In this document: positions 1 through 60,849 of the stretch, in pieces
How the letters are laid out: each line of letters opens with the position of its first letter
Numbering within the stretch: position 1 is the first letter of the stretch
Assembly (NCBI RefSeq): GCF_014201825.1
Contig: NZ_JACHFJ010000014.1
Location: forward strand, 1-60,849
From: Acidocella aromatica
GTDB lineage: Bacteria; Pseudomonadota; Alphaproteobacteria; Acetobacterales; Acetobacteraceae
Direction of reading: 5' to 3'
Length of the DNA stretch: 60,849 nucleotides
Program-made: the position numbers and the translations under genes
Notes under the pieces: model-generated
What the model was told of the DNA's origin: nothing
What the model saw: the letters and a program-made list of their open reading frames with translations, nothing else
The model's database searches: none

Positions 1-90
1 ATCTGCTCTTCAGAAAATCGGCTGCCCTTCATCGGTCTATCCCCCAGGAACAGACTCTACACAAAAACGGTCACATTCCAGGGGAGCACG

Positions 91-327
91 TCAAAACTGC
101 CGCGCTTTATCTACAAAGCCAGGAGCTCCGTCGCGCAGATCTTTGTAGAGGTTTGCCGAAAGCTTCGGTATCGCTTGATCGATAGCCTGCTCTATCACAT
201 CTTCAAAATTCTGGATCTGTATCCCGGACGCACTGGCCATCCTTCCAGCAGAATCAATTACGTCCTCGGCAAGTTGCTTTAGAGAGCGATCTTTGGATGC
301 ACTTCTCGTAGGGGGGTTAGTTCCCAT
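91..327 (-). CDS. small hypothetical protein
   Basis: A 78-residue open frame with no recognised family. The product is polar, without signal peptide or membrane segment; its middle (residues about 35-60) could form an amphipathic helix. No good ribosome binding site is seen before the ATG at 327. Base composition is less GC-rich than the catabolic genes to the right, so this may belong to a different, perhaps acquired, segment that starts left of the window. It could also be a chance frame or the remnant of a longer gene. Confidence 0.3.
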   Translation of the reverse strand: MGTNPPTRSASKDRSLKQLAEDVIDSAGRMASASGIQIQNFEDVIEQAIDQAIPKLSANLYKDLRDGAPGFVDKARQF

Positions 328-481
328 CCAAAGAGACTTTCTGCGCTCGCAAAGGTAGGAGCATAGAGGTTTTTTTGCTGTCCATGATCAGACGTTAATG
401 CAAGAATTTGGGTTCAACTAGGCGTCTCTGTACTCACCCGTTGCAAGCCTTAAAGCCACCATTCCGCTTCCCCCCGTCACC

Positions 482-1381
482 CTACCCTCCCCCTGGCAAA
501 AACCGCCCCGCTGCCTTGGCCACTTCCTCCGCGATAAAATCGCAGGTCACACGGATGCGCGCCAGCTCCCGGATATCGGACGGCACCAGCAGCCAGAAAC
601 TGCGGATCAGCCGGATTTCCGTTCGCAGCACCCGTACCAGCCGCGCATCCGCATCGGCCAGGAAGCACGGCAGGATGCACAGCCCTGCCCCGGCGGCGGC
701 GGCCATGTGCTGGGCCAGCAGGCCTGAGCAGCGCAAACGTGGCTCTATGCCCTTGCCGATGGCGGGCACGTAATCCAGCTCGGGGGCGACCAGCATATCG
801 TCGATATAGGAGATGAACGGCAGGGTCTGGATGTCCTCCACGCTCCTCACCGCCACCGCCAAAGCGGGCGTGGCGTAGAGGCCCAGCGCGTAATCGGTGA
901 GTTTGCGCGCATGGATGCGCCCATGCGCCGGGCGCGAGAGCGCGATGGCGATATCGGCCTCGCGCTTGGAGAGCGAAAACCCGCGCGGCGTGGCGGCGAG
1001 GTCGATCTGCAAATCCGGCTCCGCCTCGGCCAGCCGCCCGATCACCGGGGCGAGGAAGGCGGTGCCGAACCCCTCCGGCACGCCGATGCGCACCGTGCCC
1101 GAGACCTGGGCGCGCTCGCGCCCGGCATCCGACTGGATGGCCAGCACCGTGCTCTCCATCGCCTCCGCCCGGCCCAGCAGATGCTCGCCCTGATGTGTCA
1201 ACGTATAGCCCGAAAGCTGGCGCTCGAAGAGTTTGGCCCCCAGCGCCGCCTCCAGCGCGGTGAGGCGGCGGCTCAGGGTGGAATGGTCGATGCCCAGCCG
1301 CCGCGCCGCCATGGTAAGCTTGCCCGTGCGCGCCACGGCGAGGAAGGATTGCAGCAGATCCCAGTCGAAATTACGGCTCAT
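482..1381 (-). CDS. LysR-family transcriptional regulator, probably of valine catabolism
   Basis: A 299-residue LysR-type regulator. The N-terminus starts MSRNFDWDLLQSFLAV and carries the usual winged helix-turn-helix (residues about 5-65, with LGIDHSTLSRRLTALE), followed by a two-lobed effector domain. The frame is open further upstream, but the ATG at 1381 begins exactly where LysR homology begins. It is divergent from mmsA with only about 94 bp between the starts, the classic LysR arrangement, so I infer it controls the mmsA-acyl-CoA dehydrogenase-hydrolase-mmsB operon. In Pseudomonas the corresponding MmsR is AraC-type, so this would be a different regulator family for the same pathway. 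The inducer is unknown. Confidence 0.85.
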   Translation of the reverse strand: MSRNFDWDLLQSFLAVARTGKLTMAARRLGIDHSTLSRRLTALEAALGAKLFERQLSGYTLTHQGEHLLGRAEAMESTVLAIQSDAGRERAQVSGTVRIGVPEGFGTAFLAPVIGRLAEAEPDLQIDLAATPRGFSLSKREADIAIALSRPAHGRIHARKLTDYALGLYATPALAVAVRSVEDIQTLPFISYIDDMLVAPELDYVPAIGKGIEPRLRCSGLLAQHMAAAAGAGLCILPCFLADADARLVRVLRTEIRLIRSFWLLVPSDIRELARIRVTCDFIAEEVAKAAGRFLPGGG

Positions 1382-1475
1382 GTGAATTTTTGCACAATGG
1401 TTTTGGGAATCTACCCCTATGATCGTGCGCCAATTCATGCAAGCTGTGCGGTATAATTCGGAGGACCCAAAAATC
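1382..1475. promoter_or_regulatory. divergent LysR/mmsA promoter region
   Basis: This gap separates the divergent LysR and mmsA starts. A perfect TATAAT lies at 1452-1457, but it is only 18 bp before the mmsA ATG and has no good -35 at 17 bp. The leader would be very short, or the true promoter lies elsewhere. A GGAGGA ribosome binding site at 1460-1465 decides the mmsA start at 1476. AT-rich partial dyads near 1384-1410 could be LysR contacts; this is inference only. Confidence 0.35.
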
Positions 1476-2972
1476 ATGCGTAAGATCGGGCATTTCATCG
1501 GCGGCAAGCGTGTCGCCGGTACGTCTGGCCGCTTTGCCGATGTGTTCAACCCCTCGACCGGCGCGGTGCAGGCCAAGGTGGCCCTGGCCACCAAGGCCGA
1601 GCTGCGGGCGGCGGTGGAAAACGCGCGGGAGGCGCAGATCGGCTGGGGGGCCACCAACCCGCAGCGCCGCGCGCGCGTGCTGATGAAGTTTCTGGAGCTG
1701 GTGAACAAGGAGTATGACGAGCTGGCCACCCTGCTCGCCTCCGAGCACGGCAAGACCGTGCCGGACGCCAAGGGCGACATCCAGCGCGGGCTGGAGGTGG
1801 TGGAATTCGCCATCGGCGCGCCGCATCTGCTGAAGGGCGAGTTCACTGATTCCGCCGGTACGGGCATCGACGTTTACTCGATGCGCCAGCCGCTCGGCGT
1901 GGTGGCGGGCATCACCCCGTTCAACTTCCCGGCCATGATCCCGCTCTGGAAGGCCGCCCCGGCTTTGGCCTGCGGCAATGCCATGATCCTGAAGCCCTCG
2001 GAGCGCGATCCCTCCGTGCCGCTGCGCATCGCGGAGCTGTTCATCGAGGCCGGGCTGCCGCCGGGCGTGCTGAACGTGGTGAATGGCGACAAGGAATCCG
2101 TGGACGCGATCCTCGACGACCCGGACATCAAGGCGGTGGGGTTTGTCGGCTCCACGCCGATTGCGCAATATATTTACCATCGCGCCGCCGAAACCGGTAA
2201 ACGCGCCCAGTGCTTCGGCGGGGCCAAGAACCATGCCATCATCATGCCCGATGCCGATCTCGATCAGGCGGTGGATGCGCTGGTGGGGGCGGCCTATGGC
2301 TCAGCGGGCGAGCGCTGCATGGCGCTCTCGGTGGCCGTGCCGGTGGGTGAGAAAACCGCCGAGCGTCTGGTGGAAAAGCTGATCCCCCGCGTGGAAAACC
2401 TGCGCATCGGCCCCTCGACCGATGCCGCCGCCGATTACGGCCCGCTGGTGACGGCACAGGCGCTCGCGCGCGTGACTGATTATATCGGCGTGGGCGTGGA
2501 GGAAGGCGCGAAGCTGCTGGTCGATGGCCGTGGGTTCAAGCTGCAAGGCTATGAGGGCGGCTTCTATATCGGCGGTTCGCTGTTCGACCATGTGACGCCG
2601 GAGATGCGCGTCTACAAGGAAGAGATTTTCGGGCCCGTGCTCTCGGTGGTGCGCGCGCATGGGTATGAGGAAGCCATCTCGCTGGCCACCGACCATGAAT
2701 ATGGCAATGGCGTCGCCATCTTCACCCAGTCCGGCGATGTGGCGCGCGATTTCGCCAACCGCGTGCAGGTGGGCATGGTCGGGGTGAATGTGCCTATTCC
2801 AGTGCCTATCGCCTACCACACCTTCGGCGGCTGGAAGCGCTCGGGCTTTGGCGATTTGAACCAGCACGGGCCGGACTCGTTCCGATTCTACACCAAGACC
2901 AAGACCGTCACCTCCCGCTGGCCCTCCACCGACAAGGATGGCGCGAGCTTCGTTATTCCCACGATGAGCTGA
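1476..2972 (+). CDS. mmsA: methylmalonate-semialdehyde dehydrogenase (CoA-acylating)
   Basis: A 498-residue aldehyde dehydrogenase that oxidises methylmalonate semialdehyde to propionyl-CoA at the end of valine breakdown. It has the MmsA-type substrate loop TPFNFPAMIPLWK, the NAD-binding GSTPIAQYI region and the nucleophile Cys281 in GSAGERCMALS. Length matches the family (about 500). The frame is open upstream to 1419, but the ATG at 1476 has a strong GGAGGA and begins where homology begins (MRKIGHFIGGK). First gene of a tightly spaced operon with the acyl-CoA dehydrogenase 3 bp downstream. Confidence 0.95.
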   Translation: MRKIGHFIGGKRVAGTSGRFADVFNPSTGAVQAKVALATKAELRAAVENAREAQIGWGATNPQRRARVLMKFLELVNKEYDELATLLASEHGKTVPDAKGDIQRGLEVVEFAIGAPHLLKGEFTDSAGTGIDVYSMRQPLGVVAGITPFNFPAMIPLWKAAPALACGNAMILKPSERDPSVPLRIAELFIEAGLPPGVLNVVNGDKESVDAILDDPDIKAVGFVGSTPIAQYIYHRAAETGKRAQCFGGAKNHAIIMPDADLDQAVDALVGAAYGSAGERCMALSVAVPVGEKTAERLVEKLIPRVENLRIGPSTDAAADYGPLVTAQALARVTDYIGVGVEEGAKLLVDGRGFKLQGYEGGFYIGGSLFDHVTPEMRVYKEEIFGPVLSVVRAHGYEEAISLATDHEYGNGVAIFTQSGDVARDFANRVQVGMVGVNVPIPVPIAYHTFGGWKRSGFGDLNQHGPDSFRFYTKTKTVTSRWPSTDKDGASFVIPTMS

Positions 2973-2975
2973 GCC

Positions 2976-4118
2976 ATGGATTTTCATCCCAACGAGGAAC
3001 AGGGCGCCATCCGCGAGATGGCGGAGGGGTTCGCCGCCGAGGAGTTGGCGCCCTTCGCCATCGAGTGGGACCAGGCCAAGCATTTTCCCGTGGAGACGCT
3101 GCGTAAGGCGGCGTCTCTGGGGCTGGGGGCGATTTATACGCGTGACGATGTGGGCGGCTCCGGGCTGGGGCGGCAGGAGGCCGTGCTGGTGTTCGAGGCG
3201 CTGGCCAAGGGCTGCCCCAGCGTTGCCGCGTATCTCTCCATCCATAATATGTGCGTGTGGATGATCGACCGTTTCGGCGCGGACGCGCTGCGCCAGACAT
3301 ACATCCCGCGCTTGGCGAGCATGGAGCATCTGGCGAGCTACTGCCTGACCGAGCCGGGTGCTGGCTCGGATGCTGGAGCCTTGCGTACCCGCGCTGTGCG
3401 CGATGGCGATGACTACGTGCTCACTGGCGAGAAACAGTTCATCTCCGGTGCTGGCAGCAGCGATATCTACGTGGTGATGGCGCGCACGTCTGATGCCGGC
3501 GCGCGCGGCATCTCCGCCTTCGTGGTGGAGAAGAACACAGCGGGCCTGTCCTTCGGTGCGAATGAGAAGAAGATGGGCTGGAACGCGCAGCCCACGCGCA
3601 CCGTCACCTTCGATGGCGTGCGCGTGCCCGCCGCCAATATGCTGGGCGAGGAGAATAAGGGCTTCAACATCGCCATGGCGGGGCTGGATGGTGGGCGGCT
3701 GAACATCGCCGCCTGTTCGCTCGGCGGGGCGCAGGCGGCGTTCGAGAAGGCGGTGGAGTATATGGCCACGCGCAAGGCCTTTGGCGCCGCCTTGAACGAA
3801 TTCCAGGCGCTGCAATTCCGCCTCGCCGATATGGCGACGGAGCTGGAAGTGGCGCGCACCTTCCTCTGGCGCGCCGCAACTGCACTTGATGCCAAGACGC
3901 CCGACGCAACGCGCCTCTGCGCCATGGCCAAGCGCTTTGTTACCGATGCCAGCTTCGAGATCGCCAATCAGGCGCTGCAACTGCATGGCGGCTATGGGTA
4001 TCTCGCCGATTACGGGCTGGAGAAGATCGTGCGAGATTTGCGCGTGCACCAGATCCTGGAAGGCACGAACGAGATCATGCGCGTGATCATCGCGCGCGGC
4101 ATTACCGCGAAGACTTGA
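2976..4118 (+). CDS. acyl-CoA dehydrogenase, probably isobutyryl-CoA dehydrogenase
   Basis: A 380-residue flavin acyl-CoA dehydrogenase. It has the substrate/FAD signature CLTEPGAGSDAGAL, the FI(S)GAG region and the C-terminal active-site segment ILEGTNEIMR with the catalytic Glu at position 362, where short/branched-chain enzymes have it. The position between mmsA and the hydroxyisobutyryl-CoA hydrolase indicates oxidation of isobutyryl-CoA to methacrylyl-CoA; the exact chain specificity is inferred from context. Its stop at 4116-4118 is 14 bp before the next ATG, so translation is probably coupled. Confidence 0.9.
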   Translation: MDFHPNEEQGAIREMAEGFAAEELAPFAIEWDQAKHFPVETLRKAASLGLGAIYTRDDVGGSGLGRQEAVLVFEALAKGCPSVAAYLSIHNMCVWMIDRFGADALRQTYIPRLASMEHLASYCLTEPGAGSDAGALRTRAVRDGDDYVLTGEKQFISGAGSSDIYVVMARTSDAGARGISAFVVEKNTAGLSFGANEKKMGWNAQPTRTVTFDGVRVPAANMLGEENKGFNIAMAGLDGGRLNIAACSLGGAQAAFEKAVEYMATRKAFGAALNEFQALQFRLADMATELEVARTFLWRAATALDAKTPDATRLCAMAKRFVTDASFEIANQALQLHGGYGYLADYGLEKIVRDLRVHQILEGTNEIMRVIIARGITAKT

Positions 4119-4132
4119 AACGAGGACCACAC

Positions 4133-5182
4133 ATGGCGGAAACCCCCGATATCCTGGTTGAACGTGCTGGCGCGCTGGGGCGCATCCGGCTCAACCGGCC
4201 CAAGGCGCTCAACAGCCTGACCTTCGAGATGGTGCAGCATATCCAGGCGGCGCTGACGCGCTTCGAGGACGATCCCGCCGTTGGGGCCTTGCTCATCACC
4301 GGCGAGGGCGAGCGCGGCCTGTGTGCGGGCGGGGATATCCGCGCGCTCTACGATAACCGGGACAAGGCGCTGGATTTCGGGCCGACCTTCTTCCGCACTG
4401 AATACCGGATGAACGCGCATATCGCGGAGTACAAAAAGCCCTATATCGCGCTCATGGACGGCATCACCATGGGCGGTGGCGTCGGCGTTTCGGCGCATGG
4501 CTCGGTGCGGATCGTGACGGAGCGCACGCGCATGGCCATGCCGGAGACGGGCATCGGCTTCTTCCCGGATGTCGGCGGCACATGGCTGCTGGCACATGCG
4601 CCGGGCGAAGTCGGCACCTTCATGGGCCTCACGGGCGATGGCTTTGGCGGGGCGGATGCGATTTATGCCGGGTTCGCCGACCATTTCGTGCCAAGCGAGA
4701 AGCTCCCGGCCATGCTCGACGCGCTGACCACCCTGCCCGTCTCCGCCACACTGGCAGATATCCGCGCCCTGGTGCAGGATTTCGCGCAGAACGTGATACC
4801 GCCAATGACCGCGCACCGTGCGGAAATTGACGCCGCCTTCGCGCATGACAGCGTGGAGGAGATCGTCAGTGCACTGAAGGCGTCGGGTAGTGAATTCGCG
4901 CAGAAGACACTGGCGGTGATGGCGCAGAAATCCCCCACCAGCATGAAGGTGACGCTGCGGCTGCTGCGGCTTGCGCGGGCCGACAAGTCGCTGAAGGACG
5001 CGCTGGAACGCGAATTCGCCGCCGTGCATACGGTACTGGCCTCGGATGAGTTCTACGAGGGCGTGCGCGCCGCCGTGGTGGACAAGGACCGCAACCCGAA
5101 ATGGCGACCGGCCACGCTGGAAGAAGTGGATGCGGCGCTGGTGGATTCATACTTCCAGAATTCCCCTGACAAGCTCTTCTAG
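4133..5182 (+). CDS. 3-hydroxyisobutyryl-CoA hydrolase
   Basis: A 349-residue crotonase-fold protein of the HIBYL-CoA hydrolase type. Marks are the long crotonase core, LLITGEGERGLCAGGDIRAL, and the glycine-rich oxyanion and acid region MGGGVGVSAHGS followed by MPETGIGFFPDVGGTW. It hydrolyses 3-hydroxyisobutyryl-CoA to free 3-hydroxyisobutyrate, the substrate of MmsB next door. A TTG at 4115 would extend the frame, but the ATG at 4133 is preceded by a GAGG and starts the homology (MAETPDILVER). Same operon as mmsA and mmsB. Confidence 0.9.
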   Translation: MAETPDILVERAGALGRIRLNRPKALNSLTFEMVQHIQAALTRFEDDPAVGALLITGEGERGLCAGGDIRALYDNRDKALDFGPTFFRTEYRMNAHIAEYKKPYIALMDGITMGGGVGVSAHGSVRIVTERTRMAMPETGIGFFPDVGGTWLLAHAPGEVGTFMGLTGDGFGGADAIYAGFADHFVPSEKLPAMLDALTTLPVSATLADIRALVQDFAQNVIPPMTAHRAEIDAAFAHDSVEEIVSALKASGSEFAQKTLAVMAQKSPTSMKVTLRLLRLARADKSLKDALEREFAAVHTVLASDEFYEGVRAAVVDKDRNPKWRPATLEEVDAALVDSYFQNSPDKLF

Positions 5183-5205
5183 AAAACCAAAAGCAGGAGG
5201 AAACA

Positions 5206-6096
5206 ATGAGCAAGAACATCGCATTCATCGGGCTCGGCAATATGGGGCTGCCGATGGCTGGTAATCTGGTGAAAGCCGGGTTTGCCGTCACGGGCTTCGA
5301 CCTCGCCCCCAACGCCAAGGCGGCGGCCGAGGCTCAGGGGCTGAAATTCACCGCCAGCGCCGCCGATGCCGTGCGCCATGCCGATGTCGTCATCAGCATG
5401 CTGCCGGCGGGCAAACATGTGCTCTCCGTATGGGGCGAGCTGACCGCCGAGGCGAAGCCGGGCACGCTGTTCATCGACAGTTCCACCATCGACGTGGAAA
5501 GCGCCCGCAAGGCGCATAAGCTCGGCGCGGGCATGGGCATGCTGACACTGGACGCCCCCGTCTCCGGCGGCACGGTGGGTGCGGCGGCGGGCACACTCAC
5601 CTTCATGGTCGGTGGCACGACGGAAGCCTACGCCAAGGGTGAGGCGGTGCTACAAAAGATGGGCAAGCGGCTGGTGCATTGCGGCGATGCCGGGGCGGGC
5701 CAAGCGGCGAAGATCTGCAACAACATGATCCTCGGCATCTCCATGGCCGGAGTGGCGGAGGCCTTCGTGCTGGGCGAGCGGCTCGGGCTCTCGCATCAGG
5801 CACTGTTCGACGTCGCCTCCACATCCTCGGGCCAGTGCTGGGCTCTTACCACCAACTGCCCGGTGCCGGGACCGGTCCCCGCCTCTCCAGCCAACCGCGA
5901 CTACAAGCCCGGCTTCGCCACAGCGCTGATGCTGAAGGATCTGCGCCTCGCGCAGGAAGCGGCGCTGACCGCCGGGGCCTCCAGCCCCATGGGCGCGCAG
6001 GCGGCGGCGCTTTACAGCATCTTCGAGAAGCTGGGCCATGGCGGGGAAGATTTCTCGGCCATCATCAACTTCTTCCGGGAGGCCGAAAGCAAATAA
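5206..6096 (+). CDS. mmsB: 3-hydroxyisobutyrate dehydrogenase
   Basis: A 296-residue beta-hydroxyacid dehydrogenase. It has the N-terminal NAD(P)-binding motif GLGNMG (residues 9-14), the substrate motif DAPVSGGTVGAAAGTL and the catalytic Lys169 in GAGQAAKICNN. It oxidises 3-hydroxyisobutyrate to methylmalonate semialdehyde, feeding MmsA. A clean AGGAGG at 5194-5199 supports the ATG at 5206. It is the last gene of the valine operon; a gap of about 120 bp follows. Confidence 0.95.
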   Translation: MSKNIAFIGLGNMGLPMAGNLVKAGFAVTGFDLAPNAKAAAEAQGLKFTASAADAVRHADVVISMLPAGKHVLSVWGELTAEAKPGTLFIDSSTIDVESARKAHKLGAGMGMLTLDAPVSGGTVGAAAGTLTFMVGGTTEAYAKGEAVLQKMGKRLVHCGDAGAGQAAKICNNMILGISMAGVAEAFVLGERLGLSHQALFDVASTSSGQCWALTTNCPVPGPVPASPANRDYKPGFATALMLKDLRLAQEAALTAGASSPMGAQAAALYSIFEKLGHGGEDFSAIINFFREAESK

Positions 6097-6216
6097 TGCA
6101 GGGCAGTTGACCCAGGTCAACGCAATACGGGCGGATCCTTGCTCAGTTGGCGGCGAGAACGGGGCGCGGGCAGCAATGGCCGGCAGCCCTGCCGCCACAC
6201 ATGGAAAGGACCGAAA

Positions 6217-7701
6217 ATGGACCAGACCGGCCCCCTGCCGTCCCGCCCTAGCGCGAGCGATGAAAGCGCGCATCCGGAGGCTCGCAAACTCGGCCTGCTG
6301 ATGCTGAGCGGCGTTGTCGTCGGCTCGATGATCGGCGGCGGCGCGTTCAACCTGCCCGCCAACATGTCCGGCGCCGCTGGGCTGGGGGCCATCGCCATCG
6401 CCTGGGTGATAACGTTTGTCGGCATGTATTTCCTGTCCGCCAGCTTCCGCATCCTCTCGGACAAGCGGCCGGACCTGAAGGCCGGCATCTACCGCTATGC
6501 CGAGGCAGGGTTCGGCCCCTTCGCCGGGTTCCAGATGGCCTGGGGCTACTGGCTCTCCGCCGCGTTCGGCAATGTCGCCTTCGCGGTACTGATCATGCAG
6601 ATCCTCGGTTATTTCTTCCCCGTCTTCGGCAATGGGCAGAACTGGCCGTCGATCATCGGCGCATCGGTGCTGATCTGGGTAATGTGCGGGATCGTGATGT
6701 CCGGCGTGAAGCGCACGGCGGCGCTGAACGTGCTGGCGAGCTTCCTCAACATCGCCACCATCGCCGCGGCACTCGTCGTCATGGCCTACTTCATGACCGG
6801 CGGCAATTTCATGTTCGATATCTGGGGTCACGCACAGGGGCTGGGCAATGTCTTCGGCCAGGTGAAGAGCACGATGCTGGTCACGCTCTGGGTGTTCATC
6901 GGCATCGAGGGCGCGGTGGTGATTTCTGACCGTGCGCGCAAGATGTCACAGGTTGGGCCCGCCACCTTCATCGGGCTCGGCGTGTGCACCGTGCTATACT
7001 CGCTGCTCTCCATCCTGCCATTCGGCCTCATGCACCAGGCCCAGCTCTCCGGGCTGGCCAATCCTTCCGCCGCCTATGTGCTGGAGCAGGTGGTCGGCAA
7101 ATGGGGCGCGGTGTTCGTCAATGTCTCGCTGCTCATCGCGGTGCTGAGTTGCTGGCTGGCCTGGACCATCCTGGTCGCCGAACTGCCCTATGAGGGCGCC
7201 AAGGGCGGCGTGTTCCCGCGCTTTCTGGCGCGCGAGAATGCCGCGCACGCGGCGACACCCTCGCTGCTGCTCTCCAGCATCGTCATGCAGACCACGCTGT
7301 TCGTGGTGCTGTTCGCGCATAACGCATGGCTGTGGCTCATCGACATTACCGGCGTGATGATCCTGCCGCCTTATTTTGCCAGCACGCTGTATCTGGCCGT
7401 GTACGCAGGCGCCAATGGCTACGTGGAAACACATGGCGAAGGCAAGGCGAATGCGCTGACCACCGGCCTTCTCGGCTCCGTTTATTCGCTATGGATGCTC
7501 TATGCCGCCGGACCAGAATTCGTTCTGATGTCCACGCTCTTGTTCGCGCTCGGCGTGCCGGTGTTCATCTGGGCGCAGCACGAACACAGGCCGGGTGAAC
7601 CGCTGTTGCGCACCTACGAAAAGATCGCCGTGGTGGCACTGTTCGCGGTGGCGGCGTTGGCGCTGTGGCTGTTCCTCAACGGCACGGTGAAAGTCACCTG
7701 A
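6217..7701 (+). CDS. arcD: APC-family basic amino acid antiporter, ArcD-like (arginine/ornithine)
   Basis: A 494-residue polytopic inner-membrane protein of the amino acid/polyamine antiporter family, about 12 hydrophobic segments. The first segment has the APC signature SGVVVGSMIGGGAFNLP, and the region ISDRARKMSQVGPAT matches the family's cytoplasmic loop. The ATG at 6217 follows an AAAGGA and replaces a less likely start at 6139. It leads the cluster with the decarboxylase (1 bp gap), arcA, arcB and arcC, so exchange of arginine for ornithine and/or agmatine is likely. Substrates are inferred from context; both a deiminase-type and a decarboxylase-type exchange are possible. Confidence 0.8.
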   Translation: MDQTGPLPSRPSASDESAHPEARKLGLLMLSGVVVGSMIGGGAFNLPANMSGAAGLGAIAIAWVITFVGMYFLSASFRILSDKRPDLKAGIYRYAEAGFGPFAGFQMAWGYWLSAAFGNVAFAVLIMQILGYFFPVFGNGQNWPSIIGASVLIWVMCGIVMSGVKRTAALNVLASFLNIATIAAALVVMAYFMTGGNFMFDIWGHAQGLGNVFGQVKSTMLVTLWVFIGIEGAVVISDRARKMSQVGPATFIGLGVCTVLYSLLSILPFGLMHQAQLSGLANPSAAYVLEQVVGKWGAVFVNVSLLIAVLSCWLAWTILVAELPYEGAKGGVFPRFLARENAAHAATPSLLLSSIVMQTTLFVVLFAHNAWLWLIDITGVMILPPYFASTLYLAVYAGANGYVETHGEGKANALTTGLLGSVYSLWMLYAAGPEFVLMSTLLFALGVPVFIWAQHEHRPGEPLLRTYEKIAVVALFAVAALALWLFLNGTVKVT

Positions 7702-7702
7702 G

Positions 7703-10027
7703 ATGAGTTTCGAGATGATGTTCCGCTTCCTGCTCGCGGTGGAGACCGCAGGCATGGGGCGTACCGAGCGCGCGCATCTGGCGCGCCTCGTCGAGGCCGT
7801 CGCCGCGCGGGAGGTGACGATCACCGATGTGGTGGACCTCGCGGATGCCGAGCAGGCGGTGCTGGCGGATGCCTCCATCGGCTGCATTCTGGTGGAATGG
7901 GGGGCGGGAGAAGCGTTCGGCGATGTCGGGCGGTTCATCCGCATGGTGCGCGGCCGCGGCCTGGAGATGCCAATCTTCCTCTTCGCCCGGCGGCATGAAT
8001 TCCAGGAGATCGACGCAGAAACGCTGAGGCTGATCTCGGGCTATGTCTTCGCCGGGGAGGACACGCCGGAGTTCATCGCCAAGAACCTCCTTAACCATTT
8101 CAGCCGCTATGCTGAGAGCCTGAAGACGCCGTTCTTTGGCGCGATGGTGGATTACGCCGAGCAGGGCAACCAGCTCTGGACCTGCCCCGGGCATAATGGC
8201 GGCGTATTTTACCGCAAAAGCCCAATCGGCAATGTGTTTGTCGAGCACCTGGGCGAGGCGGTGTTCCGCAACGATCTAGACAATTCCGTGGTCGAACTGG
8301 GCGATCTGCTGGTGCATGAGGGCCCGGCGCGGCAGGCGGAGATCGAGGCCGCGAAGATCTTCGGCGCCGAGCGCACTTATTTTGTACTCAACGGCACCTC
8401 CACCTCGAACAAGATCGCGCTCTCCGCCATCATCGCACCGGGCAACCTTGTGCTGTTCGACCGCAACAACCACAAGGCCGCTGTGCATGGCGCACTGCTG
8501 TTCGGCGGCGGCGTGCCGGTTTATCTGGAGACCACGCGCAACGCGCAGGGGCTGATCGGGCCGATTGCCTGGGAAGCGCTGGATGAATCAAAAATCCGCG
8601 CGGCCATCAGGCACAACCCGCTGGTGGCTGATAAGAGCATGGCCGACAAGCCCCGCCCCTTCCGCGCTCTGGTGCTGGAGCAATGCACTTACGACGGCAC
8701 GATCTACAGCGCCGAGATGCTGCTGCAAAAGCTCGGGCCACTCTGCGAGTATATCCTCTTCGACGAAGCCTGGGCGGGGTTCATGAAATTCCACCCGCTC
8801 TTCAAAGGCCGCTACGCCATGGGGCTGGAGCTGAAAGCTGGTGATCCGGGCGTGATCGCCACGCAATCCACGCATAAGCAACTGGCCGGGTTCTCGCAGG
8901 CATCGCAGATCCATGTGAAGGATTCGCATGTGCAGGGCCGCGCGCGGGTGGAGCAGCGACGCTTCAACGAGCTGTATATGCTGCATTATTCCACCTCGCC
9001 GTTTTATCCGCTCTTCGCCTCGCTCGATGTCGGCGCGCAGATGATGAGGGGCCGCTCCGGGCAAGTGCTGTGGGATGACACGGTGCGAATTGGCATCGAA
9101 ATCCGCAAGAAGCTGCGGGCGCTGGCCAAGAGCTTCGCGGCAGCGGCGAAAACTCTGGACGAGGCGTGGTTCTTCGACCCGTTCGTGCCGGATGCAATCG
9201 GCGGCATAGCCTGGGAGGAGCTGCCCGAGGACGAGCTGGCCAGCAATCCGCAGGCCTGGACGCTGGCGCCGGGCGCGGCGTGGCATGGCTTCCCCGGCCT
9301 TGCCGATGGCTACGCCATGACCGACCCGAACAAGCTCACACTGCTCACGCCCGGCTTCGACAGGCACACGGGCGCGTACACGGAGCATGGCATCCCCGCC
9401 CCTGTGCTGGCGGAGTTTCTGCGCGAGCGGCGCATCGTGCCGGAGAAGAACGACCTCAACTCTATACTCTTCCTGCTTACGCCAGGAGTGGAAGCAAGCA
9501 AGGCCGGCACGCTGCTCGCCGCACTCACCGCCTTCAAGGAGTTGCACGACGCCAACGCGCCGCTGATCGAGGTGATGCCAGATTTCGTACGCCGCCATGG
9601 TGCGCGTTACGCCGAAACGCGGCTGCGCGATCTCTGCCGCACGCTGCATGATTTCTACAAAATGCATGATGCCAGCCGCTTGCAGCGCGAATGCTTCGAG
9701 GCCGCGCATTTGCCCCGGCAGGTGATGACGCCGCGCGATGCTTGGGAAAAACTGATGCGCAACGAGGTGGATTACATTCCCCTTCAACAGGCGCAGGGGC
9801 GCGTCGCCGCCACGCTGGCGCTGGTTTATCCGCCAGGCATCGGGCTCATCGTGCCTGGCGAGCGCTATGGCGGTGTGGATGATCCGGTGCTGGATTATTT
9901 CCGGCTTGTCGAGGAAGGCTGCAACCTCTTCCCTGGCTTCGAGAACGAAATCCAGGGCGTGTACCGCGAAACCGGCGAGAATCAGCGCGTGACGCTCTAC
10001 ACCTACGTGCTCGCACGCAATTCATGA
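7703..10027 (+). CDS. Orn/Lys/Arg decarboxylase, large fold-I PLP enzyme
   Basis: A 774-residue PLP-dependent decarboxylase of the AdiA/CadA/SpeF fold-I family. An N-terminal wing domain (about residues 1-130) precedes the PLP domain with TCPGHNGG, the NGTSTSNK phosphate loop, the aspartate region [10 protein letters not shown] and Lys392 in [11 protein letters not shown], where PLP is expected to bind; a C-terminal Orn/DC_C domain follows. It removes CO2 from arginine, ornithine or lysine, consuming a proton. Its place between an ArcD-like antiporter and arcA favours arginine or ornithine, which I cannot distinguish from sequence. The ATG at 7703 is 1 bp after the antiporter stop; a second ATG lies at 7715. 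Confidence 0.88.
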
Positions 10028-10038
10028 AGGATATTGCC

Positions 10039-11268
10039 ATGACCACGATATTTTCGGACCCAGGCGTTTATTCCGAAATCGGCAAGTTGCGCGAGGTGCT
10101 GGTGCACCGGCCCGATCTCAGCCTCACCCGCCTCACCCCCGGCAATTGCCATGAGTTGCTGTTCGACGATGTGATCTGGGTAAAAAAAGCCCGGCAGGAG
10201 CATGATGCGTTTGTCGATACCTTGCGCGAGCGCGGGGTAGAAGTGTTGGAATTTGGCAAGGCCCTGGCCGAGACCTTGGCCGATACAACGGCGCGGGACT
10301 GGCTGCTGGATAAGCGCCTCGGCACCGCGCAAAGCGCCACCGGCGTGGATGCCGAATTACGCGCTTGGCTCGCCGGATTGCCCGCCAACCAGCTTGCCGC
10401 TTACATGATCGGCGGTATCGCCCGCGCGGAGCTGCCGTTTGTGCCGCATGCGCTCTTCAGTATTACCCGCGCGCCGCATGAATTCGTGCTGCCGCCTCTG
10501 CCCAACCAGCTCTTCACGCGCGACACCACATGCTGGGCGGGCAATGGCGTGTTCATCAACCCCATGCATTGGCCCGCACGCCAGCAGGAGGCCGCGAATG
10601 TCGCGGCGGTGTATAATTTCCATCCGCGTTTCAAGGGCGCGAAATTCCACAAATACTTCAACGCCGCCGAGGAACATGCCGGATCGCTGAGTCTGGAGGG
10701 CGGTGATTTCATGCCCGTGGGCAATGGAATCGTGCTCATCGGCATGGGCGAGCGCTCCACACCGCAGGCGGTAACGCAATATGCACGGCGGCTGTTCGAA
10801 AAGGGTGCGGCGGAGCGCGTCATCGCCGCCCTGATGCCAAGCGACCGCTCCTTCATGCATCTGGACACGGTGTTTTCCTTCTGCGACCACGATCTTGTCA
10901 CCATCTATCCCGACGTGGTGCACCGGCTGAAACCGTTCTCGCTCTATCCCGATGACAACGGCGTGCGCATCGTCGAGGAAACCGGCAGCTTCCTAGACGT
11001 CGTTGCCAGCGCCTTGAAGATCGGAAAGCTGCGGGTGATCGAGACCGGCGGCGATTCGTACGAGGCCGAGCGCGAGCAATGGGATGACGGCAACAACGTG
11101 TTCGCGCTCGAACCCGGCGTGGTCGTGGCCTATGACCGCAATGTTTACACCAATACCCTTCTGCGCAAGGCCGGGGTGGAGGTCATCACCATCGAAGGCG
11201 CGGAGCTGGGGCGTGGGCGCGGCGGCGCGCATTGCATGACCTGCCCGATCCGCCGCGACGCCATTTAA
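10039..11268 (+). CDS. arcA: arginine deiminase
   Basis: A 409-residue arginine deiminase that hydrolyses arginine to citrulline and ammonia. The amidinotransferase-fold signatures are present: the FTRDT segment, [19 protein letters not shown], and the C-terminal nucleophile Cys399 in [12 protein letters not shown]. The frame is also open from 10024, overlapping the decarboxylase stop, but the ATG at 10039 has a GAAGG at proper distance, so I chose it. Followed 12 bp later by arcB. The released ammonia can neutralise acid and the citrulline feeds ATP synthesis through ArcB and ArcC. Confidence 0.95.
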
Positions 11269-11280
11269 GGAGAAGCCATT

Positions 11281-12276
11281 ATGTCTCATCTTCGCGGACG
11301 TTCCGTTCTCTCGCTGGAAGACTTTACCCAGACCGAAATTCTTGAAATCCTGAAACTCGCTGGCGAGCTGAAGGCCGCCAAAAAAGGCGGGTACGAGGTG
11401 CAGCGGCTGAAGGGCAAGACCATCGCGCTGATCTTCGAGAAGGATTCCACCCGTACCCGCAGCAGCTTCGAGGTGGCAGCCTATGACCAGGGCGCGCATG
11501 TTACCTATATGGGGCCAAGCGGCAGCCATATCGGCCATAAGGAGAGCATGAAGGACACCGCCCGCGTGCTCGGGCGGATTTACGACGCCATTGAGTTTCG
11601 TGGTTTCGCGCAGGCGGATGTCGAAGCGTTGGCGAAATATTCTGGCGTGCCTGTGTATAACGGCCTCACCGACGACTCCCACCCCACCCAGGTCTTCGCC
11701 GATTTCCTGACCATGCAGGAACACTCCAAGAAGTCTCTGGAGGATCTCAAATTCGCCTTCCTGGGCGAGGGCAAGGATAATGTCGCGCTCTCGCTGGCCA
11801 TGGGGGCGGCGAAGCTGGGGATGCGCATGAGCATCGGCTCGCCCGAGGCACTTTGGCCCAACCCGACATATATCGCGCGGCTGCACACCATCGCGGCGCA
11901 GAGCGGGGCGGAAATCAGCTTTGAGGCCGATCCGCAGAAGGCCGTGGCGGGGGCGGATTTCCTCTATAGCGATGTATGGGTCTCGATGGGCGAGCCCGAG
12001 GAGATCTGGGCCGAGCGCATCAAGCTGCTGCTGCCCTACCAGGTGAACATGGCGCTGATGCAGGCCACCGGCAATCCGGCGGTAAAGTTCCTGCACTGCC
12101 TGCCTGCTTTCCACAACACCGAGACGAGCGTGGGCCAGGAGATCGAGAAACGCTACGGCATCACCGCCATGGAGGTGACTGAAGAAGTGTTCGAATCCCC
12201 CGCCTCCATCGTGTTCGACGAGGCGGAGAACCGCATGCACTCCATCAAGGCGCTGCTGGTCGCCACGCTGGGCTGA
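11281..12276 (+). CDS. arcB: ornithine carbamoyltransferase, catabolic
   Basis: A 331-residue carbamoyltransferase with the carbamoyl-phosphate loop STRTR (residues 56-60), the HPTQ motif and the ornithine loop HCLPAF. In this context it phosphorolyses citrulline to ornithine and carbamoyl phosphate. It differs from the second, shorter copy in this window (59477-60412), which sits with argD; this supports a split into catabolic and anabolic enzymes. Its stop overlaps the arcC start (TGATG at 12274-12278), indicating translational coupling. Confidence 0.93.
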
Positions 12277-13184
12277 TGCATATCGTCGCCGCCCTGGGGG
12301 GCAATGCGCTGCTGCGCCGGGGCGAGGCCCTGACCGAGGCGGCGCAGCACGAGAATGTCCGCCACGCCGCCACGCAGCTGGCGGCGCTGGTGGCCGAGGG
12401 GCATCGCGTTACCCTCACCCACGGCAACGGCCCGCAGGTGGGGCTGCTGGCGTTGCAGGCGGAAGCCGGCCCGGCCGGCTCGGCGCAGACGCTGGACAGC
12501 CTGGATGCCGAGAGCGAGGGCTGGATCGGCTATCTGCTGGAACAGGAACTGGCCAACGCCCTGCCGGAGGGCATGGAGATCGCCACGCTGCTCACGCGCA
12601 TCGAGGTGGCAGCGGACGACCCGGCCTTCGCCAAGCCGAGCAAGCCTATCGGCCCGGTTTACGACGAAGCCACGGCCAAGCGACTTGCCAACGAGCGCGG
12701 CTGGCATGTGGCGCCGGACGGTAAATATTGGCGGCGCGTAGTGCCCTCACCCACGCCCAAGCGGCTGCTGAATGCGGGCGGTATCGCCTGCCTCACCGGA
12801 GCGGGGATCTTCGTGATCTGCGCTGGCGGCGGTGGGATTCCGGTGGCGCGGGACGCGGCGGGGAAATGGCGCGGCGTGGAGGCTGTCATCGACAAGGATT
12901 CCTCCGCCGCGCTGCTGGCGGAACAGATCGGCGCCGACCTGCTCATCCTGCTCACCGACGTACCCGCCGTGTATTTGGATTACGGCACCTCGGCCCAGAC
13001 TGCTTTGCGCGAGGCCACGCCGGACGAATTGCTGGCGCACTGCTTCGCCGCCGGGAGCATGGGGCCGAAGGTGCGGGCGGCCTGCGGCTTCGTGCAGGCC
13101 ACGGGGCGAAGGGCCGCCATCGGGCGGCTGGAGGACGCCGTGGCCATCGCCGCGGGCATGGCGGGTACGCTGGTGCGTCGTTAG
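12276..13184 (+). CDS. arcC: carbamate kinase
   Basis: A 302-residue amino-acid-kinase-fold enzyme that makes ATP from carbamoyl phosphate and ADP. The start reads [17 protein letters not shown], with the family's ALGGNAL; later come THGNGPQVG, the IVICAGGGGIP-like loop and VIDKDSSAALLA. Translationally coupled to arcB. The stop codon at 13182-13184 overlaps by a few bases the stop of the convergent small membrane protein, so there is no room for a terminator between them. Confidence 0.95.
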   Translation: MHIVAALGGNALLRRGEALTEAAQHENVRHAATQLAALVAEGHRVTLTHGNGPQVGLLALQAEAGPAGSAQTLDSLDAESEGWIGYLLEQELANALPEGMEIATLLTRIEVAADDPAFAKPSKPIGPVYDEATAKRLANERGWHVAPDGKYWRRVVPSPTPKRLLNAGGIACLTGAGIFVICAGGGGIPVARDAAGKWRGVEAVIDKDSSAALLAEQIGADLLILLTDVPAVYLDYGTSAQTALREATPDELLAHCFAAGSMGPKVRAACGFVQATGRRAAIGRLEDAVAIAAGMAGTLVRR

Positions 13185-13639
13185 GCCTTAACGTCGTCGA
13201 GCGCTATGGCGATTTTGGCGGCCAGATCCGGGTTCTCACCGCAGACAAGGCGCCATACCGGGTGCGTCGTGTCGTCCACCGTCAGGTCCACGTAATAATC
13301 GTAGAAGCCGTTGTCGCGGCGCTCGCCAACGGCGTGGGTCCGCAGCGCGGCAATGGGCAGAATGGCGGATTTCAGCCCGCCCTCCTCGCGCACCGCGACG
13401 AAGGCGAGGCGCTGCGTCAAGTCCAGCGCGAGACCAACACCGTCCTTGAAAAAGCTCTTGTCTTGCTCGAAGGGCCGCCCCTGGGTCTGGCGCGTCAACT
13501 CCTGCTCAAGCTGGTGCTGGTGGTGCTGGGCGCCGGACTTCTGCAACCAGCCCGCCATGCCGGTGTACCAGCGGGTCGGCAGCATGAATATGGCAGAAAA
13601 GATGAAGGTGACGATAAGAAGTATCCAAAGCAGCGTCAT
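13181..13639 (-). CDS. small membrane-anchored hypothetical protein
   Basis: A 152-residue protein starting MTLLWILLIVTFIFSAIFML, a single N-terminal hydrophobic segment, with the rest polar. It is probably anchored to the inner membrane by its N-terminus. No family recognised. The frame is open upstream to a GTG at 13678, which would add 13 residues; the ATG at 13639 is simpler but neither start has a strong ribosome binding site. Convergent with arcC and overlapping its stop. The C-terminal part has several aromatic residues and ends in DDVKA. Confidence 0.6.
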   Translation of the reverse strand: MTLLWILLIVTFIFSAIFMLPTRWYTGMAGWLQKSGAQHHQHQLEQELTRQTQGRPFEQDKSFFKDGVGLALDLTQRLAFVAVREEGGLKSAILPIAALRTHAVGERRDNGFYDYYVDLTVDDTTHPVWRLVCGENPDLAAKIAIALDDVKA

Positions 13640-13803
13640 TTTATGAAATCTTTTCCCGTTTGACTTGTCTCTTGCCACTTATACCCGGCCCACCACCAAG
13701 GCAACGATCGCCTACCCCATCGCCGCGAATTGCGGAACCCCGCTGGACGCATGACCAACCCCGCATATGATGCCCTTGCCTTGCACCAAAAAGGATGAGC
13801 GGC

Positions 13804-14835
13804 ATGAAGATTGTCTATAGCGCGGACCATTTCCTGCATCACGCCCCAGGAGAATTGCTGTTCGGCGAGTTTGTCCCGGCCTTCGAGAAGCCGGAACGGG
13901 CAGAGCTGGTGCTGGCGCGGGTGCGCGAAATGGAGCTGGGCGAGGTAATCGCGCCGCAAATTTTCCCGCTGGAGCCCATCACCCGCGTGCATGCGCCGGG
14001 GCTAATGGAGCTGCTGCAAAGCGCACACAAGGAATGGGTGGAACTGGGCCGTTCCGGCGCCGCCTATCCGTACACCTGGCCGACGCGGGGAATGCGCATG
14101 GACCGCGTGCCAACCTCGCTGGACGGACGGCTTGCCTTTTACAGCTTTGACTGCGGCACGGCGCTCACCGCCACAAGCTGGCAGGCGATCAAATCCTCAG
14201 TGGATGTGGCGCTGACCGGCGCGACCCTGCTTCAGGGCGGCGAGCGCGCAGCCTTCTCGCTCTGCCGCCCGCCTGGGCACCATGCGGGGGCCGACCATTA
14301 CGGCGGTTATTGCTTCCTCAACAACGCCGCCATTGCCGCGCAGAAGCTGCTGGATGACGGGGCCAAGCGCGTCGCGATTCTGGACGTGGACTACCATCAC
14401 GGCAATGGCACGCAGCAAATCTTCTATAATCGTGACGATGTGTTCTTCGTTTCGCTGCACGGCCACCCGGACCAGGAATACCCGTATCTGCTGGGCTTCG
14501 AGGATGAAAAGGGTGCTGGCAAGGGCGAAGGCTACAACCTGAACTTCCCGCTGCATTGGGGCACGGAATGGCCGGGCTACGAAGCGGCGCTGCAAGAGGG
14601 AATCAAGCGGATCGCGGCTTATGCGCCGGATGTGGTGGTCGTCTCGCTCGGCGTGGATACGTACAAGGACGACCCGATCTCGCATTTCAAGCTGGAGCAC
14701 GAGCATTTCACGCGCATCGGCGCGATGATCAAGGCGCTGAACAAACCGACGCTGTTCGTGATGGAAGGCGGCTACGCCGTGGCGGAAATCGGCATCAACG
14801 CGGTGAACGTGCTGACCGGCTTTAAAGGCGCGTAA
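13804..14835 (+). CDS. histone-deacetylase-family amidohydrolase, acetylpolyamine amidohydrolase type
   Basis: A 343-residue member of the arginase/deacetylase superfamily. Zinc and catalytic motifs are complete: RPPGHHAG with the active-site His pair, GGYCFLNN, the metal-binding LDVDYHHGNGTQ, SLGVDTYKDDP and the C-terminal MEGGYAV. Bacterial relatives of this length (AphA type) remove acetyl groups from acetylated putrescine, cadaverine or other polyamines. The ATG at 13804 has AAAAGG at the right distance; an ATG at 13795 is too close to it. It lies after the arginine decarboxylase/deiminase cluster, so a polyamine substrate fits; protein deacetylation cannot be excluded. Confidence 0.88.
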   Translation: MKIVYSADHFLHHAPGELLFGEFVPAFEKPERAELVLARVREMELGEVIAPQIFPLEPITRVHAPGLMELLQSAHKEWVELGRSGAAYPYTWPTRGMRMDRVPTSLDGRLAFYSFDCGTALTATSWQAIKSSVDVALTGATLLQGGERAAFSLCRPPGHHAGADHYGGYCFLNNAAIAAQKLLDDGAKRVAILDVDYHHGNGTQQIFYNRDDVFFVSLHGHPDQEYPYLLGFEDEKGAGKGEGYNLNFPLHWGTEWPGYEAALQEGIKRIAAYAPDVVVVSLGVDTYKDDPISHFKLEHEHFTRIGAMIKALNKPTLFVMEGGYAVAEIGINAVNVLTGFKGA

Positions 14836-14843
14836 AACAAAAA

Positions 14844-14867
14844 GGGCCCGGGGTTTCCCCCGGGCCC
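14844..14867 (-). terminator. intrinsic terminator of aceA
   Basis: A perfect 10-bp GC stem (GGGCCCGGGG / CCCCGGGCCC) with a 4-base loop. Read on the minus strand it is followed by TTTTTGTTTT, so it should terminate the leftward aceA transcript; on the plus strand the uridine tract is poor, though it may still help the deacetylase-family gene. Confidence 0.85.
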
Positions 14868-14892
14868 AATCCCGTGAACCGGTTGACGCTGA

Positions 14893-16488
14893 TTAGGCGG
14901 CGAACTGGTTCATGGTGTTGTGCACGCCGCCCGCCTTCAGGGCAGCCTCACCCGCGAAATACTCCTTGTGGTCGTCACCGATGTCGGAGCCGGACATGTT
15001 CTGGTGCTTCACGCAGGCGATGCCCTGACGGATCTCCTTGCGCTGCACGCCAGCCACGTAGCCCAGCATGCCCATCTCGCCGAAATACTCCTTGGCCAGG
15101 TTGTCGGTGGACAGGGCCGCGGTGTGGTAGGTCGGCAGGGTGATGAGGTGGTGGAAGATGCCCGCGCGCTTCGCAGCATCGCGCTGGAAGGTGCGGATCT
15201 TGTCGTCGGCTTCGAGCGCCAGCGGGGTGGCGTCGTAGTCCACGCTCATCAGCTTGGCGCGGTCGTACGGGGTGACGTCCTTGCCGGCTTCCTTCCAGGC
15301 ATCATAGACCTGCTGGCGGAAGTTGAGCGTCCAGTTGAAGGACGGCGAGTTGTTGTAGGTCAGCTTGGCGTTCGGCCACACTTCGCGGATCTTGTCCATC
15401 ATGGACGCGATCTGCTCGACATGGGGTTTCTCGGTCTCGATCCACAGCAGGTCGGCGCCGTGGTTCAGGGCGTTGATGCAATCCAGCACGCAACGGTCCG
15501 CGCCGGTGCCCGGACGGAACTGGTACAGGTTGGAGGGCAGACGCTTCGGACGCAGCAGCTTGCCGTTGCGGTTGATGATCACGTCGCCGTTATGGGCGGC
15601 GTCGGCTTCCACTTCCTCGCAATCCAGGAAGGCGTTGTACTGGTCGCCAATGTCGCCCGGCTCCTTGGAGAAGGCGATCTGCTTGGTTAGGCCAGCACCG
15701 AGGCTGTCGGTACGGGCGACGATCACGCCGTCCTCAACGCCCAGCTCCAGGAAGGCGTAGCGCAGGGCGCGGATCTTGGCCACGAAATCCTCGTGCGGCA
15801 CGGTCACCTTGCCGTCCTGGTGGCCACACTGCTTCTCGTCGGACACCTGATTCTCGATCTGCAGCGCGCAGGCGCCGGCTTCGATCATCTTCTTGGCCAG
15901 AAGGTAGGTCGCCTCGGCGTTACCGAAACCGGCGTCGATGTCGGCGATGATGGGCACGACATGGGTCTCGTAGGTGTCGATCTTGTGCTGCACTTCCTTC
16001 TGCTTGGCGACATCGCCAGCGGCACGGGCGGCATCGAGGTCGCGGAACAGCATGCCGAGCTCACGGGCGTCGGCCTGACGCAGGAAGGTGTAGATCTCCT
16101 CGATCAGCGCGGGCACGGAGGTCTTCTCGTGCATGGACTGGTCCGGCAGCGGGCCGAACTCGGAGCGCAGGGCGGCGACCATCCAGCCGGAGAGGTAGAT
16201 GTAGCGGCGCTTGGTGGAGCCGAAATGCTTCTTGATGGAGATCATCTTCTGCTGGGCGATGAAGCCGTGCCAGCAGCCCAGGGACTGGGTGTAGTTGGCG
16301 GGATCGGCGTCGTAAGCGGCCATGTCCTCGCGCATGATCTTGGCGGTGTACTTGGCGATGTCGAGCCCGGTGGTGAACCGGTTCTGCAGACGCATGCGCG
16401 CCACGTATTCAGGGCTGATGCCGTCCCAGGTGCCGTTCTTGGCCTGGACGAGCTGGGAAACCTGCGAAATATGGTCTTGATAGGACAT
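14893..16488 (-). CDS. aceA: isocitrate lyase
   Basis: A 531-residue isocitrate lyase of the long Pseudomonas-type subfamily. It cleaves isocitrate to glyoxylate and succinate, opening the glyoxylate bypass needed when the cell grows on acetyl-CoA sources such as aromatic acids. The signature loop EKQCGHQDGK with the catalytic Cys is present, as are the metal-site region VPIIADIDAGFGNA and the C-terminal SGSDIGDDHKEYF. No malate synthase is in the window. The gene stands alone, with about 200 bp upstream and a strong terminator after it. Confidence 0.96.
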   Translation of the reverse strand: MSYQDHISQVSQLVQAKNGTWDGISPEYVARMRLQNRFTTGLDIAKYTAKIMREDMAAYDADPANYTQSLGCWHGFIAQQKMISIKKHFGSTKRRYIYLSGWMVAALRSEFGPLPDQSMHEKTSVPALIEEIYTFLRQADARELGMLFRDLDAARAAGDVAKQKEVQHKIDTYETHVVPIIADIDAGFGNAEATYLLAKKMIEAGACALQIENQVSDEKQCGHQDGKVTVPHEDFVAKIRALRYAFLELGVEDGVIVARTDSLGAGLTKQIAFSKEPGDIGDQYNAFLDCEEVEADAAHNGDVIINRNGKLLRPKRLPSNLYQFRPGTGADRCVLDCINALNHGADLLWIETEKPHVEQIASMMDKIREVWPNAKLTYNNSPSFNWTLNFRQQVYDAWKEAGKDVTPYDRAKLMSVDYDATPLALEADDKIRTFQRDAAKRAGIFHHLITLPTYHTAALSTDNLAKEYFGEMGMLGYVAGVQRKEIRQGIACVKHQNMSGSDIGDDHKEYFAGEAALKAGGVHNTMNQFAA

Positions 16489-16634
16489 TTTCAGTCTTCC
16501 GTCGGGTTAGGGGAGCGCTTGTTGCGATGCAACAGACACATACAAACTCATGAACGGAATAGGGAGAGAAAAATGTCGCCAAAGCCACCCGAAAACTGCA
16601 AAAAAACTGTAATTATGTGAAGTATTTTACATAC

Positions 16635-16670
16635 CTGCGGCCGTAAAAGTAAACACTTTTACGGCCGCAG
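16635..16670. terminator. 16-bp perfect hairpin between aceA and the enoyl-CoA hydratase
   Basis: CTGCGGCCGTAAAAGT at 16635-16650 and its exact complement at 16655-16670 flank an AAAC loop. It lies just past the stop of the leftward enoyl-CoA hydratase and upstream of aceA. It is most simply a terminator for the hydratase, although no clear uridine run follows on the minus strand. Because it sits in the aceA upstream region it could also be a regulator-binding dyad. Confidence 0.6.
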
Positions 16671-16690
16671 ACCTGCCCAAAATCCAGGTT

Positions 16691-17464
16691 TTACGCGCCG
16701 CGCCACACCCCTTTGCGCTTCTCGGAGAAGGCGGCCATGCCTTCCACCTTGTCGGCGGTGGAGCAGAGCGCGTTAAACAGGCGGCGCTCGAAATGCACGC
16801 CAGTGGAGAGCGTGGTCTCGAACGCGGCGTTCACCGCCTCCTTGTTGGCGATGGCGGCCAGCGGCGCCATGTCGGCAATCGCCTGGGCCTGCTTCAGCGC
16901 CTCGTCCAGCAGCCCGGCGGCGGGCACCACCTGGGCCACCAGCCCGGCGCTCTCGGCCTCGGCGGCGTCCATGAAGCGCCCGGTCAGGCACATCTGCATG
17001 GCCTTGGCCTTGCCCACGGCGCGTGTCAGGCGCTGGCTGCCGCCCATGCCGGGCAGCACGCCGAGCTTCACCTCGGGCTGGCCAAACTTCGCGGTGTCGG
17101 CGGCGATGATGTAGTCGGCCATCATGGCCAGCTCGCAGCCGCCGCCCAGGGCGAATCCGGCCACGGCCGCGATCCAGGGCTTGCGGGTGGCGGTAACCTG
17201 CTCATAGCCCGCGAAGAAGTTCTGGCCATACATGTCGGCGAAGCTCAGCGGCTGCATTTCCTTGATGTCCGCCCCTGCGGCGAAGGCTTTCTCGGAGCCG
17301 GTGAGCACCAGGCAGCGCTGGGTGGAATCGGCATCATAGGCGGCGAAGGCGGCGACGAGATCCTTCTGCACCTGGGAATTCAGGGCGTTGAGCGCCTGTG
17401 GGCGGTTGAGGCGGATGAGCGTGACGGCGCCGTGGGTTTCGACGAGCAGCGTTTCATAGGCCAT
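16691..17464 (-). CDS. enoyl-CoA hydratase
   Basis: A 257-residue crotonase-fold hydratase. It has [10 protein letters not shown] for the first oxyanion peptide, the glycine-rich [16 protein letters not shown] for the second, and catalytic glutamates in the segment [19 protein letters not shown]. It hydrates trans-2-enoyl-CoA thioesters. The valine operon in this window has no hydratase of its own, so this enzyme could hydrate methacrylyl-CoA; it could equally serve fatty acid or aromatic-acid oxidation. Monocistronic by context. Confidence 0.9.
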
Positions 17465-17582
17465 GTAACTCTCCTAGATCGTTATCGGTTGCTTACCCTT
17501 TAGCACGGCTTTGCGGATTGCCACCTGCCCCCGCCGATTCCGGCTTCACAGCGCCGCCCCCATACCCCAGAAACCAGATATT

Positions 17583-18791
17583 ATGGACACCCTTATCACA
17601 AGCACGCTCGGCCTGTTGCTTGCCGCCATCGCCGTGGCGCTCATCGCGCGGCGCCTGCATCTGCCCTACACGGTGGGGTTGGTGCTGGCCGGGGCAGTGC
17701 TGGCCATGGCGCGGGTGCATACCGGCATCACCCTCACGCATGAGATCATCTACACCCTCATCCTGCCGCCGCTGCTGTTCGAGGCCGCGATCAACATCCA
17801 TTGGCGCGAGTTGCGCCAGGATGCTTTGCCCGTGCTGGTACTCTCCATCGCCGGCACGCTCATCGCCGCCGCAACGGTGAGTGCCGGAATGGTCTGGGGG
17901 CTGGGCTGGCCCTTGCCAACGGCGGCCTTGTTCGGCGCGCTGATCGCGGCCACCGACCCGGTCGCGGTTATCGCCATGTTCAAGGACAACAACCTCACGG
18001 GGCGGCTGCGCCTGCTGGTGGAGTCCGAGAGCCTGTTCAACGACGGTGTGGCGGCGGTGCTGTTCACCCTGGTGCTGACCTGGGCGCAGGCCAGCGGCGC
18101 GCCGCAGAGCCTGCCCGGCGTGGCGCTGAGCCTTGGCTGGACGGTTGCGGGAGGCATCCTTATCGGGCTGGCCACTGCGGCGCTGGTGCTGGGGCTGGCG
18201 GGGCGGACGACTGACCATCTGGTGGAGAGCACGCTCACCACCGTCGCCGCCTATGGGGCCTTTCTGTTCGCGCAGCATCTCGGCTGCTCGGGTGTGCTGG
18301 CCACCGTCACCGCCGGGTTGGTGATCGGCAATCTCGGCATTCTGGCCGAGACCGACGCCAGCCGGATCACCCCGCATGGCCGTCAGTTCGTATTGGCGCT
18401 GTGGGAGTTCATCGCCTTTATCGCCAATTCGCTGGTGTTCCTGCTCATCGGGCTGGCCGTGGGCGGCATGCACATAACCGAGCCAACCGAGATTGGGCTG
18501 CTGGCCGTCATCGCCCTGGTGCTGCTGAGCCGTGCGCTGACCGTGTATCCGCTCTGCCTGTGCTTTGCCCGCTCACGCTGGGCCATGCCGCTGCCCATGC
18601 AGCATGTGTTGTGGTGGGGCGGCCTGCGCGGCGCGCTGGGCCTCGCACTTGCCCTCTCCTTGCCGCCCGCTCTGCCCTATCGCGATGCCATCCTCACCGC
18701 CACCTTCGCCGTGGTCATCTTCTCGGTCGTCGGCCAAGGGCTGACCATGCCGCCGCTGCTGCGGGGCCTGCGGCTCATTCCGCGCCGGTAA
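17583..18791 (+). CDS. CPA1-family Na+/H+ antiporter (NhaP-like)
   Basis: A 402-residue inner-membrane protein with about 11-12 hydrophobic helices. CPA1 marks include the LILPPLLFEAAINI segment, the ion-binding ALIAATDPVAVIAMF and the conserved ESESLFNDGVAAVLF, and GGLRGALGLALAL near the end. It exchanges external protons for internal Na+ or K+, or the reverse, and contributes to pH balance. The ATG at 17583 begins the first membrane helix (MDTLITSTLGLLLA); an upstream start at 17511 would add an unlikely proline-rich leader. The ribosome binding site is weak. Confidence 0.88.
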   Translation: MDTLITSTLGLLLAAIAVALIARRLHLPYTVGLVLAGAVLAMARVHTGITLTHEIIYTLILPPLLFEAAINIHWRELRQDALPVLVLSIAGTLIAAATVSAGMVWGLGWPLPTAALFGALIAATDPVAVIAMFKDNNLTGRLRLLVESESLFNDGVAAVLFTLVLTWAQASGAPQSLPGVALSLGWTVAGGILIGLATAALVLGLAGRTTDHLVESTLTTVAAYGAFLFAQHLGCSGVLATVTAGLVIGNLGILAETDASRITPHGRQFVLALWEFIAFIANSLVFLLIGLAVGGMHITEPTEIGLLAVIALVLLSRALTVYPLCLCFARSRWAMPLPMQHVLWWGGLRGALGLALALSLPPALPYRDAILTATFAVVIFSVVGQGLTMPPLLRGLRLIPRR

Positions 18792-18886
18792 CCGCCCCCC
18801 CGCTTGCATCACCGGCCAGTGCGCGCATATTGCCACGGTAGAGAACATGGCTCAGGCAAGGCCTTGAGACTACCGAGGAATATTTT

Positions 18887-19807
18887 ATGGAACTGCGCCA
18901 TCTGCGCTATTTCGTCGCCGTCGCGCAGGAGCGTAATTTCACGCGCGCGGCCGAGCGGCTGCATATCGCGCAACCGCCCTTGAGCCGACAGATCCAACAG
19001 CTCGAGGAGGAACTCGGGCTGCAACTCTTCGAGCGCGAGAGTCGCCCCCTGAAAACCACCGAGGCTGGGCGGCTGTTTCTGGAACAGGCCGTGCAGGTGC
19101 TGGAGCGCGTGGACACGGTGCGGATGATGATGCACCGGCTGAAAGAGGCGGGAAAGCCGCGCTTCGTCATCGGCTTTGCGCCCTCCACCATTTACGCGGC
19201 ACTGCCGAACCTGATCCGCCGCTTCCGCTCCACGGCGCCAGAGGTGGAGCTGAGCCTGGTGGAAATGGTGAGCTACGAGCAGATCGCGGCGCTGAAGGAG
19301 GGGCGGATCGATGTCGGGTTCGGGCGCATCCGGCTGGAGGATCCCGCCGTGCGGCGGGACGTGCTGCGCAACGAGCCGCTGGTGGTGGCGCTGCCGGTGG
19401 CGCATCCGCTGGCCAGCGCCGAAGGACCGCTCGGCCTCGCCGAACTCGCGCGGGAAGCACTGATCATCTATCCGCGTGAGCCGCGCCCGAGCTATGCGGA
19501 TCAAGTGATCTCGCTGTTCCACGACCGCGGGCTGGAGCCAAATATCGTGCATGAAGCTCGTGAGCTGCAAACCGCCATCGGGCTGGTGGCCGCCGAGATC
19601 GGCTGCGCCATCGTGCCGGTTTCCGTGGCGAGGCTGAAGCGCGACGACATCGTGTACCGCGACCTCGACGATCCCGCCGCCGCCTCGCCGATCATCATGA
19701 GCCGCCGGGCGGGAGACACCTCGCCGATGCTTTCGGTGATGTCGCGCGTGATCGTGGAAACTTATACCGACTGGGGCTGGCCCGCCCCAGCCAGACTTGA
19801 AGACTAA
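18887..19807 (+). CDS. LysR-family regulator, BenM/CatM type
   Basis: A 306-residue LysR regulator with the N-terminal helix-turn-helix MELRHLRYFVAVAQERNF...LHIAQPPLSRQIQQLE typical of the BenM/CatM/CbnR group, which respond to benzoate, muconate or chloromuconate. It faces the benABCD operon tail to tail, with its stop overlapping the benD stop. Because of its family and position it is the likely benzoate-responsive activator of benA, but its promoter is separated from benA by the whole operon, which is not the usual divergent LysR layout. Confidence 0.88.
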   Translation: MELRHLRYFVAVAQERNFTRAAERLHIAQPPLSRQIQQLEEELGLQLFERESRPLKTTEAGRLFLEQAVQVLERVDTVRMMMHRLKEAGKPRFVIGFAPSTIYAALPNLIRRFRSTAPEVELSLVEMVSYEQIAALKEGRIDVGFGRIRLEDPAVRRDVLRNEPLVVALPVAHPLASAEGPLGLAELAREALIIYPREPRPSYADQVISLFHDRGLEPNIVHEARELQTAIGLVAAEIGCAIVPVSVARLKRDDIVYRDLDDPAAASPIIMSRRAGDTSPMLSVMSRVIVETYTDWGWPAPARLED

Positions 19808-20598
19808 CCTATGTCTCCGCCGGCCACGGGGATCGTGATGCCGGTGATGTAGGAGGCTTCGTCGGAGGCCAGGAACAGGATCGCGCTCACCTGCTCATCC
19901 AGCGTGCCGTATCGGTGCATCAGGCTCGATTGCAGCGTCTGGTCGATGAGGCACTGATACCAAGCCTTCTCCCTATCGGTCTGCTCCGCCGTATTGCGCG
20001 GAACGCGCCGTGGCGGGGCCTCGGTGCCGCCAGGGGCCACGGCGTTCACGCGGATGTTCTGCGCCGCATATTCCCAGGCGAGATTCACAGTGAGCGCGTT
20101 CACACCGCCCTTCGCAGCGCCGTAAGGCACGCGCATCAGCCCGCGCGTGGCGACGGAAGAGATGTTGACGATCGCCCCGCCCTTGCCCGCCAGGAATAAA
20201 GGCAGCGCCGCGCGGCAGCCCCAAAGCGTGGGGAACAGCGAGCGTCGGATTTCCGCCTCGATCTGCTCCGGCGTGTACTCGCCATAGGGCTTGGCCCAGA
20301 TCGTGCCGCCAATGTTGTTGATGAGCACATCGAGGCGGCCGAATTTTTGTTCAGCCGCCTGCATCACCGCCTCGGCCCCCGCATATTGCTCAAGGTCCGC
20401 CTGCACGGCGATGGCCTCGGCGCCAAGCGAGCGCGCCTCATCCCGCACCTCATCCACCAGTGGGGAACGGTCGGCCAGCACCAAGGATGCTCCCTCTCGC
20501 GCCATACGCAGGGCGGCCTGCTGGCCAATGCCCTGCGCGGCGCCAGTGATCACCGCGATTTTGCCCGCGAATCTTCCGGGCCAGGCAGGAGCGCTCAT
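19804..20598 (-). CDS. benD: 1,6-dihydroxycyclohexa-2,4-diene-1-carboxylate dehydrogenase
   Basis: A 264-residue short-chain dehydrogenase that oxidises and decarboxylates the benzoate cis-diol to catechol. The NAD-binding motif GAAQGIGQQ, the NNIGG segment, the catalytic Ser region ISSVAT and YGAAKGG are present. The insert ...GGTEAPPRRVPRN... is characteristic of BenD/XylL. Its start overlaps the benC stop by 4 bases. It is the last gene of benABCD and overlaps the stop of the convergent LysR gene. Confidence 0.93.
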   Translation of the reverse strand: MSAPAWPGRFAGKIAVITGAAQGIGQQAALRMAREGASLVLADRSPLVDEVRDEARSLGAEAIAVQADLEQYAGAEAVMQAAEQKFGRLDVLINNIGGTIWAKPYGEYTPEQIEAEIRRSLFPTLWGCRAALPLFLAGKGGAIVNISSVATRGLMRVPYGAAKGGVNALTVNLAWEYAAQNIRVNAVAPGGTEAPPRRVPRNTAEQTDREKAWYQCLIDQTLQSSLMHRYGTLDEQVSAILFLASDEASYITGITIPVAGGDIG

Positions 20599-21611
20599 GC
20601 CGCCTTGTCCACCGGGGCGCTGGGGTTGAACTTCTCGTAATGGAAGCTCGCCGGGGTGACGCCGCTATCAGCGAAGTATTTGCGCACGGCTTCGACCATC
20701 GGCGGTGGGCCACAGAGATACACATCGACATCGCCACCATTGATGTGCTCAGGCAGGATGTATTGCGTCACGTAGCCCTTGCGCGGATAGGCGCCATTCG
20801 GGTTGGCAATGCAGGCTTCCCAGGTGAAACCGGGAATCTTCGCCGCGTACTCGTCCAGCGCCGCCGTTTCCACCAGATCTTCGTCGTTGGTGACACCGTA
20901 GATGAGATGCACCTTATGCCCGGGCGGTTTGGCCTGCAGATGCCCCAGCATGGACAGCAGCGGCGCAAGCCCGGTGCCACCGGCAAGCAGCAGCAGCGGA
21001 CGCTTCACCTCGCGCAGGAAGAAGCTGCCGGAGGGGCCGACAAAGTTAAGCTCCACGCCTGGCTGCGCGTTGGCGATGAACGTGCTCATCAACCCGCCAG
21101 GAATATTGCGGATGAGGAAGCTCGCCACCTCCGCCCCCGGTGCGGAGCTGAAGGAATAGGCTCGTTGCTGGTTGGTACCAGGAACCTCGATGTTCACATA
21201 CTGGCCGGGCAGGAATGTCACCGGCTCGGCCAGCTTGAGCGAAAACGAGATCGTCGTGGGAGAGAGCTTGTTCACAGCTTCCAGCGTTGCGGTCTGCTTC
21301 ACCGGCCCGGTCTTGCAGGCCGACGAAGGCACCGGAATGTTCAGCACGAGGTCCGAGCGCGGGCGCATCTGGCAGGCCAGGGCAAAACCCTGGGCTGCCT
21401 CCTCATCCGTCAGCGCGTCCTCAATATAGGACCCGCCATCGTATTTGCCGGACTCGCAGAACAGTTTGCAGGTGCCGCAGGCGCCGTCACGGCAGTCCAG
21501 CGGGATGTTGATCCCGGCGCGATAGGACGCGTCAGCCACTGTGTCCGTCTCCGGGCAGTTGATGAAGCGCGTGACGCCGTCCTCGAAGTTGAGCGCAACC
21601 TTGAAAGCCAT
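20595..21611 (-). CDS. benC: benzoate 1,2-dioxygenase reductase component
   Basis: A 338-residue electron-transfer component. The N-terminal plant-type [2Fe-2S] ferredoxin domain has the cluster motif CRDGACGTCKLFC (about residues 40-52) and a fourth Cys in ACQM. It is followed by the FAD domain with RAYSFSSAPG and the NADH domain with LLLAGGTGLAPLLSML. It passes electrons from NADH to the Rieske centre of BenA. Length and domain order match BenC and XylZ. Coupled to benD by a 4-base overlap. Confidence 0.95.
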   Translation of the reverse strand: MAFKVALNFEDGVTRFINCPETDTVADASYRAGINIPLDCRDGACGTCKLFCESGKYDGGSYIEDALTDEEAAQGFALACQMRPRSDLVLNIPVPSSACKTGPVKQTATLEAVNKLSPTTISFSLKLAEPVTFLPGQYVNIEVPGTNQQRAYSFSSAPGAEVASFLIRNIPGGLMSTFIANAQPGVELNFVGPSGSFFLREVKRPLLLLAGGTGLAPLLSMLGHLQAKPPGHKVHLIYGVTNDEDLVETAALDEYAAKIPGFTWEACIANPNGAYPRKGYVTQYILPEHINGGDVDVYLCGPPPMVEAVRKYFADSGVTPASFHYEKFNPSAPVDKAA

Positions 21612-21630
21612 GATACCCTCCCTCCCCAGG

Positions 21631-22116
21631 TCAGATATGGTAGATGTCGACGACGTGGTGGATGTAATCGTTCTTCAGCACCACTTTCTTGTTCGTGATC
21701 TTTGGTTCCGCACCAGAGATGTCAAGCGTGTAGAACGACACACCGAAGAACGTGTCGGTCGTCTTGTAACGATGGCTCAGCGTGAACCAATTGAAGCGCA
21801 ACTTGCACTCGTTGGCGCTCTGCTCGAGGACCTCGAGATTGCTGATATTATGCGAGGTGCGCGGCTCCGGGGTCGAGGCGCTGGAGCGCTCGGTGCGGAT
21901 ACGGAAGATGCGATCCTCCAGCCCGCCGCGGTTCGGATAGTAAATCAGCGAGATCTGGCGCTGGGGATCGGTCACCAGCGCATCGTCCTCCTTCCAGGAC
22001 GGCATCCAGAATTCAGCTTCCGGCGCATAGAGTTCCAGCCAGGAATCCCACTGACGGTCATCGAGGAAACGAGCTTCCTTATACAGGAACGCCTGGACCT
22101 GTTCGGTCGTGATCAT
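21631..22116 (-). CDS. benB: benzoate 1,2-dioxygenase small (beta) subunit
   Basis: A 161-residue beta subunit of a ring-hydroxylating dioxygenase, with the family core FLYKEARFLDDRQWDSWLEL near the N-terminus and the conserved hydrophobic C-terminal strand region. It has no cofactor of its own and packs with BenA in an alpha3beta3 enzyme. The operon position between benA and benC and the length both match BenB. The ATG at 22116 has only a weak ribosome binding site and may depend on coupling to benA 27 bp upstream. Confidence 0.93.
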   Translation of the reverse strand: MITTEQVQAFLYKEARFLDDRQWDSWLELYAPEAEFWMPSWKEDDALVTDPQRQISLIYYPNRGGLEDRIFRIRTERSSASTPEPRTSHNISNLEVLEQSANECKLRFNWFTLSHRYKTTDTFFGVSFYTLDISGAEPKITNKKVVLKNDYIHHVVDIYHI

Positions 22117-22143
22117 ATCGTTTTTATCCCGTGCTTCTTGACG

Positions 22144-23499
22144 TTATTCTTCTTCGGCCTGGAACTCACCTTCCAGCACCTTGTTCATCGTTTCCAGCCA
22201 GTAGCGGTGCTGTTCCACGTACAGCCCCTCATCCTCGGTGCGGGTACCGCTGAGCAGCGGGTTCAGGCCGATGACCTTGGCCGTCTCATCCGGCCCCTTC
22301 ACCCAGTGCTTGGCACCGCGCGAAAGATCGTTCCACGCCGCGGCGCGACCCTTGTAACCTTCCTGGCAGGCACGGAATTCCTCGAGGTCATCCGGCGTCG
22401 CCATGCCGGAGGCGTTAAAGAAATCCTCGTACTGGCGGATGCGGTGGGCGCGGGCCTCGGCATCCTCGCCCTTCGGCGCGATGCAGTAGATCGTCACCTC
22501 GGTCTTATCGACGGAGATCGGGCGCAGAACGCGGATCTGCGAGCTGAACTGGTCCATCAGATAGACGTTCGGGTACAGGCACAGATTGCGCGAGCGCAGC
22601 ACCATCCAGTCCGCCATGGCTTGGCCGAACTTCTCCGCCAGTTCCTCGCGGCGGTTCCAGTTCGGACGGTCCTCGGGGTTGGCCCAGTTGGTCCAGAGTA
22701 GCATATGGCCATGCTCAAAAGAGTACGATCCGCCACCAGTTTTCGCCCAGCCACCGGCGGACATGGCGCGCACGCCATCCTCGCGCTCCAGCTCCTTGCG
22801 GCGGCCGGTGGTGGCCGCGTAGTTCCAATGCGTCGCGGTCACGTGGTAGCCATCGGCGCCATTCTCGGCCTGCAGCTTCCAGTTGCCGTCATACACATAG
22901 GTGGAGGCGCCATCCAGCACTTCCAGCCCTTCAGGAGATTGGTCAACGATCATGTCGATGATCTTGGCGGCTTCGCCCAGGTGCTCGGCCAGCGACTTCA
23001 CATCCGCGTTCAGGCTGCCGAACAGGAAACCGCGATAGCTCTCGAACCGAGCCACCTTGGTCAGGTCGTGCGAGCCCTGCTTGTTGAAGCTCTCGGGGTA
23101 CTCCGCACCCTCGGGATCCTTCACCTTAAGCAGCTTGCCGGAGTTGTTGAAGGTCCAGCCATGGAACGGGCAGGTATAGGTACCCTGGTTGCCGCGCTTG
23201 CGACGGCAAATCATCGCGCCGCGATGGCTGCACGCGTTGATGAAGGCATTCAACTCGCCATTGCGGTTGCGCGCGATGACGATCGGCTGACGGCCGATAT
23301 TGGTGGTGAAGTAGTCGTTGTTGTTCGGGATCTGCGTCTCATGCGCCAGGAACACCCAGTTACCTTCGAAGATGTGCTCCATCTCCAGCTCGAACAGCTC
23401 GGGGTCGGTAAAGATGTCGCGGCGGCAGCGGTAATGGCCGGTGGCGGGATCATCCTCCAGCATGGCGCCGAGAGGGGACTGCGAAAAATCGTCCAGCAT
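22144..23499 (-). CDS. benA: benzoate 1,2-dioxygenase large (alpha) subunit
   Basis: A 451-residue Rieske oxygenase. The Rieske motif CSHRGAMI...CPFHGWTF lies at about residues 95-120, and the mononuclear iron ligands sit in [13 protein letters not shown]. With BenB and BenC it adds O2 to benzoate to give the 1,2-cis-diol carboxylate. The open frame extends upstream to 23913, but the ATG at 23499 begins the family's N-terminus ([11 protein letters not shown]) and follows an AAGGA. First gene of benABCD; a candidate operator lies about 75 bp upstream. Confidence 0.95.
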
Positions 23500-23571
23500 G
23501 CTTGCGTTTCCTTGCTTGCTTTTGTTGTACGAATATCGGGGAACAGCCCCCGATGGCTGACATTGGAATAG

Positions 23572-23583
23572 AATTTCGAGATT
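23572..23583. promoter_or_regulatory. candidate operator shared with the phenol operons
   Basis: AATTTCGAGATT, which on the benA strand reads AATCTCGAAATT, the same 12 bp found upstream of dmpK and dmpQ. It is an imperfect palindrome (10 of 12 positions) centred on TCGA. It sits between the divergent benA and HpcH/HpaI aldolase starts. No good sigma-70 -35 box follows at the spacing seen in the phenol promoters, so benA may need an additional activator. Confidence 0.6.
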
Positions 23584-23722
23584 TTCGGGTCCAACACTGA
23601 TTATGTATATTTCAATACCTACAGGATATAGAGCATCTCGCCAGCACCAAACTCGCCCCCTGGTTTGTGGTGCATCGCAAAAGGCGCTAAAACACCAGAA
23701 ATCACACACACGGAACGCCAAG

Positions 23723-24529
23723 ATGCCAGACTCCACCGAAAATGTTTTCAAATCATCCCTCGCCCGGGGAGAGACGATGATCGGCCTGTGGCTGACCCTA
23801 GCGGACCCGTATTCCGCAGAGATTTGCGCCGGGGCCGGATTCGATTGGGTATTGATCGACGGTGAGCACGCGCCCAACGACCTGCGTAGCGTGCTGGGAC
23901 AGTTGCAGGCCATCGCCCCCTACGGCACCGAGGCCGTTGTCCGCCCGCCGGTTGGCGAGCCGCACCGCATCAAGCAACTTTTGGACATCGGCGTGCGCAG
24001 CCTACTGATCCCGATGATCGAGACCGCCGAACAGGCCGCCGCCATGGTGAGCGCCGTGCGCTACCCGCCCGCCGGTATCCGCGGCGTGGGCAGCGCCATC
24101 GCTCGCGCCTCGCGCTGGGGGCGGATTGGCGACTACCTGGACCACGCCGATGACAGCGTCTGCCTGCTATTGCAGGTGGAATCCGGCACTGCGCTGGAGA
24201 ATCTCGACGCCATCCTGGCCGTGCCGGGTGTGGACGGCATTTTCGTCGGCCCGGCCGATCTCTCCGCCTCGCTCGGCTATCTCGGCGCGCCCGACCACCC
24301 GGAGGTGCAGGGGAAGATCCTCGATGCCATCGCGCGCATCCGCAAGGCCGGCAAGGCGGCGGGCATCCTCAGCTCGGATGAAGCCTTGTCGCAAAGCTAT
24401 ATCGATGCCGGTTGCGGCTTCGTCGCCGTGGGAGTGGACGCCACGCTGCTCGCACGTGGCACCGAGCGCCTGGCCCGCAAGTTCAAGCCCTCCTCCGGCC
24501 CGGCGGTGAAGCCGGGTAGCGTGTACTAG
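23723..24529 (+). CDS. HpcH/HpaI-family aldolase
   Basis: A 268-residue class II pyruvate-type aldolase. Family marks are [38 protein letters not shown], the metal-binding [12 protein letters not shown] and [14 protein letters not shown]. Members reversibly split 2-keto-4-hydroxy acids to pyruvate (or a keto-acid) and an aldehyde. The substrate here is unknown; the meta pathway in this window already has its own aldolase (DmpG). The ATG at 23723 begins the homology; upstream residues in the open frame are not family-like. Divergent from benA and followed 20 bp later by a transporter, probably one operon. Confidence 0.85.
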
Positions 24530-24549
24530 CGCCAAACACCGCACCGCCC

Positions 24550-25425
24550 ATGCTCAGCCATATCGTTTCCGTGCTGTTCCCGTTATTCACGATCAGCGCG
24601 CTGGGCTACATCGTCGGGCGGCGCACCAAGCCGGACCTCTCCACCGCCAACCGGCTGAACATGGATGTGTTCACCCCCGCCCTCGTGTTCAGCGCGATGG
24701 CGGACAAGGATTTCCACATCCGTGGCTTTGCCGCGCTGGCGGCGGCGGCGCTGCTGGTGGTGGCGGGTTGCGGCGTGGCCGGATGGGGCATCGCGCGGCT
24801 GCTGCGAATCGACCCGAAAACCCTGGTGCCGCCGCTGATGTTCAATAATTGCGGCAATCTCGGCCTACCCATCGCCGTGCTCGCCTTCGGCCCGCACGCA
24901 TTGGCTCCGGCGGTCATCACCTTCCTTGTCTCCAACGTCTCGCAATTCTCCTTCGGCACCTGGCTGCTCGACCATAAGGCACGCCTCGCCGGGGTGTGGC
25001 GCTCGCCCTCCATCCAGGCGGCCATTGTTGGGCTCGCGGTGGCGCTGGCGGGGTTCCAAATCTGGCCGCCACTGCTCGTCTCCATGAAGATGCTCGGCGA
25101 TATCTCGATCCCGCTGATGCTCTTCGCCCTTGGCGCAAGGCTAGCCGATTCGCGGTTTCATGCCGTGGGGTTCGGCATTCTTGGCGCCGTGTTGCGCCCG
25201 GTGCTGGGCATGGCCATGGCATGGGCGGCGATGGCCATCATCCCCCTGCCGCCGCAGCAGCGGGCTCTGCTGCTTATCTTCGGCGCCCTGCCTCCTGCGG
25301 TGCTCAACTACATGTTCGCCGAACGTTACAACCAGGAACCGGACAAGGTGGCCTCCATGGTGCTCATTGGCAATATCGCGGCGCTGGTGTTCCTGCCCAT
25401 CGCCCTGATGCTGACGCTGCATTAA
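24550..25425 (+). CDS. AEC-family permease (auxin efflux carrier/malonate transporter type)
   Basis: A 291-residue protein with about ten hydrophobic helices in two halves, matching the AEC family. Features are the N-terminal VLFPLFTISALGYIVGR, the conserved FNNCGNLGLPIAVL in the middle and ALPPAVLNYMFAERY near the end. Bacterial members move dicarboxylates or other organic acids. It is paired with the aldolase upstream, so it may carry that enzyme's substrate or product. Followed directly by a strong bidirectional terminator. Confidence 0.85.
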   Translation: MLSHIVSVLFPLFTISALGYIVGRRTKPDLSTANRLNMDVFTPALVFSAMADKDFHIRGFAALAAAALLVVAGCGVAGWGIARLLRIDPKTLVPPLMFNNCGNLGLPIAVLAFGPHALAPAVITFLVSNVSQFSFGTWLLDHKARLAGVWRSPSIQAAIVGLAVALAGFQIWPPLLVSMKMLGDISIPLMLFALGARLADSRFHAVGFGILGAVLRPVLGMAMAWAAMAIIPLPPQQRALLLIFGALPPAVLNYMFAERYNQEPDKVASMVLIGNIAALVFLPIALMLTLH

Positions 25426-25435
25426 ACACAAACAA

Positions 25436-25463
25436 AAACGGCCCGGTTTGCACCGGGCCGTTT
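25436..25463. terminator. bidirectional intrinsic terminator
   Basis: A 12-bp perfect stem (AAACGGCCCGGT / ACCGGGCCGTTT) with a TTGC loop between the convergent AEC permease and the outer-membrane protein gene. It has an A-run on the left (AACAAAAAC) and a T-run on the right, so it should stop transcripts in both directions. Confidence 0.88.
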
Positions 25464-25478
25464 GCCGTGTTGCTTAAG

Positions 25479-26438
25479 CTAGCCTTCGAACGCGGTGAGG
25501 AAGCGGAAATCGACGAAGTCGCCGCCCACGTCGTTATGCACGCTGACGAAATGGTTCCAGACCGCGGTCACGCTCATTCCACCGGGGAACTCATAGCCCA
25601 CGATCGGACCAACGCTGTAGCTGGTCACACGAGTATTCGCTACCGAGGCGCCATTCAGCGTATCGTTGCTGAACTGATTCGCCTGGCTGCCACCAACGCC
25701 GAGCGTCCACCTGCCCATAGTCTTGGTCACAGCGTAGTCCGCCGTGAACTCCGAGGTGGAGTGATAGCTGTTGCCGTGGATGCCAGCATAATTGTTGTCA
25801 TCGCCAACGTTGAAGCTGACATGGCCAGCGGCGGTGACATTCCAGCCATTATACAGCCAGCTGACAGCGAAATCAGGCTGGAAGGTGGTGAACGCGTTAC
25901 CCGAGGGCACGCCGCCATTCTTCACATTGCCCTGGAAGTAATCGCTCATGGTGTTCGTGGCGGTCGGCAGCAGCACGGTCAGGCTGACGCGTGCAAACAG
26001 ATTATGAGGCAACTGCCAGGACAGAGCACCCGGGATCAGTACGGTGTTGTACATGCCCAGATTGCCGCCACCCGGATGCTCCGACTGTGTTGGCGCGTAG
26101 GAGGTGTAATCGAACGGCAGGCCAATCGCCATGCCGTAGGTCGCGCCCAGAACCTTGAAGTTCGGGATATAGATCAGCACCGGAACTTCAACCAGCGCGG
26201 AAAGATGCGTGCCTGGAATCGAGTTACCGTTACGGTCGTACTTAGTGTAATCGGCGTAGTAGTTGTCCAACTCGCCATAGAAACCCGGAGGCGCCAGAGC
26301 ACCCGAGGGGATACCTTCGCCAAAACCACGCAGGTACGGATCCCAAAGCTCCTCGGCCTTGGCGGCGGTGGCGGTAAACACGGACCCAGCCACAGCCAGC
26401 GCGGCGGCACTCGTCAGCAGCTTCAGCTTCATCGACAT
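25479..26438 (-). CDS. outer-membrane protein of the phenol MetA-pathway family
   Basis: A 319-residue exported protein. A clear Sec signal peptide (KLKLLTSAAALAVAGSVF..., cleavage near ATAAKA-EE) is followed by alternating beta-rich sequence ending in Phe-Glu-Gly. It resembles the 'Phenol_MetA_deg' (SphA-like) outer-membrane family seen beside aromatic catabolic operons. A role in uptake of the hydrophobic substrate is inferred. Two ATGs (26438 and 26432) are both served by the GGGAGAAGG upstream; I give the longer. It is the last leftward gene after dmpP with a gap of about 200 bp, so it may have its own promoter. Confidence 0.82.
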   Translation of the reverse strand: MSMKLKLLTSAAALAVAGSVFTATAAKAEELWDPYLRGFGEGIPSGALAPPGFYGELDNYYADYTKYDRNGNSIPGTHLSALVEVPVLIYIPNFKVLGATYGMAIGLPFDYTSYAPTQSEHPGGGNLGMYNTVLIPGALSWQLPHNLFARVSLTVLLPTATNTMSDYFQGNVKNGGVPSGNAFTTFQPDFAVSWLYNGWNVTAAGHVSFNVGDDNNYAGIHGNSYHSTSEFTADYAVTKTMGRWTLGVGGSQANQFSNDTLNGASVANTRVTSYSVGPIVGYEFPGGMSVTAVWNHFVSVHNDVGGDFVDFRFLTAFEG

Positions 26439-26635
26439 TTCCTTCTCCCTGTATTTGTGGCACGCGGCCCTTTTTGAGCCGCGCTTAGTCTCTCCGAACT
26501 GTCCCGTTTTGACGCAGCACACCGACTAGCGGCACCACGAAGCTGAACAGGCAACAGCGCAATAAACTAAACCGTAACGTTCTCAGTCCCGCCGGGGTGG
26601 GATTTAGTCCTGCGGATTCCAAGCAAACGGCTTGA

Positions 26636-27697
26636 TTATATCGTCTTGAACAGTGGGCTCCTCGTCGTTTTTTTGTCATCTTTGGCGGTAAGGAACCGCT
26701 CAGTCAAGATATGTTTCTCAAACAAACGACCTTGCATCAACATATTGACGCATGCCTCGATCATGGGCGGCGGACCGCACAGATAAGCAGTCAAACCCTC
26801 GAATAATTTATCGTACAGCCTTGCTGCCACATCATGCACAAACCCCCGCTCCCCGGCCCAATCGGAGCCTTCCGGCTCCGACGACAATGCTGGAACGTAA
26901 CGGAAATTCGGGTGCTTCGCGGCCAGCGCCTCAAACTCCGATTCGCCGTAGAGATCGGCCCGGGTCCGCACGCCATGGATCAGCGTGATCGGCTCCGCGT
27001 AGCCCTCGGCCAGCAGGTCCAGGATCATCGAGCGCGGGCTGGAAACGCCCGTGCCGCCTGCCAGGAACAGCAGCGGCCCGCCACGGGATTTACGCACGAA
27101 GAAGCGGCCATACGGACCCGAAAGGGTCAGCTTGTCTCCCTCCTTCAAAACCTCGTGAATATAGGTCGTGCCCTTGCCGCCCGGCAACAGGCGGATCTGC
27201 AGATCGACATGCCCATTCTCCGATGGCGGATTCGCAATCGAGAAAGCGCGCGTGCCCTCCACCCCCGGCAATTTCAGATTGACGTACTGGCCAGCCTGGA
27301 AATCGATGGTTTTGCCTTCGAGACGAAGGCGCAGCCCCTTCACGTCATGAGTCAGGTTCTCAAGCGTCTCAACCGTAACGTTGAAGTCCTGAATCGGAAT
27401 CCGGCGCTGGTCCGGGTCCTCCTCGATATCCGCTTCGATGGTGACATCGCTTTTCATTCGCGCCGAGCAGGCAAGTGTCTTGCCTTCGCTGCGCTCGAAA
27501 TCCATCAGCGCGAAGCTGGACGCATCCGCATGGTCCACCTCGCCATCGAGAACATCGACCTTGCAGGTGCCACACAGGCCATGCCCGCAGGCGTAAGGCA
27601 GGTAGATCCCCTGCCTCAGGCACGCGTCGAGGATCGTCTGGCCTTCCTCGACCTCGATGGTCTCCCCCACCGGCTCAACGGTCAGCTGGTAGCTCAT
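26636..27697 (-). CDS. dmpP: phenol hydroxylase reductase component (P5)
   Basis: A 353-residue NADH-dependent reductase. The N-terminal [2Fe-2S] domain has CGHGLCGTCKVDVL and a distal Cys in LACSAR. The FAD motif is RAFSIANPP and the NADH region LLFLAGGTGVSSPRSMI. It delivers electrons from NADH to the diiron oxygenase. Length and architecture match DmpP. It starts 18 bp after the dmpO stop in the leftward dmpKLMNOP operon. Confidence 0.95.
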   Translation of the reverse strand: MSYQLTVEPVGETIEVEEGQTILDACLRQGIYLPYACGHGLCGTCKVDVLDGEVDHADASSFALMDFERSEGKTLACSARMKSDVTIEADIEEDPDQRRIPIQDFNVTVETLENLTHDVKGLRLRLEGKTIDFQAGQYVNLKLPGVEGTRAFSIANPPSENGHVDLQIRLLPGGKGTTYIHEVLKEGDKLTLSGPYGRFFVRKSRGGPLLFLAGGTGVSSPRSMILDLLAEGYAEPITLIHGVRTRADLYGESEFEALAAKHPNFRYVPALSSEPEGSDWAGERGFVHDVAARLYDKLFEGLTAYLCGPPPMIEACVNMLMQGRLFEKHILTERFLTAKDDKKTTRSPLFKTI

Positions 27698-27715
27698 TAG
27701 CCTATTCCATTCAGT

Positions 27716-28078
27716 TCAAGAGAAGGCCACACCGGAAAGACCCGGCGTCCAGAACCGCACCAGCGATTTGTGGTGCAGGCCATTGGCAGCCAAAGAGGCG
27801 CTGAAATCCGGCGACTTCCTCTCGCCGTCGATGGACCAGAGCGTCTTAGACCAGTCCACATTCGCCGCATCCGGGTGCGCGGCATAGTGCGGCGCAACCA
27901 CCTCACTCACGAAAGCCCCGAACGGCATACCTGGGGGCAGTGGAAAGGCGATCGCTGAACAGAAGGAGAGATGCTCCTCCCAATGCACGAAGATCAGGAT
28001 GTTGCCGTGAAAATTCGTTTCGAGATCGCGGATCTCGACCTTGGACTCATAACCGGGCGCAAGCGCGACAACGGACAT
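27716..28078 (-). CDS. dmpO: phenol hydroxylase small oxygenase subunit (P4)
   Basis: A 120-residue gamma-type subunit of the diiron phenol hydroxylase, close to the 119 residues of DmpO. It begins MSVVALAPGYESKVEIRD and contains the conserved FHGNILIFVHWEEHLSF and the SKTLWSIDG region. With DmpN and DmpL it makes the (alpha-beta-gamma)2 oxygenase. The ATG at 28078 has a strong AAGGAGG. An upstream in-frame start at 28102 would fall inside the intercistronic hairpin and is unlikely. Confidence 0.94.
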   Translation of the reverse strand: MSVVALAPGYESKVEIRDLETNFHGNILIFVHWEEHLSFCSAIAFPLPPGMPFGAFVSEVVAPHYAAHPDAANVDWSKTLWSIDGERKSPDFSASLAANGLHHKSLVRFWTPGLSGVAFS

Positions 28079-28096
28079 ATTTTCCTCCTTAGGGAT

Positions 28097-28131
28097 ACGC
28101 ATGGCACGCGTGGTGCCATGCGTCTTTTTTT
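28097..28131 (+). terminator. intercistronic hairpin between dmpN and dmpO; intrinsic terminator on the antisense strand
   Basis: A perfect 11-bp stem (ACGCATGGCAC / GTGCCATGCGT, loop GCGTG) is followed on the plus strand by C and seven T (28125-28131). On the plus strand this is a textbook intrinsic terminator, but the genes here run on the minus strand, where the hairpin has no uridine tract. It would block antisense transcription, and in the sense mRNA it may stabilise or process the dmpN-dmpO junction. Confidence 0.75.
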
Positions 28132-28137
28132 GTTATT

Positions 28138-29655
28138 TCAGCTGGCTTGACGAAGCTTTTCCGCGTGCCACTCGTTCCACAGCTTCTCATCCGGCGAGCC
28201 GACATAGTCCATGTTATCGGCGCCGACATTCATATTGTACCAGCGCAGCACATCCGGCACGGTGGCGCCTCCGCAATTGCCCTGGAAGATCTGGTGCACC
28301 GGCAGCCAAGCCTGGCTGAACTTCTCCGGTTCATCGCAGAAGATGTCTTTGCAGCCATCGGAGCAGAAATGATAGGTGTCACCTTTGTACTGCGTGGAGC
28401 GGAAGCAGATTTCGGTCGGATTTCCGGGCTCAGTATAGGCCATCGGGATCTGGCAGGTCTGGCAGAGCTGCGGCAGCGCATTGTTGTAAAAACGCTTACC
28501 CTCTTTCTCCATCTTCGCCCACATCTCCCAGCGCGGACGATAATACTTGTCGAACGTGTTGGGATATTTCTCAGAGAGCCAGTCCAGATGCTCGGCATCC
28601 GGCATCCAGGTATGGAAGGCCGCGGCGTGGGTGTACTGGTAGAACACCGCCCAGTTCTGGTGCGAGATATGCTCGGCTTCCGCCGTGGCGATATCGGCGT
28701 ATTTCGGCATCTTCAGCCCGTAACGGCCAAGATCCTGGAACAGCGCGCCACCGGCTTCCACGAAGTAGATATCCCAGGCTTCCTTCCAGGACATCACTTT
28801 TTTCGGCAGCATGTAGTCCATCATCATGGCGACAAGGCCAAGCAGGCGGTGGCCACGCCAGAACCACTTATCCACCCATTTCTGCACGATCGGCAGATTG
28901 TCCGGGTGCTGTTCCAGCAGGAACTTGATCACCTCGATGCCCAGCGTCATGTGGCGACTCTCATCCGACTGCGCGGAAAAGCCGAAGGTCACGGTCGACA
29001 TGTCGCCGTTATAGGCGGCGCCCGACATGAACGGCACGAAGAGCAGGTTGGTGAGCAGGTACTCGAAGGCGAAGCCGATCGCGATCATGAACTCGAACGG
29101 CCCGGCCGAGCGCGCATCGTCGAAAAAGCTCTTCGGCACGGAGAGATACCACACGCGGTCATGCATGTGTGGAAACTCGCCTATGCCATCGAAGTACTTG
29201 TTGTAATGGCTGATCGTGTGCACCTGCGTCTGCAGATGGCGCAGTTCGTCGATCGACTGCATCTGCGCTGCAACGCGAGTGCCGGCACCACGAAGATGCC
29301 GCCCAGCGAAGGCGAAGCCGCGATGTGCCTGATATTCCTCCGGCGAGATGCCGGTGAGGAACAGCTTGAGCACATTGGCATAACGCCCGTCGGAAATCCC
29401 GGTCTGGCCGTTATTCTGGGCGAAGGCGTCGATCACGGCGTAGAGCTTACGCTCCTTTTCCGCCTGGAATTTCCAGTACGAATCCATGGTTAGGCGGAAC
29501 GGGTCTTCCCAAGCCGACCAATCCTTGATCTTGATGCCCTCGAAAGAATCGTAGGGGAACACCTTGTCCATCGGCTGGTAGCTGGTTTCCCAGTCCAGCC
29601 CGCGCGTCAGGTATTCATAACGCTGCCGCAATCCAAGCTTCTTGGTACCGCTCAT
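28138..29655 (-). CDS. dmpN: phenol hydroxylase large oxygenase subunit (P3)
   Basis: A 505-residue alpha subunit holding the carboxylate-bridged diiron centre. The two iron-binding motifs are visible: SIDELRHLQTQ in the first half and SDESRHMTLG in the second. A C-terminal zinc/YHS-like segment CFRSTQYKGDTYHFCSDGCKD is present, as in DmpN and TouA relatives. It inserts one O atom into phenol to give catechol. The ATG at 29655 has an AGAGGA. It lies between dmpM and the hairpin before dmpO. Confidence 0.96.
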   Translation of the reverse strand: MSGTKKLGLRQRYEYLTRGLDWETSYQPMDKVFPYDSFEGIKIKDWSAWEDPFRLTMDSYWKFQAEKERKLYAVIDAFAQNNGQTGISDGRYANVLKLFLTGISPEEYQAHRGFAFAGRHLRGAGTRVAAQMQSIDELRHLQTQVHTISHYNKYFDGIGEFPHMHDRVWYLSVPKSFFDDARSAGPFEFMIAIGFAFEYLLTNLLFVPFMSGAAYNGDMSTVTFGFSAQSDESRHMTLGIEVIKFLLEQHPDNLPIVQKWVDKWFWRGHRLLGLVAMMMDYMLPKKVMSWKEAWDIYFVEAGGALFQDLGRYGLKMPKYADIATAEAEHISHQNWAVFYQYTHAAAFHTWMPDAEHLDWLSEKYPNTFDKYYRPRWEMWAKMEKEGKRFYNNALPQLCQTCQIPMAYTEPGNPTEICFRSTQYKGDTYHFCSDGCKDIFCDEPEKFSQAWLPVHQIFQGNCGGATVPDVLRWYNMNVGADNMDYVGSPDEKLWNEWHAEKLRQAS

Positions 29656-29681
29656 CTTTTCTGTTTCCTCTACGTTTTTAA

Positions 29682-29954
29682 TTAGTGGCGCCAGCTCAGC
29701 GTGAAGTGATCGTCATCCTCGTCCAGGTTCCCGGCCATGGAAACCAGCACGAGCTGGATCTCCTGCGGGTCCCACGAGCGGCCGATCCGCTCCTCGACGG
29801 AAGCACGCTTCACCGTGATCGTCCCGTCGCAATCGAGCTTGACAGCACCTGGCATGTTCATAACGCGCACACCGGGATTATCAGCCATGATGGCTTCGAT
29901 GATGGGGCGGGCCTCGTCGGTATGAACGAGGGTGATGGAGGCGATTTGGGCCAT
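29682..29954 (-). CDS. dmpM: phenol hydroxylase regulatory/coupling protein (P2)
   Basis: A 90-residue cofactor-free effector protein of the MmoB/DmpM family, needed for efficient coupling of the diiron oxygenase. It keeps the family pattern ARPIIEAIMADNPGVRVMNMPG and ends with DDDHFTLSW. Length matches DmpM (89-90). An AAAGGAAA ribosome binding site precedes the ATG at 29954. The dmpL stop is 15 bp upstream. Confidence 0.94.
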   Translation of the reverse strand: MAQIASITLVHTDEARPIIEAIMADNPGVRVMNMPGAVKLDCDGTITVKRASVEERIGRSWDPQEIQLVLVSMAGNLDEDDDHFTLSWRH

Positions 29955-29969
29955 GTTCGTTTCCTTTCC

Positions 29970-30962
29970 TTAAACCGCGAGGCCGAGGCTGGCAGCCTTC
30001 TTCAGTGCCGCTTCACCGGCGGCGATAGCGGCGGTACCGCCATCATTCAGCAGCGCGACAGAGAGGGGCTTCGCCGCCTCTGTGGCGCGGCCAATCCAGT
30101 GCTTCGCCCAGCCGGAAACCAGCGCCTTGTTCTCCTCCGATTCCGCCGCGACAATCTTGATCACCGCATCGCTCCAGCGGCTCTCCTCGGCGCGCCAATC
30201 GTTCATGAACTCGGTGAGCAGCGCCACGGTCAGCCCGGCATCGTCCCAAGCGGATTCGACATTCTTGTAGATCAACGAGAGAAGAACGCCATTCACGCCC
30301 AGCGTCTGCGCCACGAAGAGGTGGAACCAGTCGCGTTCGACGAACGTATCCTCGATCAACCGGCGGGTGTCCTGCCAGGCTGCATCGTTCAGCCAAGTCT
30401 GCTTGGCTTCATCCAGCGTCGATCCGGTCTGGTTGTCCAGCAGCAGCCCAATGCGGCTGACATATTGCGCCATGCCGAGATGATCACCCGCCGAGAAGAT
30501 GCACGGCGCCGTAACGGCGGTGCCATAGCCGCGCTGGCAGATCTCGGTCATGTTCATGTTGCTGCCCCAGTGCAGGTGGCGCAGCGGCAACAGCCCGCGG
30601 CGGATGGCCCCACGGGCGGATTCGGAAGCCTTAGTGAGCAGGCCACGCTCTTCCACGAAGGCAAAGTTCCGCTCCGCCGCCTGATTCATATTCGCGCGGG
30701 CGATATTGTAGGCGGCGTAATAATACTGGCGCGGGTCGAGCGGCTTGTACCAGTCCTGCATCACCACGGTGGTCTTGCGCGTGTCGTAGGTCCAATATTC
30801 CGGCTCCCAAAGCGGCTTGTAATGGAAATTCGTGGTTGCCTGGATGTCGAACGTCGCCTCCTGGTAGCGCGAGGCGGGCTTGTCCTCGCCCAAACGCCGG
30901 GCGATATGCCCAAATGTATGGCGCTTTGGCGCAAGGTCGATCGTCTTGATCTGTACAGTCAT
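29970..30962 (-). CDS. dmpL: phenol hydroxylase beta subunit (P1)
   Basis: A 330-residue subunit that pairs with DmpN; it has the ferritin-like fold but lacks iron ligands. It begins MTVQIKTIDLAPKRHTFGHIARRLGEDKPASRYQE and contains QDWYKPLDPRQYYYAAYNIARA, both typical of DmpL/PheA2. Length matches (331 in Pseudomonas). GAGAGG precedes the ATG at 30962. Second gene of the operon, 72 bp after dmpK. Confidence 0.94.
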   Translation of the reverse strand: MTVQIKTIDLAPKRHTFGHIARRLGEDKPASRYQEATFDIQATTNFHYKPLWEPEYWTYDTRKTTVVMQDWYKPLDPRQYYYAAYNIARANMNQAAERNFAFVEERGLLTKASESARGAIRRGLLPLRHLHWGSNMNMTEICQRGYGTAVTAPCIFSAGDHLGMAQYVSRIGLLLDNQTGSTLDEAKQTWLNDAAWQDTRRLIEDTFVERDWFHLFVAQTLGVNGVLLSLIYKNVESAWDDAGLTVALLTEFMNDWRAEESRWSDAVIKIVAAESEENKALVSGWAKHWIGRATEAAKPLSVALLNDGGTAAIAAGEAALKKAASLGLAV

Positions 30963-31034
30963 GCGTATCCTCTCCGTGGAGCGCGTTCAGCACCCCGGCT
31001 TGTTGTAATTATTGCAGGCGGAAACCAGGCTTTT

Positions 31035-31328
31035 TCAGTTTTTATCAGGCTGGCGGAGCAGGCCGGGCTGCCCCGCGCGCCAGGCCAGACGGTCCAGTTC
31101 GGTGGCAACGCCCTCCGCCGGCGGCAGGATCTCGGCATGCCGCTCCTGGCAGAATTCCTTGAAGGCCTGGAAAGGCAGAATCAATTCCACCTTCAGATCA
31201 TCAGATCCGATTCCAAACTCGAATTCCACAAACCGACCCGAACGCGTCCCTAACACGCGGACAAAGGCGTACGCGCTTTCCACAGCACCTTGCGGCGGCT
31301 CGGCCACCGGGGGGTTCCGGCTTGCCAT
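31035..31328 (-). CDS. dmpK: phenol hydroxylase assembly/auxiliary protein (P0)
   Basis: A 97-residue protein of the DmpK family, which helps bring iron into, or keep inactive, the oxygenase. It has the conserved VRVLGTRSGRFVEFEFGI and LPFQAFKEFCQER segments. The ATG at 31328 has AGGAGG at good distance; a longer in-frame start at 31376 lies inside the promoter/leader region and is less likely. First gene of the leftward operon, about 65 bp from the predicted -10 box. Confidence 0.9.
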   Translation of the reverse strand: MASRNPPVAEPPQGAVESAYAFVRVLGTRSGRFVEFEFGIGSDDLKVELILPFQAFKEFCQERHAEILPPAEGVATELDRLAWRAGQPGLLRQPDKN

Positions 31329-31390
31329 ATGCAGCTTCCTCCTAGACCATGGTGCGCCATTCTTTTCTTCGCGCATCTCACTGGAAGAAA

Positions 31391-31436
31391 TTTCTAGGGA
31401 AGTTTTTTTCGGTGGTCAATAATAATTTCGAGATTT
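31391..31436 (-). promoter_or_regulatory. dmpK promoter with upstream operator
   Basis: On the minus strand, TTGACC (31414-31419) and TAGAAA (31391-31396) are separated by exactly 17 bp, giving a sigma-70-like promoter. Just upstream is AATCTCGAAATT (31424-31435). The block from the operator through the -35 (31415-31436, 22 bp) is identical to the one at the rightward meta operon. No -24/-12 (GG-N10-GC) sigma-54 promoter was seen here. Confidence 0.7.
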
Positions 31437-31457
31437 CAAGAAACCCCGGCCAACCCC

Positions 31458-32162
31458 CTATCCCGCCAACACTTTTGCCATGATCGCCAGCGTCCGCTCG
31501 ATATGCTCGCCCGCCACTTTGCAGGCTAGATCCGCATCGCGCGCCAGAGCGGCCTCGAAAATGGCCTTGTGCTCACCATGCACATCGCGCGAGACCACCC
31601 GATTGACGAGCGAGATGCGGCGGTAGCGCTCCGATTGCTGGAACAGGATGCCATACAGGTGGTTGAGCCAGCGCGAGGGACAGGCGCTGATCAGCGCCTG
31701 GTGGAACTCGCGGTTGCGCTCCTCGAACTCATCCTGCTGATATTCCGGGCCTTGAGCCAGCTTCGCCTCGATCTTGGAGAGGCGGTGATACGCGGCGACC
31801 ACCCGGCCTTCCCAGGCGTCGTCCCCCGCCAAGATCGATTCGCGCAGAGCCTCCTTCTCCACGAAGATGCGCGTGCGGGTCAGGTCTGCCAGATCCTCCA
31901 GCGAGACCGGGGCAACACGGAAACCCTTCTGCTCCTCCGAGGTCACCAGCGCCTCACCCACCAGCCTTGTCAACGCCTCGCGCAGCGTGCTTGCGCCAAA
32001 GCCGTAGCGCTTACGCAGCATCTCGAAGCGCAGCTTGGTCTCGGGCGCCAGGGAGCCGGTGAGGATCTCATGGCGGATCGTATCATGCGCCGCTTCCACC
32101 AGGCTGCGGGCCGAGGCCACCCTCGGGCCATGGGCCAGTGCCGATGCCATATTGGTATCCAT
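31458..32162 (-). CDS. GntR-family (FadR/FCD-type) transcriptional regulator
   Basis: A 234-residue regulator with an N-terminal winged helix (about residues 20-85, with LRFEMLRKRYGFGASTLREALTRLVGEALV) and an all-helical FCD ligand domain containing EFHQALISACPSRWL. FCD regulators bind small organic acids. It sits between the phenol hydroxylase operon and the meta-cleavage operon, and the identical operator blocks flank it on both sides. I infer it controls both, and perhaps benA too. No DmpR/XylR-type sigma-54 activator is present in the window. Confidence 0.9.
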   Translation of the reverse strand: MDTNMASALAHGPRVASARSLVEAAHDTIRHEILTGSLAPETKLRFEMLRKRYGFGASTLREALTRLVGEALVTSEEQKGFRVAPVSLEDLADLTRTRIFVEKEALRESILAGDDAWEGRVVAAYHRLSKIEAKLAQGPEYQQDEFEERNREFHQALISACPSRWLNHLYGILFQQSERYRRISLVNRVVSRDVHGEHKAIFEAALARDADLACKVAGEHIERTLAIMAKVLAG

Positions 32163-32474
32163 GCTTGCTGTAACTCCAGACCTCTGCCGGTCGGCTGTTC
32201 GTGTAACCAGTCCAATAAAAATACGGTTTTCGTAAAGTAAAATGCAAGTTCATTAAAAAATCCACAGCCTTCGCATCTGCAGCAATTTTTGTTTTTCGCG
32301 AGTTTCTCGAAAATCTCGAAATTATTATTGACACTTCCCTCCCGATCTCCGATAACCGCCCTCAACATTAAGACAGCGGCGCAAGCGAGCGCCGCCGGAA
32401 AACAAGTGACAGGATGAAATGTTCAGAAACCAGCCTTTCTGCACGGAACCTTGCCATACCGGCGGCGGCGCCTG
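32163..32474. other. regulatory gap between the GntR gene and dmpQ
   Basis: A 312-bp AT-rich stretch. It holds the rightward promoter and operator (32312-32356), a short leader open frame (32414-32503), and probably the leftward GntR promoter. A candidate for the latter on the minus strand is TTGCAT near 32247-32252 with TATTTT 18 bp further. Nothing else recognisable. Confidence 0.5.
32312..32356 (+). promoter_or_regulatory. meta-cleavage operon promoter with upstream operator
   Basis: AATCTCGAAATT (32312-32323) is followed by a near-perfect sigma-70 promoter: TTGACA (32328-32333), 17 bp, GATAAC (32351-32356). The first half of a second copy of the repeat unit (TCTCGAAA) lies directly upstream at 32305-32312. 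Spacing from operator to -35 is the same as at dmpK, so the same protein should act at both. Confidence 0.72.
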
Positions 32475-32503
32475 ATGCCAGCTCCGTACAAGATCACCGT
32501 TGA
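32414..32503 (+). CDS. possible 29-residue leader peptide overlapping dmpQ
   Basis: ATG at 32414 opens a 30-codon frame (MKCSETSLSARNLAIP...) ending with TGA at 32501-32503, that is, 29 bp inside dmpQ. The dmpQ ATG itself has no visible ribosome binding site, so translation of this leader could re-initiate or be coupled to dmpQ. The start has only a poor AGG directly before it. It may be a chance frame. Confidence 0.25.
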   Translation: MKCSETSLSARNLAIPAAAPDASSVQDHR

Positions 32504-32813
32504 AAACGCCGGCGAGGCGACCTGCTACGAGAATGAGCGCGTCTTGGTGGCGCTCGAGCGTGCGCAGGGCTTCGGCCGGCTGAAGAACCTGCCGCGCAAG
32601 CTCCCCGTGGGCTGCCGGCGCGGTGGCTGCGGCGTTTGCCGCGCGCGTGTGCTCTCCGGGAATTACAGGACCGACCCGATGAGCCGGGCGCATGTGTCCG
32701 AGGCGGATGAGGCTGTGGGGCTGGTTCTGTCCTGCGCCATTTACGCCCTCGGCGATCTTTCATTGCGGCTTGAGGCGCCCCAGCCGCACAAACAAACGCC
32801 TAATATAACCTAG
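32475..32813 (+). CDS. dmpQ: XylT/DmpQ-type [2Fe-2S] ferredoxin
   Basis: A 112-residue plant-type ferredoxin with the cluster pattern GCRRGGCGVC plus a distal Cys in LSCAIY. In Pseudomonas this ferredoxin re-reduces the iron of catechol 2,3-dioxygenase after it is oxidised by poor substrates, and that gene is next here (13 bp gap to dmpB). A TTG at 32451 could extend the protein by 8 arginine-rich residues, but the ATG at 32475 fits homology better. No clear ribosome binding site. First gene of the rightward operon. Confidence 0.88.
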   Translation: MPAPYKITVENAGEATCYENERVLVALERAQGFGRLKNLPRKLPVGCRRGGCGVCRARVLSGNYRTDPMSRAHVSEADEAVGLVLSCAIYALGDLSLRLEAPQPHKQTPNIT

Positions 32814-32826
32814 GAGAAAACAAGAA

Positions 32827-33747
32827 ATGGCTCTCACCGGAGTTTTACGCCCAGGCTTCGTGCAGGTCCGCGTGCTCGACATGCAGGCGGCGATCGACCA
32901 CTACACCAAGCGCATCGGCCTGCACGAGGTAATGACCGGCGAGGATGGCCGCGTTTACCTCAAGAGCGGCGATGAATTCGACCATCACTCCGTCATTCTG
33001 CGCAAGGCTGACCACGCCGGATCCGACCTGATGTCCTTCAAGGTCGCCTCCGAGGCCGATCTCGACAGCTTCGAGAAGCGCATTGTGGCCTATGGCTACC
33101 CGGTCGACCACGTTCCCGCCGGAGAGCAGCCCGGTATTGGCCGGCGTATCGGCTTCACCACCGCCTCCGGTCACCGCTTTGAGCTTTACGCGCATGCCGA
33201 GTTCTCCGAGCCGAAGCCGCTCATCCACAACCCGGATGTGTGGAGCGTGGAGCCGCATGGCATGGGCGCGCGGCGCTTCGACCACGCCCTCTTCTACGGC
33301 CCGAATGTGGACGAGAACCTCGACTTCTTCGAGAAGGTCCTCGACTTCCGTTGCGCCGAGCGCCTGGACACGCCGGACGGCCTGCTCGCCATCTGGCTCT
33401 CCTGCGGCATGAAAGCGCATGACGTCGCCTTCGTGAAGCATCCCGAGCCGAGCAAGACGCACCACGTCTCCTTCGAGCTGGAAAGCTGGGCGGATGTCGG
33501 CCATGCGGCGGATATCATCACCTGCTATGACATCTCCCGCGATGTCGGCCCAACTCGCCACGGCATCACCCGTGGCCAGACGATCTATTTCTTCGACCCC
33601 TCCGGCAACCGCAACGAGGTGTTCGCCGGCGGTTACACCTACTACCCCGACAGCCCGACCCGCACCTGGGACCACACCGAGATCGGCAAGGCTATCTTCT
33701 ATTACGAGCGGCAGCTGAACGAAGCGTTCCTGTCCGTCGTTACCTAA
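32827..33747 (+). CDS. dmpB: catechol 2,3-dioxygenase
   Basis: A 306-residue extradiol dioxygenase of the XylE/DmpB type. Two vicinal-oxygen-chelate modules are present. The iron ligands are visible as His153 (RRFDHALF), His213 (KTHHVSFEL) and Glu264 (GNRNEVFAGG), almost exactly the Pseudomonas positions. It opens catechol next to the diol to give yellow 2-hydroxymuconic semialdehyde. An AGGAGAAAAC precedes the ATG. It is the only catechol ring-cleavage gene in the window. Confidence 0.96.
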   Translation: MALTGVLRPGFVQVRVLDMQAAIDHYTKRIGLHEVMTGEDGRVYLKSGDEFDHHSVILRKADHAGSDLMSFKVASEADLDSFEKRIVAYGYPVDHVPAGEQPGIGRRIGFTTASGHRFELYAHAEFSEPKPLIHNPDVWSVEPHGMGARRFDHALFYGPNVDENLDFFEKVLDFRCAERLDTPDGLLAIWLSCGMKAHDVAFVKHPEPSKTHHVSFELESWADVGHAADIITCYDISRDVGPTRHGITRGQTIYFFDPSGNRNEVFAGGYTYYPDSPTRTWDHTEIGKAIFYYERQLNEAFLSVVT

Positions 33748-33766
33748 CCTACAGCAAAGGCAGACC

Positions 33767-34195
33767 ATGAGTATTTCCCGGACCATCACCAGCATCACCA
33801 CCGAAGCCGCGCTCACCGCGGTGCAGGCGGCGCAACATGCAGCCAAGGCGCGCGGTGTTGCCGTCGTGGCGGCGGTGGTGGACCCCGGGGGACACCTCGT
33901 GGCCTGCCTGCGCGCCGACGGCGCCTTCGTCGCCTCCATCGACATCGCGCGCGACAAAGCCTGGACCGCCGCCATCTTCGGCGCCAGCACGGACGGCCTC
34001 GCCACAGCCCTGAACCACAGCCAAGTATTGCTGGACGGCATCGCCTCCCGCGAGCATGTGGTTCTGTTCGGCGGCGGGATGCCCATCATTCAAAACGGCA
34101 CGGTCATTGGCGGCATCGGCGTTTCCGGTGGCTCCGAGGACGATGACCGCGTTGCCGCCGCCGCCGGGCTCAAAGCCATCGGCCTCGCGGCCTGA
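33767..34195 (+). CDS. GlcG/HbpS-family protein in the meta operon
   Basis: A 142-residue protein of the GlcG/HbpS (former DUF336) family, with VVDPGGHLVACLRADGA, the RDKAWTAA region and FGGGMPIIQNGTVIGGIGVSGG. Some relatives bind haem or cobalamin; others are simply co-encoded with oxidative catabolic genes. It lies between dmpB and dmpC with short gaps and no own promoter, so it is expressed with the pathway. A function in oxidative-stress protection, iron supply or intermediate handling is conjecture. Confidence 0.8.
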   Translation: MSISRTITSITTEAALTAVQAAQHAAKARGVAVVAAVVDPGGHLVACLRADGAFVASIDIARDKAWTAAIFGASTDGLATALNHSQVLLDGIASREHVVLFGGGMPIIQNGTVIGGIGVSGGSEDDDRVAAAAGLKAIGLAA

Positions 34196-34229
34196 TCCCC
34201 TCCCCTCACCAGCTCACGAGGACGATACC

Positions 34230-35738
34230 ATGAACGCTCTTTCGCAACCGCGCCGCCCGCTGGCCGAGTCCAGCGCCCGCCGCGACGCCGCGCATTTCAT
34301 CAATGGCGAATTCACCCAGGGCACGACGGGCAAGTTCTACGACAATTTCTGCCCCGTTGACGGCTCGCGCATCGGCTCCGTGCCCGAAGGCGGCAAGGCC
34401 GAGATCGACGCCGCGGTGAAGGCCGCGCGCGCGGCCATGGAAGGCCCGTGGGGCCAGATGACCCTGAACGAGCGCGCGGCGCTGCTCAACAAGGTTGCCG
34501 CCGAGATCAACCGCCGCTTCGACGAATTCCTGGAAGCCGAGTGCCTGGATACCGGCAAGCCGATGTCCCTGGCCTCGCATATCGACATTCCGCGCGGTGC
34601 CGCCAACTTCACCATGTTCATCGACGTGGCGAAGACCGTCTCCTCCGAGTGCTTCCCGATGGACACGCCCGACGGCAAAGGCGCGCTGAACTACGGCCTG
34701 CGCCGCCCGCGCGGCGTCATCGCCGTCATCTCGCCCTGGAACCTGCCGCTGCTGCTGATGACCTGGAAGGTCGGCCCGGCGCTGGCACTTGGCAACACCG
34801 TCGTCGTCAAGCCCTCCGAGGCCACCCCCCTCACCGCCACGCTGCTCGGCGAGGTGATGAACACCTGCGGCGTGCCCAAGGGCGTGTATAACGTGGTGCA
34901 TGGCTTCGGCGGCAATTCGGCTGGCGAGTTCCTCACCCAGCACCCCGGCGTGAACGGCATCACCTTCACCGGCTCCACCCGCTCGGGCGAGATGCTGATG
35001 CGCGAAGCCGCGCGCGGCGTGCGTCCGGTCTCGCTGGAACTGGGCGGCAAGAACCCTGGTATCGTCTTCGCTGATGCCGACATGGACAAGGCCATCGAGG
35101 GCACCATGCGCTCCGCCTTCGCCAATTGCGGCCAGGTCTGCCTGGGCACCGAGCGCGTTTATGTCCAGCGTCCGATCTTCGATGAGTTCGTCGCCCGCCT
35201 GAAGGCCGGCGCCGAGGGGCTGAAGCTCGGCCGCCCGGAAGACCCCACCACCGGCATCGGGCCGCTGGTGAGCGATACCCACCGCAAGAAGGTGCTTTCC
35301 TACTACGCCAAGGCGGTTGAGCAGGGTGCCACGGTTGTCACCGGTGGCGGCATCCCCGACATGCCGGGCGACCTCGCCGGCGGTGCCTGGATCCAGCCGA
35401 CCATCTGGACCGGCGCGGCTGACGATGCTGCCATCGTGACCGAGGAAATCTTTGGGCCATGCTGCCATATCCGCCCCTTCGACACCGAGGAGGAGGTCAT
35501 CAAGCTCGCCAACGGCACGCCTTATGGCTTGGCCGCGGCGGTGTGGACGGAGAACCTCTCCCGCGCCCATCGCGTCGCCTCCAAGCTGGAAGTCGGCATC
35601 TGCTGGGTGAACTCCTGGTTCCTGCGCGATCTGCGCACGGCCTTCGGCGGCGCCAAAGCCTCCGGCATCGGGCGCGAGGGCGGTGTCCACTCGCTCGAAT
35701 TCTATACCGAAATGACCAATGTCTGCGTCAAACTGTAA
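34230..35738 (+). CDS. dmpC: 2-hydroxymuconic semialdehyde dehydrogenase
   Basis: A 502-residue NAD-dependent aldehyde dehydrogenase. It has AVISPWNLPLLLMTWKV, FTGSTRSGE, the general base region LELGGKNPGIVF and the nucleophile Cys in NCGQVCLGTERV. It oxidises 2-hydroxymuconic semialdehyde to 4-oxalocrotonate. The frame is open from 34056 inside the previous gene, but the ATG at 34230 has a GAGGA and starts the homology. Length slightly exceeds DmpC (486) by an N-terminal extension. Confidence 0.93.
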   Translation: MNALSQPRRPLAESSARRDAAHFINGEFTQGTTGKFYDNFCPVDGSRIGSVPEGGKAEIDAAVKAARAAMEGPWGQMTLNERAALLNKVAAEINRRFDEFLEAECLDTGKPMSLASHIDIPRGAANFTMFIDVAKTVSSECFPMDTPDGKGALNYGLRRPRGVIAVISPWNLPLLLMTWKVGPALALGNTVVVKPSEATPLTATLLGEVMNTCGVPKGVYNVVHGFGGNSAGEFLTQHPGVNGITFTGSTRSGEMLMREAARGVRPVSLELGGKNPGIVFADADMDKAIEGTMRSAFANCGQVCLGTERVYVQRPIFDEFVARLKAGAEGLKLGRPEDPTTGIGPLVSDTHRKKVLSYYAKAVEQGATVVTGGGIPDMPGDLAGGAWIQPTIWTGAADDAAIVTEEIFGPCCHIRPFDTEEEVIKLANGTPYGLAAAVWTENLSRAHRVASKLEVGICWVNSWFLRDLRTAFGGAKASGIGREGGVHSLEFYTEMTNVCVKL

Positions 35739-35747
35739 GGCGGTTTC

Positions 35748-36539
35748 ATGAGTTCTCAAGAGTCGATCCGGCAGGCTGCTGACCTGCTGTTTGAAGCGGC
35801 ACGGAGCGGCAAGCCCGCCGCCCCGATCCGCACGCTGCTGGCGGAAGGCGATGTCGAAGCCGCGTATGCGGTGCAGGCTATCAACACGCAGCGTGCGGTG
35901 GATGCCGGGCGGCGTCTGGTCGGGCGCAAGATTGGCCTGACCTCGCTCGCGGTGCAGAAGCAGCTCGGCGTCGGCCAGCCCGATTATGGCATGCTGTTCG
36001 CCGACATGGCGCGCGGCGATGCCGAGGAAGTGGCACTCTCCGACGTGCTGCAGCCGAAGGTCGAAGCCGAAATCGCCTTCGTGCTGGGGCGCGACCTTAC
36101 CGAGCCGCAGCTCACCGCGGCGGACCTGTTCCGTGCTATCGAGTACGCTGTCCCCGCCATCGAGATCGTCGGTTCGCGCGTCGCCAATTGGGACATCCGC
36201 ATTACCGACACCATCGCCGACAATGCCTCCTCCGGCCTGTACGTGCTCGGCTCCCGCCCGGTCACGCTGAAGGATTTCGATCCGCGCCTGTGCGGCATGG
36301 TGATGGAAAAATCCGGTGAACCCGTCTCGGTCGGCGCCGGTGCGGCCTGCCTCGGCTCGCCGCTCAACGCCGCGCTGTGGCTGGCCAAGGTGATGGCCAA
36401 GCTCGGCCGTCCGCTGTTGGCGGGCGACACCATCCTCTCCGGTGCGCTCGGCCCCATGGTGGGCGTGCAACCGGGCGACGTGTTCGATGTGCGCATCGAA
36501 GGTCTCGGCGCCGTGCGCGCCGCTTTCGCGAAGGAGTAA
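35748..36539 (+). CDS. dmpE: 2-oxopent-4-enoate hydratase
   Basis: A 263-residue member of the FAH-like hydratase/decarboxylase group. The motif [26 protein letters not shown] and the metal-binding [13 protein letters not shown] mark the hydratase branch (DmpE, MhpD) rather than the decarboxylase branch. It adds water to 2-oxopent-4-enoate to give 4-hydroxy-2-oxovalerate. An AGGCGG lies before the ATG; dmpF follows after 4 bp. Confidence 0.92.
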
Positions 36540-36543
36540 CAGA

Positions 36544-37485
36544 ATGGCCAAAGTTAAAGCCGCCATCATCGGTTCCGGCAATATCGGCACCGACCTGATG
36601 ATCAAGATCATGCGCACCTCCAAGAACCTGGAGATGGGCGCCATGGTCGGTATCGATCCGAATTCCGACGGTCTCGCCCGCGCCGCGCGCCTGGGCGTGC
36701 CGGTGACGCATGAGGGCATCGAGGGCCTGCGCAAGCTGCCCAACTACAAAGATATCAAGGTGGTGTTCGACGCCACCTCGGCCGGCGCGCACATCAAGAA
36801 CAACGCGATCCTGCAAGCCGACGGCAAGAAGGTTATCGACCTGACCCCCGCCGCCGTTGGTCCGTTCACCATCCCGGCCATCAATGGCGACGCCAATATC
36901 GACGCCCCGAACGTGAATATGGTCACCTGCGGCGGCCAGGCCACCATCCCGATGGTCTATGCCGTGAAGCGTGCCGTTGACCGCGTGGTTTATGGCGAGA
37001 TCGTCGCCTCGATCTCCTCGAAGTCGGCAGGTCCCGGCACCCGCGCGAATATCGACGAGTTCACCGAGACCACCTCGCACGCCATCGAGAAGCTCGGCGG
37101 CGCGGAGCGCGGTAAGGCCATCATCATCCTCAACCCGGCCGAACCGCCGCTGATCATGCGCGACACCGTGTTCGTGCTCAGCCAGGGCGGCTCGCGCGAG
37201 GCGATCGAGGCCTCGGTGGCCGAGATGGAGAAGGCCGTGCAATCCTACGTGCCTGGTTATCGCCTGAAGCAGAAGGTGCAGTTCGAGAATATCGGCGATA
37301 ACGCGCCCGTGCGCATCCCCGGTATCGGCTTCACCTCCGGCCTCAAGACCACCATCCTGCTCGAGGTCGAAGGCGCGGCGCACTACCTGCCCGCCTATGC
37401 CGGCAATCTCGACATCATGACATCCGCCGCGCTCGTCACCGCCGATCATTGGGCGGCGCGCGAACTTATCAAGGAGGCTGCGTAA
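36544..37485 (+). CDS. dmpF: acetaldehyde dehydrogenase (CoA-acylating)
   Basis: A 313-residue enzyme that turns acetaldehyde plus CoA into acetyl-CoA. The NAD fold begins [15 protein letters not shown] and the catalytic Cys is in [12 protein letters not shown]. It forms a channelling complex with the aldolase DmpG, whose ATG follows the dmpF stop directly (TAAATG). The frame is open from 36442, but the ATG at 36544 is right after the dmpE stop and starts the homology. Confidence 0.95.
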
Positions 37486-38520
37486 ATGGCCCGCCCCAAC
37501 CCGAACAAGATCTATGTGCAGGACGTCACGCTGCGTGACGGCATGCACTCCATCCGCCACCAGTATTCGCTGGACACCGTCACCGCCATCGCCCGCGCGC
37601 TGGACGCGGCGAAGGTCGATGCCATCGAGATCAGCCATGGCGACGGCATCACCGGCTCCACCTTCAACTACGGCTTCGGCGCGCATGACGATGCCGAGTG
37701 GATCGCCGCTGTCGCCAGCGTGTGCAAGCACGCGGTGCCCACCATCCTGCTGCTGCCCGGCATCGCCACCGTGCACGACCTGAAAATCGCCAAGGATGCA
37801 GGCGCGCGCTCGGTGCGTATCGCCACGCATTGCACCGAGGCCGATGTCTCCCGCCAGCACATCGAAGCCGCGCGCAAGCTCGGCATGGACACGGTGGGCT
37901 TCCTGATGATGGCGCACATGGCGCCCGTCGAGAAACTCGTTGAGCAGGCCAGGCTGATGGAGAGCTACGGCGCGGAATGCGTGTACGTGACCGACAGCGC
38001 CGGCGCGCTGCTGCCCGAGCAATATGCCGAGCGCGTCACCGCCGTGCGCGCGGCGCTGAAGCCGGAGACCGAGATTGGCGTGCATACCCACCATAACCTG
38101 ACGCTGGGCGTGGCTAACGCCGTGGCGGGCCTCAAGGCCGGCGCCGTGCGCGTCGATGCCTCGCTCGCCGGCATGGGTGCCGGTGCGGGCAACGCGCCGC
38201 TGGAGGCGCTGATCGCGGTGCTGGACCGTTACGGCATCGAGAGCGGCTGCGACCTCTACACGCTGATGGATGCCGCCGACGACCTCGTGCGCCCGCTGCA
38301 GGACCGCCCTGTGCGCGTGGACCGCGAGAGCCTCTCGCTCGGCTACGCCGGGGTGTACTCCTCCTTCCTGCGTCATGCCGAGAACGCCTCCAAGACCTAT
38401 GGCGTCGATACCCGTGAAATCCTCACCGAACTCGGCAAGCGCCGCATGGTCGGCGGGCAGGAGGACATGATCATCGACGTCGCCCTCGACATCCTCAAGC
38501 AGCGTGGTGAAATGGCATGA
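37486..38520 (+). CDS. dmpG: 4-hydroxy-2-oxovalerate aldolase
   Basis: A 344-residue HMGL-like aldolase that splits 4-hydroxy-2-oxovalerate to pyruvate and acetaldehyde. The TIM-barrel active-site motifs are [13 protein letters not shown] (Arg and Asp) and the metal-binding HTHHN. The C-terminal DmpG-type domain that docks to DmpF is present. Its stop overlaps the dmpH start by 4 bases (ATGA). Confidence 0.95.
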
Positions 38521-39290
38521 GCGCCAATCTTTCCGTTCTGGCCGCAACGCTCGACGAAGCCGCCCGCACCGCCACCGAGGCGACGCAGCTGATCGAGACA
38601 CATCCCGACCTGACCATCGAGGACGCCTACGCGATCCAGCTGCTCAACGTGCAGCGGCGCTGGGCGCGCGGTGAGCGCCGGGTGGGCTACAAGATGGGCC
38701 TGACCTCGCGCGCCAAGATGCAGCAGGTCGGCGTGTCCGAGGTCATCTGGGGCCGCCTGACCGACGCCATGCGCCTGGAGGAGGGCGGCACGCTCTCGCT
38801 CGGCCGCTATGTGCATGCGCGCGTCGAGCCCGAGATCGCCTACATCATCGGCAAGCCCCTCTCCGGCGAAGTGTCCGCCGCCGAGGCGCTGGCCGCGGTG
38901 GAAGCCGTCGCCCCGGCGATGGAGATCATCGACAGCCGCTACAAGAACTTCAAGTTCTCGCTGCCGGACGTGATCGCCGACAACTCCTCCTCCTCCGGCT
39001 TCTATGTCGGCGCGTGGTCGAAACCGGATACCGATGTCTCCAATCTCGGCATCGTCATGGAAGTAAATGGCCGCGCCGTGCAGGTTGGCAGCAGCGCCGC
39101 CATTCTCGGCAATCCGGTGCGCTCGCTGGTCTCCGCCGCCCGTCTGGTCGGCCGCGCGGGCGAGAGCCTGATGCCGGGCGATATCGTGCTCGCCGGGGGC
39201 GCCACCGCCGCGCATTCGCTCAGCGTTGGCGAGCATATCCGCACCGTGTTCCAAACGCTCGGTGCGGTGTCCTTCACGGTGGGAGCGTAA
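38517..39290 (+). CDS. dmpH: 4-oxalocrotonate decarboxylase
   Basis: A 257-residue FAH-like decarboxylase. [27 protein letters not shown] and [13 protein letters not shown] place it in the DmpH/XylI branch. It decarboxylates 2-oxo-3-hexenedioate to 2-oxopent-4-enoate, the substrate of DmpE, with which it forms a complex in Pseudomonas. Overlaps dmpG by 4 bases; dmpI starts 2 bases after its stop. Confidence 0.93.
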
Positions 39291-39292
39291 CC

Positions 39293-39493
39293 ATGCCGAT
39301 CGTCGAAATCACCCTGATTGAGGGCCGCAGCTTCGAGCTGAAGGAAAAGCTGGTGAAGGAGGTCACGCAAGCCGTCGTCTCCTCCATCGGTGCCCCCAAG
39401 GAGGCCGTCCGCGTCATCCTCCGCGAAGTCCCGCCATGGCACTTCGCCGCAGGGGGCGAGGTTAAAGGCCGCCCGCCAGAAGCGACGGAATGA
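39293..39493 (+). CDS. dmpI: 4-oxalocrotonate tautomerase
   Basis: A 66-residue tautomerase. After removal of Met the N-terminal Pro (MPIVEITLIEGR) is the catalytic base; Arg11 is present (EGR) and the second catalytic Arg lies in AVRVIL. The conserved Phe occurs in HFAAGGE. It isomerises 2-hydroxymuconate to 2-oxo-3-hexenedioate. The stop overlaps the dmpD start (ATGA at 39490-39493). Confidence 0.94.
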   Translation: MPIVEITLIEGRSFELKEKLVKEVTQAVVSSIGAPKEAVRVILREVPPWHFAAGGEVKGRPPEATE

Positions 39494-40305
39494 ACCCCGA
39501 AATCGGCAAATCGATCGCCGCCGGCGAAATCCTCACCAACTACCACGACGTTGGTGAGGGTTTCCCGGCGGTTTTGATTCACGGCTCCGGCCCCGGCGTC
39601 TCCGCCTGGGCAAATTGGCGCCTGAATATCAGCCCGCTCGCCCAAAGCCGCCGCGTTATCGCGCCGGACATGGTGGGCTTCGGCTTCACCGAGCGCCCTG
39701 CGGGCGCCGTGTACGGCAAAACGCTCTGGCTCAAGCATCTTTCTGATTTTCTGGATGCGCTGAAGCTGGAACAAATCGACCTTGTCGGCAATTCCTTCGG
39801 CGGCGGGCTGGCTTTGGCCTTTGCGCTCAAATACCCGCAACGCGTGCGCCGCCTGGTGCTCATGGGCAGCGTCGGTGTCAGCTTTCCCATCACGCCGGGG
39901 CTGGATGCCGTCTGGGGCTACCAGCCCTCCTTCGAGACGATGCGGACATTGCTGGATATCTTCGCCTATGACCGCAACCTAGTGAACGACGAGCTGGCCG
40001 AGCTGCGCTACCGCGCTTCAATCCGCCCGGGGTTTCAGGAGAGCTTCTCCGCCATGTTCCCTGCCCCGCGCCAGGCAGGCGTGGACGCCCTCGCCTCATC
40101 GGAAGCGGACATCGCGCAACTATCGCATGAGACGCTGATCATCCATGGCCGCGAGGACAAGGTCATCCCGCCCGAAGCCAGCCAGCGCCTGTTTGCGCTC
40201 ATCCCCCGCGCCGAGCTGCACATGTTCGGCCGCTGCGGGCATTGGACGCAGATCGAACACACAGACCGCTTCAACAACCTTGTGGATTCATTCCTGACGG
40301 CTTGA
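39490..40305 (+). CDS. dmpD: 2-hydroxymuconic semialdehyde hydrolase
   Basis: A 271-residue alpha/beta hydrolase with IHGSGPGVSAWANW (oxyanion), nucleophile elbow GNSFGG, Asp in HGREDKVIP and His in CGHWTQIE. It cleaves ring-fission products directly to 2-oxopent-4-enoate and formate (or acetate from methylcatechols), bypassing DmpC, DmpI and DmpH. In Pseudomonas the gene sits between dmpC and dmpE; here it has moved to the operon end, after dmpI. Its last 35 bp overlap the convergent TetR gene. Confidence 0.94.
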   Translation: MNPEIGKSIAAGEILTNYHDVGEGFPAVLIHGSGPGVSAWANWRLNISPLAQSRRVIAPDMVGFGFTERPAGAVYGKTLWLKHLSDFLDALKLEQIDLVGNSFGGGLALAFALKYPQRVRRLVLMGSVGVSFPITPGLDAVWGYQPSFETMRTLLDIFAYDRNLVNDELAELRYRASIRPGFQESFSAMFPAPRQAGVDALASSEADIAQLSHETLIIHGREDKVIPPEASQRLFALIPRAELHMFGRCGHWTQIEHTDRFNNLVDSFLTA

Positions 40306-40912
40306 AGATCTTCATCACCTCCCGCCCAATCTGGGCGGGGGTGTACTTGCCCGGCCTGTACCAGTTGCACAGGCTGTTCAGCTGGGTGAGGAGGCAGATG
40401 CGGTAGATCTTCCGGTCTATCCCATCATCCAGTGGCACATCCCGCACCAGCCGGTCGAACAACGCCTCGAAATTATCGCGCGTCTCGATAAGCTGCGCCT
40501 GCAACTCCGGCGGCAGTTGGTGAAAATCGTTCATCAGCGGCATGGTTATAGAGGCCGGATCGAGTTGCAACTCCGCCAGCGTCACGCTCGCCCGCTCCAG
40601 CCGCTCCCATGGCGAGGCCAAATCCGCAATCGCTGCCTCGATCTTATCCGCCGCGTTCTGCAGCGCGATATTGTGGATCTTCACGAACAACGATTCCTTG
40701 GACTTGATGTGGTGGTACAGCGACCCACCCAGCAGCCCAACGCGCTCGCCAATGTCGCGGATCGAGGCGCCATGATATCCTCGCTCAGCGAACAAAGCGG
40801 CTGCGGCGTTCAGAATATCCAGCGTGCGCCCGCTCACCTCGTCCGTGGCTACCACCTGCCTGTGCGCGTTCCCCCGGCGCCCCGTTTTGTCAGGTTCTCT
40901 TGTCATCGTCAT
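40271..40912 (-). CDS. TetR-family transcriptional regulator
   Basis: A 213-residue TetR regulator. The N-terminal helix-turn-helix (about residues 27-73) reads ILNAAAALFAERGYHGASIRDIGERVGLLGGSLYHHIKSKESLF. The C-terminal ligand domain is of the type seen in fatty-acid or phenylacetate regulators. It is convergent with dmpD, overlapping it by 35 bp, and divergent from the acyl-CoA dehydrogenase at 41051, so control of the dehydrogenase/ligase pair is the more natural guess than control of the meta operon. Confidence 0.88.
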   Translation of the reverse strand: MTMTREPDKTGRRGNAHRQVVATDEVSGRTLDILNAAAALFAERGYHGASIRDIGERVGLLGGSLYHHIKSKESLFVKIHNIALQNAADKIEAAIADLASPWERLERASVTLAELQLDPASITMPLMNDFHQLPPELQAQLIETRDNFEALFDRLVRDVPLDDGIDRKIYRICLLTQLNSLCNWYRPGKYTPAQIGREVMKIFKPSGMNPQGC

Positions 40913-41050
40913 TCCATTCTTAATTCACCGCGCAGCCACGCGCCAGAAGCCCCTAGCTTGACTGTAACGACCGTTTGATACATACGCAGACTGGACCGCG
41001 GCCGAAAGATGCGCGGCGCTGAAAAACCAGTTCAAGAATGAGGTTCCGCC

Positions 41051-42808
41051 GTGGATTACACCCCGCCGCTCGACGATCTTCGTTTCCTCCTCACCCAGGC
41101 GATCGACACCAGCGAACTCTCCACCCTCTTCGCCGAACAGGGCTTCGATAACGATCTTGCCCTAACCCTGCTCGAAGAAGCCGGGAAGTTCTGCGCCGAA
41201 GTCATCGCCCCCCTCAACCTCCCCGGCGACGCCACCGGCTGCCGCCTGGAAGACGGCAAGGTCATCACCGTCCCGGGCTTCGCCCAGGCTTACGCCACCT
41301 ATGCCGAGGGCGGCTGGTGCGGTCTTTCCGCTGAGCCGGAATATGGCGGCCAGGGCCTGCCCCGCACGCTGCAATTCCTGGTCGATGAAATGCTCTCGGG
41401 CGCCAATCTCTCCTTCGGCCTGTTCCCCGGCCTCACGCGCGGCGCGGTGGAAGCCATCGTCGCCCACGCCTCGGATGAGCTGAAGAACACCTACCTGCCG
41501 AAGATGATCTCCGGCGAATGGACCGGCGCCATGGCGCTCACCGAGTCCAACGCGGGCACCGATCTCGGCCTGCTACGCTCCAAGGCCGTGCCGAATGGCG
41601 ATGGCAGCTACGCCATTACCGGCACCAAGATCTTCATCTCCTCCGGCGACCATGATTTCGGCGGCAACGTCATCCATCTGGTCCTGGCCCGCCTGCCGGA
41701 CGCGCCCGAGGGCGTGAAGGGTATCTCCCTGTTCCTCGCCCCCAAGTTCCTCGTGAACGCGGATGGCAGCCTGGGTGCCCGCAACAGCTTCTCGGTGGGC
41801 TCGCTGGAGCACAAGATGGGCATCCACGCCCAGCCGACCTGCGTGATGAACTACGACAACGCCACCGGCTGGCTCGTCGGCGAGCCGGGCCGCGGCCTGA
41901 ACGCCATGTTCACCATGATGAACGCCGAGCGCCTGTTCGTCGGCCTGCAAGGCCTGGGCATCGCCCACGCCGCCTATGGCAAGGCCGTGGCCTACGCCAA
42001 GGACCGCCTGCAAGGCCGCGCCCCCGGCGATTCCCGCGCGCCCGCGCCGATCATCGGCCACCCGGATGTGCGCCGCATGCTGCTCACCATCCGCGCCTTC
42101 ACCGAGGCCGGGCGTGCCCTGGCGGTGTGGACCGCCATCCGCATGGATGTCGCCCACCATCACACAGATGCCGCCGAGCGCGCCAAGGCCGATGCCCTGG
42201 TCTCCCTGCTCACCCCGGTCATCAAGGCCGCCTTCACCGATTTCGGCTTCGAATCCACGGTGATGGCGCAACAGGTCTTCGGCGGGCATGGCTATGTGCA
42301 TGAATGGGGCATGGAGCAGTTCGTGCGCGATGCCCGCATCGCGCAGATCTACGAAGGCACCAACGGCGTGCAGGCGCACGACCTCGTGGGCCGCAAGCTG
42401 GGTCTGTCCAATGGCAAGCTGGCGCATGAGTTCTTCGACCTCATGGCCGCCGAGCTGGCCGAGGCCCGCGCCGTGGGCGGCATCGACGACATCACCGCCC
42501 CGGTGGAAGCCGCCCTCGCCCGCCTGCGCGACGTGACCACCCGCGTGCAGGCCCGCAATGTGGACATCGCCGAAACCGGCGCCGCCGCCTGCGACTATCT
42601 GCGCATGTTCGCCCTGGTCAGCTTCGGCTGGATGTGGGCGCGCATGGCCGCCACCGCCACAAAAGGCGGTGACACCAAGCTGCACGAGGCCAAGCTTGCC
42701 GTGGCGCGCGTCTTCACCGGCCGCCTGCTGCCGCAGACGGCAGCGCTGGAAGCCGCCATCGACAACGGCGCGGCCCCGCTGCTGCAACTCGCCGCCGATC
42801 TGTTCTAA
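41051..42808 (+). CDS. large acyl-CoA dehydrogenase (DmdC/AcdA-like, ~585 residues)
   Basis: A 585-residue acyl-CoA dehydrogenase, about 200 residues longer than the classic family because of extra N- and C-terminal segments. Core signatures are ALTESNAGTDLGLLRSKA, KIFISSGDHDF and the active-site region IYEGTNGVQAHDLVGRKLGL. Long relatives act on medium/long-chain or 3-methylmercaptopropionyl-CoA substrates; the substrate here is not known. The start is GTG at 41051, preceded by GAGG at proper spacing. It precedes an acyl-CoA synthetase by about 90 bp, probably one operon. Confidence 0.88.
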   Translation: MDYTPPLDDLRFLLTQAIDTSELSTLFAEQGFDNDLALTLLEEAGKFCAEVIAPLNLPGDATGCRLEDGKVITVPGFAQAYATYAEGGWCGLSAEPEYGGQGLPRTLQFLVDEMLSGANLSFGLFPGLTRGAVEAIVAHASDELKNTYLPKMISGEWTGAMALTESNAGTDLGLLRSKAVPNGDGSYAITGTKIFISSGDHDFGGNVIHLVLARLPDAPEGVKGISLFLAPKFLVNADGSLGARNSFSVGSLEHKMGIHAQPTCVMNYDNATGWLVGEPGRGLNAMFTMMNAERLFVGLQGLGIAHAAYGKAVAYAKDRLQGRAPGDSRAPAPIIGHPDVRRMLLTIRAFTEAGRALAVWTAIRMDVAHHHTDAAERAKADALVSLLTPVIKAAFTDFGFESTVMAQQVFGGHGYVHEWGMEQFVRDARIAQIYEGTNGVQAHDLVGRKLGLSNGKLAHEFFDLMAAELAEARAVGGIDDITAPVEAALARLRDVTTRVQARNVDIAETGAAACDYLRMFALVSFGWMWARMAATATKGGDTKLHEAKLAVARVFTGRLLPQTAALEAAIDNGAAPLLQLAADLF

Positions 42809-42899
42809 GCTAAGCCGGATGGCCGTCTTGACCAGCGTCAAGGCGGCCATTCCAAAAACACCGAAAAGCAACAAACCGATATGGGATGAGGACCTGAGA

Positions 42900-44528
42900 A
42901 TGAGCGAGCTGCTGCACTCGATTTTCGAAACCGATCTGGACAAGAACCCGGCGAATTATGTGCCGCTCTCACCGCTCAGCTTCCTGCGCCGGGCGGAGCG
43001 TGTCTTCCCCACCAAGACCGCCGTCACCCATCACGACCGCAGCTATAACTACGCCGAGTTTGCCGCGCGCGTGCGCAAATTCGCCACCGCCATCAAATCC
43101 GCGGGCGTAAAGCCCGGCGAGTGCGTGGCCGTGCTGGCCCCCAACGGCCCGGTGGCGCTGGAAGCGCATTACGCCGCTCCCCTGGCCGGCACTGTGCTGT
43201 GCATGATCAACACACTACTCGACGCCGCAGCCATCGCCTTCATCCTTGAGCATTCCGAGGCCAAACTCTTCCTGGTGGACCGCGAATGGGCCCCAAAAGC
43301 GCGCGCCGCGCTGGAGCAGATCGGCCACACCATCCCGGTGGTGGAGATTGCCGACGAAGCCGCCCCCGCCGGACTGACGCTGGACGCTCCCGAATACGAA
43401 GACTGGATCGCCCCGCACGCCCCCGCCGACTGGGCGCTGCCTGACGATGAATGGCGTGCCATCGCCGTCAACTACACCTCCGGCACCACGGGCAACCCCA
43501 AGGGCGTGGTGTATTCGCATCGCGGCGCGTATCTCGGCGCGGTGGGCATCGCGCTCACCATGGGGCTGACGCGCAACAGCAAATATCTGTGGACATTGCC
43601 GATGTTCCACTGCTCCGGCTGGACCCTCACCTGGGCCGTCACCGCCGTGGGCGGCACGCATGTCTGCCTGCGCAAGGTAGAAGCCGCCGCGATCTTCAAC
43701 CACATCGCGCGCCACGATGTAACGCATATGTGCGGCGCGCCAATCGTGCTGGGCATGCTCATCAACGCCCCCGCCGAGCAGCGCAAGCCCCTGCCCCACC
43801 GTGTGCTGGTGGCCACCGCCGGAGCCGCCCCGCCGAGCGCCATCATCGAGGGCACGGAGCGCCTGGGCTTCCGCGTGCATCACGTCTACGGCCTCACCGA
43901 GGTCTACTGCCCCTCCGCCAATTGCGAGATCCAGCCGAGCTGGCCGGCGCTGGATGTCACCCAGCGCGCCAAGCTGATGTCCCGCCAGGGCGTGCCGGGC
44001 GCGACGCAAGAGGATCTCACCATCCTCGACCCCACCGGCCAGCCTGTGCCGATGGACGGGCAGACGCTGGGCGAACTCGCCTTCCGCGGCAACGTGGTGA
44101 TGAAAGGCTATCTGAAGAACCCCAAGGCCACGGCTGAGTCATTCAAGAATGGCTGGTTCCTCACCGGCGATCTCGGCGTGCTGCACCCGGATGGCTATGT
44201 CGAGATCAAGGACCGCTCGAAGGACATCATCATCTCCGGCGGCGAGAACATCTCCTCGCTCGAGGTGGAGGATGTGCTCTACCGCCACCCGGCGGTGCGC
44301 GAGGCAGCGGTGGTCGCCGCCCCAGACGAGAAATGGGGCGAAGTGCCACTGGCCGTGATCACGCTGAAGGACGGCATGGAAGCCACCGAGGCGGACCTGA
44401 CAGCCTTCTGCCGCGAGCGTCTGGCGGGATTCAAGATCCCCAAGAAGTACATCTTCGGCGATCTGCCCAAGACCTCCACGGGCAAGATCCAGAAGCACCT
44501 GCTGCGCAAGCTCGCACAGCCGAACTAA
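42900..44528 (+). CDS. AMP-forming acyl-CoA synthetase (AlkK/DmdB-like)
   Basis: A 542-residue adenylate-forming ligase. The P-loop-like motif YTSGTTGNPKGVVYSHRG, the YGLTEVY motif, TGDLGVLHPDGYVEIKDRSKD and the C-terminal catalytic Lys region KTSTGKIQKH are all present. It activates a fatty or related carboxylic acid to its CoA ester, the substrate of the dehydrogenase upstream. Length and motifs match medium-chain AlkK and methylmercaptopropionate-CoA ligase DmdB; I cannot choose between them. The ATG at 42900 follows GAGGACCTGAGA. Confidence 0.9.
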   Translation: MSELLHSIFETDLDKNPANYVPLSPLSFLRRAERVFPTKTAVTHHDRSYNYAEFAARVRKFATAIKSAGVKPGECVAVLAPNGPVALEAHYAAPLAGTVLCMINTLLDAAAIAFILEHSEAKLFLVDREWAPKARAALEQIGHTIPVVEIADEAAPAGLTLDAPEYEDWIAPHAPADWALPDDEWRAIAVNYTSGTTGNPKGVVYSHRGAYLGAVGIALTMGLTRNSKYLWTLPMFHCSGWTLTWAVTAVGGTHVCLRKVEAAAIFNHIARHDVTHMCGAPIVLGMLINAPAEQRKPLPHRVLVATAGAAPPSAIIEGTERLGFRVHHVYGLTEVYCPSANCEIQPSWPALDVTQRAKLMSRQGVPGATQEDLTILDPTGQPVPMDGQTLGELAFRGNVVMKGYLKNPKATAESFKNGWFLTGDLGVLHPDGYVEIKDRSKDIIISGGENISSLEVEDVLYRHPAVREAAVVAAPDEKWGEVPLAVITLKDGMEATEADLTAFCRERLAGFKIPKKYIFGDLPKTSTGKIQKHLLRKLAQPN

Positions 44529-44540
44529 CGGAAGTTTTTT

Positions 44541-44568
44541 AGGGGCAGCCTTTTTAAAGGCTGCCCCT
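44541..44568. terminator. palindromic terminator between convergent genes
   Basis: AGGGGCAGCC and GGCTGCCCCT pair around TTTTTAAA. Outside this stem, TTTT and AAAA extend the pairing, and GAAGTTTT / AAAACTTT form an outer pair. It can terminate the acyl-CoA synthetase rightward and the flavoenzyme gene leftward. Its nested layout resembles the elements at 52676 and 60738. Confidence 0.85.
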
Positions 44569-44586
44569 AAAACTTTCAGAACTACT

Positions 44587-47025
44587 CTATGCCTTTATGC
44601 GCTCCATCTTCGCGTCATGCAGGGGCGCCAGATGCACGTTGGCATGCACGCGCTCGCCCGCGACTTCCAGTTCGTAGGTGCCCGAAAGCACGAAGTCCTC
44701 GTCCACCCCCGCCGGGTTGCGCACATAGCCAAGTCCGATCGGCAGACCCAGCGTATGACCGAACCCTCCAGAGGCCAACCAGCCCACGCGCTCGCCATTG
44801 CGGTAGATGGTCTCGCGGCCAAGCAGGATCACCGATGGATCGTCCACGGTAAACGTGGCGAGCAGCTTCTTCACGCCGTTCCGCTTCTGCGCCTCCAACG
44901 CCTCGCGGCCCAGGAAGGGCATCGTCTTCCTGAACTTCACCGCCCAGCCAAGTCCGGCCTCAAGCGGCGTATAATCCGGCCCGATATCCCCGCCCCAGGC
45001 GCGATAACCCTTCTCCAGCCGCAGCGTCTCGATGGCCCGGTACCCCACATTGGCAATGCCGAACTCCTGCCCGACCGCCATTAGCGCCTCGTACAAAGCC
45101 GCGCCAAACTCCACCGGCACATGCAGCTCCCAGCCCAGCTCGCCCACATAGGTCACGCGCAGCGCCAGCACCGGCGCGCCCGCCACGCTGAGCTTGCGGC
45201 ACTGGCCGAAGGGGAAGCCCGCGTTGGAGACATCGTCGCTGGTCAGCTTCTCCAGCACCATGCGCGCTTTCGGCCCCATCAGGCTGAACACGGCGTTGGC
45301 GGAGGTCACATCCACCAGATGCGCGTCCTTTCCCTCGGGGATGTTGCGGCGGATCCAATCGGCGTCATGCGTGGCGAAGCCCGTGCCGGTGACGATGTAG
45401 AACTCCGTCTCGCTCAGCCGCGCCACGGTGAGGTCCGCCTCGATGCCACCGCGCTTGTTCAGCATCTGCGTATAGGTCAGGCTGCCCGGCTTCTTCGCCA
45501 CGTCATTGGCGCAAATCCAGGAGAGCGCCGCCTCGGCATCTCGCCCCACCAGCATGAACTTGGCGAAGGAGGTCTGGTCGATCAGCCCCACCGCCTCGCG
45601 GATGGCCTTATGCTCGCGCGCCACGGCAGTGAACCAGCTGGGACGCTTATAGGTGTACTGGTCCTCGGCGACCTCGCCGGCAGCGGCGAACCAGTTCGGG
45701 CGCTCCCAGCCCAGCTTCTCGCCGAACACCGCCCCTTGTGCCTTCAGCGTGGCGTAAAGCGGCGAGCGGCGCAGCGGGCGCCCAGTGGTGAATTCCTCGG
45801 ACGGATAAGCAATGGTATAATGCCGCGCATAGGCCTGCAGCGTACGCTCGCGCACCCATTCCACATCCTGGTGGTTGCGCCCAAAGCGGCGAATATCCAC
45901 CGGCCACAGATCATAAGGCGGCTCTCCGCCCGCGATCCATTCCGCCAGCACCTTGCCCGCCCCGCCGCCCGAGGCGATGCCGAACGCATTGAACCCCGCG
46001 CCGACGAAGAACCCGCGCAGCTCCGGCGCCTCGCCCAGGATGAAATTGCCATCCGGCGTGAAACTCTCCGGCCCGTTGATGAGCTGCTTAACCCCGGCTG
46101 TCTGCAATGCGGGCACGCGGCCCATCGCCAGCTCCATGATCGGGGTGAAATGGTCGAAATTCGAGTCGAGAAGCTGGAACTCGAAATTCTTCGGAAAGCC
46201 CTTCCGCGCCCAGGGGATCGGGTTCGGCTCATACCCGCCCATCACCAGCCCGCCGACTTCCTCCTTGTAGTAGGTCAGCCGGTCCGGGTCGCGCAAGGTG
46301 GGCAGGTCGGAGCTCACGCCCTCGATCCGCTCGGTCACCATATACTGGTGCTCCACCGAAACCAGCGGCACATTCACCCCCGCAAGCTGTCCCAGCTCCC
46401 GCGCCCATTGCCCGGCGCAGTTCACCGCCACTTCGCAGGCGATGCGCCCTTTATCGGTAAGCACCGCCACCACGCGCCCCTTCTCAATCTCGAAGCCCGT
46501 GACTTCCACGTTCTCGAAAATCTTCGCCCCGGCCATGCGTGCCCCCCTGGCCAGGGACTGCGTGATGTCACTGGGATTGGCCTGCCCGTCGGTGGGGAGA
46601 TAAGCGGCACCGATCACATCATGCACATCCATCAGCGGCCACAGCTTCCGCGCCTCGGCGGGGGTGAGCAGATGCATTTCCAGCCCGAAGGACCGCGCCG
46701 TGGTGGCTTGGCGCTTTACCTCGATCCAGCGTTCCTCGTTACAGGCCAGACGCAGCCCGCCATTCATCTTCCAGCCGGTAGCCAGCCCGGTCTCTGCCTC
46801 CAGCGAGCGGTAAACTTTCACCGATTCGCCCAAGAGCTGGGTGATATTGGCGCTGGTGCGCAACTGCCCAACGAGCCCAGCGGCGTGCCATGTGCTGCCC
46901 GAGGTCAGCCTGTGCCGCTCCAACAGCACCACCTCCCAGCCCAGCTTGGCCAGATGATAGGCCGTGGAACAGCCGATAATGCCGCCACCGACGATGACCG
47001 CGCGCGCCTGTGTAGGAAAGCTCAT
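44587..47025 (-). CDS. dimethylglycine/sarcosine dehydrogenase-like flavoprotein with aminomethyltransferase domain
   Basis: An 812-residue two-part enzyme. The N-terminal FAD oxidoreductase (about 1-430) begins with the dinucleotide fold AVIVGGGIIGCSTAYHLAK and has SGSTWHAAGL, where His47 matches the residue that carries covalent FAD in mammalian dimethylglycine dehydrogenase. The C-terminal half is a GcvT-like folate-binding domain (YVGELGWELHVPVE and the MRLEKGYRAWGGD-type region). Such enzymes demethylate N-methyl amino acids and pass the one-carbon unit to tetrahydrofolate. Substrate not certain. Located 83 bp after the serine dehydratase gene on the same strand. Confidence 0.88.
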   Translation of the reverse strand: MSFPTQARAVIVGGGIIGCSTAYHLAKLGWEVVLLERHRLTSGSTWHAAGLVGQLRTSANITQLLGESVKVYRSLEAETGLATGWKMNGGLRLACNEERWIEVKRQATTARSFGLEMHLLTPAEARKLWPLMDVHDVIGAAYLPTDGQANPSDITQSLARGARMAGAKIFENVEVTGFEIEKGRVVAVLTDKGRIACEVAVNCAGQWARELGQLAGVNVPLVSVEHQYMVTERIEGVSSDLPTLRDPDRLTYYKEEVGGLVMGGYEPNPIPWARKGFPKNFEFQLLDSNFDHFTPIMELAMGRVPALQTAGVKQLINGPESFTPDGNFILGEAPELRGFFVGAGFNAFGIASGGGAGKVLAEWIAGGEPPYDLWPVDIRRFGRNHQDVEWVRERTLQAYARHYTIAYPSEEFTTGRPLRRSPLYATLKAQGAVFGEKLGWERPNWFAAAGEVAEDQYTYKRPSWFTAVAREHKAIREAVGLIDQTSFAKFMLVGRDAEAALSWICANDVAKKPGSLTYTQMLNKRGGIEADLTVARLSETEFYIVTGTGFATHDADWIRRNIPEGKDAHLVDVTSANAVFSLMGPKARMVLEKLTSDDVSNAGFPFGQCRKLSVAGAPVLALRVTYVGELGWELHVPVEFGAALYEALMAVGQEFGIANVGYRAIETLRLEKGYRAWGGDIGPDYTPLEAGLGWAVKFRKTMPFLGREALEAQKRNGVKKLLATFTVDDPSVILLGRETIYRNGERVGWLASGGFGHTLGLPIGLGYVRNPAGVDEDFVLSGTYELEVAGERVHANVHLAPLHDAKMERIKA

Positions 47026-47108
47026 GCCCTAATCCTTCGCCCTGGAATACCCAAATATCCGCACGCCAACCGGCGCCGTGACAACATAAAGCCACATAAA
47101 ACCACAAA

Positions 47109-48506
47109 TCAGCAAATCGTCACATTGGCGGCTAGCCCGCCCAGGCTGGTTTCCTTGTACTTGCTCTGCATATCGAATCCCGTCTGGCGCATGGTCTCGA
47201 TCACCGCATCCAGCGATACGATATGCGTGCCATCGCCTTGCAAGGCGAGCGACGCGGCGGTGATGGCCTTAATCGCGCCAAAGGCGTTGCGCTCGATGCA
47301 CGGCACCTGCACCAGCCCACCGATAGGGTCGCAGGTCATGCCAAGATGGTGTTCCATGGCGATCTCTGCCGCATTCTCCACCTGCGCATTGCTACCGCCC
47401 AACGCCGCGCACAGCCCCGCCGCGGCCATGGCCGAAGCCGAGCCAACCTCCCCCTGGCACCCCACCTCGGCACCCGAGATAGAGGCATTGCGCTTGATAA
47501 GCCCGCCAACGGCGGCGGCGGTCAGGAAGAATGTCCGCACCCCCGCCTCGTCGGCGGTATCACAGAAATCCCGGTAGTAGCGCAGCACGGCGGGTATCAC
47601 CCCGGCGGCGCCATTGGTGGGGGCCGTCACCACGCGCCCGCCAGCGGCATTCTCCTCGTTCACCGCCATGGCGAAGGCACAGACGTAATCTAGATGCGTA
47701 TGCGGAATGAACTCGTTGCGCTGCGCCCTGCCCTGCAACCCGGCATAAATATGCCGGGCCCGGCGCTTCACATGCAGCCCGCCCGAAAGCTCGCCCTGCT
47801 GGGTCAGGCCGCGCTCGATACAGGCAAACATCGCCTCCGCAACCCTACCTATATAGCCAAGAACTTCTTCATTTTGGTGGCGCGCGCCCTCATTCGCCAG
47901 CGCCAGTTCCGCAATGCTTAATCCAGCCACCTGCGCCGCGTGCAGCAGCTGCGCGGCGGTGCCGTACGGATACGGCACCGAAATCTCCGCCGCTGGTTCG
48001 CTTTCCTCGCCATCACGCACCACAAAGCCGCCACCAATGGAAAACCAAAGCTGGGACAATACCTCCCGCCCAGCGGTATCGAAGGCGGTAAAGCGCATGG
48101 CATTGGTATGGCGCTTGAACTGCATCTGCCGGTCGAAGCTCACATCCCGCACCGGATCGAAGCCGATCTCCCGCCCATCCGGCAGACGCAACACATGCGC
48201 CGTGCCGATGCCGTGAAACAGCTTATCCGCCTCATCGGGAAGAATTTCATCCGGCCTGCAACCGGCCAGCCCCAGGACCATCGCCTTGTCGGTGGCGTGT
48301 CCCTTTCCCGTCCAGGCCAGCGAGCCATAGGCCGTAGCGGTCAGCCTGGCGATCTCCCCCTCCCGCCCGGCCAAGGCGCGCAGAAAGGCGTTGGCGGCGC
48401 GCATCGGGCCGACAGTATGCGACGAGGACGGGCCAATGCCGATCCTGAACAGATCCAGCAGGGAGATCGACGAGGCAGAAGCGGTGTGGCGGATTTCAGG
48501 CTGCAT
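47109..48506 (-). CDS. sdaA: L-serine ammonia-lyase (iron-sulfur type)
   Basis: A 465-residue single-chain serine dehydratase that converts L-serine to pyruvate and ammonia. The N-terminal beta domain has [20 protein letters not shown]; the C-terminal alpha domain has the [4Fe-4S] cysteines in [11 protein letters not shown] and [19 protein letters not shown], and the tail Cys that occupies the active site is present as the last residue. The ATG at 48506 has AAGGAG five bases upstream; a GTG at 48512 in frame is too close to it. Confidence 0.94.
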
Positions 48507-48632
48507 AGACACTCCTTCACCGCTGTTTTTTGCGCGGCGGGCTTTGCGGCCAGGTTATTGCAAAACCAAAAGCCACGCCACCATCCCGCAGATCATGCCA
48601 ATTTAAGAGGCATAATGTGGTTTTCACCCTTC

Positions 48633-48648
48633 ACACATAAAAATGTGT
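48633..48648. promoter_or_regulatory. small palindrome in the sdaA / CtrA-like intergenic region
   Basis: ACACAT and ATGTGT (48633-48638 and 48643-48648) flank AAAA, between the divergent sdaA and regulator genes in an AT-rich stretch. It could be an operator for either gene. No matching site was found elsewhere by eye. Confidence 0.35.
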
Positions 48649-48708
48649 CGGTTTTCATTTCTATAATCTTAATATTTACACTCTATACGGGAACATTAAA
48701 CAAATTTA

Positions 48709-48737
48709 TTGACGAGTTCTTGCTATGGTTGTATTTT
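48709..48737 (+). promoter_or_regulatory. sigma-70-like promoter of the CtrA-like gene
   Basis: TTGACG (48709-48714), 17 bp, TATTTT (48732-48737), followed about 25 bp later by the ATG with its CGGAGG. The surrounding 150 bp is clearly AT-richer than the flanking genes. No TTAA-N7-TTAA CtrA box was seen overlapping it. Confidence 0.6.
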
Positions 48738-48761
48738 CGCCTCAATCCTGCGGAGGCGAGT

Positions 48762-49502
48762 ATGAAAATCCTTTCTTTTGAGACCGCGTCGAATAAAAAA
48801 GATCTTTTAACGGCTTTCTTGCGTTCGCGCCTGGCCATCGTCGATGAGACGAATGACGGCGAGGAAGCCCTCGATCTGGTGAAGTTCTACGATTACGACG
48901 CCATCCTGCTGCGCCTGTCCGAGGAACGGCTGGGCGACCTCGAAATTATCCGCAAGCTGCGCATGGCCCGCGTCCGTGCGCCGATCGTGGCCGTGGCCCG
49001 CACCATGAACGAGGCCGCCCGGCTGCGCGTACTCCAGGCCGGGGCCGACGACCTGATCGTGGACGCCCTGTCCCACGAGGAGATTTTCATGAAGGTGCAG
49101 AACCTGATCCGCCGCTCGCGCGGGTTCCAGGAGAACGCGCTGCGCATCGGCTCCGTCGAGATCAACATGAACGCGAAAAAAATCTACGCGAAGGGCCGCC
49201 CCGTCACGCTGACGAAGAAGGAATACCAGATCGCCGAGATCCTCGCTTTGCGCAAAGGCGTGGTGCTGAGCAAGGAGGCGATCCTCGATCATCTCTATGG
49301 CGGGCTGGACGAACCGAACCCGAAAATCATCGACGTGTTCATCTGCAAGATCCGCAAGAAGCTGCAGGCGCTGGGCGTGGATGATTTCATCGAGACCAAT
49401 TGGGGCCGCGGTTACATGGTCATCGACCACCGCCAGGACGCCAACACGGCCGAGACTTTACAGCGCAATTATGCCGCCACAGAAGCCCGCGCCATCGCGT
49501 AG
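48762..49502 (+). CDS. CtrA-like response regulator with a degenerate (phospho-dead) receiver
   Basis: A 246-residue OmpR-class regulator. The C-terminal winged helix (about residues 125-230) is very CtrA-like: VTLTKKEYQIAEILALRKG, HLYGGLDEPNPKIIDVF, ETNWGRGYMV. The receiver aligns with Caulobacter CtrA without gaps at the start, but key residues are gone: the phosphoacceptor Asp51 is Arg51 (AILLRLSEE), the acidic pair after E7 is T8-A9, and the Lys of the TKPF motif is replaced (IVDALSHEE). It cannot be phosphorylated in the normal way. CGGAGG at 48751-48756 fixes the ATG at 48762. Probably a CtrA paralogue; the true CtrA would be elsewhere. Confidence 0.88.
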   Translation: MKILSFETASNKKDLLTAFLRSRLAIVDETNDGEEALDLVKFYDYDAILLRLSEERLGDLEIIRKLRMARVRAPIVAVARTMNEAARLRVLQAGADDLIVDALSHEEIFMKVQNLIRRSRGFQENALRIGSVEINMNAKKIYAKGRPVTLTKKEYQIAEILALRKGVVLSKEAILDHLYGGLDEPNPKIIDVFICKIRKKLQALGVDDFIETNWGRGYMVIDHRQDANTAETLQRNYAATEARAIA

Positions 49503-49559
49503 CACCAGAGTTAACGTTTAGTCGTTTTTGCTATGCGTAAATAGCATAACAAAACAACG

Positions 49560-49800
49560 TCCATTTGCCGTAGTCCGCACTCCGCTTTGTCCCCTACGGG
49601 GGAGAGCATAGATGCATCGCACGTGCCGCGAACCCGGTCATGGCCGGGTACAGCAACGACGAGACGCATCCTGGTAGGTCGAGCCAGTCCGCAAGGGCTG
49701 GGATCAATTGGGAGACGCTTGATGTTGCTACCCAGATTACTGGAGCGGAACATAACGATGCGAAGTCCGCGCATCACCGCCTGATCCACGTCGCCGCGCC
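49560..49800 (+). ncRNA. structured leader RNA upstream of ornithine decarboxylase, speF-motif candidate
   Basis: This 388-bp gap (49503-49890) has no convincing gene but dense RNA structure. TCCCC-TACG-GGGGA at 49590-49603 is a UNCG tetraloop hairpin. ACCCGG/CCGGGT at 49632-49649 is a second hairpin. CCAGTCC-GCAA-GGGCTGG at 49684-49701 is a GNRA tetraloop hairpin. Long-range pairs include GCATCG (49613-49618) with CGATGC (49756-49761), and GGGTA..GCAAC (near 49646-49657) with GTTGCTACCC (near 49724-49733). The Corbino et al. alphaproteobacterial speF motif lies in this place relative to ornithine decarboxylase genes. I match it by position and structure, not by alignment. A small hairpin at about 49525-49550 may instead end the upstream gene. 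Confidence 0.7.
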
Positions 49801-49890
49801 CTTGTAGCGCGTGCCGTGACTGCTTTTGTTTATTCTGAACAATCGGCCGGGACCATTGCGCCCGGTGGCGTCTTGCGAGGATTTCTCACG

Positions 49891-51147
49891 ATGAGCCTGA
49901 TTCAAAACCGCCCGCCTGTCGGACCGCTGCACCGTCACATCTCCCTGCGCCCGGAAGTCCAAGCGCTGCCGGATGTCGCCAGCCTGGTGCAAACCCTGCG
50001 CCCGGAAGAGCCGCTGCACTGCATCCGCCCCGCGGTCATCACCGCCGCCGCCCAGGCCTTCACCGCCTCTTTCAATGGCGACGTGCTGTACGCCGTGAAA
50101 TGCAACCCGGAACCCGCCGTGCTGCGCGCGCTGTGGGAAGGCGGCATCCGTCGTTTCGACTGCGCCTCCATCTCCGAAGTCTCGCTGGTGCGCCGCCTCT
50201 TCCCCGGTGCCGACATCCATTTCATGCACCCGGTGAAGTCCCGCGCCGCCATCCGCGAGGCCTGGATCATCAACGGCGTGCGTGATTTCGTGCTCGATTC
50301 CGCCGATGAGCTGCGCAAGATTCTGGAAGAGACCAACACGCCGGAAGCCGCGCGCATCGAAGCCCGTCCTGGCCTGTTCGTGCGCCTCGCTCTGCCCGAG
50401 ACCGGTGCGGCCATCAATCTCTCCAAGAAGTTCGGCGCGGATGCCGCCACCGCCGTGGAGCTGCTGCGCGCCGCCCGTCCGCATGCGGGCAAGCTCGGCG
50501 TCGCCTTCCATGTCGGCTCGCAATGCACCGACCCTCTGGCTTGGCGTGACGCCATGGCCCTGGCTGGCGAAGTGATCCGCGCCGCTGGCGTGCGCATCGA
50601 GGTCATCGATGTCGGCGGCGGCTTCCCGGCCGCCTACCCGGACATCGACCCGCCGCCGCTCGGCGCCTTCATGGCCGAGATCGACGCCGCTTTCGACGAG
50701 CTGAACCTCCCCGGCGTGAAGCTCTGGGCCGAGCCCGGCCGCGCGCTGGTCGCGGGCGGCAGCTCCGTGGTGGTGAAGGTGCAGCTGCGCAAGGGCAACA
50801 TGCTCTACATAAACGATGGCGTTTACGGCGCCCTCGCCGATGCCGGCGCGCTGAAATTCCGCTTCCCCACCAAGCTGCTGCGGAGCCGCCCCAGCCCAGG
50901 CGCGCCAGACGCCGCCTTCGGCTTCTTCGGCCCCAGCTGCGACTCGCTGGACGTGATGCACGGCCCCTTCATCCTGCCCGACGACATTTCCGAGGGCGAC
51001 TGGATCGAGATCGGCCAGCTCGGCGCTTATGGCACCTGCCTGCGCACCGGCTTCAACGGGTTCGACCGTGCGGCCCTGGTCGAGGTCCGTGATCCGGCGA
51101 TGCTGGAAACCGCAGGCTACGCGCCGCAAGACGACATCGAAGCCTGA
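49891..51147 (+). CDS. ornithine (or ornithine/lysine) decarboxylase, fold III
   Basis: A 418-residue alanine-racemase-fold PLP decarboxylase. Lys70 in LYAVKCNPEP is the PLP anchor, VDVGGGFPA-like VIDVGGGFPAAYP binds the phosphate, and Cys350 in FFGPSCDSLDVM is the catalytic Cys from the partner subunit. It makes putrescine from ornithine (possibly cadaverine from lysine). The ATG at 49891 follows GCGAGG; the frame is open from 49816 but lacks homology there. Homospermidine synthase follows, giving a putrescine-to-homospermidine route. Probably controlled by the leader RNA upstream. Confidence 0.92.
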   Translation: MSLIQNRPPVGPLHRHISLRPEVQALPDVASLVQTLRPEEPLHCIRPAVITAAAQAFTASFNGDVLYAVKCNPEPAVLRALWEGGIRRFDCASISEVSLVRRLFPGADIHFMHPVKSRAAIREAWIINGVRDFVLDSADELRKILEETNTPEAARIEARPGLFVRLALPETGAAINLSKKFGADAATAVELLRAARPHAGKLGVAFHVGSQCTDPLAWRDAMALAGEVIRAAGVRIEVIDVGGGFPAAYPDIDPPPLGAFMAEIDAAFDELNLPGVKLWAEPGRALVAGGSSVVVKVQLRKGNMLYINDGVYGALADAGALKFRFPTKLLRSRPSPGAPDAAFGFFGPSCDSLDVMHGPFILPDDISEGDWIEIGQLGAYGTCLRTGFNGFDRAALVEVRDPAMLETAGYAPQDDIEA

Positions 51148-51242
51148 CATAGAAGCTTCAAACTCGCGCCCGGGACCTTCGGCTACAAACCAGGGTTCCG
51201 GGATGAATTCGCTTTCCCGTCTTACCAGGAGTCCCCCCGACG

Positions 51243-52667
51243 ATGCCCCATGACATCGCGACCGCGCATGTGCGTTTTTCCGGCCGCCTGCTGATCCTCG
51301 GCTTCGGCAGCATCGGTCAGGGCGTGCTACCCTTGCTGCTGCGCCATATCGACATGCCGAAGGAGAACGTCTCCATCCTCACCGCCGATACGCGCGGCAA
51401 CAAGGTGGCGGGCGAACTTGGCGTGCCGGAGGAAATCCTGCCCCTCACCCCGGAGAACTACCGCGAGGTGCTCACCGCCCGCCTTTCCGCCGGGGATTTC
51501 CTGCTCAACCTCTCGGTCGAGGTCTCCTCCGTGGCGCTGATCCAGCTCTGCCGCGAACTCGGCGTGCTGTATCTGGATACCTGCGTCGAGCCTTGGGCTG
51601 GCGGCTATACCGACCTCTCCCTCTCGCCCTCACAGCGTTCCAACTACGCCTTGCGCGAGAGCGCGCTTGCCCTGCAGACGGACGCCACCGCGCCGACCGC
51701 CGTCGTCGCGCATGGCGCCAATCCGGGGCTGGTCTCGCATTTCGTGAAGCAGGCGCTGCTGAACCTCGCCGCCGATACCGGCCACACCATCACTGCCCCG
51801 CCGGCGGACCGCGCGGGCTGGGGCAAGCTTGCCCAGAACCTGGGCGTGAAGGTCATCCATATCGCCGAACGCGACACCCAGGTGGCGAACATCCCCAAGC
51901 AGCGCGGCGAGTTCGTCAACACTTGGTCCATCGACGGCTTCGTCGGCGAAGGCTGCCAGCCCGCCGAACTGGGCTGGGGCACGCATGAGAAATCCCTGCC
52001 GCCCGACGGCATGAAGCACGAATTCGGCTGCGACGCGGCGATCTACCTCAACCGCCCCGGCGCCTCCACCCGCGTGCGCACCTGGACCCCGCTGGAAGGC
52101 CCGTTTCACGGCTTTCTCATCACGCATAACGAGGCCATCTCGATCGCCGATTACTTCACCCTGACCGAGAACGGCGCCGCCACCTACCGCCCGACCGTGC
52201 ATTACGCCTACCACCCCTGCGACGACGCCGTGCTCTCCGTGCACGAACTCGCCGGCAAGAACTGGGAGATGCAGGAGCGCCAGCGCCTGATGGAGGATGA
52301 GATCACCTCCGGCATCGACGAGCTGGGTGTACTGCTCATGGGCCACGCCAAGGGCGCGTATTGGTACGGCTCGCAGCTTTCCATCGAGCAGGCCCGCGCG
52401 CTGGCTCCGTATAACAACGCCACCTCCTTGCAGGTGACGGCCGCCGTACTGGCCGGTGTGATCTGGGCGATGGAAAACCCGCGCCGTGGCGTCGTCGAGG
52501 CCGATGGCATCGACCATGCCCGCATCTTGGAGATCACCACCCCCTATCTCGGCACCATGACGGGTGCGTATTCCGAGTGGACGCCCTTGCTCAAGCGCGG
52601 CGAACTCTTCGCCGAGGATGTGGACGCCGATTGCCCCTGGCAGTTCAAGAACTTCCGGGTGGTCTGA
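51243..52667 (+). CDS. hss: homospermidine synthase
   Basis: A 474-residue NAD-dependent enzyme that joins two putrescines into homospermidine, the main long polyamine of many alphaproteobacteria. It begins with a Rossmann motif (LLILGFGSIGQGVLPLL) and keeps NLSVEVSSVALIQLCRELGVLYLDTC, VVAHGANPGLVSHFVKQAL and the conserved C-terminal GTMTGAYSEWTPL. Length matches the family. Located 95 bp after the decarboxylase, likely the same transcription unit. Confidence 0.95.
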   Translation: MPHDIATAHVRFSGRLLILGFGSIGQGVLPLLLRHIDMPKENVSILTADTRGNKVAGELGVPEEILPLTPENYREVLTARLSAGDFLLNLSVEVSSVALIQLCRELGVLYLDTCVEPWAGGYTDLSLSPSQRSNYALRESALALQTDATAPTAVVAHGANPGLVSHFVKQALLNLAADTGHTITAPPADRAGWGKLAQNLGVKVIHIAERDTQVANIPKQRGEFVNTWSIDGFVGEGCQPAELGWGTHEKSLPPDGMKHEFGCDAAIYLNRPGASTRVRTWTPLEGPFHGFLITHNEAISIADYFTLTENGAATYRPTVHYAYHPCDDAVLSVHELAGKNWEMQERQRLMEDEITSGIDELGVLLMGHAKGAYWYGSQLSIEQARALAPYNNATSLQVTAAVLAGVIWAMENPRRGVVEADGIDHARILEITTPYLGTMTGAYSEWTPLLKRGELFAEDVDADCPWQFKNFRVV

Positions 52668-52675
52668 GTGAAGTC

Positions 52676-52702
52676 GTGGGGGCTTTTTGAAAAAGCCCCC
52701 AC
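52676..52702. terminator. palindromic terminator after hss
   Basis: GTGGGGGCTTTT and AAAAGCCCCCAC pair around TGA just past the hss stop. The outer bases (GTGAAGT on the left, AAAACTTT on the right) repeat the arrangement seen at 44541 and 60738. Confidence 0.82.
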
Positions 52703-52711
52703 ATCCGCGAA

Positions 52712-53231
52712 AACTTTTGGAACTATATACTTGGCCAAGCGGGCCGCTTTCTCGCGAAAGAAGCTATTTTACGATAAACGAAATTGCCATCTGACTGGAG
52801 AACATGGTGATCGGCTTCATTTCGCTTGAATTGGCTGTTTTACCGGCAATCTTTGATGAAACACCGGAGTTTGTTGAGCGGCTTCAGCGACAATTTTCTA
52901 AAGCGGTGGTTTTAGAACGGCAGAATACTGGCTTGGGCTTCCTGACAACCATATCCGTTTCTGACGATTTAGACGCAATTCAAGGTCCGCATGCACTCGG
53001 CTATGCCACATATGCGCAAATTGAGGGGTTGAAACATGGTTTTGGTTTTGCGCTTCTACTGAAGAAAGGCTTGCTTTACCAACTCGACAGTTATTCACTT
53101 AGCGGAGAAAACACCCACGGACTGGATATCTCTGAAGTAAAGTTTCGGCTTACCGAAGCTCCGCCAGGCAATTAGCGCAGCAAAAGTCGAACTACATAAC
53201 AAAGTATATAGCTGCCAGAACTTTTGGAACT
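52712..53231. repeat. direct and inverted repeats flanking an orphan gene
   Basis: The 13-mer AACTTTTGGAACT occurs at 52712-52724 and again at 53219-53231. Inside these, CTATATACTT (52723-52732) is matched by its exact complement AAGTATATAG (53202-53211). Between them lies one small gene whose GC content is visibly lower than the neighbours. The layout looks like a small inserted cassette, or a duplication of the terminator arm around an insertion. Confidence 0.5.
52804..53175 (+). CDS. orphan hypothetical protein in a low-GC cassette
   Basis: A 123-residue protein starting MVIGFISLELAVLPAIFDE, with no signal peptide or membrane segment and no family I recognise. It is an alpha/beta-looking cytosolic sequence with SGENTHGLDISEVKF near the end. 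Codon use is much less GC-biased at third positions than in surrounding genes. A GGAG lies only three bases before the ATG; the following GTG codon at 52807 would be better spaced. Such small AT-richer orphans are often immunity or antitoxin-like proteins, but no partner toxin is visible, so I assign no function. Confidence 0.55.
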   Translation: MVIGFISLELAVLPAIFDETPEFVERLQRQFSKAVVLERQNTGLGFLTTISVSDDLDAIQGPHALGYATYAQIEGLKHGFGFALLLKKGLLYQLDSYSLSGENTHGLDISEVKFRLTEAPPGN

Positions 53232-53266
53232 TTGACAGCGCCGCTAAGACCCTGTCCTCTGCCGCC

Positions 53267-54196
53267 ATGCTGCTGATTACACGAGACCTGCCCCCCGACG
53301 TGATGGCCCGCGCCCGGCGCGAGCACCAAACCCGCGAGTTGCATCTGCAAGCCGCGCTCTCCCCGCAGACGCTGCTGGAGAATCTCTCCGGCGTCAGCGC
53401 CATCCTCTGCACCACCAGAGACACTTTCGACGCCGCGCTCATCGCCGCCCTGCCCTCCAGCATCCGCGTCATCGCCACCTCCAGCGTCGGGGTCGAGCAT
53501 ATCGATCTTGAAGCTGCCGCCGCGCGGGGCATCGAGATCCGCAACACCCCGGGCGTGCTGACCGCCGCCACCGCCGAGTTGACCCTGCTGCTCATGCTGA
53601 TGGCCGCGCGCCGCGCTGGCGAGGGCGAGCGCCTGCTGCGCGCCGGCAACTGGACCGGCTTCTCCCCCACCTTCCTGCTGGGGCGGGATGTCTCGGGCAA
53701 GGCGCTGGGCATTTTCGGCATGGGGCGTATCGGCCGCGCCTTCGCCCACATGGCCCGCGCGCTGGATATGACAATACATTACCATAACCGCACCCGCCTG
53801 AGCCCGGAGCTGGAAGACGGCGCGATCTACCATGCCGATGACGAGAGTTTCCTCTCCGCCATCGACTTCCTCTCCATCAACGCCCCCGGCGGCGAGGCCA
53901 CGCGGCACTGGCTGAACGCCGAGCGCATCGCGCGCCTCAAGCCCGGTGCCATCGTGGTGAATACCGGGCGCGGCAGCTCGGTGGATGACGAGGCGCTGAT
54001 CGCGGCTCTGCAAAGCGGGCATGTCGCGGCGACGGGGCTGGATGTCTTCAACAACGAGCCCGCCCTGCACCCCGGCTACCTCGCCTTGGAAAATGCCGTG
54101 CTGCTGCCTCATATCGGCTCGGCCACGGTGGAAACGCGCAACGCCATGGGCTTCCTCGCACTCGATGGCATCAACGAGGTGCTGAACGGCGTTTGA
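53267..54196 (+). CDS. D-isomer-specific 2-hydroxyacid dehydrogenase (glyoxylate/hydroxypyruvate reductase type)
   Basis: A 309-residue NAD(P)-dependent dehydrogenase. The nucleotide fold motif GIFGMGRIGRAFAHMARALDM is at about 145-165; the catalytic Arg region (NTGRGSSVDD), Glu (NNEPA) and His (LPHIGSAT) follow. It reduces 2-keto acids such as glyoxylate or hydroxypyruvate to the D-hydroxyacid. Glyoxylate from AceA would be a possible substrate. No strong ribosome binding site precedes the ATG at 53267. Confidence 0.87.
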   Translation: MLLITRDLPPDVMARARREHQTRELHLQAALSPQTLLENLSGVSAILCTTRDTFDAALIAALPSSIRVIATSSVGVEHIDLEAAAARGIEIRNTPGVLTAATAELTLLLMLMAARRAGEGERLLRAGNWTGFSPTFLLGRDVSGKALGIFGMGRIGRAFAHMARALDMTIHYHNRTRLSPELEDGAIYHADDESFLSAIDFLSINAPGGEATRHWLNAERIARLKPGAIVVNTGRGSSVDDEALIAALQSGHVAATGLDVFNNEPALHPGYLALENAVLLPHIGSATVETRNAMGFLALDGINEVLNGV

Positions 54197-54273
54197 CGAG
54201 GATCAATGAGCTGCTCCCCCGGCGGGCGCAGAGTTTCCTTGAGTTAACGAAGACGAAAAGGAAGCCTATACAC

Positions 54274-54669
54274 ATGTCGATCCACCTCAAGGTTCTGTTC
54301 GCCCTTGCCAACGGGGAGCATGCCCGCTTCGTGCGGCCGACAGAAGATGACAACACCCTGCACTCGTCGAGCCGCGTGAACCCGGCCGAGGGCCACGAAG
54401 GTGCTGCCAACCACCCGCACGCGCAGGACAGAGAAAAATTTGCCGCCTGGGTTGCCGAACAGCTCAACCATGATGTTTCCACCTACGACGAGCTAGTGCT
54501 GGTGGCCCCGGCGCATACGCTGACCACCATCCGCGAGCACCTGAGCAAACAGGCCGCCGCCAAGATGGCCGGCACGGTGGAGAAGGATCTGGTCAAGATC
54601 TCCGACCATGATCTCTGGCCGCATGTGCGCGAATGGGTGCGCCCGGTGCATCGCCAGAAAGTGATGTAA
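54274..54669 (+). CDS. host-attachment-family protein
   Basis: A 131-residue protein with the pattern of the 'required for attachment to host cells' family (Host_attach): ANGEHARFVRP near the N-terminus, HAQDREKFAAWVAEQLN in the middle and LVLVAPAHTLTTIREHL then KDLVKISDHDLWPHVREWV at the end. The biochemical role is not established; relatives have a peptide-chain-release-factor-like fold. The name derives from a plant-associated bacterium and does not show a host for this organism. The ATG at 54274 follows AAAAGGA; an earlier frame start at 54193 lacks homology. Confidence 0.75.
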   Translation: MSIHLKVLFALANGEHARFVRPTEDDNTLHSSSRVNPAEGHEGAANHPHAQDREKFAAWVAEQLNHDVSTYDELVLVAPAHTLTTIREHLSKQAAAKMAGTVEKDLVKISDHDLWPHVREWVRPVHRQKVM

Positions 54670-54680
54670 GCCAAATGCTT

Positions 54681-54720
54681 CGGCCAAAGCGGCCACACCG
54701 GAACGTGGCCGCTTTGGCCG
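54681..54720. terminator. 16-bp palindromic terminator
   Basis: CGGCCAAAGCGGCCAC (54681-54696) and its exact complement (54705-54720) flank ACCGGAAC, between the convergent attachment-family gene and dodecin gene. It should stop both. Confidence 0.82.
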
Positions 54721-54726
54721 ATATGT

Positions 54727-54939
54727 TTAATCACCGTCGAGGGTGAAGCCCACATTCAGCCCGACTTGGTAGCGCACGGCCTTGCCGTCGCGGATTTCGC
54801 CTCGAACCTGCGTGACCTCGAACCAGCGAAGATTTCTTATTGTCTTGCTCGAACGCGTGATCGCCGAGTTGATCGCGTCCTCCACGCTGGTATCCGACGT
54901 CCCGACGAGTTCGATTTTCTTATAGACATGGTTTTCCAT
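54727..54939 (-). CDS. dodecin, flavin-binding storage protein
   Basis: A 70-residue dodecin. The family pattern VYKKIELVGTSDTSVEDAINSAI, the flavin-stacking Trp in LRWFEVTQVRGEI and the C-terminal YQVGLNVGFTLDG strand are clear. Twelve copies form a hollow sphere that binds riboflavin or FMN and buffers free flavin. AGGGGA precedes the ATG at 54939. Monocistronic. Confidence 0.92.
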   Translation of the reverse strand: MENHVYKKIELVGTSDTSVEDAINSAITRSSKTIRNLRWFEVTQVRGEIRDGKAVRYQVGLNVGFTLDGD

Positions 54940-55042
54940 GGCATTTCCCCTTTATGGTCTTGGCCCGTAATGCGGGCATGGCCGGCGTAACGGCCCGGCA
55001 TAAGGAGGCTAAGCGAATTCTCCGGGTTTTCCCAGAATTTTC

Positions 55043-55717
55043 CTATTCCCGCCGCCAGACCGGCTCCTTCAGCTTGCCTATGAACGCCTCATGCGCCTCA
55101 AGCTGTTCCGCCGTGGGCTGGAACAAATGCTTCGCGCGGTTCTTCGGCGCCTCGTATTGCGCAAAGGCCAGGCCCTGCTCGGTATCCAGCGTCAGCCCGC
55201 GCTGGCGCCCGCCGGTCAGCTCCACATACACGTCGGCCAGCAGCTTGCAGTCCAGCAGCGCGTTATGGGTGGTACGGGCGGAAAGGTCGATCTCGAAACG
55301 GCGGCACAGCGCGTCCAGGCTGTTCGGCATGCCGGGGAAGCGCTGTTTGGCCAGCACCAGCGTGTCGATCATACGCGCCTTGTCCAGCTTCGGGCGGCCA
55401 ATGCGCTCCAATTCAGCGCTAATGAACGCGAAGTCGAATGGCGCGTTATGCGCGACGAGCGGATCGTTGCCGAAGAATTCCAGCATCTTGTCGGCCACAT
55501 CGGCGAATTTCGGCTTACCCTCGACATGCGCGTTGGTGATGCCATGCACACGCGTGCTGTCCGAGGGGATGTCCCGCTCCGGGTCGAGCAGAGCGTAGAA
55601 CTGGTTCTCCGTCGGCAGATCGTTGATCAGCTCGATCGCCGCGATCTCGATCACGCGGTCGCCGGTCAGCGGTTCGAACCCCGTGGTTTCCGTATCGAAC
55701 AAAACGGACCGGCTCAT
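55043..55717 (-). CDS. dnaQ: DNA polymerase III epsilon subunit (proofreading exonuclease)
   Basis: A 224-residue DEDDh 3'-5' exonuclease. Exo I is LFDTETTGFEP, exo II HNAPFDFAFI and exo III HNALLDCKLLADVY. The ~180-residue catalytic domain is followed by a short tail that would bind the polymerase alpha subunit. Its ATG overlaps the coaE stop by 4 bases; it is the last gene of the gt87-aroE-coaE-dnaQ operon. The aroE-coaE-dnaQ order is common in alphaproteobacteria. Confidence 0.95.
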   Translation of the reverse strand: MSRSVLFDTETTGFEPLTGDRVIEIAAIELINDLPTENQFYALLDPERDIPSDSTRVHGITNAHVEGKPKFADVADKMLEFFGNDPLVAHNAPFDFAFISAELERIGRPKLDKARMIDTLVLAKQRFPGMPNSLDALCRRFEIDLSARTTHNALLDCKLLADVYVELTGGRQRGLTLDTEQGLAFAQYEAPKNRAKHLFQPTAEQLEAHEAFIGKLKEPVWRRE

Positions 55718-56298
55718 AGGCCCAACTCCCCGATGATGCGCGCCACCTGCGCCCGCGTCTCCTCCAGCGCGCCGCCGGTCTCCACCACGTAATCCGCCCG
55801 GCGGCGCTTCTCGGCATCGGGCATCTGGCGGGAGATAATCTCCTCGACATCCGCCAGCGGCACCCCACGCGCCAGCACGCGGGCAATCTGCGCCTCTCGC
55901 GGGCAGGAGACGGTGATCACCTTGTTCACCCTACCTTCCCCGCCCGTCTCGAACAGCAACGGGATGTCCAGCAGCACCGCGCGGCGCCCGTCCTTCTGCG
56001 CCGCCGCGAGGAATTCGGCCTCCATGGCCCGGACCATCGGGTGCATGATGGCTTCCAGGCGCTTCATCGCCACATCATCGGCCAGCACCTCGGCACGCAA
56101 GCGCGCACGGTCCAGCACGCCGTTATTCACAGCATCGGGGAAAGCAGCGGCCAGGGCCGGAATCGCGGCACCGTTGGGGGCCTGCAGGGCGTGCACCGCC
56201 TCGTCGGCATTGAAGCTTGGCACGTCTCGTGCCGCGAACATGGCGGCGACGGTGGATTTACCCATGCCGATGCCGCCGGTAAGGCCCAGCACCATCAT
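55714..56298 (-). CDS. coaE: dephospho-CoA kinase
   Basis: A 194-residue kinase for the last step of coenzyme A synthesis. The Walker A loop GLTGGIGMGKST is at the N-terminus, and the conserved ADEAVH and RRRADYVVETGG motifs are present. The start ATG at 56298 overlaps the aroE stop (ATGA), and its own stop overlaps dnaQ in the same way; a second ATG directly follows at 56295. Confidence 0.95.
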   Translation of the reverse strand: MMVLGLTGGIGMGKSTVAAMFAARDVPSFNADEAVHALQAPNGAAIPALAAAFPDAVNNGVLDRARLRAEVLADDVAMKRLEAIMHPMVRAMEAEFLAAAQKDGRRAVLLDIPLLFETGGEGRVNKVITVSCPREAQIARVLARGVPLADVEEIISRQMPDAEKRRRADYVVETGGALEETRAQVARIIGELGL

Positions 56299-57119
56299 GC
56301 GGCGACAATCCGGTATAATTCCTCGTCCACCCTTGGGGTCACCCCGAACCAGGCGGTAAAGCCCGGCACAGCCTGGTGCAGCAGCATCCCCAGCCCTTCC
56401 ACTGGCTTCAGCCCGCGTTGGGCGGCTTCGGCCAGCAGAGCCGTCTCCAGCGGGGCATAGACGATATCGGCCACCGCCAAACCGGACGCGGCGCGCTCCA
56501 GGCTCATTTCCAGCGGCGGATTATGCATCATGCCGAGCGAGGTGGTGTTCACCACCAGCGCGTAATCTCCCAGTGCCTCGGCACGCCGCCCCCAGGGCAG
56601 CACCTTGGCGGACGGCAGTGCGGCGGCCAGGGCCTCGGCGCGATCCTGGGTGCGGTTGCACAAAGTCACGGCAGCCCCCTCGGCCTGCAACGCCGCCGCG
56701 ATGGCCCGCGCAGCCCCCCCCGCGCCCAGAATCAACGCAGGTCCCGCCGCCGGGTTCACCCCATGCGCGCGCAGATTGGCGACGAAGCCGTAGCCATCGG
56801 TATTGCGGCCTTCGATACCCTGGGGCGTGAACACCAGCGTATTCACCGCCCCCGCACGATGCGCGGTCTCGTCCACGCGGTCGCACACGGCAAACGCCGC
56901 CTCCTTATGCGGGATCGTCACATTCGCCCCGGCGAATCCGGCCTGAGCCAGGGCACGCACCACGGCGGCGAAATTCTCCGGCGCCACCGGCAGCGGCACA
57001 TAAGCGCCGTCGATACCATGGCGCTCCAGCCATGTGCCATGAATGCGCGGGGAGCGGGAATGGGAGACCGGCCAGCCGATGACACCGGCGAGCCGGGCGG
57101 AACCGGTCAGGAGTCTCAT
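56295..57119 (-). CDS. aroE: shikimate dehydrogenase
   Basis: A 274-residue NADPH-dependent enzyme of aromatic amino acid synthesis. It has GWPVSHSRSPRIH for shikimate binding, the catalytic Lys in VTIPHKEAA, Asp in NTDGYGF, the NADP motif LILGAGGAARAI and CNRTQDRAEAL. The ATG at 57119 overlaps the stop of the upstream membrane protein by 4 bases and begins the homology; the longer open frame to 57590 does not look like AroE. Confidence 0.95.
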   Translation of the reverse strand: MRLLTGSARLAGVIGWPVSHSRSPRIHGTWLERHGIDGAYVPLPVAPENFAAVVRALAQAGFAGANVTIPHKEAAFAVCDRVDETAHRAGAVNTLVFTPQGIEGRNTDGYGFVANLRAHGVNPAAGPALILGAGGAARAIAAALQAEGAAVTLCNRTQDRAEALAAALPSAKVLPWGRRAEALGDYALVVNTTSLGMMHNPPLEMSLERAASGLAVADIVYAPLETALLAEAAQRGLKPVEGLGMLLHQAVPGFTAWFGVTPRVDEELYRIVAA

Positions 57120-58243
57120 GCGCGGACAGCACCACGCCGCCACGCGCTTGCCAAGAGCAGCCCCAGCCCCAACGGCACCAGATGCGCGTATTGCGGCGCC
57201 CAGGGCAGCAGCCCAGGCCCAAACCAGGCGAGGAAATACAGCACCGGCTCCCCCGTGACGAAGCCTGTGGCAAGCCCCTCCTCCACCAGCAGCGCCGTGG
57301 CCAGCGCCGCGCCCAGCAGGTCGTAATCGTGCAGATACGGGCTGGCGAGCAGCGAAAGAACCAGCAGCGCCGGGACCGAGCGCGTCCACAGCCCTGCCAG
57401 CACCGCCGCCAAGCTCACCGCGCCCTGCGCCGCCAACGCCCCCTGCACGCCCAGATACGGCTTGGCGGCGGCGAATACGCTGACCAGCCCTCCCGCGAAT
57501 TCCGGCGGCTGGCCGGTGAGCAACACATTGCTCATCATCGGGCTGGTGTAGTTGATGAACCCCTGCCATGCCCCCAGCCCAAACGCCCAAAGCGAGGCGG
57601 CGGCCAACGCGACCGCCGCCAGCGCCGCATATAAAAAGGCAATGGGCGAGCGGCGCAGCAGATAAAGCGGCAGCACCAGCCCGAGCTGCGGCTTCACCGT
57701 GGCGAGGCCAATCAGCACGCCGCCACAGCGCGGGCGCCTAGCCAACAGCAGCAGCCCACCGCCGATCAGCGCCGTCATCAGCGCCGCGTTCTGGTGCTCC
57801 ATCGCGCCTTCCAGCGCCGCCGGGGCCAGCAGCACGGCCGCCACGAACCACCAGCTCTTGCCCGCGAAGCGCAGCACCAAAGCCAGCAGCGCCAAGGTCA
57901 GGGCGTCGAAGGCCAGCACCGCGTGCCAAGGGGAGAGCCAGCCGAACCCGGCGGCGATCAGCCCGTAACTCGGCGGGTAGCTCCACAGATGATACGGCAA
58001 CTTGCCATACAACCCCTGCAAAAACGCCTGATAGGCCGTGTGGTCGAACAACACCGGCAGCTGGCGGTTGAGCAGCAGGAAGCCCCCGGCCCAGAAATCC
58101 AGCCCATCGCGCAGGGCCTTGCCCACCAGCCCCTGGCGCTGGCCCCAGAGAATCGCATAACCCTCAAACAATGACGGCAGGGTACAGAACAGCACCAGAA
58201 GACTGAGTTTAACACGGTGCTGGAATTGACTTTTTTGGGCCAT
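57116..58243 (-). CDS. polytopic GT87-like (DUF2029) membrane protein
   Basis: A 375-residue inner-membrane protein with about nine or ten hydrophobic helices and the features of glycosyltransferase family 87/DUF2029: an early acidic loop (GLDFWAGGFLLL), a YPPSYGLIAAGFGWLSP periplasmic segment, ALMTALIGGGLLLLARR and GLATVKPQLGLVLPLYLL. Relatives in actinobacteria are polyprenyl-phosphate mannosyltransferases; the substrate here is unknown. Two starts are possible: ATG 58288 would overlap the divergent argD start, so I prefer 58243. First gene of the operon with aroE. Confidence 0.75.
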   Translation of the reverse strand: MAQKSQFQHRVKLSLLVLFCTLPSLFEGYAILWGQRQGLVGKALRDGLDFWAGGFLLLNRQLPVLFDHTAYQAFLQGLYGKLPYHLWSYPPSYGLIAAGFGWLSPWHAVLAFDALTLALLALVLRFAGKSWWFVAAVLLAPAALEGAMEHQNAALMTALIGGGLLLLARRPRCGGVLIGLATVKPQLGLVLPLYLLRRSPIAFLYAALAAVALAAASLWAFGLGAWQGFINYTSPMMSNVLLTGQPPEFAGGLVSVFAAAKPYLGVQGALAAQGAVSLAAVLAGLWTRSVPALLVLSLLASPYLHDYDLLGAALATALLVEEGLATGFVTGEPVLYFLAWFGPGLLPWAPQYAHLVPLGLGLLLASAWRRGAVRA

Positions 58244-58286
58244 ATGCGCTTTATTCCGGGCTTTCCGACGCCTTGAAAGCACATCC

Positions 58287-59480
58287 ATGATTTCCGCGCT
58301 AATGCCGAATTACAATCGGGCCGATATCGCCTTCGAACACGGCCAAGGGGCCTATCTGTTCGATGAGTCGGGGCGCCGATATCTGGATTTCGGCGCAGGC
58401 ATCGCCACCTCCTCGCTGGGGCATGGGCATCCTCATCTGGTGCGGGCCATCGCCGAGCAGGCGGCCAAGGTGATCCACGTCTCCAACCTCTACCGCATCC
58501 CGCAGGCCGAGCGTCTGGCGGCGCGCTTTGTCGAGGCTAGCTTCGCGGACAGCGTGTTCTTCTGCAATTCCGGCGCGGAAGCGAATGAGGGGCTGGTGAA
58601 GGCGATGCGCAAGACGCATGCCGATGCCGGGCACCCGGAGCGCACGCGCGTCATCTGCTTCGAGGGCGCGTTCCACGGCCGCACGCTGGCGATGATCTCC
58701 GCCACCGGCAACCCCAAATATCAGGCCGGGTTCGGCGCCCCCGTCGAGGGCTTCGACCATGTCGCCTTCAACGACATCGACGCCGTGCGCGCGGCCATCG
58801 GGCCCGAGACGGCGGGCGTGCTGGTGGAGCCCGTGCAGGGCGAAGGCGGTGTGCGCCCGGCGGATCTGCAGTTCCTGCGCGACCTGCGCGCGCTGTGCGA
58901 CGAAACCGGCATCCTGTTGGGGTTCGACGAGGTGCAGTCCGGCATGGGCCGCACCGGCAAGCTGTTCGCGCATGAATGGGCCGTGGTCTCGCCGGATGTC
59001 ATCTCCGTGGCCAAGGGCATTGGCGGCGGCTTCCCGCTCGGCGCGGTGCTGGCCAAGGAGAAGGTGGCCAAGGCGCTGGTGCCGGGCAGCCATGGCACCA
59101 CCTATGGTGGCGGGCCGCTGGCCTGCGCGGCCGGAAACGCGGTGCTGGACGTGATCCTGGCCGATGGGTTCCTGGACCAAGTGCGCGACACGGCGGCCTA
59201 TTTGCGCGCCGGGCTGCAAGCATTGGTGGCGGCGCATGGCAATGTGTTTACGCAAGTGCGCGGCGCTGGCTTGCTGCTCGGGCTAAAATGCGTGCCCGTG
59301 AATGGCGATGTGCAGAACGCCGCCCTGGCGCAGGGGCTGCTGACCGTGGCGGCGGGCGACAATGTGTTGCGCCTCGCCCCGCCGCTGATCGTCGGCAAGG
59401 CGGAATGTGACGAGGCTTTGGAACTGCTCGGCGAAGTGGCCGCGCAGATGGCGGAAAAGACGGAGGCTGCGGCAAAATGA
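58287..59480 (+). CDS. argD: acetylornithine aminotransferase
   Basis: A 397-residue class III PLP aminotransferase. It has [29 protein letters not shown], the [12 protein letters not shown] motif, [13 protein letters not shown] and the PLP Lys in [14 protein letters not shown]. It makes N-acetylornithine in arginine synthesis. The ATG at 58287 has a weak ribosome binding site; another ATG in frame is at 58302. Its stop overlaps argF by 4 bases. Confidence 0.93.
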
Positions 59481-60412
59481 GCGCTGCGATCGATTTGCGC
59501 GCCGGGGCTCCCCGGCATTTTCTGGATCTGCGGGATTTCTCCGCCGCCGAGCTGCGCGGGCTGATCGAGTCCGCTGCCACGCTCAAGCGCACCCGCCGCA
59601 ACGGTAAAAAGCCGCTCACCGGCAAGACGCTGGCGATGATCTTCGAGAAACCCTCGACCCGCACCCGCGTCTCCTTCGAGGTGGCGATCCGCGAGTTGGG
59701 CGGCGAGGCCGTGGTGCTGTCCTCACGCGAGATGCAGCTCGGGCGCGGCGAGACCATCGCCGACACCGCGCAGGTGCTCTCCCGCTTTGCCGACGGCATC
59801 ATGCTGCGCACCGATTCCGCCCAGAAGCTGCACGAGCTGGCGCGCCATGCCAACGTGCCGGTGATCAACGGACTGACCGATCTCTCGCACCCCTGCCAGA
59901 TCATGGCCGATATCCTCACCTTCGAGGAGCATCGCGGGCCGATCGCCGGGCAGAAGATCGCATGGGTGGGCGATGGCAATAATGTCGCGGCGTCATTCAT
60001 CGAGGCGGCGGCGCGTTTCAATTTCACGCTGCATCTGGCCTGCCCGGCCGGATACTGGCCCCGCGCCGAGGTGCTGGAATGGGCCAAGGCCGAGGGCGCC
60101 GATGTGGAAGTCGGCATCGACCCGGAAGCCGCGGTTGAAGGTGCTGCCTGCGTGGTGACCGATACCTGGCTCTCGATGTCCGATAGCCCGGACCAGGCCG
60201 CCGCGCGCGAGGCCGCCTTCGCGCCGTATCAGGTGACGCAGGAGCTGATGGCCCTGGCAGCACCCAACGCCATCTTCCAGCACTGCCTGCCCGCGCATCG
60301 CGGCGAGGAAGTGGCCGCCGAGGTGATCGACGGCCCAGCCTCCGTGGTGTTCGACGAGGCGGAGAACCGGCTGCACGCGCAGAAGGCCATTCTGGCCTGG
60401 AGCCTGGGGTAA
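59477..60412 (+). CDS. argF: ornithine carbamoyltransferase, anabolic
   Basis: A 311-residue carbamoyltransferase with the carbamoyl-phosphate loop STRTR (residues 60-64), HPCQIMAD and [10 protein letters not shown]. It makes citrulline from ornithine and carbamoyl phosphate. Coupled to argD, so it is the biosynthetic copy, in contrast to arcB at 11281. The argD-argF order is the common alphaproteobacterial arrangement. Confidence 0.94.
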
Positions 60413-60461
60413 ATTTGCAAGCGGGGCATGACTGCCTATCTTCCGCTGAAGGAGACATGCC

Positions 60462-60737
60462 ATGCCCAAGCTGCTCGACAAAACCGAACTGAAAACCCTG
60501 CCCGGCAAATGGGTGCTGGCGGAGGATGGCAAATCCATCCGCCAGAGCTTCAAGTTCAAAGATTTTACCGAAGCCTTCGCGTTCATGACGCGCATCGCCC
60601 TGCTGGCAGAGAAGGCGGACCATCACCCGGATTGGTCGAATGTGTATAACCAGGTGGAAATCAGCCTAAGCACGCATGAAGCGGGCGGGGTGACGGCGCG
60701 GGATATCGTGCTCGCCGAGGCTATCAGTAAGTTTTAA
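60462..60737 (+). CDS. phhB: pterin-4a-carbinolamine dehydratase
   Basis: A 91-residue PCD/DCoH protein with the signature [15 protein letters not shown] carrying the catalytic His residues. It dehydrates the pterin carbinolamine made by aromatic amino acid hydroxylases; no phenylalanine hydroxylase is in the window. In bacteria lacking such hydroxylases it may serve molybdopterin or other pterin chemistry. GGAGA precedes the ATG at 60462. The stop lies next to a disrupted palindrome. Confidence 0.93.
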
Positions 60738-60769
60738 AAGTTTTTGCGGGTTTGGGGGCTTTTTTTAAA
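60738..60769. repeat. left half of a palindromic terminator, apparently interrupted
   Basis: AAGTTTTTGCGGG then TTTGGGGGCTTTTTTT match the left arm of the elements at 44541 and 52676, but the expected right arm (AAAAGCCCCC...AAAACTTT) is missing. The sequence instead continues with GGCTCTAGACC, suggesting insertion of foreign DNA in the loop. Confidence 0.5.
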
Positions 60770-60773
60770 GGCT

Positions 60774-60849
60774 CTAGACCATTAATTTGATGAGTTCGGC
60801 GAGGATCGTATCAGGATCCTTGCCCCATCTCCACTCGCATTCTTTGAGG
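60774..60849 (-). mobile_element. C-terminal end of a probable IS transposase (IS1595-like?), partial
   Basis: On the minus strand a frame entering from the window edge codes for LKECEWRWGKDPDTILAEL plus five residues and stops with TAG at 60774-60776. The LKECEWRW pattern resembles C-termini of IS1595/IS1016-type transposases, from memory. The stop lies within GGCTCTAGACC (60770-60780), which would be the element's end. Only 24 codons are visible, so family assignment is tentative. Confidence 0.4.

Follow-up and report, generated by a model that had tools for sequence, protein, structure and literature searches.

A CtrA-family regulator lacking its phosphorylation site in Acidocella aromatica, and the association between loss of Asp51 and loss of ChpT in the Acetobacteraceae

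The timing of CtrA, a textbook example of a master regulator, is governed by phosphorylation. A contig of Acidocella aromatica (60,849 nucleotides; this whole stretch of DNA is referred to below as the window) encodes a CtrA-like protein whose receiver domain lacks the phosphoacceptor aspartate, and the question that this locus raises is whether such a protein is genuine and, if so, how it may act. Table 1 reports the coordinates of the gene, of its functional elements and of its neighbours. A previous reading of the same DNA, called here the first-pass annotation, had given the coordinates, strand and length of the open reading frame correctly.

Table 1. Position in the window of the CtrA-like regulator gene, its elements and the flanking genes
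Feature	Position	Strand	Basis or remark
Serine dehydratase	47109-48512	-	neighbour gene
Gap between serine dehydratase gene and regulator	48513..48761	+	no TTAA-N7-TTAA box within 1 mismatch
CtrA-like regulator CDS (P0001), 246 aa	48762..49502	+	ORF
Receiver domain, residues 1-118; predicted (beta-alpha)5 fold kept, active site lost	48762..49115	+	
Codons 7-9, Glu-Thr-Ala; mostly Glu-Asp-Asp in normal CtrA	48780..48788	+	alignment
Codon 51, CGC, Arg; phosphoacceptor Asp position	48912..48914	+	alignment
Alpha4-beta5-alpha5 face, residues 84-118	49011..49115	+	dN/dS, alignment
Codon 101, GAC, Asp; conserved Lys position	49062..49064	+	alignment
Winged-helix DNA-binding domain, residues 125-221	49134..49424	+	Pfam
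Recognition helix, residues 188-202	49323..49367	+	alignment, model
Ornithine/arginine-type decarboxylase	49816-51147	+	neighbour gene
Saccharopine dehydrogenase-like protein	51243-52667	+	neighbour gene

The architecture of a receiver followed by an OmpR-type winged helix is present in the regulator, according to both Pfam and the structural model. Specifically, the Response_reg family matched with 37.7 bits (cut-off 30.2) and Trans_reg_C with 67.6 bits over residues 145-219. The best NCBIfam model of 52 was the CtrA model NF045991, of the Rhodobacter type going by its name, which scored 226.6 bits and remained under its cut-off of 350. The AlphaFold2 model (mean pLDDT 82.3, pTM 0.55) retained the receiver fold, and its structural matches included 4qpj_C, the CtrA receiver bound to ChpT, over 118 columns with a TMt of 0.85.

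Canonical receivers have the acceptor Asp lying opposite a conserved Lys. When the regulator was aligned with other alphaproteobacterial CtrA proteins, Asp51, the acidic pair and the conserved Lys all proved to be missing from its receiver: the acidic pair is replaced by Thr8-Ala9, the phosphoacceptor by Arg51 and the Lys by Asp101, while Ala79 occupies the Ser/Thr position. The first-pass annotation had recognised the change of Asp51 to Arg, which the alignment bears out; it had also described the acidic pocket as turned into Thr-Ala and the Lys as lost, and these two statements need some refinement. Thr and Ala indeed stand at positions 8 and 9, but of the three positions 7-9 Glu7 is retained; the Lys is indeed missing, yet it is more than lost, since an Asp has been substituted for it. 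With Asp at 101 and Arg at 51, the D51/K101 charge pair is therefore reversed. The same arrangement extends through the genus g1, in which Arg51 was found in 14/14 genomes, accompanied at position 101 by Asp (12 genomes) or Glu (2 genomes), and the further locus L012 is Arg51-Asp101 as well. In the genus g96 Arg51 pairs with Ser, Asn or Gly at 101, and His51 with Gln, while in g24 Ser51 is found with Gly101. These substitutions suggest a reversed Arg51-Asp/Glu101 salt bridge in g1.

According to the first-pass annotation, a sequencing error or strain-specific decay would become the more likely explanation if this were the only CtrA of the genome and the orthologues of close relatives kept Asp51. 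It is the only CtrA, but Asp51 is missing from the close relatives as well, and purifying selection acts on the gene. Related proteins at 85-91% identity include that of an Acidocella sp. MAG, and one from an Acidiphilium sp. MAG is 71% identical. Proteins of the clade type (E <= 1e-70) were found in 25/397 genomes of the family, restricted to the three genera g1 (14 genomes), g24 (1) and g96 (10, one of them with two copies). All 30 clade loci are without Asp51; once duplicates (L013, L014, L015) are merged, they correspond to 27 distinct proteins, in which position 51 is Arg in 24, His in 2, Ser in 1 and Asp in none. The g96 genome with two copies (G232; L311 and L319) carries Arg51 in both dead-receiver proteins.

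Within g1 the receiver as a whole had a median dN/dS of 0.072, its alpha4-beta5-alpha5 face (residues 84-118), which we take to be the dimer face of OmpR/PhoB regulators, one of 0.032 and the DNA-binding domain one of 0.026; the corresponding medians in g96 were 0.121, 0.093 and 0.075. The front of the receiver in g1 had a median of 0.095, about three times that of alpha4-beta5-alpha5. These medians derive from 14 g1 and 11 g96 loci after exclusion of pairs with saturated or tiny dS (pairs used for the receiver, 80/91 in g1 and 52/55 in g96; for the DNA-binding domain, 65/91 and 50/55), and the ratios are approximate because the median dS exceeds 1 and some saturated pairs were left out. Such low dN/dS values are nevertheless a strong argument against neutral decay. 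A sequencing error or a decaying pseudogene is therefore an explanation of vanishingly small probability, which we rejected, given the intact reading frame, the absence of Asp51 shared by 27/27 distinct clade proteins and the purifying selection. Judged by its sequence and those of its relatives, the regulator is a real and conserved CtrA-type protein without a phosphorylation site, the product of neither error nor decay.

A second proposal of the first-pass annotation was that the protein might either bind CtrA sites independently of the CckA-ChpT phosphorelay or dimerise with normal CtrA and poison it, and it had suggested looking for a second, normal ctrA. In favour of a dominant-negative heterodimer, other Acetobacteraceae genomes carry dead-receiver paralogues alongside a normal CtrA. 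In the host assembly, which measures 2.88 Mb and is listed as 100% complete, the search returned 11 matches at E <= 1e-5 including the regulator itself, with the next best at 29% identity, and none was a second CtrA. The ten other regulators are at most 29% identical, and the six of them that were aligned all keep the acceptor Asp. In addition, two matches at E <= 1e-70 occurred in only 1/25 clade genomes, and both were of the dead type. The regulator is thus the only CtrA-family protein of its genome and there is therefore no partner to poison; a dominant-negative role was rejected as highly improbable for this genome, barring a ctrA missing from the assembly. The other half of the proposal fared better, if indirectly, since the relay was not found in the five clade genomes searched and the recognition helix and the DNA boxes described below favour action on CtrA sites.

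Compared with 17 normal Acetobacteraceae CtrA proteins, the regulator showed a median identity of 57% (maximum 62%) in the DNA-binding domain, residues 125-221, against a median of 32% in the receiver, and over residues 171-201 the median rose to 81%. The recognition helix (residues 188-202, presumably the helix that reads the DNA) carries KIIDVFICK-RKK as in CtrA; residues 188-196, 198 and 200 do not vary among 37/37 CtrA-type sequences aligned, and at 199 and 201 at least 90% of the sequences agree. The first-pass annotation was right to call this half close to CtrA, and the differences in base-contacting residues that it had named as making competition with CtrA unlikely do not appear in the nearly invariant helix.

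We then looked at the distribution of TTAA-N7-TTAA, which we take to be the CtrA box. The host genome contains 9 exact sites, while the reversed control pattern occurs 23 times, so that a genome-wide enrichment of the box was rejected. One of the exact boxes starts 97 bp before the start codon of fliE, upstream of fliF; the identity of FliE and FliF was confirmed by Pfam. Another is located in the space that separates a divergent HTH repressor gene from a gene without assignment, and five others of the nine have no evident link. The remaining two precede a protoglobin-MCP (chemoreceptor) gene and a Roadblock-protoglobin gene, starting 69 and 71 bp upstream, so that two protoglobin-domain genes of the host genome (L332:2006-3580 and L330:2024-2976) have boxes about 70 bp upstream. 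Rhodobacter CtrA boxes are described as being of the TTAAC type in the part of PMC6363796 available to us.

Upstream of fliE-fliF, in a region of up to 900 bases before the fliF locus, the 13/13 g1 genomes with this locus contain 35 boxes when one mismatch is allowed, including 5 exact ones, as against about 4 in all predicted from shuffled sequences. Nine other spacers, ranging from 3 to 12, gave 2-15 boxes each, and three control half-sites gave at most 13 at any spacer. The count covers 13 of the 14 g1 genomes (G304 had no fliF match) and excludes a second flagellar locus of G187, with no box, and that of the g96 genome G394, with two near-boxes; the near-boxes of the 13 related g1 genomes are partly shared by descent. 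Across 26 clade loci there was no excess of the N7 spacer upstream of ctrA itself, and autoregulation through TTAA-N7-TTAA was rejected on this ground.

The flagellar protein FlhA was present in 5/5 clade genomes tested. Among the 17 genomes without a CtrA match at E <= 1e-30, the four that were tested (G029, G116, G077 and G117) lacked FlhA and kept GcrA. Outside the clade the tie between CtrA and flagella is loose, because eight of the 35 genomes tested carry CtrA without FlhA, none of them in the clade. GcrA was found in 34/35 genomes tested for it, in 33 over the cut-off.

The partners of the phosphorelay were searched for in five of the 25 clade genomes (G000, G068, G140, G023 and G096). 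ChpT was absent from 5/5, as assessed with the Pfam ChpT family and with a profile built from eight members of the family, both run on the same 150 genomes. The profile separated its targets clearly: 88/150 genomes scored at least 83 bits and everything else at most 42.6 bits. Among the weaker hits listed, the reading frames are some 400 aa or longer, a size typical of histidine kinases. In G000 the best hit reached 32.9 bits, within a frame of 567 aa that reads as a hybrid kinase. Likewise, CckA was not recognised above a threshold of 300 bits in the same five genomes when a PAS-HisKA-HATPase-REC query was used. At 1e-60 this query had no match in G068, G140 and G023, one in G000 (2.4e-70) and four in G096, the best at 265 bits, which is the level of other hybrid kinases. 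This threshold is a soft one, in that 59/79 ChpT-positive genomes exceed 300 bits and the other 20 fall below it. HisKA had 15 matches in the host genome, and another kinase remains conceivable, though the protein offers no acceptor at position 51.

The most interesting part of these data lies beyond the coordinates of the gene, in an association that runs through the family: genomes that have lost ChpT tend to have lost Asp51 too. It emerged when the pocket residues, position 51 and the Lys were compared across the Acetobacteraceae, as the first-pass annotation had recommended. From 133 genomes with a match, three were not fetched (G032, G122, G109) and two were dropped as partial sequences without residue 51 (G086, G062), leaving 128. 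Asp51 was found in 78/79 ChpT-positive genomes, the exception having Glu51, versus 17/49 ChpT-negative ones (Fisher 1.2e-16, a value that ignores shared ancestry). In the 32/49 ChpT-negative genomes without Asp51, the residue is Glu in 25, Arg in 4, Ala in 2 and Ser in 1. A full pocket (E/D7, D8, D/E9, D51, K101) was observed in 75/79 ChpT-positive versus 6/49 ChpT-negative genomes; three of these six are less than 90% complete, one of the three having CckA. The association persisted in genomes at least 90% complete, both for Asp51 (71/71 ChpT-positive versus 13/44 ChpT-negative) and for the full pocket (68/71 versus 3/44). In two genomes, G004 and G089, the protein taken as CtrA groups with dead-receiver paralogues, and a normal ctrA may therefore be missing from the assembly; both were kept in the counts, against the association.

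As regards shared ancestry, the expected direction was seen in 2-3 of 6 supported independent pairs and the opposite in hardly any, too few for significance. In an rpoB tree of 30 genomes, the clade with Arg or Ser at position 51 forms a single branch (support 100/100), while the main Glu51 group, which consists mostly of Glu51 genomes, lies on a separate branch with a ChpT-positive Asp51 genome as its sister (support 91/93). Two more Glu51 lineages fall outside both branches, at a fork without resolution. A fair reading is that at least three independent losses have occurred in the family. The ChpT-negative genome G148, with Glu51, is an assembly of 600 contigs with 5% contamination, and G084 of the same genus is ChpT-positive with Asp51. 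The sole ChpT-positive genome with Glu51, G133 (L147), is 88% complete and has no CckA match at 1e-60; G057, of the same genus, has Asp51, ChpT and a CckA match of background level only. We lean, by a small margin of confidence, towards the broader hypothesis that CtrA escaped the phosphorelay several times in the Acetobacteraceae, its receiver having been hard-wired, alongside the loss of ChpT and CckA, by the phosphomimetic-type Asp51Glu in acetic acid bacteria and others or, in Acidocella/Acidiphilium, by a dead pocket (in one genus with the Asp-Lys pair changed to Arg-Asp), and that CtrA would act there as a constitutive motility regulator.

The acceptor is lost and the relay was not found in the genomes checked, yet the protein is preserved and boxes stand before flagellar genes; the regulator is therefore probably a permanently wired switch. 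The explanation that we consider likely is that of a CtrA-family factor that no longer needs phosphorylation, with the receiver as a constitutive dimer module and the DNA-binding domain placed on TTAA-N7-TTAA boxes. In such a mechanism, ChpT, the phosphotransferase, would have disappeared from the lineage, and so, apparently, would the kinase CckA, as far as the sequences of five genomes indicate. The receiver would have kept its fold and dimerisation face, and the phosphorylation site would have turned into a fixed arrangement, Arg51 facing Asp/Glu101 in g1 and, in the sister genera, different residue sets that are likewise non-phosphorylatable. Dimerised in this constitutive manner, the protein would occupy, through an unchanged DNA-binding domain, the boxes found chiefly before fliE-fliF, with protoglobin-type taxis genes as possible further targets in view of their boxes. 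Its activity would be set by synthesis or degradation of the protein instead of phosphorylation. The DNA-binding domain and the boxes, taken together, suggest that the regulator probably acts on CtrA sites.

A different possibility is that the receiver has become a pseudo-receiver sensor, in which a new input (a protein partner, pH or a metal) replaces phosphorylation and the protein is still regulated after its synthesis. The whole receiver is conserved (dN/dS 0.07), beyond the dimer face alone, the organisms are probably acidophiles, going by the genus names of the relatives, and the structural matches include RitR, which by its title belongs to a redox-sensor family derived from response regulators. 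However, the g1 receiver front evolves about three times faster than the alpha4-beta5-alpha5 face (0.095 versus 0.032), the pocket residues vary among the three genera, and no candidate ligand site or partner was identified in the receiver. All things considered, we regard a sensor of this kind as rather unlikely, and prefer the constitutive dimer described above.

The origin of the gene is a separate matter. It might descend directly from the family's ctrA; alternatively, a CtrA paralogue with a dead receiver might have replaced the normal ctrA, which was then lost along with ChpT and CckA. A broken pocket was found in 17/20 of the second-copy genes among the matches listed, from 15 genomes, and in 10 of these 15 the first copy has a full pocket. 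Trees of the full-length proteins and of the DNA-binding domain set the clade beside Gln51 paralogues of three genomes, although long-branch attraction affects these trees; the AU test does not reject the clade with the paralogues (p 0.51), but is likewise compatible with the clade joined to G058/G134 (p 0.43). As for the DNA-binding domain, that of several paralogues is 55-61% (one 69%) identical to normal CtrA over its whole length, versus 57% for the clade. Against replacement, the clade domain is nearest to a normal CtrA, that of G058/G134 (62 and 60%), the paralogues reaching a median of 44% and 53% at best, and over residues 171-201 its identity to normal CtrA is 81%, versus 45-77% in 16/17 broken paralogues. 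In favour of replacement, the gene does not lie beside fliI/fliJ, unlike two other Acetobacteraceae loci: ctrA adjoins a flagellar-type ATPase gene and fliJ in L017, where FliJ scores under the Pfam cut-off, and in Gluconobacter cerinus L020, while neither gene stands beside ctrA in the window, L014 and L015. Weighing these points, we hold descent from a paralogue to be possible, though somewhat doubtful. Such an origin is compatible with a phosphorylation-independent mechanism and leaves the proposal made above unchanged. The dead-receiver second copies (L354, L357, L359-L373) have Asp, Gly, Asn, Gln or Arg at position 51.

Set beside known systems, the regulator shares with phosphorelay CtrA the OmpR/PhoB architecture, the recognition helix and the putative TTAA-N7-TTAA boxes before flagellar genes, but its receiver is without Asp51, acidic pair and Lys, and of its expected partners ChpT is absent and CckA was not recognised; on acceptor, pocket and partners alike, it does not qualify as a phosphorelay CtrA. 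The lack of a usable phosphoacceptor site, as read from the alignment, is a feature that it shares with the atypical, phosphorylation-independent OmpR/PhoB regulators. A parallel in kind is PDB 2hqr, presumably HP1043/HsrA of Helicobacter pylori, an orphan regulator without a working phosphorylation site that appeared among the structural matches and is titled as phosphorylation-independent; it belongs to a different subfamily and is only 23% identical to the regulator. Within the family, Glu51 CtrA was noticed in the present analysis in 26 genomes (e.g. L204, L111, L104), 25/26 of them without ChpT. The 25 ChpT-less genomes resemble the clade in having a residue other than Asp at position 51, in the loss of ChpT and in an apparently locked receiver. 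They differ in that Glu serves as a phosphomimetic residue, that Lys or Arg is retained at 101 in 25/26 of the Glu51 proteins, that the receivers of the six tested are 53-65% identical to that of normal CtrA, and that they lie on other rpoB branches. Glu51 occurs also in Gluconobacter cerinus L020 and G. cadivus L023, which the ChpT data do not cover.

In the available portion of PMC6363796, Glu at position 51 of CtrA is called phosphomimetic, and unphosphorylated CtrA of Rhodobacter capsulatus is credited with an action on gafA. Unlike the regulator, the R. capsulatus protein has Asp51, from which D51A and D51E mutants were made, and it switches between states (same portion of PMC6363796). 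Osp of Rhodobacter sphaeroides, as described in the accessible part of PMC9430884, is likewise a receiver-type protein without the acidic pair and the Lys that works unphosphorylated in the CtrA circuit, but it is a single-domain inhibitor of CckA and retains D51. That members of the CckA-ChpT-CtrA pathway are missing to varying degree was reported by Brilli et al. in 2010 for a Rhodospirillales cluster (PMC2877005, in part), and according to a 2021 paper no more than 27-36% of the genomes of Rhodospirillales have chpT, cckA and divL (PMC8116508, in part). The portions of PMC2877005 and PMC8116508 at our disposal make no mention of receiver residues or of an altered Asp51, and no report of an altered CtrA Asp51 was found by title and opening of the abstract within the open-licence PMC literature. 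The available text of PMC8116508 names Greene et al. 2012 as the source of the hypothesis that motility was the primordial role of CtrA.

What makes these proteins of wider interest is that a whole lineage keeps CtrA under strong selection without a phosphorylation site, while a larger group of relatives has the residue used as a phosphomimetic in the laboratory. With the lineage and its Glu51 relatives, comparisons and allele swaps can test what purpose CtrA phosphorylation serves and whether motility control depends on it. If the interpretation is true, they are natural mutants of the experiment otherwise made with engineered CtrA alleles.

With regard to the genomic surroundings, the serine and polyamine genes that the first-pass annotation had seen beside the regulator are indeed present. 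The serine dehydratase and decarboxylase genes flank the regulator gene also in G068 (L092), whereas the comparison with the remaining clade loci, several of which are short, gave no match for either. Lastly, genus g1 may carry a different flagellar gene set: FliF of the host (L324:9974-11500) is 44-83% identical to its counterparts within g1 but 27-30% identical, over partial length only, to those of G081, G131, G263 and G031 (L349-L352), and FlhA of three g1 genomes scores below most others tested.
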